From positions 1 through 32,410 of IMG/VR virus record IMGVR_UViG_3300031565_000211: DNA of 32,410 nucleotides; one strand, given 5' to 3'. Source of the stretch: a virus. The position numbers and the translations under genes were made by a program. Below, one piece after another: positions 1 to 32,410 of this stretch (the stretch's first letter is position 1; each line of letters starts with the position of its first letter). The notes under the pieces were generated by a model, which saw only the letters and a list, made by a program, of their open reading frames with translations, searched no databases and had not been told where the DNA came from.

Positions 1-327
1 CTCTGACACTTTGTGTATAATCACCTACACAACTATAAACGCCAGACACTAAAGCAAGAGTTCTTGAAACAGCGGTATTGCCAACCATCCACCCTACTAT
101 AGTGGTGATGATTGAGTTAGCTTGAGCCGATGTATTAGGAAGTAACCCGAATACACGACAATCAACAATAGAGCCTAGATTACACACCCAAGATCCAGTC
201 GATACACCAGTCTTTTTGATGATCGTTCCACCATTATCCACATTCAAATCAGAAGCGTTCCAAACGTATCCACGGGCAAACATATCACCGCTTGCATAGT
301 ATCCCAAAACATCGACACTTCCAACCG
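1..327. repeat. Contig-end overlap, left copy
   Basis: Bases 1-327 match 32084-32410 at a constant offset of 32083. There are six substitutions (positions 4, 15, 107, 185, 187, 200) and no gaps. The repeat lies inside the tailspike gene. Joining the two ends keeps that gene in frame, so the simplest reading is a circular or circularly permuted genome assembled with an overlap, the mismatches reflecting population variation. Confidence 0.9.
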
Positions 328-694
328 TAGCAGGATCATCTAAAACACGTAATGCGCTTATGGTGTCCACGTTTGTGGACGTTGTTTGGGTTGCGGATGA
401 ACTTAACCCGTCCTCATCCCATTCAGTATCCTTTACGTGTGTGGAGCCGTTGTATTTCCATTGTTCAACAGTGTAAGGTCCAGTACCTAAAAATACTTGT
501 TGTGCCGTTCGTCCATCATTACCAACCGAAACAGGTTGGTCTAGAGTAGTCGTTCTAGTGTAATCAGAATAAACCGTCTTTGGCGTATTTGGGTTTGCTC
601 CCTGCTCGTAGTAGTATAGACGACCACTAGCAAGGATATTACCATTACTATCAAAGTATGTAGGTAGTTGTGGAGTGCTTGGAATAAAGCTCAT
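1..694 (-). CDS. Tailspike, N-terminal part (continues across the contig junction)
   Basis: This is the first 231 codons of a tailspike gene that starts at 694 and runs off the left edge. The ATG overlaps the TAA stop of the upstream ejection gene (TAATG), which suggests coupled translation. The N-terminus (MSFIPSTPQLPTYFDSNG...) looks like a phage head- or tail-binding adaptor, with GRLYYYEQGANPNTPKTVY, DQPVSVGNDGRT and PYTVEQWKYNG segments. The gene continues in frame at 32083 downward, giving an 812-residue protein. In P22-type phages such proteins bind and often degrade the host surface polysaccharide. The adaptor call is motif-based and the substrate unknown. Confidence 0.85.
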   Translation of the reverse strand, partial: MSFIPSTPQLPTYFDSNGNILASGRLYYYEQGANPNTPKTVYSDYTRTTTLDQPVSVGNDGRTAQQVFLGTGPYTVEQWKYNGSTHVKDTEWDEDGLSSSATQTTSTNVDTISALRVLDDPATVGSVDVLGYYASGDMFARGYVWNASDLNVDNGGTIIKKTGVSTGSWVCNLGSIVDCRVFGLLPNTSAQANSIITTIVGWMVGNTAVSRTLALVSGVYSCVGDYTQSVR

Positions 695-2094
695 TATTGA
701 TCTTCTCCACGATAAATATTTCTAGGAACGATATAAGACTCAATGGGCAATTCATCATAAAGATATTTAAGACCCTTACCGCCTAAGTCTTGAAGCCTTG
801 CACCGCCTACAGTAGACCCGAGTCTATTTAATCCACCGATAGCACCTAAAGCACCAAAGCCAACAAGAGGACTACCCGTATTTACTCCAGCACCTAAACC
901 ACCAAGCAAAGACACCATGTTACCAAGTCTATGAGGGGTTTTTGGTTTCAGTGCTTCACGGGTTGCACCGCTTAAAACGTCCATATATGGAGCCATTGCT
1001 TCGGTTGGTTCTTTAAATCCTGGGATTATATCTTTAAGAGTTCTATTTATACCAGCCGTCAACGATTCCGCACCCATTACAGCAATAGGCTCTTTGCCTT
1101 CTGTGAATCCTTTTTCAGCAAGGTTTCGTAGATCTCTACGAATTTTTATGACTCCAGCAGGAGTAAGCGTTGCACGACCATTAGCTTCAACCTGTGATAC
1201 AACTTCGTCTGCCACCCATTGACGAACAGCCTCTCTTTCTTGAGCACTCATCCTAGATTCACTAATATACTGACTTGCTTCATTCATAAACTGATTAGGA
1301 CTAATTTCAAGCCCTTGTTCTACAGCCTCTTGGATAGACTGGTCTTGCTGTTTAATGAATGGAGCTAACTTAGCATCAATATTTGATTTAAGCTTTTTAG
1401 CACCACCAAGAATAGGGACTAGATTGTCATCAAGAGCATATCGAATACCCTCATCACTAATCTTTTTTCTTAATGGATCTGTTTTAGCTACTGAATATCT
1501 AAGCGTCTTTTCAGCACTTGTCCCAAGCATTGAGCCAAGACCTTTTGCAAGTGCTGCTCCAGCCAATGGAGATCCAGCAACAATACCAGCTCTAAGTGGA
1601 TCTACTTCACCAGTATAGGCGTATTGAGCACCAGCTTCACCAGCACCACTACCTATCATATCAGTAAGCATTCCAGCACCTTTTGCTAGGTACGGAGCAA
1701 CGCCTTTTCCTAATACTTTCTTAGCAACTACATTTCCACCAATAGCAGGGAGTGCATTAATGCCTATGTCTGCAACAGAAGCCCCTAAAATAGATCCTTT
1801 TGACCCTCCACCTCTTGCCACTTCTGAGGCAAAAGGGAAAGCGTAAGACGTGGCTTTTTCTCCAAAAGTCATGTCCTCATCTTTGAGGTAAGGTTGCTCC
1901 GCTAATTGATTAGCTTCTTGTGATAATAAGTCTGCATCACTTCTAAGTTTGTCTACTTCTTCTTCATTGTAGATCGTATAGTTTCTTAGAGCTTCATCAC
2001 CCTCAGAAAACCTAATACGTGATTCGGCATGAGTCTTAGAAGCGAAATCTTCCTCATACTCTTCGCCAGTTTCTTTGTCTCTTATTTTCCACAT
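694..2094 (-). CDS. Virion ejection protein, P22 gp16 position
   Basis: This 466-residue protein is the last of three consecutive genes between the gp10-like protein and the tailspike. P22 encodes its ejection proteins gp7, gp20 and gp16 at this place. The N-terminus is charged (MWKIRDKETGEEYEED). Residues about 95-190 and the region near 395-435 are rich in Gly and Ala with hydrophobic stretches, as expected for a protein that enters or crosses the host envelope during DNA delivery. P22 gp16 is about 609 residues, so this one is shorter. I recognise no enzymatic motif. The function rests on gene order and composition. It begins one base after the upstream stop and its own stop overlaps the tailspike start. 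Confidence 0.6.
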   Translation of the reverse strand: MWKIRDKETGEEYEEDFASKTHAESRIRFSEGDEALRNYTIYNEEEVDKLRSDADLLSQEANQLAEQPYLKDEDMTFGEKATSYAFPFASEVARGGGSKGSILGASVADIGINALPAIGGNVVAKKVLGKGVAPYLAKGAGMLTDMIGSGAGEAGAQYAYTGEVDPLRAGIVAGSPLAGAALAKGLGSMLGTSAEKTLRYSVAKTDPLRKKISDEGIRYALDDNLVPILGGAKKLKSNIDAKLAPFIKQQDQSIQEAVEQGLEISPNQFMNEASQYISESRMSAQEREAVRQWVADEVVSQVEANGRATLTPAGVIKIRRDLRNLAEKGFTEGKEPIAVMGAESLTAGINRTLKDIIPGFKEPTEAMAPYMDVLSGATREALKPKTPHRLGNMVSLLGGLGAGVNTGSPLVGFGALGAIGGLNRLGSTVGGARLQDLGGKGLKYLYDELPIESYIVPRNIYRGEDQ

Positions 2095-2095
2095 A

Positions 2096-3475
2096 TTATT
2101 TCTTCTTTTTTAAAGGTGAAAAATTTCTTTGCCAAGTAGAATTTCCAATAACTAGAGATGGGTGCACTTTATTAAAAATAGCATCATCCGCATAATCAGA
2201 CGCAAGATTTAGAAGGGTTGTATCTTCTGCCGTTACTCGATCATCCAAATAATCGTACATGTCTTGCAATTGAGCTTTTGTTACCGAAATACCTTCTTTT
2301 AGCTTTAGTATTCCACCTTCTACTTGCTCGACAAGGCCCAATGAACTCATAAGCATAGCAAGGTCAGAATCTCTGACAATACCGCCTTCGTCAATGCCTT
2401 TCATAAAGCGAAACATTGGGACGACTGCTTTAATACCAAAGACACGATCCCCGTCCATGTCTAAATATTTTTTGATAGCGTTCTTTGATTCTCTTACTCC
2501 ACGAACTGACTTTTCCAAGTCTTTTGCTTGGCCTTTGTACTCGTTTCTAAGCTTGTTAATGTCATTCCTGTTTAAGTCTGTAAGCTGTCTAGATACATTA
2601 TAAGCATTTCCTAGAAACGTAATTGAATCATCGCCAAACTCCGAACTTTTACCAGTTGCCATAGTTTCTGCTAATTTGCTTTCCTTTTCAACTTTTCCAA
2701 GTTCAAGGACTCCCTTAACATCAGCACCAGCAACAGAAAGAGCTTTTCTAAGGTAGTCTTTATTATCGCTTGGAGCAGGAACTTCTACATTTGCTCTAGT
2801 CTTTTCATCTAGAGCATCATACCATTTTTTATAATCTTCTGGGGACTTCAATAACTCTTGATAGCCTTTATTGATTATTGTTTTCTTTTGGTCTGTGGTA
2901 AGTGCCTTTTCAGAAACTGTCTTAGTCCCTAACATGATGGCATTATCTATCCATGCTTGTCTTGTTGCGCTTTCCCATTCAGGAATAAATAACCCTGTCT
3001 TATTATCTTTATATCTTGATCGTTCGGCATCCCATGTAGTCTTATCGTTAATTCCCTTAAATAGTATACCTAACTTTGCGTTAAAAGCATTTTTCTCGTT
3101 ATCTTTCAATCCAAGACGTTTAAGCTTTTCTTGCTGTTCAAACAATGAAGTCTTTTCTTCTACGCTTCTAGCTTGTTGCTCGTATCTTGAAGCCATTGTT
3201 TCGTCTAATGGATACAACAAACGAGAAAGCTTTAACGCTCTTTGTTTTCCATCTAATCCCTGAAATTCAGGTGAATTAGGATTATTGTATTTCATAACTA
3301 AAGCATCAATCTTCTGTTTCTTAACAGCATCTTGCTCTTGTTGTTGGCCTTCTCTATATCCACCTACAATCTCTCTAGATAGCTTGCCGAATCCACTACC
3401 CATTTGCTGTCCAGCCTGAAAAGGGCTAATTCCTTGAGTTGGTGCTTGTGCGTTTATTCTGTAATCGTATGCCAT
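2096..3475 (-). CDS. Virion ejection protein, P22 gp20 position
   Basis: A 459-residue, mostly hydrophilic and alpha-helical protein rich in Lys, Glu and Gln, with no membrane segment. The N-terminus (MAYDYRINAQAPTQGISPFQAGQQMGSG...) is Gln- and Gly-rich, like many internal virion proteins, and it ends in a basic tail (SPLKKKK). P22 gp20 is about 471 residues and holds the same position between gp7 and gp16. It follows the preceding gene by one base. The role, an internal protein ejected with the DNA, is inferred from synteny and length. No catalytic motif is visible. Confidence 0.6.
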   Translation of the reverse strand: MAYDYRINAQAPTQGISPFQAGQQMGSGFGKLSREIVGGYREGQQQEQDAVKKQKIDALVMKYNNPNSPEFQGLDGKQRALKLSRLLYPLDETMASRYEQQARSVEEKTSLFEQQEKLKRLGLKDNEKNAFNAKLGILFKGINDKTTWDAERSRYKDNKTGLFIPEWESATRQAWIDNAIMLGTKTVSEKALTTDQKKTIINKGYQELLKSPEDYKKWYDALDEKTRANVEVPAPSDNKDYLRKALSVAGADVKGVLELGKVEKESKLAETMATGKSSEFGDDSITFLGNAYNVSRQLTDLNRNDINKLRNEYKGQAKDLEKSVRGVRESKNAIKKYLDMDGDRVFGIKAVVPMFRFMKGIDEGGIVRDSDLAMLMSSLGLVEQVEGGILKLKEGISVTKAQLQDMYDYLDDRVTAEDTTLLNLASDYADDAIFNKVHPSLVIGNSTWQRNFSPLKKKK

Positions 3476-3476
3476 A

Positions 3477-4250
3477 TTATGCCCCTAATCCACCGCTGAT
3501 ACCTTGAAGGAATGCACTAAATCCATTTGGTGAGCCTGCTAAATTCGCATTCGTAGTAGCACGATTTCCGATGTTCTGAACCTTAGAAGCATCTAAGCCC
3601 TGTCTAATCTGATTCAATAGATCTTGTTGTGTATTGAATTGCCCACCCTGCATATTAACAGCACCTTGTTGGGAACTTAATCCCTGCATCATGTTACTAC
3701 GATTATTTGTATTTGCAGTCATCAAATTATTGAAATTATCCTGATACTGCTGATACTTGTTCTGTCCGACACGTTCTGCAATTCCACTAGCATTATTGTA
3801 GTCTTGAGCACGTAAATCAGATGTAGATCTAACAATGGCCTTGCCAGTAGCTCCACTAAACAAATCTCCTTTGTTGGCCGCAGAAGATTCCAACTGTCCT
3901 GTAGCACGATCAAGTATATCCTGAATCATAGGATTAAAATACTTTTGAGTCTCTGCTACTTGATCGTATTCAAAGCCTTGAGGTGCCTGTACATCGTATT
4001 GACTGAAATCAGCGTTTTGTAGCTTTCCAATTAAGTCTTGGAAGTTTCCAGCGTATCCCTCAGTAAGTGGCGAATAGGTACTATTTACCTCACCAATACG
4101 AGAATTAGCCATTTGCTCAATCTGATCGTCTGCAAGACCTAATTGCTTTAAATAAGCTCGCATTCGGTCTTGATTGTTCTCATTCGCTAAGTATCCACCA
4201 ACACCACCAGCGGCACCGCTAACCGCTAAAGAATATGGGTCAAAAGCCAT
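3477..4250 (-). CDS. Virion ejection protein, P22 gp7 position
   Basis: A 257-residue protein starting MAFDPYSLAVSGAAGGVGGYLANE, a Gly/Ala-rich hydrophobic start followed by a Gln/Asn-rich helical body (repeated NN, QQ and GQ) and a Gly-rich C-terminus (GSPNGFSAFLQGISGGLGA). P22 gp7 is about 229 residues and its gene is also first of the ejection trio. The start follows the upstream stop by two bases (TAATCATG). This type of protein is packaged inside the capsid and leaves with the genome. The call comes from position, size and composition, not from a recognised domain. Confidence 0.6.
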   Translation of the reverse strand: MAFDPYSLAVSGAAGGVGGYLANENNQDRMRAYLKQLGLADDQIEQMANSRIGEVNSTYSPLTEGYAGNFQDLIGKLQNADFSQYDVQAPQGFEYDQVAETQKYFNPMIQDILDRATGQLESSAANKGDLFSGATGKAIVRSTSDLRAQDYNNASGIAERVGQNKYQQYQDNFNNLMTANTNNRSNMMQGLSSQQGAVNMQGGQFNTQQDLLNQIRQGLDASKVQNIGNRATTNANLAGSPNGFSAFLQGISGGLGA

Positions 4251-4252
4251 GA

Positions 4253-4618
4253 TTAGCCCCTTTTGTTTCTTGTTGGCTTAACGTAAATATAGGTTTTACC
4301 TGTCAAGCCAGTTATGTTTAAATCTTTTCCTGAGTCAATTGTTTTAATAGTCTGAATATCGCTATTAACAATTTCTACCACTGTGTTATTAGATTCAAAT
4401 GGTAGCACTAAAGTCACATCACCAGTGAGTGATACGACCATACTGGATTCCCAAATAAACCCTCTTTTAATCCACCATCCATCGCCATCTATTCCACCAT
4501 CCCAAGAGCCGTTTCCATTAACGCCTTTTAATGAATTAACAACTAATTGAAAGACTCTTTTTTGGTCTTGTTCGTCCGTTGGGCTAGAATCTCTTCCTGT
4601 TAATGTTGAACTACTCAT
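4253..4618 (-). CDS. Small virion-module protein, unknown
   Basis: 121 residues, beginning with a Ser/Thr-rich segment (MSSSTLTGRDSSPTDEQDQK). A Gly/Trp-rich middle (GNGSWDGGIDGDGWWIKRG) follows, then alternating hydrophobic stretches typical of beta strands (SMVVSLTGDVTLVLPF, TYIYVKPT). It lies between the gp10-like gene and the ejection trio, where P22 has the tail needle gp26 and gp14. It is too short and too beta-rich to be a classic gp26 coiled-coil needle. It may be a tail-tip or head-completion protein. Its ATG overlaps the preceding TGA stop (ATGA). Confidence 0.5.
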   Translation of the reverse strand: MSSSTLTGRDSSPTDEQDQKRVFQLVVNSLKGVNGNGSWDGGIDGDGWWIKRGFIWESSMVVSLTGDVTLVLPFESNNTVVEIVNSDIQTIKTIDSGKDLNITGLTGKTYIYVKPTRNKRG

Positions 4619-6129
4619 GGACTTTCTTCCTCATCAAAAGCAAGCTTAATTGAATAGAATTGATGCGCTACTTTTGTGCTAGTCGTAAATCTAAATGTTA
4701 CGTTCTTTGTCATTCCCTTTATATTCCAACGCATCTGTTTGTCATATTGGCCTTGTCTTCCCATTGACTTAGGCTTCTTTATTCCGTAGGTGTATCCACC
4801 ATCCTTAGAAATCTCAAGGTTTATAATCGGGTTCGCTTCTGGCCCTGTTAGGCTTGGAGTAGTACCAACTTGCCCGTCTAAAGTGACTCGCTTTAATTGC
4901 ATCAAATTAAGGTCAGACCAATAATTCGGAGTCACAAACTCTCTAGCGATTATAGTTCCATCATATTCAGTATATGCTTCATCTGAAATAGAAGCCAATA
5001 CACCAGCGTCCAACGTACCAGCAAACAACCCTTTAGAAGTATTCACGAAATACGCATAGGGCCAATATGTGTTAATCCCTTGATTCAATAACCGCTTTCC
5101 TCTGTCATGCCAAATAGGAGAGCCTAGCTCTTGGCTTGCTTTAATATCATAAACGATGGTTACGCCTTCTGATTGAAAAGTCAGTACATAAAACTGATCT
5201 GATCCAGAAGCATAGCACGATCCAATAGCACCATTTTTATCTGTGAAATCAGATATTCTTTCCTCTATGGATTCGGTGCTTATTCTTTGTATGCTTGTTC
5301 CATACCCCATATAAACGCCATTATTTCCAACGTCTGATGAGCCTAGCCAAAAGATCTTATTATCAATAGTTGCAGTACTATAGGTGGCCTCACATCCTAC
5401 CTCTTGGCTTGTTCCATCCACTAAAGCATATGGGTTATCCTGATTATCCGATGTGCTCCAAATCTCAAGAGTACGAAAGCCAAACGCCCAAATAAGATCG
5501 CCATTTAATTTGAATGCGCTTAATGGGTCGCTCTTGGTCTCTGCCGTGTAAAATGATGCAGGGTCAATATTTGAACTATTTAAATCTGAGTACATGAATT
5601 GATCACTAAATCCAGTGTCTACAAGCACCCTTTGTTTAAGGCTCATAATTTGTGTTGGCTGAATTTGTACCGCAGTACCCGGAGCCACTGGCAAAGATAC
5701 AGCAGTAAGAACACCAGCGCCATCTACATGATCCATAGGGCTTGTGTACATTCCAGAGCCATCTACAACAAAGAATAAACTCCTATTATTCGTCATTGAT
5801 ACAGGATTACCATTGTTACCGATAGTTCCAATCTCATAGGCTTGAGTCACGTTAATATCAAACCGATAGACCTTATCACCGAACACACCCCAAATACGAG
5901 AACCATAACTAGGGGCTGGCCCACTGCTAGACAAGTACAACCCTCTGCAAGTCGCATCATCAGTTGAAACATCTACGGCAGTCGTAGCACCCGGAGTAGT
6001 CTTCACAGTAATACGAACCTTTGCAGATCCATCACCATGAACAGAGGCCATATAGTTAACAGCTCTTGAAGAACTAAGGCTCTTGGCTTTTAGCTCAGAA
6101 GATTGTGCGATTAGATCAATCACCGCCAT
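4615..6129 (-). CDS. Packaged DNA stabilisation protein, P22 gp10-like tail hub
   Basis: A 504-residue protein in the place of P22 gp10 (472 residues), the hub that plugs the portal channel and stabilises packaged DNA. The sequence is beta-rich with many short strands and Gly/Asp turns. The N-terminal part (AVNYMASVHGDGSAKVRITVKTTPG) and segments such as SRIWGVFGDKVYRFD and QRVLVDTGFSDQFMYSD are the kind of repeats seen in this family. It starts inside the last codons of the gp4-like gene (10-base overlap) and its stop overlaps the next start, so the tail genes are tightly coupled. The call combines recall of the family with gene order. Confidence 0.75.
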   Translation of the reverse strand: MAVIDLIAQSSELKAKSLSSSRAVNYMASVHGDGSAKVRITVKTTPGATTAVDVSTDDATCRGLYLSSSGPAPSYGSRIWGVFGDKVYRFDINVTQAYEIGTIGNNGNPVSMTNNRSLFFVVDGSGMYTSPMDHVDGAGVLTAVSLPVAPGTAVQIQPTQIMSLKQRVLVDTGFSDQFMYSDLNSSNIDPASFYTAETKSDPLSAFKLNGDLIWAFGFRTLEIWSTSDNQDNPYALVDGTSQEVGCEATYSTATIDNKIFWLGSSDVGNNGVYMGYGTSIQRISTESIEERISDFTDKNGAIGSCYASGSDQFYVLTFQSEGVTIVYDIKASQELGSPIWHDRGKRLLNQGINTYWPYAYFVNTSKGLFAGTLDAGVLASISDEAYTEYDGTIIAREFVTPNYWSDLNLMQLKRVTLDGQVGTTPSLTGPEANPIINLEISKDGGYTYGIKKPKSMGRQGQYDKQMRWNIKGMTKNVTFRFTTSTKVAHQFYSIKLAFDEEESP

Positions 6130-6836
6130 GAGTTACGACCAGTTATAATATTTGACCTAGAATTTCTTGATCTAATTGAATGCAGATTTTGGGATCTACC
6201 ATTTGAGCGTGTAACTCTTGCTAATGCACTATCATAAAGGTTTTTAACCCTATTAAGAGCACTGTCTGATACTTGCTCATAAATCCCAACACGAAATGAA
6301 CCAGCAGTGATGATTAACTCATTGTATTCGTTAGGAACAGAAAGAACGTCTCCAAGTGATACTTGTGGAATTTCTCGGTTATATGTCAAAAGAATAGACG
6401 ATCCACCGCTTGGCTTCACATTGAAATAGATAGACGAATTAGGAACGTCTTTCACTAATGAAAAATAATCAGGAGAGCCAGTAGTCGTATTTGGATTTCT
6501 AATACCCAAGAGTTCATTAATATCTAGGCTCTGCAAAGGAAAGCTTGCACTTGACATACTAGGGTAGTATTGAATGCTTTGAATAAATACAGGTCTTTGT
6601 GCGTCGATGTCTGCGGAATCAAGCCCAATAGTATACGACTCTTTAGAGGACGTTATATCAAATTTTTTAATGACACGAGAAAAAGGGAACATCTGCATTA
6701 AGTTTAGTTGTCCCAAAGCATCGTTTAACTGTGTTAGTCCAGTAGATGGTTGGTCACCTTCTGCAGCTTCATCATTTCCAATTACTCCACATAGTCTGTA
6801 CATTTGAGTGATAGCACTATTCACATCTAAAGACAT
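6120..6836 (-). CDS. Head-to-tail connector, P22 gp4-like
   Basis: 238 residues, first gene after the coat protein and its terminator. Segments such as GLTQLNDALGQLNLMQMFPFS, a middle with SIQYYPSM, and PNEYNELIITAGSFRVGIYEQ are typical of the gp4/packaged DNA stabilisation family, whose protein assembles on the portal and starts tail formation. P22 gp4 is about 166 residues, so this version is longer and ends in a basic Arg/Asn/Ser tail. The motif AGGTTATTATG gives a ribosome binding site close to the start. P22 gp4 also has peptidoglycan-hydrolysing activity; I cannot see the relevant residues here and do not claim it. Confidence 0.7.
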   Translation of the reverse strand: MSLDVNSAITQMYRLCGVIGNDEAAEGDQPSTGLTQLNDALGQLNLMQMFPFSRVIKKFDITSSKESYTIGLDSADIDAQRPVFIQSIQYYPSMSSASFPLQSLDINELLGIRNPNTTTGSPDYFSLVKDVPNSSIYFNVKPSGGSSILLTYNREIPQVSLGDVLSVPNEYNELIITAGSFRVGIYEQVSDSALNRVKNLYDSALARVTRSNGRSQNLHSIRSRNSRSNIITGRNSWR

Positions 6837-6849
6837 AATAACCTCATGT

Positions 6850-6883
6850 AAAAAGAGGGACGGGGCACTATTGCCCCAATCCC
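6850..6883 (-). terminator. Rho-independent terminator between coat and gp4-like genes
   Basis: On the minus strand, GGGATTGGGGCA-ATAG-TGCCCCGTCCC forms a GC-rich hairpin followed by TCTTTTT. It lies in the 62-base gap after the coat stop. It would trim transcripts so that coat is made in larger amounts than the tail genes, and readthrough must feed the genes downstream. Confidence 0.85.
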
Positions 6884-6898
6884 GTTATTTATGGATTA

Positions 6899-8104
6899 CT
6901 ATGCTTTTACGAGATAGATAGAACACCAGTTATCACGACCAAGCAAGAATCCTTTCAAAGCATCCCAACGATAAATATTTTTACCTGTTAGAATGTCTGA
7001 GTCAGCTTGACCAGTAATCATAGTGGCCTTTCCGTTCGCAACACCAACACGCTTAGAGTTTACAAGTGGTTCCATTCCGATAGAGGAAGTGATGAACGCT
7101 TGCTTATTCCAAGCAATGCCACGCATATAGGTTGAGCTAGCATCTGTTTTGATCGTAGCTACTACACCGATCGCAATCTCATCAGAGACAACACCAGCAC
7201 CAGCAACATTTACCAAAGTAGGATCAGAGGTATATACAGCCTTAACTGGAATCGTTAAGGTATCACCACCAGACACTACACCATCAGCGTTCGCAATAAA
7301 TGCGTAGTTCGACTTAATCGCATTGCCATAAATGTCAGTAGCATTGACTCCAGCAAGTTCTACGATTTCACCTTTCTTGAAAGTACCAGCGATAGAAGTA
7401 GCCGCAACTAGAACTAATGATGTAGCACCATTAACTACAGCAGTCTTAACAGTCAATGCGCCAGTTACTACATGAGTACCAGTATTGAGGTTTTCAATAT
7501 CTGGTGTTTCATAAGACATTGCTCCACGGAACTTACCGATTTCACCTTCAAACCAAGACTTTGATAGTCCAGTATTAGGGTTAAAATAAGCTATTGCAGA
7601 GTTCTGAATCTGATTAGACAAGTCAGGATTGAACGCCATGAACATGGAGCCTTTTGCACGAGCCGACTTAATGTTAGCAAGACAAGTACCCATATCTTTA
7701 TAGTCGCCAGAAGTAGCATTGACAACACAGGTAGAAGAGTTCAATAGAATTTCTTCGCAACCCTTTCTCTGCATCTGCGAACCCATCTCTTCACCGTATG
7801 GCTTGGCGATTTGTTCTTCATAAGATGACAACGAAAAGTTTTCTTCTAAAGTCGTTAAGTCTACACCTTTATGATATTGAACCATCGTGACGGTCTTTTT
7901 ACCATTTGCATAGACACGACTCGTAGAAGTCATATCTGCACCAGTTCCAGTAACTCCAACTCCTGGGATCAATACTTCTATAGTAGTCCCTTCTCCACCT
8001 TTTTTGGTTGGATTGTATTGTGTGTTACCATTCATAAGAACACACATCGCCCGTTCTACTTCTGCTACGAAAGGAATTGCTTTTGTTGAATAATTAATAG
8101 CCAT
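6899..8104 (-). CDS. Major capsid (coat) protein, P22 gp5-type
   Basis: 401 residues, directly after the scaffold gene and before a strong terminator. The start (MAINYSTKAIPFVAEVERAM) and the segments GMEPLVNSKRVGVANGKATM and SDILTGKNIYRWDALKGF fit the P22-like coat family (HK97 fold, P22 about 430 residues). A Gly/Ala/Val-rich stretch at about 215-310 (TGALTVKTAVVNGATSLVLV...) probably corresponds to the inserted domain of this family or a related surface domain. The ribosome site is GGAG about ten bases before the ATG. Coat subunits assemble around the scaffold onto the portal. Confidence 0.85.
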   Translation of the reverse strand: MAINYSTKAIPFVAEVERAMCVLMNGNTQYNPTKKGGEGTTIEVLIPGVGVTGTGADMTSTSRVYANGKKTVTMVQYHKGVDLTTLEENFSLSSYEEQIAKPYGEEMGSQMQRKGCEEILLNSSTCVVNATSGDYKDMGTCLANIKSARAKGSMFMAFNPDLSNQIQNSAIAYFNPNTGLSKSWFEGEIGKFRGAMSYETPDIENLNTGTHVVTGALTVKTAVVNGATSLVLVAATSIAGTFKKGEIVELAGVNATDIYGNAIKSNYAFIANADGVVSGGDTLTIPVKAVYTSDPTLVNVAGAGVVSDEIAIGVVATIKTDASSTYMRGIAWNKQAFITSSIGMEPLVNSKRVGVANGKATMITGQADSDILTGKNIYRWDALKGFLLGRDNWCSIYLVKA

Positions 8105-8110
8105 TTTGTT

Positions 8111-9028
8111 TTAACTCCCGTAATTCTTTTTCATATAGGCATCGTATAGATCCTCATCAGATACAGCACCTTTACCAGAAGAACTACTTTGCACGCTGCC
8201 GATAGGGTCAGGTGCTTTAGTGATTTGTGGTTTAGTTTCATTTGAAGAACCTCCACCCTGATTAATCACTTTTTCCAAGTCTCGCAAAATCAAACTACGG
8301 ACAGCCTCGGATTTAGACTTAATATTTTTTAGAATATCAGGTCTTAATGCCAATACTGTATAGAGCTGAGGGCCATCGTCTGAATAGTCTAGATAGTCAT
8401 GGACATCTTTAGGCAAGCCTAAGTCTCCATTCTTTTCTACTAACTCGTTAAACGCCTTCTTGTCCTCCGCATTGGTAAAGGTTTGATTAACCTTATCATT
8501 CCAATTTTCAGAGAATACCCTATTGTTTTCGTTGTCAATCTCTTGAGTTAATGACTTAATAGTTGCCTCTTTCTTGTAGTCCTCAAACATGGCCTTAGCC
8601 TGTTGTTTCGCTACCTCAGCAACATATTCCTCATTTGTCAAAAAGTTATCAGGTTTAAGCTTCTTCATGGGCTCGGGCTTAGCTTCTTGAGCCTCTTTTA
8701 GTTGCTTTTCCAAAGCTGAAATACGCTCATGAGCTTCTTTCTTTTGCCTTGTTAAGCGACCAATAGAGCGTTCATATCCACTCTTTCTTTCGCCTTTTGA
8801 TGTTGGTTTTACATCGGTGGCTTTATCTTTGGATTCATCTACATTCGTAGACTCTTCCTCAGATTCAACCTCTTCACCACTGGCTTGTACTTCCTCTTGC
8901 GAATCTTCCTCTACCTCGGTTCCCGCCTCGGTGGATTCTTTTTCGTTGAGCTTGTAATACTCACCATAACTATCAAGACTTTCGGGAGTTAGCTCTTGAT
9001 CACTACTAACATTTTGTTGCTCTGCCAT
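8111..9028 (-). CDS. Scaffold protein
   Basis: 305 residues, very acidic in the first third (long runs of Glu, Asp and Ser), then a basic helical stretch with coiled-coil character (RSIGRLTRQKKEAHERISAL...), and a flexible Ser/Gly-rich end before YDAYMKKNYGS. This matches phage scaffolds such as P22 gp8 (303 residues), which direct coat assembly and then leave the procapsid. Portal upstream and coat downstream support the call. The ribosome site is TAGGAGTCATAAACATG. The 65-base gap to the portal carries two copies of CCTTTGAAT. Confidence 0.8.
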   Translation of the reverse strand: MAEQQNVSSDQELTPESLDSYGEYYKLNEKESTEAGTEVEEDSQEEVQASGEEVESEEESTNVDESKDKATDVKPTSKGERKSGYERSIGRLTRQKKEAHERISALEKQLKEAQEAKPEPMKKLKPDNFLTNEEYVAEVAKQQAKAMFEDYKKEATIKSLTQEIDNENNRVFSENWNDKVNQTFTNAEDKKAFNELVEKNGDLGLPKDVHDYLDYSDDGPQLYTVLALRPDILKNIKSKSEAVRSLILRDLEKVINQGGGSSNETKPQITKAPDPIGSVQSSSSGKGAVSDEDLYDAYMKKNYGS

Positions 9029-9093
9029 GTTTATGACTCCTACAGATTCAAAGGCTCTGTCAGACCTATTAATTCAAATATAAGTATATTCTA

Positions 9094-11205
9094 CTATTCA
9101 AAGGTCAAATCATTTCGCATTCCATCAATTGCCGTGTATTTTGGCGTTTGTTGCTGAATCTCAATGATCGTATCGGGTTGAGCTTGGATCAAAGATTCTG
9201 CTAATTCCTTTTCAGCTTCAAGCCTTTGTGCCTCTGCATCAGCAACGATCTTCATTTGAGTATCCACTAGCTTAGTCTCATCGCTTCCAGACTTAGACTG
9301 CATATCCATTACTTTTAGTTGTAATTTGTTGGCATTGTTGGCATCTGTCTTGTATTTATCCATAGCGGTTTTTTCAGACTCATCTATGATCTGAGTAGTT
9401 AGCTGATTGATATAAGTTACGGCTTGTTCAAACTGTTGCTGTAATGCCTGCTTATCAGCCATAACCTGTTGCATCTGCATCGTCATTTCTTCCATAGCCT
9501 TCACAGCCTGCGGATCTTGATTAGCTTGATCGTCATTAACGTCAAATCCTAGGGTTTGACGCATCACGATTTGAAGCCGCTTTGCAATCTCGTCCGCTTC
9601 GTCTGCACCAGACGCAAGAGCCAGCTTGTCTGCAAAGGACAACGCAATTTGAGGGCCAACGATATTAGAGATAGCCAAGAGCTTATTAAAGTTCTCGCTT
9701 TCCTCATTTGATACCATCGGGCCACCTTCTGCCGTGATCTCGAAATCATTAGGATTAAAACCGATTTCAGAAATATTCAAGGTCTCGTTTCTATACCCAT
9801 CTTCATCATCATCAATTGGAATTTCTCGCTCTGTGTCGTAGATAGTATTCAGTAGTTGACCTGTGATTTTAAAGATGACCTCGTTTGCTTCACCTGCATT
9901 ATCCATGAACTGATAATTGTTGATGTCCGCAGACTTTGCACGGCTAATCGTTGCAGTGGCCGTCTCATTCATTACTTGATCCGTAGCAACACCACCAGGC
10001 TGAACGCCTAGAACATTTGTCAGCAAGTTCTGAAATGTTCCGAGTGCTTGCATGTGGTCGTTTATCTGAGACGGCCTATTAGAATCAATTGGAGGGCCAA
10101 ATGCCTGCTTCCCATCTTCCGAAAATCCTTTGTACCGCTTAACACCGATCCAACCTTTAGAATTGTGCTCTTCTAAGTAGTCAGCAACAGACTCATCTAC
10201 AGCGTATGTAGTAGGCTTTGGACGCATTGCAATATCTTCACCCATACCTGAACCAATGTAATTGATTAGCCTAGAAACACCCCTAGATGGCCGCCTCATT
10301 CCTTGATACTCAACTTTGCCATCACAATACACGGATTCACCAGCGTAGCGAGTCAATGGGATAATAGTTAAAGGCAGTTCAGTATAAGACACGACATTAT
10401 TACCTATGATCGTATAACACATCACAGTCGTCTTAGTGGTTTCTCTGCTCTTCATCTTTGAGTTTTTACGGGCTTTATCTTGAGCAATGGTTTCGCCATC
10501 TTCACTTAGATAAATCTTTGTCTTTACTTTCTTACGTTTGAAATACTTTATTTCAGCTACGCAACCCTCTGGAGAACTCCACCTAGTGTCTGATAAGATG
10601 CAAGGCTCATCGTCGCTGAAAGTAAGCCCGTGTTCTTCTTCTGCCGCTTTCTTTCTTGGGAATCCAACAAAGAATTTTTCATCCGCATCCATAGCCGTAG
10701 CCGTTTTCACATTTGGATCTTCACCTACTAATTCAGGTGATATAACACCCTCGTAGTAAACCTCTTGGTTCCAATCTTCCTCACTAGAATATTTTGTGAT
10801 TGTCGCTACATATCCAACACCACCCTTGATCTCTCTATCTACTGCGACAACAGAAGCATTTCGAAGCCCACCTTTGCGGCATATCCCACGAATAACGCCC
10901 TGAACGAGTCTTGATTTCTCTTTAGCTCTTGCAGATCGTGCCTCAACCTTTGCAATATGTGGTGCTTTTCGATATTGATTGATGACTCCATTGACTGGGA
11001 CTCTTGTCATGTCAAATGTAAGAAGCGCACCACCTTGATCAATCACAACCTTATCATCTTCCTTATCATACATCTTGTCATTTTCAAACTCAAGATCCTT
11101 GATCTGTCTATCAAGAGATTTGCCGTAGTGATCATCTGATCGTTTAGCAAAGTCTTTAAAGTCTGCTAATACTTGGGCTTCTTCATCTGGTGTTAACTCT
11201 TTCAT
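9094..11205 (-). CDS. Portal protein, P22 gp1-like
   Basis: 703 residues; P22 gp1 is 725. Family features include an acidic, charged N-terminus, a central part with RRPSRGVSRLINYIGSGMGE and ETATATISRAKSADINNY..FMDN, and a long Gln-rich helical C-terminal barrel (about 560-680, with QQQFEQAVTYINQLTTQ). It forms the dodecameric ring through which DNA is packaged and ejected. It is preceded by two tRNA genes and the large terminase. AAGGTACACAATG marks the start. Confidence 0.85.
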   Translation of the reverse strand: MKELTPDEEAQVLADFKDFAKRSDDHYGKSLDRQIKDLEFENDKMYDKEDDKVVIDQGGALLTFDMTRVPVNGVINQYRKAPHIAKVEARSARAKEKSRLVQGVIRGICRKGGLRNASVVAVDREIKGGVGYVATITKYSSEEDWNQEVYYEGVISPELVGEDPNVKTATAMDADEKFFVGFPRKKAAEEEHGLTFSDDEPCILSDTRWSSPEGCVAEIKYFKRKKVKTKIYLSEDGETIAQDKARKNSKMKSRETTKTTVMCYTIIGNNVVSYTELPLTIIPLTRYAGESVYCDGKVEYQGMRRPSRGVSRLINYIGSGMGEDIAMRPKPTTYAVDESVADYLEEHNSKGWIGVKRYKGFSEDGKQAFGPPIDSNRPSQINDHMQALGTFQNLLTNVLGVQPGGVATDQVMNETATATISRAKSADINNYQFMDNAGEANEVIFKITGQLLNTIYDTEREIPIDDDEDGYRNETLNISEIGFNPNDFEITAEGGPMVSNEESENFNKLLAISNIVGPQIALSFADKLALASGADEADEIAKRLQIVMRQTLGFDVNDDQANQDPQAVKAMEEMTMQMQQVMADKQALQQQFEQAVTYINQLTTQIIDESEKTAMDKYKTDANNANKLQLKVMDMQSKSGSDETKLVDTQMKIVADAEAQRLEAEKELAESLIQAQPDTIIEIQQQTPKYTAIDGMRNDLTFE

Positions 11206-11226
11206 TGTGTACCTTACTTTAAATTA

Positions 11227-11299
11227 TGGGGCTGGTAGGAATTGAACCTACGACCACTAGAATATGAGTCTAGCGCTCTTCCAACTGAGCTACAATCCC
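11227..11299 (-). tRNA. tRNA with CAU anticodon (Met, or Ile after lysidine modification)
   Basis: The minus strand folds into a full cloverleaf of 73 nt: D stem GCTC/GAGC, anticodon stem CTAGA/TCTAG with loop CTCATAT (anticodon CAT), and T arm GTAGG-TTCAATT-CCTAC. The acceptor stem GGGATTG/CAGCCCC has one A-C mismatch and one wobble. Discriminator A; CCA is not encoded. The first acceptor pair is G-C with no mismatch at position 1, so an elongator Met or an Ile2 tRNA is more likely than an initiator. Confidence 0.85.
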
Positions 11300-11303
11300 T
11301 TTA

Positions 11304-11376
11304 CTGCAAAAACTGGACTCGAACCAATAACCCCCTGATTAACAGTCAGGCGCTCTACCAATTGAGCTATGATGCA
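11304..11376 (-). tRNA. tRNA-Asn (GTT)
   Basis: The minus strand gives a 73-nt cloverleaf: D stem GCTC/GAGC, anticodon stem CCTGA/TCAGG with loop CTGTTAA (anticodon GTT), and T arm ATTGG-TTCGAGT-CCAGT. Discriminator G as usual for Asn. The acceptor stem TGCATCA/TTTTGCA has two mismatches (T-T and C-T), unusual for a functional tRNA. CCA is not encoded. It is separated from the CAU tRNA by four bases, so both are probably processed from one transcript. Confidence 0.8.
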
Positions 11377-11450
11377 TCTATTCATTATTAAACTATACGT
11401 CTGCTGACATATCATGCCTCCATGTATATTATAATATTCTAAATATATGT
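11377..11450. other. Short AT-rich gap between large terminase and tRNA genes
   Basis: No gene is seen here. On the minus strand it holds an AT-rich stretch with TATAAT that could serve as a -10 element for the tRNA and portal genes, but I find no convincing -35 partner. Confidence 0.3.
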
Positions 11451-12758
11451 TTATCTACGGAATTTTCCTGAATTCAATACACTTTGAGTAAGTTTCTTTC
11501 GTTTTACTGCGCTTTCCACTGTGTTTTCACGCTTAAACATATCTTTTCCATGTGTTTCTAGTGTCAAACAGAAGCCGTCCGCATGGTCTGTACTTCTATT
11601 TATGATTTTTCTTATATCATCCTTAGAAATCATTTGCGCTATATTCTTCTTATTTGGAATATAGAACGATGACTCTAGCTCTTGAATTAGAGTTGGGTTA
11701 TTAGGTATTCCACCGCCATCAATAAAGTAATCCTCAGCCAACCCGTAAAGCTCTGTACGCTTGTTCGCATACTTCTCTGGGTCACTAGCAACGCTCGCAA
11801 AGTTAATGGCGTGCACTGGTATTCCATAAGCCTTTAGAGCGTCAGGCAACCATGAGCCATGGCCCGTACTATCCACGTTAACAAAGTCAGGCCTATATGA
11901 TAGCATCATGTTTCCAAGAATCGGCCCAAGGATATCAATATCCATCTCATCATGTGACTCATACACCATGATAGACCTACCACGTCTGACATATATAGTA
12001 GTAGGGTCTCCACCTTTTCTGGCAATGTCAACGCCAATGACAACCATATCATCATCTTTATAGGTAGGATAGTCATCTTGTATAGTGATGTGCCTTACCA
12101 TCTTAAGCTCTGAGGTGTCCAGATACTCACCTAGATATAGGTGTCTGTATAGTGCTGGCCTTGTCTTCTTAATGTGCTCGGCTTCACGTATGAACTTTGC
12201 AGACGTGTGGGGATTGTCGTGGTATGTATGCTTGAACACCCGTGTACGTGGTGGTGGCTCATTCTCTACAAACATCTGAGCAACTGCATTAGTCTTATGC
12301 TTGTTATTGCCGATTATCCAAAGCTCAGATCCATCTTGCCTGATTGTAGGCATTAAGACGTTCACTAGACTATTCTCTGTGATGTCTTCACACTCTTCAA
12401 TCAGCGCAATGTCAATCTTTGGAATAGACTTAAGGCCCGTAGGATTACGTGCCAAGCCTCTAAATATGAATATTGATCCAGTGCCCTTGTGGTAGATTCT
12501 ATGCTCAGTTATCTTGAACTCATCGGTATATCCATTGTCATGGATAAACATTTCAATTTCAGCTTTAGAGCTGTCTGCTATGGAGTTCTGGTATTCACGA
12601 GTACACAGGACACGAAGAGTGACAAGCCTTGCTATTTCTACCAAGGTTCCTAAAAAATTATGAGTCTTGCCAGTCCCTCGCCCATCTAAAGCGACCTTGT
12701 AGTCATAGTCAGGCGATAGCAAGTCATCATAAATCTCAAGTCTCTTAAACTTTGCCAT
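11451..12758 (-). CDS. terL: Terminase large subunit
   Basis: 435 residues. The ATPase domain shows a Walker A (GRGTGKT, about 26-32) and a Walker B with catalytic acids (IDIALIEECED, about 115-125). The nuclease domain shows VIGVDIARKGGD (D244) and FVNVDSTGHGSW (D296), with further acidic residues near HADGF at the end. This enzyme pumps DNA into the procapsid and cuts it. Its start overlaps the end of the small subunit gene by 14 bases. P22-type terminases package by headful, which fits the apparent circular permutation of this genome. Confidence 0.95.
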   Translation of the reverse strand: MAKFKRLEIYDDLLSPDYDYKVALDGRGTGKTHNFLGTLVEIARLVTLRVLCTREYQNSIADSSKAEIEMFIHDNGYTDEFKITEHRIYHKGTGSIFIFRGLARNPTGLKSIPKIDIALIEECEDITENSLVNVLMPTIRQDGSELWIIGNNKHKTNAVAQMFVENEPPPRTRVFKHTYHDNPHTSAKFIREAEHIKKTRPALYRHLYLGEYLDTSELKMVRHITIQDDYPTYKDDDMVVIGVDIARKGGDPTTIYVRRGRSIMVYESHDEMDIDILGPILGNMMLSYRPDFVNVDSTGHGSWLPDALKAYGIPVHAINFASVASDPEKYANKRTELYGLAEDYFIDGGGIPNNPTLIQELESSFYIPNKKNIAQMISKDDIRKIINRSTDHADGFCLTLETHGKDMFKRENTVESAVKRKKLTQSVLNSGKFRR

Positions 12759-13182
12759 CTATCTTGGCTTTAAGCTCTTGATAGCTCATAACCTTGTTCG
12801 CAACTTCCATTATCTCCTCAATGCCAGTCCATCCGTATTGGGTCTTTAATGCATGTAAACCGCGTGATGGGCATTCAGGCGTTTTTTCGTATGTGTTGCT
12901 TGCTAATGCCGTTCTAGCGACTTCATGGGCCCATTTAACATATGGATTCTTTTCTTTCCATTCATGCCAAGTTGTTTTTGCTAGAGAGTGTTTCTTGAAA
13001 AACGCTTCAAATATTTGATTCTTTTCGTCTTTCACCCATACTAGAAGATCGCCTGTTATGGCCTCTATTTGCTCCTCTGTATAGTGTGGAGCCTGTTTCT
13101 TGACTCTCTGAGGTTTTGGCCCTCGCTTCTTTCCATCATAGGGCGTTCGTGTATTTTCTGTTTCTGAGTCGGTTAAGCTCAT
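12745..13182 (-). CDS. terS: Terminase small subunit (probable)
   Basis: 145 residues from an ATG preceded by GAGGTGCTAATC; an in-frame start three codons upstream lacks this spacing. The basic N-terminus (GKKRGPKPQRVKKQAPHY) and a helix-turn-helix-like segment (EAFFKKHSLAKTTWHEWKE) fit a DNA-recognition subunit. The segment ECPSRGLHALKTQYGW and the coiled C-terminus are usual for this family. It overlaps the large subunit gene, and its role in selecting the packaging site is inferred from that. Confidence 0.75.
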   Translation of the reverse strand: MSLTDSETENTRTPYDGKKRGPKPQRVKKQAPHYTEEQIEAITGDLLVWVKDEKNQIFEAFFKKHSLAKTTWHEWKEKNPYVKWAHEVARTALASNTYEKTPECPSRGLHALKTQYGWTGIEEIMEVANKVMSYQELKAKIDGKV

Positions 13183-13223
13183 GATTAGCACCTCTGCTCG
13201 TTAAAGCCGTTTAGCATAAATAT

Positions 13224-13251
13224 ATAATAATACTCTAATACTCGTATACAA
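13224..13251 (-). promoter_or_regulatory. Candidate late promoter upstream of terminase genes
   Basis: The minus strand reads TTGTAT, 16 bases, TATTAT. The -10 is good and the -35 is weak (three of six). It starts right where the upstream terminator ends, so the terminase and structural operon may be separately initiated here. Confidence 0.35.
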
Positions 13252-13282
13252 AAAGAATGGAGCTAACTATTGCTAACTCCAT
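13250..13282 (-). terminator. Rho-independent terminator after the RNA ligase gene
   Basis: On the minus strand ATGGAGTTAGC-AATA-GTTAGCTCCAT pairs fully with two G-T wobbles, followed by TCTTTTT. The wobbles pair only in the minus-strand RNA, so it acts leftward. It isolates the accessory genes at 13.3-15.0 kb from the late operon. Confidence 0.85.
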
Positions 13283-13298
13283 CTTATTGCTTATTCCT

Positions 13299-13877
13299 CT
13301 ACCCCGCATGGATTGCCTTCTTCCGTTTTACCCCAAAATCACATTTTCGTATTTTGCACATTCTTCCGTCTGTTTTATGGTGGAACACAATACCTTCAAT
13401 GTCTAATTCAGAATTTGATAAGTAGTTTTTTAGTCCATCAAATGAAAAATCATTTACTGGCAATATTTCAATACCGTGTTTTAATAGTATGTTACCAGTC
13501 AAATGCTCTGGATTTCCTTGTACTTTTTCCCCACAAAGTTCGTACGTTCCATTTTCTTTGTTTTCTAAAGCATCAAATCCTACAAAATGCCATTTATCAG
13601 CTTGGTTGTTCCGTTCGCATTTAACCCAGTGTGGCCAATGTCCTGTAATATCATCAGGTTCTTGACATGGTATAGCGTTTTGTGGTACTTGCTTTCCCTT
13701 CTTAGGATCGTACCGCTTATACAATTCACCTTCAATAATTGCCGTTGCAGTACCATCAAATTTCCGCGTTGGAATGCCTTCACCATCAATTACCCATTTA
13801 TTTTCTGGGGCAATTTCATCTATTACTCTACTTAAATCCTTAGAGTCTTTTTTGTAAAGTGTACTAATCTTTTTCAT
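13299..13877 (-). CDS. ATP-dependent RNA ligase (DUF5565 / Rnl1-type nucleotidyltransferase)
   Basis: 192 residues from the ATG preceded by GGAGAAGAAACA; the frame is open 15 codons further up, but that part is the leader hairpin. Nucleotidyltransferase motifs are visible: motif I RKFDGTA with the lysine expected to carry AMP (K39), motif IV-like EGIVFHH (about 161-167) and motif V-like CKIRKCDFGVK (about 174-184). Such small ligases reseal RNA breaks and often accompany phage tRNA genes or tRNA-repair functions. It is the last gene of the leftward accessory block, followed by a terminator. The call is motif-based; whether the substrate is tRNA is inference. Confidence 0.8.
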   Translation of the reverse strand: MKKISTLYKKDSKDLSRVIDEIAPENKWVIDGEGIPTRKFDGTATAIIEGELYKRYDPKKGKQVPQNAIPCQEPDDITGHWPHWVKCERNNQADKWHFVGFDALENKENGTYELCGEKVQGNPEHLTGNILLKHGIEILPVNDFSFDGLKNYLSNSELDIEGIVFHHKTDGRMCKIRKCDFGVKRKKAIHAG

Positions 13878-13885
13878 TGTTTCTT

Positions 13886-13913
13886 CTCCTTTCTTGCCAA
13901 CATGGACGCTAGC
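13886..13913 (-). promoter_or_regulatory. Conserved leader hairpin plus ribosome binding site (copy 3)
   Basis: On the minus strand GCTAGC-GTCCAT-GTTGGC forms a six-pair stem (two G-T wobbles) around the loop GTCCAT, followed by AAGAAAGGAGAAG and the RNA ligase start. Two plus-strand cassette genes carry the same leader at 25361-25388 and 25875-25900, with different stem bases but the same loop. Confidence 0.7.
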
Positions 13914-13925
13914 TCCATCCAATTA

Positions 13926-14003
13926 CTAAAGGTTCTCTAATACAAAGATAAACAATAGCATTAACGGGACTATTACTAGAAGTAGAGGCATATTATTATT
14001 CAT
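13926..14003 (-). CDS. Hydrophobic 25-residue peptide
   Basis: Small open frame MNNNMPLLLVIVPLMLLFIF followed by VLENL, essentially one membrane segment. It starts inside the stop region of the 18-residue gene upstream (overlap of 8 bases), which would allow coupled translation. It resembles single-span toxin-like or membrane-acting phage peptides only in general form. No homologue is recognised. Confidence 0.4.
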   Translation of the reverse strand: MNNNMPLLLVIVPLMLLFIFVLENL

Positions 14004-14052
14004 CCTTATACTCAGTAGCGTACTTTTTCACAAATTCCTCATAACTTATCAT
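13996..14052 (-). CDS. Tiny 18-residue open frame
   Basis: MISYEEFVKKYATEYKDE starts within the stop codon of the 137-residue gene (ATGA overlap) and ends overlapping the hydrophobic peptide gene. The continuous chain of overlaps suggests real translation, but the length makes this uncertain. Confidence 0.3.
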   Translation of the reverse strand: MISYEEFVKKYATEYKDE

Positions 14053-14462
14053 ACCTCTATCCCGCATGGTGAGCCGTCTTTGTGTGTCCAATCATTCAAA
14101 AGATCAAGCGGGGATATATAGCTATTTCCCATCGAAAGCCCTATAGAGGTGCCCCAGCTCATAACAACCCTAACCGTACTACCATCAACTGAGTACAATA
14201 TCTCCCCCACAAGCCCCTTAAGCTCTTCATCATTGTAATGGCGTAGTGTTGGCTCTTTTTGGGGTACGCACTGTGACCAATTGTGAACATTAAAGGTTGA
14301 TCCCATCACAAAGGACTCTCCATCCTCAGACGGAACCGCCAACACGACTGGGCTTTGCATTATCACAATAGCTAACCGTTTAGTGCTCGCATTATCCCAC
14401 ACCCACATAACAGGATACTCCACACCATTACGTGTAACTGATTTCTTTCCTTCTAAATTCAT
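14049..14462 (-). CDS. Cassette-type hypothetical protein ending in DGSPCGIEV
   Basis: 137 residues from an ATG with AAAGGAGAAGA just upstream. The frame stays open to 14639, but that extra part is an attC site and the previous gene, so the short start is preferred. The C-terminal segment NSYISPLDLLNDWTHKDGSP followed by CGIEV resembles the end of a family often seen in phage and gut-associated accessory genes. Middle segments HYNDEELKGLVGEILYSVDG also fit. The function is unknown. It begins about 20 bases after the right core of an attC site, as an integron cassette gene would. Confidence 0.65.
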   Translation of the reverse strand: MNLEGKKSVTRNGVEYPVMWVWDNASTKRLAIVIMQSPVVLAVPSEDGESFVMGSTFNVHNWSQCVPQKEPTLRHYNDEELKGLVGEILYSVDGSTVRVVMSWGTSIGLSMGNSYISPLDLLNDWTHKDGSPCGIEV

Positions 14463-14480
14463 TTCTTCTCCTTTGATTTC

Positions 14481-14560
14481 ATCTAACGTTCCGAGAATAA
14501 GCGAAGTTGCCAACGGCAATTTGGGAGAGCCGAAGGCGAACCGCTTATTCTTTGTTATGT
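14481..14560 (-). other. attC-type recombination site (minus array, site M2)
   Basis: On the minus strand the left core ACATAAC and right core GTTAGAT flank an 80-base imperfect palindrome. Inner arms GAATAAGCG and CGCTTATTC pair perfectly, and the apex contains two small hairpins (GCC-TTC-GGC and TTGCC-GTT-GGCAA). The right core matches GTTRRRY exactly; the left core fits RYYYAAC with one deviation. It overlaps the end of the 49-residue gene and precedes the 137-residue gene, the arrangement expected in a cassette array. Confidence 0.85.
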
Positions 14561-14694
14561 GATGGAATAGGTAACGGAACCTCCACCCATCCTGTTTGAT
14601 AACAAAACTCCCAAATCCTACCATCCTCACATAAAGCATAAAGCATCATGCCCCCGTCATTCCCTGCTGATGCAATCTGTATTATCTTCCCCAT
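14545..14694 (-). CDS. Small cassette gene, 49 residues
   Basis: Frame MGKIIQIASAGNDGG, then MMLYALCEDGRIWEF, ending PLPIPSHNKE. An AGGAG lies six bases upstream of the ATG. The motif YALCEDGRIWEF resembles a short repeat found in many small hypothetical proteins of phages and integron cassettes, reminiscent of one beta-propeller blade; I do not know the function. The stop codon falls inside the following attC site, typical of integron cassettes. The gene lies between two attC-like sites. Confidence 0.65.
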   Translation of the reverse strand: MGKIIQIASAGNDGGMMLYALCEDGRIWEFCYQTGWVEVPLPIPSHNKE

Positions 14695-14713
14695 ATAAAT
14701 CTCCTATTCTTTC

Positions 14714-14774
14714 ACATAACTTGTGGATAGACGACATTACCAGCAATACTCTGGATCATCTATCACCTTTGAAT
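14714..14774 (-). other. attC-like site (minus array, site M1)
   Basis: On the minus strand the right core is GTTATGT and the possible left core is ATTCAAA, with arms GATAGATGA and TCGTCTATC pairing over nine positions (one wobble). The right half, including TCGTCTATCCACAAGTTAT, is identical over 21 bases (14716-14736) to site P0 of the plus array (24838-24858). The left core is degenerate, so this may be a decayed or diverged site. It overlaps the end of the lipoprotein gene. Confidence 0.6.
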
Positions 14775-14964
14775 CTGCCAAAACCGAATCACCAGTGTCG
14801 TTATACACGACAAGACTTGTCAGAGTATAAGATTCAAGGATGACTACAGGCCTATCATAGTAGCACCCACGCTCTACTGTCTCGCTTTCTTGCACTGGGC
14901 CAGCGATCTTTTCAGAAGCACACGATACAAGAAGTAAAGAAATCAATAAAATGTAACGCATCAT
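14737..14964 (-). CDS. Small lipoprotein
   Basis: 75 residues starting MMRYILLISLLLVSCASEK, a classic lipoprotein signal with lipobox LVSC and the lipid-modified Cys at residue 15. The mature part (about 60 residues) has two further Cys (ERGCYYDRP and PEYCW) that could form a disulfide. Ser next to Cys suggests outer membrane sorting in Gram-negative hosts. Phage lipoproteins can exclude superinfecting phages or act as outer spanins; neither can be shown here. It is the first gene of the leftward unit, and its 3' end overlaps attC-like site M1, so it may itself be a cassette. AGGTGG precedes the start; a second ATG follows at once. Confidence 0.7.
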   Translation of the reverse strand: MMRYILLISLLLVSCASEKIAGPVQESETVERGCYYDRPVVILESYTLTSLVVYNDTGDSVLADSKVIDDPEYCW

Positions 14965-15102
14965 AACCCACCTGTTAACTTTCTTTCATTAAATATACAT
15001 ATTATTTTGCTTTTGTGTATAAAATATTATTACATTTCTTTTTGTGGCAAGAACTTCGTTTCACTTTCCACGAATTCAATCTATGAGACGACAAAGACAC
15101 GT
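14965..15102. promoter_or_regulatory. Divergent control region between leftward and rightward units
   Basis: AT-rich stretch between the first leftward gene and the first rightward gene. It holds candidate -10 boxes on both strands (TATAAA and TATTAT around 15018-15030 on plus; TATATT-like on minus), but no clear -35 boxes. A phage- or host-specific activator may be needed. An eight-codon frame (MRRQRHVC, 15083-15109) overlaps the next start and could be a leader peptide. Confidence 0.45.
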
Positions 15103-15348
15103 ATGTTAGTAGCGAAATTTCTCAATTACGAGATTCACAAAGTAGACGACAGAAACTTTGAGCTTTGGGTACTCCGATACACAAAGAAAGATAAAACCGT
15201 AAATTTTCCAAATTCAGACCCCGTATTTATTCCTGCGGGGAGCGTCATCAAACCTTCTTCTAGAGAGTGGGGTAGGTTTGGGTACACTCACTCAACTTTA
15301 AGGGCTTGTATAGCGCACGCCCACGCAAAGAATGGCGGTGAAGCATGA
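15103..15348 (+). CDS. First rightward early protein, unknown
   Basis: 81 residues from ATG 15103. The frame is open further upstream from a TTG, but that part is low-complexity and covers the putative promoter. The sequence LVAKFLNYEIHKVDDRNFEL and a late STLRACIAHAHAKNGGEA show no recognised domain; mixed alpha/beta is likely. No good ribosome site is seen, so the start is uncertain. It overlaps the replication-type gene by four bases (ATGA), so the two are probably made together. Confidence 0.55.
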   Translation: MLVAKFLNYEIHKVDDRNFELWVLRYTKKDKTVNFPNSDPVFIPAGSVIKPSSREWGRFGYTHSTLRACIAHAHAKNGGEA

Positions 15349-15986
15349 AGGACTACCCGTTTCTTAAATTATACATAGCAAATTTCCAACGTGACATCAT
15401 CGGGAAATCATTTGAGCAAATCGGAGAATACATCGTCAATGCTGTTTCAGCATGGATGGATGGTGACACTGATTCAATGCCGTCATGGATGTCTGATGAA
15501 TACGAGAAATTAGCCGAAAAAAGCCAAAAACTAGCAGAAAACGGCAGGAAAGGAGGACAAGCAAAAGCTAAGCAAATCCTAGCAATTGCTAAGCAAATAC
15601 CAGAGTTTGCTAAGCAGAGAAGAGAAGAGAAGAGTAGAGAAGATAAGAATAGAGAAGAAATTAATACAATACCCCCCTTACCCCCCAAGGGGTTTGATGA
15701 GTTTTGGGAATCATATCCTAAAAAAGTTGGGAAAGCGAAAGCAAAAGATCTTTGGACGAAACTAAAGCCAGATATTGAGGTGACATTATCGGCTCTTTTG
15801 TGGCAAAAAGAATCTGATCAATGGACAAGGGATGGTGGACAATTCATACCAAACCCTGCTACATACTTGAGTCAAGGCCGCTGGGATGACGAGAAACCAC
15901 AAAACACAAGCATGGTAAGCACAATGCAGGCGCAATTCAATCGGCTTTATGGGTCAAATACGGAGGCAATTACGCATGAACGCTAA
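15345..15986 (+). CDS. Replication initiation-type protein (O-like / DnaD-like C-terminal region)
   Basis: 213 residues. The middle is highly charged with helical Lys/Glu/Arg runs (about 60-105). The C-terminal half carries a signature common in phage replication proteins: FDEFWESYPKKVGKAKAKD, followed by a Trp-rich stretch ending QFIPNPATYLSQGRWDDE. These proteins bind the origin or load the host helicase. No helicase or polymerase gene follows, so host enzymes must be recruited. The run of GAA/AAG-rich bases at 15615-15660 and the C-rich ACCCCCCTTACCCCCCAAGG at 15670-15691 could be part of an origin inside the gene, as in lambda O, but no clear iterons are seen. Confidence 0.6.
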   Translation: MKDYPFLKLYIANFQRDIIGKSFEQIGEYIVNAVSAWMDGDTDSMPSWMSDEYEKLAEKSQKLAENGRKGGQAKAKQILAIAKQIPEFAKQRREEKSREDKNREEINTIPPLPPKGFDEFWESYPKKVGKAKAKDLWTKLKPDIEVTLSALLWQKESDQWTRDGGQFIPNPATYLSQGRWDDEKPQNTSMVSTMQAQFNRLYGSNTEAITHER

Positions 15987-16473
15987 GATCATAATTTCTA
16001 CGAATCTTCTAAAAGCATACCACCAAGTCGGAAAATCAATTTCAGACCTTGATTTGCAGGCTAATGTTGAAGACTTCTTTGACTTAACACAGGATATACC
16101 CGTAGACTGGCTAGAGAGGTGCTTTAAACACGCTAGAATGCATCACGCCAACATCCCTAGCCCTGCAACAATTCATAGATCCTGGGATAGCTTAAAAGAC
16201 GATTGGAGGGAATCAAAGAAAAGAGCCGCACTACCAGATCGCTCTCTTGAAAAAAGAGAGATCCACGAATGCAACTTTTGTCCTATCGTTGCGGCAAGAT
16301 GTGCGGACTATTACGGACTAAGTAGAGACTTCATTGATCTGAATGCATGGCAGAAAGAGTGGCTCAAAGCTCCACCAAGACAAGAAGAGATAGAATGTTT
16401 CAATCAAAAAATCTTAGATATTTCAATCGGTGAATATTTAAGAAAATGTTACGCACCAATCTACGGTAAATAA
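15976..16473 (+). CDS. Unknown protein after the replication gene, possible helicase-loading partner
   Basis: 165 residues from ATG 15976, with CGGAGG nine bases upstream; the longer open frame would start inside the previous gene without such a site. Contains NIPSPATIHRSWDSLKDDWR, resembling segments of phage primosome or helicase-loader proteins, and a C-x2-C pair (ECNFCP) with another Cys nearby (AARCADYYG) that might bind metal. In lambdoid phages a loader (P) follows the initiator (O), so position supports a loader role, but this is inference. Confidence 0.5.
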   Translation: MNAKIIISTNLLKAYHQVGKSISDLDLQANVEDFFDLTQDIPVDWLERCFKHARMHHANIPSPATIHRSWDSLKDDWRESKKRAALPDRSLEKREIHECNFCPIVAARCADYYGLSRDFIDLNAWQKEWLKAPPRQEEIECFNQKILDISIGEYLRKCYAPIYGK

Positions 16474-16474
16474 A

Positions 16475-16750
16475 ATGCTACACCACAGAAAAGCAAACGA
16501 AATAGACGTTTTTGATCAATTACTAGATGTCATAGCACGAAACAAACTTTCAAATGGGAAAATTCTAAAATCCTGCAATATCAGTAAAGGTAAAATGACA
16601 CGATGTATCAGGGGTGATGAAAGCCTTTCTATCGGGCAGTTCCAAGAGATCATAGACTTACTTGGTTACGAGCTTGTAATGATGAAGCGAGAAAATGTTG
16701 ACTTATCAAACCTAAAAGATCCAAGGAAAATGAAACGTGAATTTAAATAA
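16475..16750 (+). CDS. Helix-turn-helix DNA-binding protein (XRE-like)
   Basis: 91 residues. Residues about 15-65 (LLDVIARNKLSNGKILKSCN, then ISKGKMTRCIRGDESLSIGQ, then FQEIIDLLGYEL) follow the pattern of a Cro/C1-type helix-turn-helix. It starts two bases after the previous stop. It may be a Cro-like regulator of the early operon. There is no N-terminal protease domain and no sign of a full CI repressor. Confidence 0.6.
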   Translation: MLHHRKANEIDVFDQLLDVIARNKLSNGKILKSCNISKGKMTRCIRGDESLSIGQFQEIIDLLGYELVMMKRENVDLSNLKDPRKMKREFK

Positions 16751-17048
16751 AATGCTTCCAAAGTCATTGGTTGAATCAATAATTGAAATGATCAAAAGCG
16801 GAATGACTTCAAAAGAAATAGCTGTTGATCTTGACTTGCCTTTGTATCACATCTATGAAGGTCTAAAGTTTTACGGGTATCCACGAAGAGCAACTGAAAT
16901 ACTTAAAGGACAAAATAAAACAAATTCGTGTCATTGTGGTGCATATAAGAACAAATCAGATGATGAGTGTCCGAATTGTTATTCTATATGCGTTGCAGGA
17001 CGGCCGCTTTTAATTGAAGATATACGGGTGGTAAATTATGGGCAATAG
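16737..17048 (+). CDS. Helix-turn-helix plus zinc-ribbon protein
   Basis: 103 residues from GTG 16737 (AAGGA ten bases upstream); ATG 16752 is an alternative start. An N-terminal helix-turn-helix (SGMTSKEIAVDLDLPLYHIY) is followed by a four-Cys-type cluster (CHCGAYKNKSDDECPNCYSIC) that looks like a small zinc ribbon. It probably binds DNA. It overlaps the genes on both sides by 10-14 bases, so it is part of one tightly coupled operon. Confidence 0.55.
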   Translation: MNLNKMLPKSLVESIIEMIKSGMTSKEIAVDLDLPLYHIYEGLKFYGYPRRATEILKGQNKTNSCHCGAYKNKSDDECPNCYSICVAGRPLLIEDIRVVNYGQ

Positions 17049-17409
17049 TGGAATTAAAAAAAGACTCGATTATCTATGGTCTGCGTTAATCAGGAATCGT
17101 GCTCGCGATTGTTGCGAAAAGTGCGGTGCTTATGGGGTGCAGGCGCATCATATTTATTCAAGGCGCATAGAGTGCATCAGGTGGAGCCTATTAAATGGAA
17201 TCGCTTTATGCCCACGGTGTCACACTCAATCAAGCGTATTCTCTGCACACCTAACTCCTGATCTTTTCATGGAGTGGCTAGAGCAGGACAGACCACAAGA
17301 GCTAGAAGAACTAAGAGACATAAAAAGACTTAATGAAAAGCTTTATTTAGGAGATTTAGAGCTTTTAGAAAAAAAGTTTAAAATAATTCACAATACCCCT
17401 TGTTTTTAG
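17038..17409 (+). CDS. HNH endonuclease, NinG-like
   Basis: 123 residues. The signature is complete: CEKCG (C26, C29), AHHIYSR (H37, H38), NGIALCPRCH (N53, C58, C61, H62). Lambda-type phages carry a similar zinc-bound HNH nuclease (NinG/Rap) that cuts recombination intermediates. Together with the Rad52-type, NinB-like and RusA genes downstream this supports a recombination role. A homing or packaging HNH is less likely because the gene is far from the terminase genes. Confidence 0.8.
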   Translation: MGNSGIKKRLDYLWSALIRNRARDCCEKCGAYGVQAHHIYSRRIECIRWSLLNGIALCPRCHTQSSVFSAHLTPDLFMEWLEQDRPQELEELRDIKRLNEKLYLGDLELLEKKFKIIHNTPCF

Positions 17410-17411
17410 TA

Positions 17412-17425
17412 TTACATGTATGTAA
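17412..17425. promoter_or_regulatory. Short palindrome, possible operator
   Basis: TTACAT-GT-ATGTAA lies between the HNH stop and the next ribosome site (AAAGGAG). It could be bound by one of the small helix-turn-helix proteins encoded nearby. Only one copy was noticed. Confidence 0.3.
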
Positions 17426-17455
17426 ATTACTATAAAGCAAACAAAGGAGAAACAA

Positions 17456-17659
17456 ATGACCGATCTAGAGATTTTCTTAACAATGTACAAGGCTTTTGGT
17501 GTTGAGATTCCTTCTCCAAAATTCACAAACGTTGGATTTGTTATTGAGCTTGATAGGTTTACTAGCGAGAAATTCAAACATGGTTTTGGTAAATCACTCG
17601 TTAGCTTTGATTCGTGCGGGAAATTTGTTGATCAATATTTTCATGGAGCTGATCAATGA
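17456..17659 (+). CDS. Small hypothetical early protein
   Basis: 67 residues beginning MTDLEIFLTMYKAFGVEIPS and ending SCGKFVDQYFHGADQ. A strong ribosome site (AAAGGAGAAACA) lies seven bases upstream of the ATG. The stop overlaps the next start (ATGA). No known domain; compact mixed alpha/beta is likely. Confidence 0.6.
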   Translation: MTDLEIFLTMYKAFGVEIPSPKFTNVGFVIELDRFTSEKFKHGFGKSLVSFDSCGKFVDQYFHGADQ

Positions 17660-17922
17660 CCTTTTCAACTTGTCCGACAGATCAAAAATTTGCAAATGAT
17701 CCGCAGTATTCAGAAGATGAGCTATGTACTTTGTGTGGATGCGGTGAGCAGGTAGAAGAGACTCACACTGGAATCATGCTTTGTGAGAAGTGCATAGATA
17801 AGCTTGGTGATTTTGTGAAGCACGTAGAAGCCGTTGACAATGACGAAGAAGCCACAGATGAAGTATATGTCTTTGAAAATGGCTACTGCGTTTTTGGTGA
17901 GTTTAACTTTGTGGAATTCTAA
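17656..17922 (+). CDS. Small zinc-finger-like acidic protein
   Basis: 88 residues. Two Cys pairs (LCTLCGCGEQ and MLCEKCIDK) separated by about 20 residues form a likely zinc ribbon, followed by an acidic stretch (EAVDNDEEATDEVYVFE). May be a protein- or DNA-binding adaptor of the host machinery. The stop overlaps the next start (TAATG). Confidence 0.6.
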   Translation: MTFSTCPTDQKFANDPQYSEDELCTLCGCGEQVEETHTGIMLCEKCIDKLGDFVKHVEAVDNDEEATDEVYVFENGYCVFGEFNFVEF

Positions 17923-18065
17923 TGAATTTATTTGAAAAAATTACAGAAGCAAGAAACATTCTTCTTTCAACAGAAATGAAAAAAAGCGGAAAGAATACTG
18001 ATGAGATACAAAAAATCAATAAGCGTGCCGAGATTTTTTCGCGTATCACTATTGGGAAATTCTAA
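17922..18065 (+). CDS. Tiny early protein, 47 residues
   Basis: MNLFEKITEARNILLSTEMK followed by KSGKNTDEIQKINKRAEIF and SRITIGKF. It is linked to both neighbours by TAATG overlaps, which supports translation. The first 25 residues look like the N-terminus of phage ERF-type recombinases, but the rest of that domain is missing, so this might be a remnant or chance resemblance. Confidence 0.45.
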   Translation: MNLFEKITEARNILLSTEMKKSGKNTDEIQKINKRAEIFSRITIGKF

Positions 18066-18172
18066 TGGGTGCGGGTGATACAGACGAATTTATCTCACTT
18101 ATGGAGGCTGACGATCAAGCCTCTATTGAACTTGAACAAATGACACAAGAGGAGTTTTTGAATGAAATTTAG
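18065..18172 (+). CDS. Tiny acidic protein, 35 residues
   Basis: MGAGDTDEFISLMEADDQAS followed by IELEQMTQEEFLNEI, strongly acidic and helical. It begins at a TAATG overlap and ends 11 bases into the next gene. Small acidic phage proteins sometimes mimic DNA or inhibit host enzymes; nothing specific can be claimed. Confidence 0.4.
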   Translation: MGAGDTDEFISLMEADDQASIELEQMTQEEFLNEI

Positions 18173-18731
18173 CGAACTATTGAAAGGTCACTCAATTGAG
18201 TGCAAGTCTCAGGAAGAAGTGGACTCTGTTTTGAAGTATGCGGATATTAAGCACAGTTCACAAAATGATGGATATTGTGAGTACCGCAATTATTTAGAGC
18301 AGTCTCTTCAAAAGGATATGTATGGATTTTATAAGAGTCGCGAGCCTGGATTTAAGCTTATCACAGTAAAAGAAGCACTAAAGCTTCTAGGAGAGAAAGA
18401 AATGGAAGTAGTAAAGAGCATTACACAAGAAGAGCTAAACAAGCTTACTGAAATCAATACTGTTTGGGGTAAGTTTCCTGTTATGCTTGTTTCTGATAAT
18501 TCAGAGGACGACGCAAAGCGCATTAAAAGAGCACGAATTATAATCTTCTCTGGGACATCTGGATTTATTGCTGTTGGTAGTGGCTATAATGATAAATTCC
18601 TTTGTGGTGAAAGGAATTTTGAAACGACTCACTGGAAATACGCAGTACCAAACACCCATAAATCCGCTCGGATGATTCAGATTGAAAAGCTAGAGAAAGA
18701 GCTAGAAAAGCTTAAGGGGATGGAAGAATGA
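18162..18731 (+). CDS. Hypothetical early protein, 189 residues
   Basis: Starts MKFSELLKGHSIECKSQEEV with GAGGAG about ten bases upstream, and ends in a charged helix with coiled-coil character (RMIQIEKLEKELEKLKGMEE). The middle has a beta-rich part (ARIIIFSGTSGFIAVGSG). No family recognised. It lies immediately before the annealing protein gene (ATGA overlap) and may be a partner. Confidence 0.55.
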   Translation: MKFSELLKGHSIECKSQEEVDSVLKYADIKHSSQNDGYCEYRNYLEQSLQKDMYGFYKSREPGFKLITVKEALKLLGEKEMEVVKSITQEELNKLTEINTVWGKFPVMLVSDNSEDDAKRIKRARIIIFSGTSGFIAVGSGYNDKFLCGERNFETTHWKYAVPNTHKSARMIQIEKLEKELEKLKGMEE

Positions 18732-19369
18732 ATCTAAAAGAATTACAAGACCCTATTGACCATAAATACAGGGTTCAGCAGGCTAAAGAATACGGTGCTA
18801 ATATCGTTGCCTACATTGACTCACGAGATGTACAGCAAGTCTTAGATGATGTATGTTGCCCTGAGAATTGGCAGGTTAAGTACGAGAGAGAACCGAAAGG
18901 AGGACTCTTTGCGCATGTAGGTATTCTTTGTAATGGCGAATGGGTTTGGAAATCCGATGTAGGCACTGAATCAGAAGTGGAAAAAGAAAAAGGCGAAGCA
19001 TCGGACGCATTTAAACGGGCTGCTGTTATGTGGGGTATCGGACGTTTTCTTTATGATCTCCCAATCATCCATTTAAAGACAAAGCAAAATGCAAAAGGAA
19101 AGTATGACCCAGTAGATGAGAAAGGAGCTGTTATTAAGCCTTGGGATATTACACGATACTGCATGAACCGATTTGTAAGAGATCACGGCCCATACCATCG
19201 GGTACTAGCCCTAGTGAAAGCAAAGGCCATTACATCTGAAAATGTCAAATTAGTTCTCGCTCAAAACGGATACGACAATTGGAATTGTATTGAAGGGCTT
19301 GAAGATCAGAAGTCAATGCTGTCTGAAATCAAAGCTTTTATTGAGAGACAAAATGCGATTCCAAGCTAA
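18728..19369 (+). CDS. Single-strand annealing protein, Rad52/22 family
   Basis: 213 residues. The family pattern is clear: YIDSRDVQQVLDDVCCPENW, a strand pair ending CNGEWVWKSDVGTES, then EKGEASDAFKRAAVMWGIGR followed by FLYDLP. The phage forms (Sak-like, DdrA/Rad52 type) bind single strands as rings and anneal complementary DNA, driving homologous recombination without host RecA. Followed by NinB-like and SSB-like genes, which fit the same pathway. No accompanying exonuclease gene was recognised. The start has GGGGATGGAAG upstream. Confidence 0.85.
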   Translation: MNLKELQDPIDHKYRVQQAKEYGANIVAYIDSRDVQQVLDDVCCPENWQVKYEREPKGGLFAHVGILCNGEWVWKSDVGTESEVEKEKGEASDAFKRAAVMWGIGRFLYDLPIIHLKTKQNAKGKYDPVDEKGAVIKPWDITRYCMNRFVRDHGPYHRVLALVKAKAITSENVKLVLAQNGYDNWNCIEGLEDQKSMLSEIKAFIERQNAIPS

Positions 19370-19775
19370 AAAGAATGGTCAAAAGTTAGAGCTTATAGAC
19401 AACTCTTGGCCTTTCGTTTTGTCTAACCTCAAGGATGGTATCAAGTATGAAATCATAATCAAGCGATTCTCAAAGCATCGGACTAACAAACAAATTTCCA
19501 CCTACCATATGTTACGGGCTTGGTGGGTTGACATGATGCTAGAAGATGGGAACATTTATTCACCGATTGAATCCGAATATTGGTTTAAAGAGTGGATAGG
19601 ATGGATGCAGGAAAGTGAGTTCATTGATAAAGACGGGGAAGTCCACACAAAGTTAATCCCAAAGAGTATACACAATTTGACGACTCTTGAGATGAGCGCA
19701 CTATACAAGATGATAGTAGACAGGGCACATGATTGGTGGCCGGGTTGTATCGTTCCTGTGGTTGAATTCACATAA
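19353..19775 (+). CDS. NinB-like recombination protein
   Basis: 140 residues from ATG 19353; the frame is open further upstream, but that lies within the annealing protein gene. NinB of lambda is 146 residues and binds single-stranded DNA. Matching features are the KRFSKHRTNKQISTYHMLRA segment (in NinB, R-S-x-x-Q-N-A-x-Y-W-like) and a C-terminal EMSALYKMIVDRAHDWWPG. It overlaps the annealing gene by 17 bases, consistent with joint function. Confidence 0.65.
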   Translation: MRFQAKKNGQKLELIDNSWPFVLSNLKDGIKYEIIIKRFSKHRTNKQISTYHMLRAWWVDMMLEDGNIYSPIESEYWFKEWIGWMQESEFIDKDGEVHTKLIPKSIHNLTTLEMSALYKMIVDRAHDWWPGCIVPVVEFT

Positions 19776-19794
19776 ACAAAAAGGAGAAATGAGA

Positions 19795-20094
19795 ATGGAA
19801 AAGATTTTTTGCGGTGATGGGAAATCATTCGGACAATTTGAATCTGTGAAGCTCAATATTTGCTTATCGGATATTCCACCAGAGTACAGACAGAAAGCGA
19901 AGAACGGAAAGACCTACGCTACTTTAGTTCTTAGCCGAAAGAAAGGGCCTGACCAATACGGAAAAACGCACTACATAGAAGTAGACACATGGAAGCAAAC
20001 AGGAGAGCCAAAGAAACAGAATTTCTCAAACCCTCTTGATGAGACTATGGAATTTAACCAAGATCATGGAAACCATGATGATATGCCTTTTTAG
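19795..20094 (+). CDS. SSB-like single-stranded DNA-binding protein with C-terminal interaction tip
   Basis: 99 residues from ATG 19795 (GGAG eight bases upstream; the ATG at 19789 is too close). The core KTYATLVLSRKKGPDQYGKT followed by HYIEVDTW looks like OB-fold strands, and the protein ends in an acidic stretch closing with HDDMPF, the tip that bacterial SSB uses (DDDIPF) to recruit repair and replication partners. It is shorter than host SSB (about 160-180). It likely coats single strands during annealing and recruits host proteins. Its TAG stop after the conserved tip also shows TAG is a normal stop here. Confidence 0.7.
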   Translation: MEKIFCGDGKSFGQFESVKLNICLSDIPPEYRQKAKNGKTYATLVLSRKKGPDQYGKTHYIEVDTWKQTGEPKKQNFSNPLDETMEFNQDHGNHDDMPF

Positions 20095-20122
20095 CTAGTC
20101 CCAATCCCTACCTAGCTAAATA

Positions 20123-20162
20123 CCCGCATAATGCTTTGACCTAATGATAGGCATTGTGCGGG
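20123..20162 (+). other. Strong RNA hairpin, possible attenuator or terminator
   Basis: CCCGCATAATGC and GCATTGTGCGGG form a 12-pair stem (one G-T wobble) with a 16-base loop, followed by ACTCTTTTGG. The T-run is short, so it may be a leaky terminator or an RNA stability or processing element between the SSB-like gene and the next gene. Confidence 0.6.
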
Positions 20163-20179
20163 ACTCTTTTGGAGACACT

Positions 20180-20419
20180 ATGACACAGACAATAAGCCCA
20201 CAGACTTTGAAAGTCATGAACCGCCTAAAGGTTAAGTGGCATTCAAACTTGAAGATCTCTAAAGACTTGAATGTCACGAGCGCAAGTAAAGCCATAAGTA
20301 GAATTAGAAAGCTGTGCTTACTTGGTCAAATAAATTTCACTCTAAAAGAGCGAATATTACCATGCGAAAATGGATGGTACAAAGAATTTTATCTTTCAAA
20401 AAATAAGGTTAAAAAATGA
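20180..20419 (+). CDS. Small winged-helix-like DNA-binding protein
   Basis: 79 residues from ATG 20180, with GGAG six bases upstream; the longer frame from 20144 overlaps the hairpin. The sequence LKISKDLNVTSASKAISRIR followed by KLCLLGQINF fits a winged helix as in MarR- or replication-type adaptors. It may regulate the late part of the early operon. The stop overlaps the next start. Confidence 0.5.
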   Translation: MTQTISPQTLKVMNRLKVKWHSNLKISKDLNVTSASKAISRIRKLCLLGQINFTLKERILPCENGWYKEFYLSKNKVKK

Positions 20420-20802
20420 TTGACTACATAGAAAAAGCGATGAGAACAAATACCGATGATGGAGGTCCACTGTCAAGAATCTTGCAAGACAATGACCTAC
20501 TTCAATTGATGCACGCATGTATTGGTGTTTCAACTGAGGCGGGAGAGTTGATAGACCCAGTTAAAAAAGCGGTATTCTATGGAGCCTCAATTGATAAAAT
20601 CAATTTGATGGAAGAGGTAGGGGACGTACTTTGGTATTGTGCTATCATCCTACGATACACAGGACACACATTTGATGATGCCATGGAGCGTAATATTTCA
20701 AAGCTTCAAAAAAGATACCCTGATAAATTCACAGAAGAAAATGCCACAAAAAGAGATCTGAAAAAAGAACGAATTGAACTTGAAAAGGTTAGAATCATAT
20801 GA
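20416..20802 (+). CDS. MazG-like nucleotide pyrophosphohydrolase
   Basis: 128 residues, all-alpha. The acidic metal-binding pattern of the superfamily is present: STEAGELIDPVKK (E-x2-E-type pair) and LMEEVGDVLWYCAIIL (E-E-x2-D), then NISKLQKRYPDKF. Such enzymes hydrolyse NTPs or dNTPs to monophosphates; phage forms may alter the ppGpp or nucleotide balance of starved hosts or clear non-canonical nucleotides. It lies in a run of overlapping genes (ATGA at both ends). Confidence 0.8.
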   Translation: MIDYIEKAMRTNTDDGGPLSRILQDNDLLQLMHACIGVSTEAGELIDPVKKAVFYGASIDKINLMEEVGDVLWYCAIILRYTGHTFDDAMERNISKLQKRYPDKFTEENATKRDLKKERIELEKVRII

Positions 20803-20990
20803 CACGAAAAGAACGAATCAAAGTAGCATCAAAGCTTAAAAAGAAACGCGAAAGTTTAGGACACACTCAAACCGAATGTTCTGAAATCTTAGGTGTAAGC
20901 GGGTGTGCTCGTATTTCTAATTGGGAGCGTGGCATTATTGTACCTAGCTCTTTAGTTGCAAATGCTATCCAAAAGTATTTAGAGCTGTGA
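20799..20990 (+). CDS. XRE-family regulator
   Basis: 63 residues, essentially one helix-turn-helix domain: KLKKKRESLGHTQTECSEIL, then GVSGCARISNWERG and VPSSLV. It is close to Cro-type single-domain repressors. Overlaps the MazG-like gene by four bases and the RusA gene by four. The binding site is unknown; the palindrome at 17412 or the early control region are candidates. Confidence 0.75.
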   Translation: MTRKERIKVASKLKKKRESLGHTQTECSEILGVSGCARISNWERGIIVPSSLVANAIQKYLEL

Positions 20991-21364
20991 TAGTAAAGGT
21001 TCCTTTATTCGTGAAAGTTGGAACATCTAAAAAGGTGTATCTAAATATGAACACATACAGGAACCTGCACTACTTTACAAGCAATCTTTTAAAAAAAGAA
21101 GTGAAGCGGATAGTACAAAGCCAAGTGATCGGAGAGATAGACTGGCCTTGTGTGGTTGAGATAGTCCTGATAGTACCTGATAAAAGAAGAAGAGACCTAT
21201 CTAACTTTTGCTCTGTAGCTGACAAAATGGTATGCGATGCTTTAGTGGAAATCGGGGCTATTCCAGACGATAGCACAGACTATATAAAAGAAGTACGATA
21301 CCTTTTTGGAGGCATAGACAAAGTAAATAGTGGTTTTTTAATAAGAGTATCAAAAAAAGATTAA
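20987..21364 (+). CDS. rusA: RusA-type Holliday junction resolvase
   Basis: 125 residues from GTG 20987, overlapping the previous stop (GTGA). The catalytic acids of the family are visible: RRRDLSNFCSVADKMVCDAL (D70, D79, D84) and IGAIPDDSTDYI (D94, D95). E. coli RusA is 120 residues and comes from a prophage. It cuts four-way junctions made by recombination or replication. It closes the recombination module and is followed by a strong terminator. Confidence 0.9.
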   Translation: MIVKVPLFVKVGTSKKVYLNMNTYRNLHYFTSNLLKKEVKRIVQSQVIGEIDWPCVVEIVLIVPDKRRRDLSNFCSVADKMVCDALVEIGAIPDDSTDYIKEVRYLFGGIDKVNSGFLIRVSKKD

Positions 21365-21403
21365 AATAAATTCACCTGTGTTCTCTGGAAAACAAGCTAA
21401 TTA

Positions 21404-21433
21404 AGCGGGTAACTAAAAATTACTCGCTTTTTT
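21404..21433 (+). terminator. Rho-independent terminator after rusA
   Basis: AGCGGGTAA-CTAAAAA-TTACTCGCT forms a nine-pair stem (one wobble) running into TTTTTT. It ends the early recombination operon, just before a new promoter. Confidence 0.9.
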
Positions 21434-21456
21434 ATTGTCTGATTGAAAGAAAAGTG

Positions 21457-21485
21457 TTGACGAAGTGTTTTTATAGTGATATATT
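21457..21485 (+). promoter_or_regulatory. Sigma70-type promoter of the accessory operon
   Basis: TTGACG, exactly 17 bases, TATATT. Both boxes and the spacing are close to consensus. It starts the operon of small accessory genes from 21.6 kb, and probably also transcribes the cassette array. Confidence 0.8.
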
Positions 21486-21610
21486 GTATTCATCAACGAA
21501 ACGAAACACTGAACCAAAGGATACACCATGAAACACTAGCCAAACTCACCCCTGAAAGCGTAACCAGCTTCGCAACTGGCAGGGGGATAACTTTTCACCA
21601 AAGGAACGAA
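21486..21610 (+). other. Structured 5' leader with a three-codon minigene
   Basis: After the promoter, AAAGGATACACC precedes ATG-AAA-CAC-TAG (21528-21539), a possible leader peptide M-K-H. A two-stem structure follows: outer CCCCTG (21549-21554) with CAGGGG (21580-21585), inner CCAG (21564-21567) with CTGG (21576-21579). The next gene has its own AAGGA. The arrangement could serve translational control or RNA stability. No known riboswitch class is recognised. Confidence 0.5.
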
Positions 21611-21778
21611 ATGAAGAAAACAAAACTCAACGATCGCCGAGCACTCACAGAAGCGCAAGACAAACGGATTCTAAAACTCTTCAAAGACGGATACTCAGCC
21701 TCAGTAATACAAGAGCGATTCTACCCGACAGTATCTGTGATGGCAATTTACAGGGCAAGAACGAGGGCTGAGAAATGA
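21611..21778 (+). CDS. Small helix-turn-helix protein, 55 residues
   Basis: MKKTKLNDRRALTEAQDKRI followed by LKLFKDGYSASVIQERFYPT and VSVMAIYRARTRAEK. The pattern GYSASVIQERFYPTVSVMAI resembles the recognition part of a helix-turn-helix. The ATG has AAGGA eight bases upstream; the open frame further upstream covers the leader. It is the first gene after the new promoter and might regulate it. Its stop overlaps the next start. Confidence 0.55.
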   Translation: MKKTKLNDRRALTEAQDKRILKLFKDGYSASVIQERFYPTVSVMAIYRARTRAEK

Positions 21779-21924
21779 CGAAGCAACAGCTATTCCCATC
21801 AGTCATGATAATTCTGAGTGGCTGTTCTGCAATCGCAAACGTTCAGGCTAAAAATTGGAATCTCGTTATTTACTGGATTTCAGCCGCAATTTTAACCGCC
21901 TCAGTGACTTTTAAGATAGGGTAG
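21775..21924 (+). CDS. Small membrane protein, 49 residues
   Basis: MTKQQLFPSVMIILSGCSAI followed by ANVQAKNWNLVIYWISAAIL and TASVTFKIG. Two hydrophobic segments (about 6-23 and 28-45) suggest a hairpin in the membrane. Similar short proteins are common in phage accessory operons without known role. A holin-like action is possible but cannot be supported, as the lysis genes lie elsewhere. Confidence 0.55.
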   Translation: MTKQQLFPSVMIILSGCSAIANVQAKNWNLVIYWISAAILTASVTFKIG

Positions 21925-21928
21925 ACGC

Positions 21929-22057
21929 ATGCAGAAAGAAAACAGAAAAGCAAAGCTATATGGTGACTTCTTGATAGCGATTATCGTTATGCTACTAGGG
22001 GCTGCTGTAATCAAATCGATTTTTATTTCACTCAAAATTTTAGAGGTTATCCAATGA
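21929..22057 (+). CDS. Single-span membrane peptide, 42 residues
   Basis: MQKENRKAKLYGDFLIAIIV followed by MLLGAAVIKSIFISLKILEV and IQ. A basic start and one hydrophobic helix (about 14-37) predict an inner-membrane peptide with its N-terminus inside. It overlaps the next gene by four bases. Confidence 0.5.
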   Translation: MQKENRKAKLYGDFLIAIIVMLLGAAVIKSIFISLKILEVIQ

Positions 22058-22608
22058 ACGAAATTCGCGAATACCTAAAGAAATTCAACGCCTGTGAAGA
22101 AGGTTATGACTGGGCTGTGGAAAGCTGTACAACCATGCAAGAAGTATGGGACACCTGTAAACCTGAGTGGCTAATCTGGCTAGCAACCGATACAGATTGC
22201 ACAACTGACAGAGAAAAGCACGAGTTCGGATTAGCAGCAGCACAGCAAGTTGAGCACCTGATGACAGACCAGCGCAGTAAAGACGCTTTGAAAGTAAAGC
22301 GTAGGTGGTTGGATGGAGCAGCTACGGATGAAGAGTTTGAGACAGCACGGGAAGCAGCATGGGCAGCAGCACGGGTAGCAGCATGGGCAGCACGGGTAGC
22401 AGCACGGGAAGCAGCAGGGGCAGCACGGGCAGCACTGGAAGTAGCAGGGGCAGCACGGGCAGCAGCAGGGGCAGCAGCATGGGCAACAGCACGGGCAGTA
22501 GGGGAAGTAGCACAGGCAGCACGGTCAGCAGGGGCGGCAGCACGGGATACCCAAGCAAAATGGATTCGGGATAACCTAAAACCGAACTTTACAAGAGGTG
22601 CAAAATGA
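22054..22608 (+). CDS. Ala-rich repeat protein, 'putative immunity protein' family
   Basis: 184 residues. The N-terminal domain (EIREYLKKFNACEEGYDWAV, QEVWDTCKPEWLIWLA, then VEHLMTDQRSKDAL) matches a family common in gut phages and bacteria named putative immunity protein (Imm5-like). Residues about 88-165 are a run of AR-x-AA-type repeats (A, R, W, G, V, E), predicted to form a long amphipathic helix, ending in a domain-closing QAKWIRDNLKPNF. The coding DNA here is much richer in G and C than its neighbours and made of GCAGCACGGG-type units, so slippage is likely to change its length. The biochemical role is unknown. Confidence 0.7.
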   Translation: MNEIREYLKKFNACEEGYDWAVESCTTMQEVWDTCKPEWLIWLATDTDCTTDREKHEFGLAAAQQVEHLMTDQRSKDALKVKRRWLDGAATDEEFETAREAAWAAARVAAWAARVAAREAAGAARAALEVAGAARAAAGAAAWATARAVGEVAQAARSAGAAARDTQAKWIRDNLKPNFTRGAK

Positions 22609-22808
22609 TTCGCCCACTAATCGCAGTACAAATAATCCTCTCGATCCTGACAGCTTTATCTTACCACTTCGGACAAGAGTATGAAAAGATGGCTAATCTT
22701 TTATGGGGAATTTTCGCCGTAGTCTTGATCACGGTTCTGATCGTCTGGGAGCTTATGGATTCAAAAGGAACGGACCGTCCACAGGATGGAGAGGAGACAC
22801 GAACATGA
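22605..22808 (+). CDS. Two-span membrane protein, 67 residues
   Basis: Hydrophobic segments near residues 3-21 and 30-49 (MANLLWGIFAVVLITVLIVW), followed by a hydrophilic tail (MDSKGTDRPQDGEETRT). Starts at an ATGA overlap with the Ala-rich gene, with AAGAGG upstream. Function unknown. Confidence 0.55.
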   Translation: MIRPLIAVQIILSILTALSYHFGQEYEKMANLLWGIFAVVLITVLIVWELMDSKGTDRPQDGEETRT

Positions 22809-22984
22809 AATACCTATTCCCAATCCTGCTAATAATTGCCCTCGCCATCGGATACTTCTACGAGCATGAAGAAGGCCCGTACAAACCGAAAGTGCAGGAG
22901 ATTCCAAGCGAGGTGAGAGACCAAGCCCGTGAAATTTTGAGAGAATATTTGAAAGACAACTGGATCGCTTTGGCGTTCTTATAG
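22805..22984 (+). CDS. Membrane-anchored small protein, 59 residues
   Basis: MKYLFPILLIIALAIGYFYE is an N-terminal anchor or signal, followed by a soluble helical domain (PSEVRDQAREILREYLKD) and a hydrophobic end. GGAGAGGA upstream gives a good ribosome site. Overlaps the previous gene by four bases. No family recognised. Confidence 0.55.
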   Translation: MKYLFPILLIIALAIGYFYEHEEGPYKPKVQEIPSEVRDQAREILREYLKDNWIALAFL

Positions 22985-22995
22985 GAGAATTGAAG

Positions 22996-23400
22996 ATGAA
23001 CAAGCAGCAAGGATACACACCTCAAGAATGGATAAAAGCGTTTGGGTTGATTAGCCCTATTGGATTGATAGATAGAGAGGGGACAGTTTGTGGTATTAGT
23101 AGTTCTGAGTTATGGCTAGTTGACTTTTATTACCTACTTGGTGAGGATCCTCTAGAAAAGACAAGAATAACCCTCTCCACCAACACCATAGTTAATCACC
23201 TGCTTACTGCGTTGACTCCATTAGTTTGCGGCGGTATCAAATTCAAGTTTGCAAAGGCTGATTTTGATGAGGTTTATTTTGGGCACGGAATCAAAGGGCT
23301 AACTCCAAAACTCTTTAAACTAGCTCAACCTGCCCTAGCTAAACTAATCAACCAAGACACTTACACAAAAACAGCTAACGGATGGGAAAAGCAACCATGA
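22996..23400 (+). CDS. Hypothetical accessory protein, 134 residues
   Basis: From ATG 22996 (AGGAG about ten bases upstream; a TTG two codons earlier is an alternative): MNKQQGYTPQEWIKAFGLIS ... SELWLVDFYYLLGEDPLEKT ... NGWEKQP. A soluble mixed protein without recognised domain. Overlaps the next gene (ATGA). Confidence 0.6.
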   Translation: MNKQQGYTPQEWIKAFGLISPIGLIDREGTVCGISSSELWLVDFYYLLGEDPLEKTRITLSTNTIVNHLLTALTPLVCGGIKFKFAKADFDEVYFGHGIKGLTPKLFKLAQPALAKLINQDTYTKTANGWEKQP

Positions 23401-24002
23401 GCAAGCAACAAGAATTAATCGAAGCAGTCCGCAAAGGCGAGTCGGTCCGAATCATTCGGGGTGAAGTTGACGGCATGAAGGTTTTTGAGTGGATTGAGAA
23501 GAATCTGCCAGAGGTTAGATTGATGTCAACACCAACAAAGCCACTATGTGAAAAAGAGATTGAATATAGGTATCTATATATCGGATACATGGGTTTCCCA
23601 ATGAGCCTAACATTCAGTATTGTGGATGTGCGTGAAGCTAAATACACCTTCCAAGCCTCCGACCTCCTAGACTACGACCGACAAGGCCCGATCATTGAGC
23701 GTCATGGGAAGCACTGGCAGGAAGTTGTACCTGGGCAGATTATTAGGGGTGAGGTAGAGTGTTTGCTGTGGAATGAAAACCCTAAGCACTCAATAAGTAT
23801 ACTTTCTGGAGTCAGTTCTATCATCCCAAAATCACAGGACGGATATAATTGGATCGTTCGTTCAGGTTGGAACCACCTAGCCCTACCAGTAGCCCCACCA
23901 GCCCCAAAGAAGATCACGATGTCAGAGCTTATGGAGCTTGTCGGTGATGTGCTGAAGGAAAAGATCGGCGGGGAGTTTGAGATTGTGGGGGATGGGGTAT
24001 GA
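23397..24002 (+). CDS. Hypothetical accessory protein, 201 residues
   Basis: From ATG 23397; the upstream open part lies in the previous gene. The first 30 residues (MSKQQELIEAVRKGESVRII) begin much like many gut-phage hypothetical proteins. The centre is beta-rich, and the C-terminus is an amphipathic helix followed by GGEFEIVGDGV after a Pro/Ala linker (PVAPPAPKK). A two-domain layout is likely; function unknown. Confidence 0.6.
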   Translation: MSKQQELIEAVRKGESVRIIRGEVDGMKVFEWIEKNLPEVRLMSTPTKPLCEKEIEYRYLYIGYMGFPMSLTFSIVDVREAKYTFQASDLLDYDRQGPIIERHGKHWQEVVPGQIIRGEVECLLWNENPKHSISILSGVSSIIPKSQDGYNWIVRSGWNHLALPVAPPAPKKITMSELMELVGDVLKEKIGGEFEIVGDGV

Positions 24003-24181
24003 AAAAGTATCGGACAGGCAAAGAATGCAAGAAAACGAATTGCAAAAGGCACGAGAACTACCTAGCATGGTCGCTCGGTGACAGCGAGCTGAGTATTTGC
24101 ATTTCATGTAAATGGGCGTTTGTTTCTCAATATGAGCCAAATGCTAAGAAGCCCACCACAGGGCGGGGGGAGGAGGTATGA
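23999..24181 (+). CDS. Four-cysteine small protein
   Basis: 60 residues: KECKKTNCKRHENYLAWSLG then SICISCKWAF. Two Cys pairs (C-x4-C and C-x2-C) about 25 residues apart suggest zinc binding. The end AKKPTTGRGEEV is encoded by a repeated DNA segment that also ends the next gene. Overlaps its neighbours by four bases on each side. Confidence 0.6.
   Translation: MKKYRTGKECKKTNCKRHENYLAWSLGDSELSICISCKWAFVSQYEPNAKKPTTGRGEEV
24143..24168 (+). repeat. 26-base direct repeat, copy 1
   Basis: Identical to 24349-24374. It encodes AKKPTTGRG at the end of a gene and runs into the purine-rich ribosome site of the following gene. Contains GCCC-ACCACA-GGGC, a short hairpin. Confidence 0.85.
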
Positions 24182-24393
24182 AGATATTCCAAGAGCAGTC
24201 TGAAGGCGAATCACGTCTTGAATACTTGTTGACGGTGGCAGTAGCCTACATTTATGACAATCCTGAATCCACGATATTCTATGATGATGCAGAATGCGAT
24301 GGGTACTGTTTAGCGGAAGAACTTGAAAACGAATTGAATAGCTTGACAGCTAAGAAGCCCACCACAGGGCGGGGAGAGGAAAATGGAAAATGA
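24178..24393 (+). CDS. Small acidic accessory protein, 71 residues
   Basis: MKIFQEQSEGESRLEYLLTV, then AVAYIYDNPESTIFYDDAEC, CLAEELENELNSL, and the shared tail AKKPTTGRGEENGK. Strong GGAGGAGG ribosome site from the preceding repeat. Largely helical and acidic; no family recognised. Confidence 0.55.
   Translation: MKIFQEQSEGESRLEYLLTVAVAYIYDNPESTIFYDDAECDGYCLAEELENELNSLTAKKPTTGRGEENGK
24349..24374 (+). repeat. 26-base direct repeat, copy 2
   Basis: Second copy of the segment at 24143-24168, again at the 3' end of a gene and supplying the ribosome site (GGGGAGAGGAAA) of the next one. Confidence 0.85.
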
Positions 24394-24625
24394 AACGAAG
24401 TGCCCTTTGTGCGAATTTAAGGACTTGAGACTACGGGCATATGATCACGATATAGGAATCATCATCGCTTCCCTCAAGAAAGAGAATGAATCTCAAAAGT
24501 CAACGATACGAAATGTCTTTAATGACCTTGAATGTGGGTATGATAACGGAATGATCCAAACCAAGATGAAGAACAAAAGTTATTCAACTGATAAATGGGG
24601 CAACCCAACCAAGGGGGAGTCATGA
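24383..24625 (+). CDS. Small accessory protein with N-terminal Cys pair, 80 residues
   Basis: MENETKCPLCEFKDLRLRAY starts with a C-x2-C pair; the middle is a helical Lys/Glu/Asn-rich part (ASLKKENESQKSTIRNVFND), and it ends STDKWGNPTKGES. May be a half zinc finger with coiled coil. Overlaps the gene before by 11 bases and the one after by four. Confidence 0.55.
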   Translation: MENETKCPLCEFKDLRLRAYDHDIGIIIASLKKENESQKSTIRNVFNDLECGYDNGMIQTKMKNKSYSTDKWGNPTKGES

Positions 24626-24801
24626 ACCGATATGATAAAGCAAACATTGCATACAAGATCGATGGATACCTATTCCCGGGTGGGTCGTTTGAGGATGCGA
24701 AAAAAGAGTTACGAAATATTATTCTACGTGAAATAGATTTAGTAGATGAATTGACCGAGGAAATGTATTTGCATTCAAAGAAAAATTGGTTTAGATCGTG
24801 A
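24622..24801 (+). CDS. Small protein preceding the cassette array, 59 residues
   Basis: MNRYDKANIAYKIDGYLFPG followed by GSFEDAKKELRNIILREIDL and a helical end. Start chosen at the ATGA overlap with GGGGGAG upstream; the open frame from 24595 is unlikely. It ends 10 bases before the left core of the first plus-strand attC site, so it may be the first cassette gene or the last ordinary gene of the operon. Confidence 0.55.
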   Translation: MNRYDKANIAYKIDGYLFPGGSFEDAKKELRNIILREIDLVDELTEEMYLHSKKNWFRS

Positions 24802-24811
24802 TTGAGAAACA

Positions 24812-24860
24812 GTTTAACGAATGGGATTGACGATGAGTGTCGTCTATCCACAAGTTATAC
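24812..24860 (+). other. attC-type site P0 (plus array)
   Basis: Left core GTTTAAC (fits RYYYAAC), right core GTTATAC, and arms GGATTGACGA / TCGTCTATCC that pair with one T-T mismatch around loop TGAGTG. At 49 bases it is the shortest. Its right half is identical over 21 bases with minus-strand site M1, yet the left halves differ. Confidence 0.75.
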
Positions 24861-24876
24861 AATATTGGAGGACAAT

Positions 24877-25077
24877 ATGAAATGGGACTTAGGGAATGAA
24901 CGAGAAGATTTCCAGGTTGGTGACAAAGTGGTAACGCGTAGCGATATGGGAAGTTTTAATTTAACAATTACTGCTATCCATAATAAACATTATTGTACGT
25001 GTAAGGGTTACGGAAAATCACGCCACTTTAACCTAAATGTCCTCCAACATCGTATAACAGCAGATACACAAAATTAA
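24877..25077 (+). CDS. Cassette gene 1, 66 residues
   Basis: MKWDLGNEREDFQVGDKVVT then RSDMGSFNLTITAIHNKHYC, with GGAGG seven bases upstream of the ATG; the open frame starting at 24802 overlaps attC P0 and is rejected. QVGDKVVTRSDMGSFNLTIT looks like a small beta-barrel of the SH3/KOW kind. It ends inside the next attC (P1), as cassette genes usually do. Confidence 0.65.
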   Translation: MKWDLGNEREDFQVGDKVVTRSDMGSFNLTITAIHNKHYCTCKGYGKSRHFNLNVLQHRITADTQN

Positions 25078-25105
25078 AACTTCGTGTATCTTCATGACGT
25101 TAGAT
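25052..25105 (+). other. attC-type site P1 (plus array)
   Basis: Left core GTATAAC, right core GTTAGAT (exact GTTRRRY). Arms AGATACAC / GTGTATCT pair perfectly. The left core deviates at one position. Overlaps the end of cassette gene 1. Confidence 0.85.
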
Positions 25106-25121
25106 GAAAAGGAATAGCTAA

Positions 25122-25304
25122 ATGATAAAGTTCGGATTTTTAAAGTTTGAGAATGAAGTTGATGATGTTTATTTATTGCCGACAATTTGTTTCGGTAAAT
25201 ATCATTCAACTAATGGATGGGGGTGTGGTATTGGAATCAAGTTTTTAAAACTGAGCATGGCAATAAGGTTTTTATATCCCGCATCATCATCTAACAGCGA
25301 ATAA
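25122..25304 (+). CDS. Cassette gene 2, 60 residues
   Basis: MIKFGFLKFENEVDDVYLLP then TICFGKYHSTNGWGCGIGIK and FLKLSMAIRFLYPASSSNSE. AAGGAATAGCTAA lies upstream of the ATG. The sequence is hydrophobic and Gly-rich in the middle. The last residues SNSE are encoded by attC P2. Function unknown. Confidence 0.55.
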   Translation: MIKFGFLKFENEVDDVYLLPTICFGKYHSTNGWGCGIGIKFLKLSMAIRFLYPASSSNSE

Positions 25305-25342
25305 ACGAAATTAAAACTTCGTGTATCTGCGGAACGTTATAT
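25289..25342 (+). other. attC-type site P2 (plus array), apparently chimeric
   Basis: Left core ATCTAAC (fits RYYYAAC), right core GTTATAT (two thirds of the GTTRRRY pattern). Arms GCGAATAAACGAA / TTCGTGTATCTGC pair at 10 of 13 positions. The left arm is the same as in P4, while the right arm is complementary to the left arm of P1, so the site looks recombined. Confidence 0.8.
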
Positions 25343-25360
25343 TCAATTTTGCGATAAAGA

Positions 25361-25388
25361 GCCATCGTCCATGCTGGCAAGAAAGGAG
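25361..25388 (+). promoter_or_regulatory. Conserved leader hairpin plus ribosome binding site (copy 1)
   Basis: GCCATC-GTCCAT-GCTGGC (five of six pairs) then AAGAAAGGAG. Same loop and ribosome site as the leaders at 25875-25900 and, on the minus strand, 13886-13913. Confidence 0.7.
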
Positions 25389-25396
25389 AAGGAAAC

Positions 25397-25786
25397 GTGA
25401 AAATAATAACTGAAATTAAAGTTATTGAAATTGAAGAAGATATATATGAACTAGCACAGGTAGTCAACAACCGCAATAATCGTTTTATTGAGTTTGGCGG
25501 TAAGCCAATATCTATTGAGACTGTTAGAGAGTTAATTAAGGGCCGTAGGTTTGTTGACACCAAAAGAGGATTGGATATAGTTTTAGGTTGTTCGTAGGAA
25601 GCAGGTGAAATATTACAGATACAGTATGATGCCTATGAAAATATGTCTCAAAGATTGGAGGATTTATATAAAGAAAATAAGGATATAAAGGGGCGTTTTA
25701 ATAGTGTGCTTAATGCGAAACTTTGGGCAAGATTAAAATATGTCTTTACCGGTGTAAAAGAAGAGAAGACCGCCATCCACGGCTGA
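25397..25786 (+). pseudogene. Cassette gene 3, interrupted by an in-frame TAG
   Basis: The frame starts at GTG 25397 after the conserved leader, gives 66 residues (MKIITEIKVIEIEEDIYELA ... RGLDIVLGCS), meets TAG at 25595-25597, and then stays open in the same frame for 62 codons (EAGEILQIQYDAYENMSQRL, KENKDIKGRFNSVL, KYVFTGVKEEKTAIHG) to TGA 25784-25786, just before attC P3. The second part is a typical charged helical sequence without its own ribosome site. A nonsense mutation in a 129-codon gene is the simplest reading. Alternatively the 66-residue frame alone is functional. No suppressor tRNA is present, and TAG ends other genes here. Confidence 0.6.
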
Positions 25787-25799
25787 ATCAAATAACATC

Positions 25800-25854
25800 G
25801 CCTAACAGCGAATATATAGACATTAAAACGTCACATATTCGCAGGACGTTAGGT
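25800..25854 (+). other. attC-type site P3 (plus array)
   Basis: Left core GCCTAAC and right core GTTAGGT, both exact matches to RYYYAAC and GTTRRRY. Arms GCGAATAT / ATATTCGC pair perfectly, with AGGAC leaving extra bases on the right arm as in real attC sites. The best site of the set. Confidence 0.92.
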
Positions 25855-25874
25855 GAAATTATTTGATTTAAGAT

Positions 25875-25900
25875 CCAGCGTCCATGCTGGCAAGAAAGGA
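25875..25900 (+). promoter_or_regulatory. Conserved leader hairpin plus ribosome binding site (copy 2)
   Basis: CCAGC-GTCCAT-GCTGG, a perfect five-pair stem, then CAAGAAAGGAGAAG. Precedes the HExxH cassette gene. Confidence 0.7.
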
Positions 25901-25910
25901 GAAGAGATGA

Positions 25911-26237
25911 ATGGTAAGCAAAAAAGTCAAGATAAAGATTACCCAAGATAATGACATCCCGGCGTTTGCGGCATTTGTTGCGACAACTGCAAATAGTGGG
26001 GAGGCGTGGTTTAAACTGAATATAAACGCAACCTTATGGGCCTGTGTTGAAAATGAAGAATTAGAGTTTTTTGATATTCTGTCAGAAAATACGGTACACG
26101 AAATGATGCATGCTTTTCAGGAGTTGTATAAGCGGGTGTTTGACGAAGAAGAAATTGAAAACGCAATATTACAAGCCCGTGAGAATTATAACGCAGAGGA
26201 AGAGGCCATCCGTGGCCGAGTCGCAAACGGCACATAA
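25911..26237 (+). CDS. Cassette gene 4, HExxH protein (possible small metallopeptidase)
   Basis: 108 residues, MVSKKVKIKITQDNDIPAFA ... FKLNINATLWACVENEELEF ... ENTVHEMMHAFQELYKRVFD. HEMMH is an HExxH zinc-binding motif (about residues 63-67), followed by an acidic helix that might supply the third ligand. The protein is small for a peptidase, so activity is uncertain. A competing ATG at 25907 in another frame gives only 14 codons. The 3' end overlaps attC P4. Confidence 0.6.
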   Translation: MVSKKVKIKITQDNDIPAFAAFVATTANSGEAWFKLNINATLWACVENEELEFFDILSENTVHEMMHAFQELYKRVFDEEEIENAILQARENYNAEEEAIRGRVANGT

Positions 26238-26285
26238 CAGCGAATAAACGAAATTAAAACTTCGCATATTCGCAGGACGTTATGT
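26232..26285 (+). other. attC-type site P4 (plus array)
   Basis: Left core ACATAAC, right core GTTATGT. These cores are perfectly complementary to each other though each departs from consensus at one or two places. Arms GCGAATAAACGAA / TTCGCATATTCGC pair at 11 of 13. Last recognisable site of the array. Confidence 0.85.
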
Positions 26286-26302
26286 GAAATTCAAAGGAAA
26301 AC

Positions 26303-26455
26303 ATGAGCAAGAAATTTAAAAAGCTATTCAGTCAAAAATCAATTCGTGTCACGGTTCACTATACTGAGGGTGGTAGTAATCTCGACCTTATAAGCGGTGA
26401 AGAGCTGTATCAGGCTTTTAAAGAGCGATTGTTAGAAGAACTTAAGTTGAAATGA
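26303..26455 (+). CDS. Cassette gene 5, 50 residues
   Basis: MSKKFKKLFSQKSIRVTVHY then TEGGSNLDLISGEELYQAFK and ERLLEELKLK. AAAGGAAAAC precedes the ATG. A basic start, two likely strands and a final helix. It starts 18 bases after attC P4. No family recognised. Confidence 0.55.
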   Translation: MSKKFKKLFSQKSIRVTVHYTEGGSNLDLISGEELYQAFKERLLEELKLK

Positions 26456-26464
26456 GGCAACAAA

Positions 26465-26767
26465 GTGAATATATCTAGAAAACTAATTAGGCAAATGAAT
26501 ATTATTGCTGACTCATGCGATGAGTTCCTAGAAAAGCATGGAATCACAGACGAAAAAAACATAAGTGCACTACCTAACTATAAGCATAAATTGAGTAATT
26601 TTGGCTATACATATAGGGGGTGTGCTGTTGAATCTACAGGTTGTTTGAATGGAGACTTTGTTTTTCAAGCAAGCGTCACTGCGATAAAAGATGGTAAAAT
26701 TATTATGTATAAGTTCCAAATAACACAATACAATAAGATGAAATCAATAGTCCCTAAGTCTATGTAG
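26465..26767 (+). CDS. Last rightward gene, unknown, 100 residues
   Basis: GTG start 26465, nine bases after the previous stop, with GAGGCAACAAA upstream. MNISRKLIRQMNIIADSCDE ... GYTYRGCAVESTGCLNGDFV ... KIIMYKFQITQYNKMKSIVP. Mixed helices and strands, three Cys. No attC follows; the gene overlaps the last leftward gene tail to tail by 24 bases (26744-26767), so it is either part of the last cassette or older phage sequence. Confidence 0.55.
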   Translation: MNISRKLIRQMNIIADSCDEFLEKHGITDEKNISALPNYKHKLSNFGYTYRGCAVESTGCLNGDFVFQASVTAIKDGKIIMYKFQITQYNKMKSIVPKSM

Positions 26768-27235
26768 CTGGCTTTCGAGCTTGTATATAGGCTTAGGACT
26801 CATAGTAATATGCTGGAATTTATCAGCCGACACACAAGGCTCGTTCCATGATTTCTTAGCATCAGAAGATATGCGAAGACTATAATAGACTAATGACGAA
26901 TCCCAACTATCCATTACTTTGCAGGCATCATCGGCTAGACCTGCTCTCAGTAGCTCATCAGACCACCTACGATTCCTTTGTTTTGTGACATAGCAGTTAT
27001 CATGGAATAGAAAGAAAATGAGCGCAAACAGTCCGCTAGAGCCGTTGTTGACTATTCCCTGTAGTTTAGTCGGAACTGATCCTAAGTCAGTAATCGCACC
27101 TTTAAGAAAATAAAAGTTTTCCCAAAGGCCATCCACTAAGATGCTAGCAGACCAGTCATCAATGAACACCCAGTCTTTCCCTTCAATTTTACCTAAAGGG
27201 ATTGGAAGATTGAAACGAACGTCTAGGAGCTTCAT
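26744..27235 (-). CDS. DUF1353 family protein
   Basis: 163 residues from ATG 27235, which overlaps the stop of the M15 peptidase gene (ATGA); an upstream open segment belongs to that gene. The family pattern includes KGAITDLGSVPTKLQGIVNN, an aromatic-rich FHDNCYV segment (around residue 80) and RWSDELLRAGL. DUF1353 proteins are small phage proteins often found next to endolysins and tail genes; the function is not established. Last gene of the leftward unit. Confidence 0.75.
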   Translation of the reverse strand: MKLLDVRFNLPIPLGKIEGKDWVFIDDWSASILVDGLWENFYFLKGAITDLGSVPTKLQGIVNNGSSGLFALIFFLFHDNCYVTKQRNRRWSDELLRAGLADDACKVMDSWDSSLVYYSLRISSDAKKSWNEPCVSADKFQHITMSPKPIYKLESQLHRLRDY

Positions 27236-27570
27236 GGTATACCATTGTATTGGCAATGTATGTGGTTTGGTTCAATCACGAATATAGTACCATTCGGCAC
27301 TCTTTCTTTTTTATGAATACTTGCAATAATCGCTTTTGCAATATCAAAATCTTGTGGGCTTATGCTTGAACTATCACCGTCTAAATCTTTCAATCTAAAA
27401 TCAAAAGCATATCCGATATAGTGCCTACTCTGTGGTGTAGAATGAGCTGAATCTGAACCGCTTGTAATTGTGATTTCATAGCCGAAATCTTTTTGGCAAT
27501 GGTCATCTACACACCGCATTATAAAAAGAACTTCAGCACATGGCAATTTCACATTCTTACAAAATTTCAT
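27232..27570 (-). CDS. Endolysin-type peptidase M15 (L-Ala-D-Glu / D-Ala-D-Ala type)
   Basis: 112 residues. Zinc ligands and catalytic residues are visible: SAHSTPQSRHYIGYAFDFRL (H50, D57) and NHIHCQ (H103, H105), the SxHxxGxAxD and HxH pattern of peptidase M15. Such proteins cut peptide cross-links of peptidoglycan. It is shorter than T5 endolysin (137 residues) and has no visible signal peptide, so release needs a holin or other membrane-acting protein. GAGGAAGT precedes the start. It could also be a virion-associated enzyme, but the position after a membrane/coiled-coil gene favours lysis. Confidence 0.8.
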   Translation of the reverse strand: MKFCKNVKLPCAEVLFIMRCVDDHCQKDFGYEITITSGSDSAHSTPQSRHYIGYAFDFRLKDLDGDSSSISPQDFDIAKAIIASIHKKERVPNGTIFVIEPNHIHCQYNGIP

Positions 27571-27576
27571 ACTTCC

Positions 27577-27873
27577 TCACAAGTGCTCTTTAACGTGTCC
27601 TAGAATCAGGTTAACTTTCTCTTCTATATCTTTTATTCTTGGGAATATCTCATCAAGTTGTTTTTGTGCTTCTCTGAGCTGAGATGCCAAGACTCTGATG
27701 TCAGCCGTGTGACTAGAGATTGACTCACGGTTTGTCTCACCGTAATCGCAAGATTTTCTACCAACTCTAGGAGCTTTAGCTTTTCTTCTAGCCGCATCAA
27801 ATACCCACTTGCCCAAAAGTGCGATAAGTCCAGCTACAAAAACTTGAACGGCATCCATTAATTGTGGGTTCAC
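27577..27873 (-). CDS. N-terminal membrane anchor with coiled coil, holin- or i-spanin-like
   Basis: 98 residues from GTG 27873 with AGAGGAAG upstream. One hydrophobic segment (VQVFVAGLIALLGKWVF, about 10-26) is followed by a basic stretch and a long heptad-like helix (SQLREAQKQLDEIFPRIKDI). This topology is that of an inner-membrane spanin (Rz) or a small holin-like protein. It directly precedes the M15 peptidase gene. The exact role cannot be decided from sequence. Confidence 0.55.
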   Translation of the reverse strand: MNPQLMDAVQVFVAGLIALLGKWVFDAARRKAKAPRVGRKSCDYGETNRESISSHTADIRVLASQLREAQKQLDEIFPRIKDIEEKVNLILGHVKEHL

Positions 27874-27903
27874 TCATTTCTTCCTCTCACATAAAGATAA
27901 ATT

Positions 27904-30339
27904 TTATCTAACCATATCAATGGAAAAACAAGTACAAGTTATTGAAGTTCCTGCGTCAGTTGCGCTCCAAAAAACGTCAACGGCTTGTACACCAGTTAAA
28001 TCCAAAGACACGTCACCAAGTGTCGTCATGGGTTGAATATGGATCAATTGCGATCCTGCCACATTAGAGGATTGATGCTCCCAAATCGCCTGCCCACCGA
28101 TTGTCCCAGGAGCCCCAGTAGTGCGAGTGCTTATTTTAAAATGCAGTCTCCACCATGAGTTAGTGTTGTTTGCGTCAAGTGGAAAAGATCCAGTAGTTCT
28201 GAATGTAGTTCCACCAAGCCTTATTTCTACCGTAGCATTTCCAGCGGCCGCATCTGTTGTGTAATATCCACATAGATAAACTTCTATTCCAGCTCCAAGC
28301 GTGTTTAAGCGGTTAGCTCCAATAGATCTATCTCCTGCACCAGTTCCAGCAAGTGAAACAGCGGTTTGAATTCCTGCTCTTGTGACTGTGGAATATTGGT
28401 TGAATATGTTTCCGTTAAGTTGTTCCGTGGTGGATGACTTGACTGATTCAGCACCACCGTTTGCAGTGAGTAGGCCAGAAAATAACCCAGTGCTAGTCCC
28501 AATAAAGGGAACTCGCAATGTAAAGTCCGTGACGAGTCTACCAACCCCACGAGTAGCAGAAGCCCAAAAAGTAGCAGCAGTACTGGCGTCATTAAGTGAT
28601 CTGAATTGCAAACCGTCAGCATTAACGACTATATCCCATTTCTTTTCGTCTACTGCGCTAGATATGCGATTTAGTGTGTAATTTGGCTCCACGGATTCAG
28701 CCTGAAATCCAGTGGTTCCAGTTGATTTAACTAATGTGCTGAATGTACCAGTAGTTGAGGCTATCCCATCGCTTGCAGTGAGTAGGCCGTCAGTGTCAAG
28801 CCTCATAAGTTCAACATCGCTTGAGTTTTTCCACACGAAATATGACTTCACTGCATCATATATCACCCCGAATTTACCGATGACGGTATCTACGTTTGTA
28901 GATGGACGAACACCGAAATTATGTAGGATTCCTAATCCAGTGGCAATAGCGGCCTGAGTTGTCTTTCCGATAAATTTTGAAGATTGAGTCGGGGTTGTGT
29001 TAGACGCTTGTGATTCAATGCTTGCGATAATTTCAGGATTTATTTGATTTGTTGAAAGGTTATAGATAGAAGAAGACGCACCAGCGTTCGTCGACATACC
29101 ACCATGCACCACTAAAAATGCAGTAGGATCTCCACCATAGCCAACATTCAACTGTTTTGCGGCTCTGTCAAAATCCAAGATAGCGTTAGTGCCATCTGTA
29201 ATAGTAAAATCACTATTGTTTATTATCAAATTTCCGGTCATTGTCCCACCAGCCAATTGAAGATAATCAGCTAGAGTGGTATTTAAATTCACTAGCTCAT
29301 ATAAGCCAGTAGAAGAATTCCATTTTATGATGTCTCCATCAATTGGAGAATCTGCGGATACATTGCTCAATTCATTTAGATAATGATTAGGTGAAATTTT
29401 CACATATATTGAACCCTCAACAGCATGAGAGCGAACACATATACCAACAAAAACTTCTCTGTTTGGCTTTGCTGGCTTTACATTTACGATTTCTCCTTTA
29501 TTCACACCAAGATAAAGGCGGTCGCCATCACTAAACAAACTTGTATCAATGTCTCGCACTAATCCGAAAGAAGTATAGAACCCTGTGTTATTGCTCAAAA
29601 TATCTTGAGTAGCTATGCCGATTGTACAAGCAGAAGCTAATGAATTATCAGCTTCGGCAAGGTCAACCTCTATTCTCTGTCCTGCTGCACCTATTATGTA
29701 TACCGCTGATCCATTAGGATTATCCAAGCCGCTAGAATTCTTTGCTTTTAGTAGGATCTCTTGACCGTCTTGAAGTTTAACACCGTCAGCCAAATCTGTT
29801 GTTTTTGTTCCGTCCGTAGCATCCCAATAAGTGCGCCCCTCTACATGATCCAATGATCCTGGACTCGTATTAAAATCTATGTATTCAACATTTTTAATAG
29901 GGTTATTAGCCACATCTAAAGGAGTGCTTAGAGTAACAGTAGAGCCATCATCTGTTATTGAACCATCTTCTAAGGTCTCAGCACCGCTTGCAACGGGTAT
30001 TATATTATCTGTAAGCGTACCTCTTAAATTGCCACTACCAGCACCAGAAGATGGAGCACCTAAATAAACATCTTCATGTGAATCTATTGGATTATCATTA
30101 TTATCTACGATAAAAATATCATAATGAATAGTATCGTCTAACTTGAATTGAGCACGGCCATCCGTTCCAATAATCACAGGTTGAGTGATTAGTGAATCAC
30201 TCTCATTATACACAGGAGCCTCATCACTTGTTCCCGTGTAAAAAGCGGTAATTTTACCACCAGCATTAAACACAACCCCCTCAGAAATGGAGTTCTTTAA
30301 ATACACTTGATCAAACCAATTGGGATACAGAGTAGCCAT
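27904..30339 (-). CDS. Second tail fibre or receptor-binding protein, 811 residues
   Basis: The N-terminus (NAGGKITAFYTGTSDEAPVY, then TQPVIIGTDGRAQFK) matches in pattern the N-terminal adaptor of the tailspike (GRLYYYEQG..TPKTVY, QPVSVGNDGRT), so both may attach to the same tail or to each other. The middle is a long beta-rich shaft with repeated TNAILDF, GLLTAS and TGTF elements. The C-terminus is a beta-rich head (TTGAPGTIGGQAIWEHQSSN ... ITCTCFSIDMVR). The start overlaps the tailspike stop (TAATG). Confidence 0.75.
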   Translation of the reverse strand: MATLYPNWFDQVYLKNSISEGVVFNAGGKITAFYTGTSDEAPVYNESDSLITQPVIIGTDGRAQFKLDDTIHYDIFIVDNNDNPIDSHEDVYLGAPSSGAGSGNLRGTLTDNIIPVASGAETLEDGSITDDGSTVTLSTPLDVANNPIKNVEYIDFNTSPGSLDHVEGRTYWDATDGTKTTDLADGVKLQDGQEILLKAKNSSGLDNPNGSAVYIIGAAGQRIEVDLAEADNSLASACTIGIATQDILSNNTGFYTSFGLVRDIDTSLFSDGDRLYLGVNKGEIVNVKPAKPNREVFVGICVRSHAVEGSIYVKISPNHYLNELSNVSADSPIDGDIIKWNSSTGLYELVNLNTTLADYLQLAGGTMTGNLIINNSDFTITDGTNAILDFDRAAKQLNVGYGGDPTAFLVVHGGMSTNAGASSSIYNLSTNQINPEIIASIESQASNTTPTQSSKFIGKTTQAAIATGLGILHNFGVRPSTNVDTVIGKFGVIYDAVKSYFVWKNSSDVELMRLDTDGLLTASDGIASTTGTFSTLVKSTGTTGFQAESVEPNYTLNRISSAVDEKKWDIVVNADGLQFRSLNDASTAATFWASATRGVGRLVTDFTLRVPFIGTSTGLFSGLLTANGGAESVKSSTTEQLNGNIFNQYSTVTRAGIQTAVSLAGTGAGDRSIGANRLNTLGAGIEVYLCGYYTTDAAAGNATVEIRLGGTTFRTTGSFPLDANNTNSWWRLHFKISTRTTGAPGTIGGQAIWEHQSSNVAGSQLIHIQPMTTLGDVSLDLTGVQAVDVFWSATDAGTSITCTCFSIDMVR

Positions 30340-32410
30340 TATAAGCCTCTTTTGATGATAACATCTACGTTAATTGTAAAGCCAGCGGTTAGAGCACTAT
30401 CATATACTGCAGTTGAATATTTTGTAGTTGTATAAGCAAGATCTAGGCTACTACTTACTTTTGGCATGTTAGATGTTCCAAGTGTAGGCCATATAGCAGT
30501 CATTTGCCAAGCAGACCTAGATTCAGACGTGCTACCAAATAGAAGGAATTTACTTGATGTTAGATCTATGGCTAAAGATTGTCCAGTACTTGCTTGGCTA
30601 GTAACTTGAGAAAGAAATGACAGATCAGTCATTGGAGCAACCATATCGGAATCTTGAACAGTATGATTTTTACTTATGTACTTATGAACCGCATAGTTAG
30701 CGGCAAACGTACCAACACCGCTAACATTATTTTTAATCGTTTTAAACTCAGCGTCAGCGCTTCCAATAAACTTAATACCGTCTAGAGAAACATTGTTTAC
30801 AGCCGTGTTTGCGCCGTAGGCTAGAAACTCTATATATCCAGTTTCAACAGTAGCAACCCTTGAGCATGTAACGAGAAAATTTGAAATAAACACATTCTGA
30901 ATCAATGAAGCTGAATCAAAAATAGAAAGCTTTGTTGCTGAAATTGAACCGCCATTAATTATAATATTTCCAGTTGAATTAAAAATTCCCCCTGAAAAAC
31001 TACAGTTATAAAGTTGTACACTATTCAATAGAGACGTTGATCTTATAGAGCATCCATTAAAAATATTTGTCCCAAAAGTAGTTGAAACTCCATTCGTGAA
31101 TTCCACATTATTAGCAGTAAAACTAGATGTGTATCCATTAGCAAATGAACTAACAGCACCTCCTAACTTTCCGCCATTCAGAACAACATCAATGGAGTTT
31201 GCGCCAATAGTCGCCCCTGTTCCAGATGAATTTGTATACACAAGATCATAACATTTAACACTTCCATTAAACGTCAATGCAGACGATCCAGAGATGGATC
31301 TATTTTCTCCGTCAAGAATAGCATTAGAAGCAACAGCGCAATTCAACGCGTCTTGGATTGAATCAAACCAAGAAACCTTTATTCTATCTGTTTTCAATAG
31401 AGTAAGAGTTCCAGAGGTGATAAAGAACGTGCTAGACTTTGAGCAAGACACATCATAAAGAGTCACGCCACTATTAGTGATAAGATTAGACGCACTGCTA
31501 AATTCGTTAGGGCTTTGTGTCGCCTGTGTATATGATCCTAATGTAATATCTCTCTGATCCCAGATCAGCTTATTACCATAAGAAGAACACGACCCATGAG
31601 CATTAGCTAAAACAGTTGCAATAGCAGAGCCGTCATCAAAATAACTGAGATTAACATCTTTTCCAGTACCGAATGCAAATAATGATCCACGTAATCCACC
31701 CTTTACAGTGTCAAACTCTTGAAGCTCAATTGTCGCAGTAGGAGTTATATATCCACCGCCAATAATTGAGATATTAGTTTCAGGATACCATGAGCCAATA
31801 GATAATCCTTCTGAAATTATGATCTTATTTGATATGCAAGCACCGCCTGAAAGTGCGGAGGAATTCTGTGAATCTGAATTGCTAGAATTAGCCCCATACC
31901 AAAGAGCATTTGCAGAGCTATCAATGATAGACTCGCTAACATCCAAAACAACGGCTCCAGTTGATCCGCTAGATTGCAACTTTGCAGAAAGCTTTATTGA
32001 ATAACCTTTAGTTGGCTTTAGTGTGTATGTTGTTCCAGCGGTCGTATTATTAAAATAGACCCCATCTTCAATATCTAAATCAACTCCGACACTTTGTATA
32101 TAATCACCTACACAACTATAAACGCCAGACACTAAAGCAAGAGTTCTTGAAACAGCGGTATTGCCAACCATCCACCCTACTATAGTGGTAATGATTGAGT
32201 TAGCTTGAGCCGATGTATTAGGAAGTAACCCGAATACACGACAATCAACAATAGAGCCTAGATTACATATCCAAGATCCAGTAGATACACCAGTCTTTTT
32301 GATGATCGTTCCACCATTATCCACATTCAAATCAGAAGCGTTCCAAACGTATCCACGGGCAAACATATCACCGCTTGCATAGTATCCCAAAACATCGACA
32401 CTTCCAACCG
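30339..32410 (-). CDS. Tailspike, main part (start lies across the contig junction)
   Basis: The frame is open to the right edge and continues in frame at 327 and up to the ATG at 694 of the left copy. Until residue 110 it repeats the left copy (GYYASGDMFARGYVWNASDL and on), then it continues with a long beta-helix-type domain rich in Ser, Asn, Ile and Val with Asn ladders (FNGCSIRSTSLLNSVQLYNC then SFSGGIFNSTGNIIINGGSI), typical of right-handed parallel beta-helix tailspikes. The end (INVDVIIKRGL) may be the trimerisation tip. The TTG at 32390 is an internal codon and not the start. A polysaccharide-cleaving role is expected from the fold, not shown by residues I can assign. Confidence 0.8.
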   Translation of the reverse strand, partial: VGSVDVLGYYASGDMFARGYVWNASDLNVDNGGTIIKKTGVSTGSWICNLGSIVDCRVFGLLPNTSAQANSIITTIVGWMVGNTAVSRTLALVSGVYSCVGDYIQSVGVDLDIEDGVYFNNTTAGTTYTLKPTKGYSIKLSAKLQSSGSTGAVVLDVSESIIDSSANALWYGANSSNSDSQNSSALSGGACISNKIIISEGLSIGSWYPETNISIIGGGYITPTATIELQEFDTVKGGLRGSLFAFGTGKDVNLSYFDDGSAIATVLANAHGSCSSYGNKLIWDQRDITLGSYTQATQSPNEFSSASNLITNSGVTLYDVSCSKSSTFFITSGTLTLLKTDRIKVSWFDSIQDALNCAVASNAILDGENRSISGSSALTFNGSVKCYDLVYTNSSGTGATIGANSIDVVLNGGKLGGAVSSFANGYTSSFTANNVEFTNGVSTTFGTNIFNGCSIRSTSLLNSVQLYNCSFSGGIFNSTGNIIINGGSISATKLSIFDSASLIQNVFISNFLVTCSRVATVETGYIEFLAYGANTAVNNVSLDGIKFIGSADAEFKTIKNNVSGVGTFAANYAVHKYISKNHTVQDSDMVAPMTDLSFLSQVTSQASTGQSLAIDLTSSKFLLFGSTSESRSAWQMTAIWPTLGTSNMPKVSSSLDLAYTTTKYSTAVYDSALTAGFTINVDVIIKRGL
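32084..32410. repeat. Contig-end overlap, right copy
   Basis: Partner of bases 1-327 (offset 32083, six substitutions). Confidence 0.9.

Follow-up and report, generated by a model that had tools for sequence, protein, structure and literature searches.

In an integron cassette, the last R box matches the start of the same cassette, since both ends were joined in the circle. Bacillota are generally regarded as almost devoid of integrons. Cassette clusters in phages have been described previously: 17 attC clusters that lack an integrase were found in phages, including virulent ones, and IntI1 recombined five of the six phage attC sites tested (Qi et al., 2023; PMC9892861). IntegronFinder 2.0 reported one complete integron in Firmicutes (Limnochorda pilosa) and a few Firmicutes CALINs (PMC9024848). 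The integrons of archaea retain the IntI-specific domain (PMC9668308). A preliminary description of the phage locus analysed here regarded cassette arrays in phages as rarely described; the rarity stands, and such clusters are not new, as they already appear in the former study (PMC9892861).

The window, which is the whole stretch of DNA that was analysed, is a complete IMG/VR virus entry of 32,410 bases that is classed as linear, with completeness not given. Matches to PHROGs families cover the large terminase, portal, capsid, and head-closure proteins and identify the record as a phage. According to the ORF list, the plus strand carries the early genes between ~15.0 and 26.8 kb, and the late genes are on the minus strand. 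In the collections searched, the closest terminase matches share ~25–35% identity and a close phage relative was not found. No tyrosine recombinase is encoded in the whole 32,410-base record. Two tRNA genes (Met and Asn; 11227–11376, minus strand) adjoin the terminase, and a gene at 22054–22608 encodes an Ala-rich stretch in a series of 9- and 12-nt repeats.

Hairpin sites were located with a covariance model (R1) built from 12 sites, all of which lie outside the window. R1 matches the plus strand at P1 to P4 and the minus strand at P5, a site missed in the preliminary description (Table 1). The E-values of R1 are rough. All contigs behind the model were found via a 20-base pattern derived from P3 and P4, which limits the independence of R1 for these two sites; P1, P2, and P5 do not match this pattern. 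Eight of the 12 R1 sites (from L015, L016, and L018) have loops much longer than those of P1–P4, and the plus-strand sites of the window represent a compact form of ~55 nt. R1 gave zero matches in Vibrio, Shewanella, and class 1 integron sequence and in phages TJE1 and H101. A blastn search with P3 against phages and plasmids gave no significant match. Five plus-strand attC sites, P0 to P4, had originally been claimed and a covariance-model check proposed. Four of them are recovered by R1 (E 4e-10 to 2e-17) and P5 is added, while a model of canonical attC sites (R2) finds none of them anywhere in the window. P0 contains a GTTTAAC...GTTATAC pair and a hairpin, yet it is unmatched by R1; it was rejected as the fifth attC, and the insertion junction ahead of cassette 1 is the better interpretation. 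The cores had been described as RYYYAAC-like and GTTRRRY-like. P3 is indeed exact at both (GCCTAAC and GTTAGGT), and P1, P2, and P4 show single-base departures from the R-box consensus.

Table 1. Sites, junctions, and cassettes of the two clusters in the window.
Feature	Position	Strand	Details
P1, attC-like site with flanks	25047–25110	+	R1 51.8 bits, E 5.4e-13
P2, attC-like site with flanks	25284–25347	+	R1 42.2 bits, E 3.6e-10
P3, attC-like site with flanks	25795–25859	+	R1 63.4 bits, E 2e-16
P4, attC-like site with flanks	26227–26290	+	R1 67.0 bits, E 1.8e-17; R' of P4 is the array end
P5, attC-like site	14476–14565	-	R1 42.0 bits, E 4.3e-10
Candidate attI-like docking site, junction before cassette 1, within P0	24838–24858	+	TGTCGTCTATCCACAAG|TTAT; R'' of P1 pairs 4/4
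Second junction copy, before minus-strand cassette	14716–14736	-	Exact 21-nt identity; shuffles give 0
Cassette 1	24855–25099	+	Gene 24877–25077 (66 aa, orphan); start GTTATAC vs own R'' GTATAAC, 4/4
Cassette 2	25100–25336	+	Gene 25122–25304 (60 aa; ORF list), ends inside P2; rule 4/4
Segment 3 (P2–P3)	25337–25848	+	Gene 25397–25597 and startless C-terminal remnant to ~25780; R'' of P3 vs preceding junction 1/4
Cassette 4	25849–26279	+	Gene 25911–26237 (108 aa, orphan), ends inside P4; rule 3/4
Minus-strand cassette	14487–14719	-	Gene 14545–14694 (49 aa), ends inside P5; start GTTATGT vs R'' ACATAAC, 4/4

The array in the window is real and cassette-like. As first described, the small genes are codirectional and arranged in tandem with a site at the 3' end of each; the site or its R'' box contains the end of genes 1, 2, and 4 and of the minus-strand gene. 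The cassette-end rule holds at all four variable bases at three of the five ends (cassette 1, cassette 2, and the minus-strand cassette) and is broken at the P2–P3 and P3–P4 junctions. The covariance matches, the cassette-end rule, and the codirectional genes that end in sites support the proposal of a gene cassette array in a phage. The label of integron-type attC is half retained: the logic is attC-like, but a canonical identity is not supported, as R2, a small model, has no match and the hairpin geometry differs. The plus-strand cluster comprises four sites of this distinct class and no recombinase, where a CALIN is defined by at least two attC within 4 kb and no integrase. The products of cassettes 1 and 4 have no Pfam match, homologues of the cassette 4 and minus-strand products were not found in phages, and the cassette proteins have no homologue among the other loci retrieved for comparison.

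Two pairs of 21-nt inverted repeats are located at cassette ends (24854–24874 with 25038–25058, 90%; 25786–25806 with 25848–25868, 86%). These repeats are much longer than the R boxes and are possibly a trace of cassette formation. Separately, the leader CGTCCATGCTGGCAAGAAAGGAGAAG occurs at 25366–25391 (plus), 25879–25904 (plus), and 13883–13908 (minus), ahead of three unrelated genes, one of which encodes an RNA ligase.

Segment P2–P3 carries an intact gene followed by a startless remnant, which fits a fusion of two cassettes by deletion, and from our reading of the sequence this is probably how the segment arose. The stem of P2 is weakened; its left half resembles P4 and its right half resembles P1. 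Both features, together with the lack of a recombinase in the phage, would suit a locus whose segments, originally copied out of a host array, persist as fixed blocks without activity. Such a relic, which is compatible with the class assignment and differs on present activity, is a possibility that we regard as rather unlikely. The hairpins of P1, P3, P4, and P5 are still well-formed, and related sites are associated with other genes in two further contigs (L014 and L134). Moreover, the two clusters, which differ in strand and are separated by 10 kb, each start directly after the same 21-nt TGTCGTCTATCCACAAG|TTAT, which also speaks against a relic. A sequence common to the front of both first cassettes would be expected of a docking site.

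The geometry of the sites was compared with that of canonical attCs. Across 144 related sites (20 Bacillota loci), pairing of the L arms is best along the whole stem when the right spacer exceeds the left by 4 nt, and the extrahelical base is absent. In contrast, 18 canonical attCs have equal spacers (offset 0) and then shift by one, as expected for an extrahelical base. The window sites exhibit the same 4-nt one-sided offset of the L arms without an extrahelical base and thus lack the symmetric spacers of the canonical form. In the 144 sites, 84.7% of cells are paired compared with 26–43% in slid controls; 483 cells are changed on both sides compared with 197 in shuffles, in an alignment fitted to the model, which favours the covariation result. 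In 108 of the 144 sites, the bottom strand folds more stably than the top strand, and DNA folding of the bottom strands of P3 and P4 yields a single helix with a 4-nt bulge. These features suggest that the window sites constitute a structurally distinct class that would be attC-like in its working.

An ordinary CALIN, with standard attCs recombined by a conventional IntI as in TJE1, H101, and P12002L, appears improbable. The R boxes, the hairpin, and the cassette ends do follow the same logic, attC sites are known to vary widely, and cross-recognition by IntI1 is plausible, given the activity of this enzyme on varied phage attCs (Qi et al., 2023; PMC9892861). R2, which was built from 18 sites of Vibrio, Shewanella, and class 1 integrons and is small, home-made, and distinct from the model of IntegronFinder, recovers canonical sites kept out of its training, one of them in TJE1 (1461–1520); however, it has no match at E<=10 in the window and no match in four Bacillota arrays. 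The one-sided offset without an extrahelical base likewise argues against standard attCs. Furthermore, no IntI above cut-off was found in the Bacillota genomes that bear such arrays, and the only one of 299 Bacillota genomes with an IntI above cut-off is without R1 sites.

Matches to R1 are present in 29 of these 299 genomes (E < 1e-4), and several of the arrays contain ten to thirty-odd sites in one direction. At 76 of 118 junctions in the Bacillota arrays, the R'' box of a site pairs at all four variable bases with the R' box of the preceding site, compared with a random expectation of 6.8% (binomial 2e-58, with junctions treated as independent); R'' pairs with its own R' at 11 of the 118. 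Non-mobile intergenic hairpin repeats dispersed by some other route (terminators, RNA processing sites, or REP-like elements), which could explain hairpins at gene 3' ends, the fact that P3 and P4 pair less well with the preceding R' than with their own, and leader sequences in common that suggest duplication, are highly improbable, as the cassette-end rule is not expected of terminators and such repeats do not account for conserved GTTA/TAAC boxes, strand polarity, unrelated genes between the sites, or the association with a recombinase.

Group IIC-attC introns are known to sit directly after attC sites, and one Bacillota array has a reverse transcriptase of the group II intron type directly after an attC-like site (L016, 5834–7042). 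Thirteen R1 matches were also observed in an archaeal MAG (Ca. Methanoxibalbensis; G006, locus L019); the site class may extend to Archaea.

Several Bacillota arrays begin behind a codirectional tyrosine recombinase. This recombinase scores at least 320 bits in 19 of the 299 Bacillota genomes, 11 of which are among the 29 with arrays (Fisher 5e-8). In a search that started from the recombinase, five loci missed by the site search (L110, L114, L115, L118, and L119) have codirectional sites downstream; no site was observed in the 10 kb examined downstream of a further full-length recombinase locus (L117). Some relatives of the recombinase stand alone, and many arrays are located far from any recombinase. 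In most loci, a junction that matches the end of the first cassette lies 76–270 nt past the stop codon of the recombinase gene, in many cases preceded by a short hairpin. The phage junction sequence has no obvious match to these docking sequences.

The array recombinase comprises a SAM-like domain and a catalytic domain, with an extra N-terminal stretch of ~75 residues. The additional domain specific to IntI is absent, and the proteins score below the integron-integrase cut-off TIGR02249. In a tree with a small outgroup sample, the array recombinases and some stand-alone relatives form a clade (96/90) beside IntI (100/99) and apart from Xer. A grouping of the array recombinases with IntI that omits the stand-alone recombinases was rejected (p-AU 0.0005), which is expected because the latter nest inside the array clade. 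As genomics, the evidence that links the site class to a recombinase other than IntI is strong.

Near-identical compact sites were found outside the window. They occur in a contig with phage replication genes, which is binned with a Halobacteroidaceae MAG and carries RecT, DnaC-like, and resolvase genes (L014), and in a contig binned with a Clostridia MAG that carries methyltransferase genes (L021). A single site of this form is present in an IMG/VR contig (L134) that has an RNA ligase family in common with the window. The distribution of these sites suggests that phages and Bacillota-associated contigs share one pool. In L134, recurring ACAACGG / GTTGTA junctions are also located between small genes (5300–5960, minus strand), perhaps another cassette-type array. 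The pattern TAACAGCGAATA..TTAAAAC gave seven matches in viral contigs, none with an attC fold; pattern matches in L012 and L023 were attributed to chance, and a match in L135, which falls within a coding gene, was discarded as a site. Neither general attC patterns nor the 19-nt junction had a match in scans of IMG/VR, and IntI-bearing Cloacimonadota loci yielded no arrays of the R1 type and one canonical site.

The best reading of the phage clusters is that they are recombinase-less and were captured from an IntI-independent, integron-like system. We assign a probability of roughly 0.7 to the whole reading, in which the window would hold two mobile cassette clusters with a distinct attC-like class of sites, served in trans by a host recombinase of the IntI-sister type. 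Three to four cassettes would form a small cluster at the end of the early plus-strand operon, with one cassette near the start of the late minus-strand operon. Each cassette would end in a folded single-strand recombination site with R arms of 7–9 bp and uninterrupted L arms, and the fixed 4-nt one-sided bulge would give the site its polarity. A recombinase of the Bacillota array type, which the host is assumed to possess, would act in trans and cut G|TTANNN on the folded strand. The cassettes would be released as circles and inserted at a docking sequence, a role that in the phage may be played by the 21-mer TGTCGTCTATCCACAAG|TTAT. Because the phage record has no tyrosine recombinase, its clusters would be CALIN-like cargo. 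We give even odds to the broader proposal of an IntI-independent Bacillota platform, which would combine codirectional arrays and bulge-polarised attC sites with a sister recombinase that lacks the IntI domain; phages would take cassettes from this platform and have a docking sequence of their own.

About a tenth of the sampled Bacillota species carry sites of this class. If the arrays are active, a large cassette reservoir would have been overlooked because the integrase profile and the attC geometry used in searches do not fit it. Activity would also imply that folded sites can be recombined without the IntI-specific domain and that phages move such cassettes. The short orphan genes of the phage clusters are candidates for counter-defence functions. 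A description of the Bacillota system was not found in the open-access literature, a scope that excludes most subscription journals and preprints and does not establish priority.

Like the CALINs of virulent phages, the window has at least two attC-type sites, small codirectional genes, and no integrase; those sites were found by standard attC models and tested with IntI1, whereas the window sites are missed by R2 and match the Bacillota class (Qi et al., 2023). Sedentary chromosomal integrons (IntI, attI, and attC) share the terminal hairpin site, the G|TTRRRY junctions, and the end-to-start matching of R boxes, and they share with the Bacillota arrays a docking site that adjoins the recombinase. 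In contrast to these integrons, the Bacillota recombinase is located codirectionally upstream and lacks the IntI-specific domain, and the sites have the 4-nt one-sided offset without an extrahelical base. The Limnochorda pilosa integron is also a Bacillota platform, but it was found by the IntI profile, whereas the present arrays have no IntI above cut-off; some of the Firmicutes CALINs of IntegronFinder 2.0 could belong to the present class. Within NCBIfam, the array recombinases best match NF040815 (recomb_XerA_Arch, 'site-specific tyrosine recombinase/integron integrase'), with scores that reach the cut-off or fall just short of it; they differ from this family in the ~75 extra N-terminal residues and in the link to cassette arrays. 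Phage cassettes are known, and what appears to be new, on genomic comparison, is a distinct site class tied to a non-IntI recombinase.
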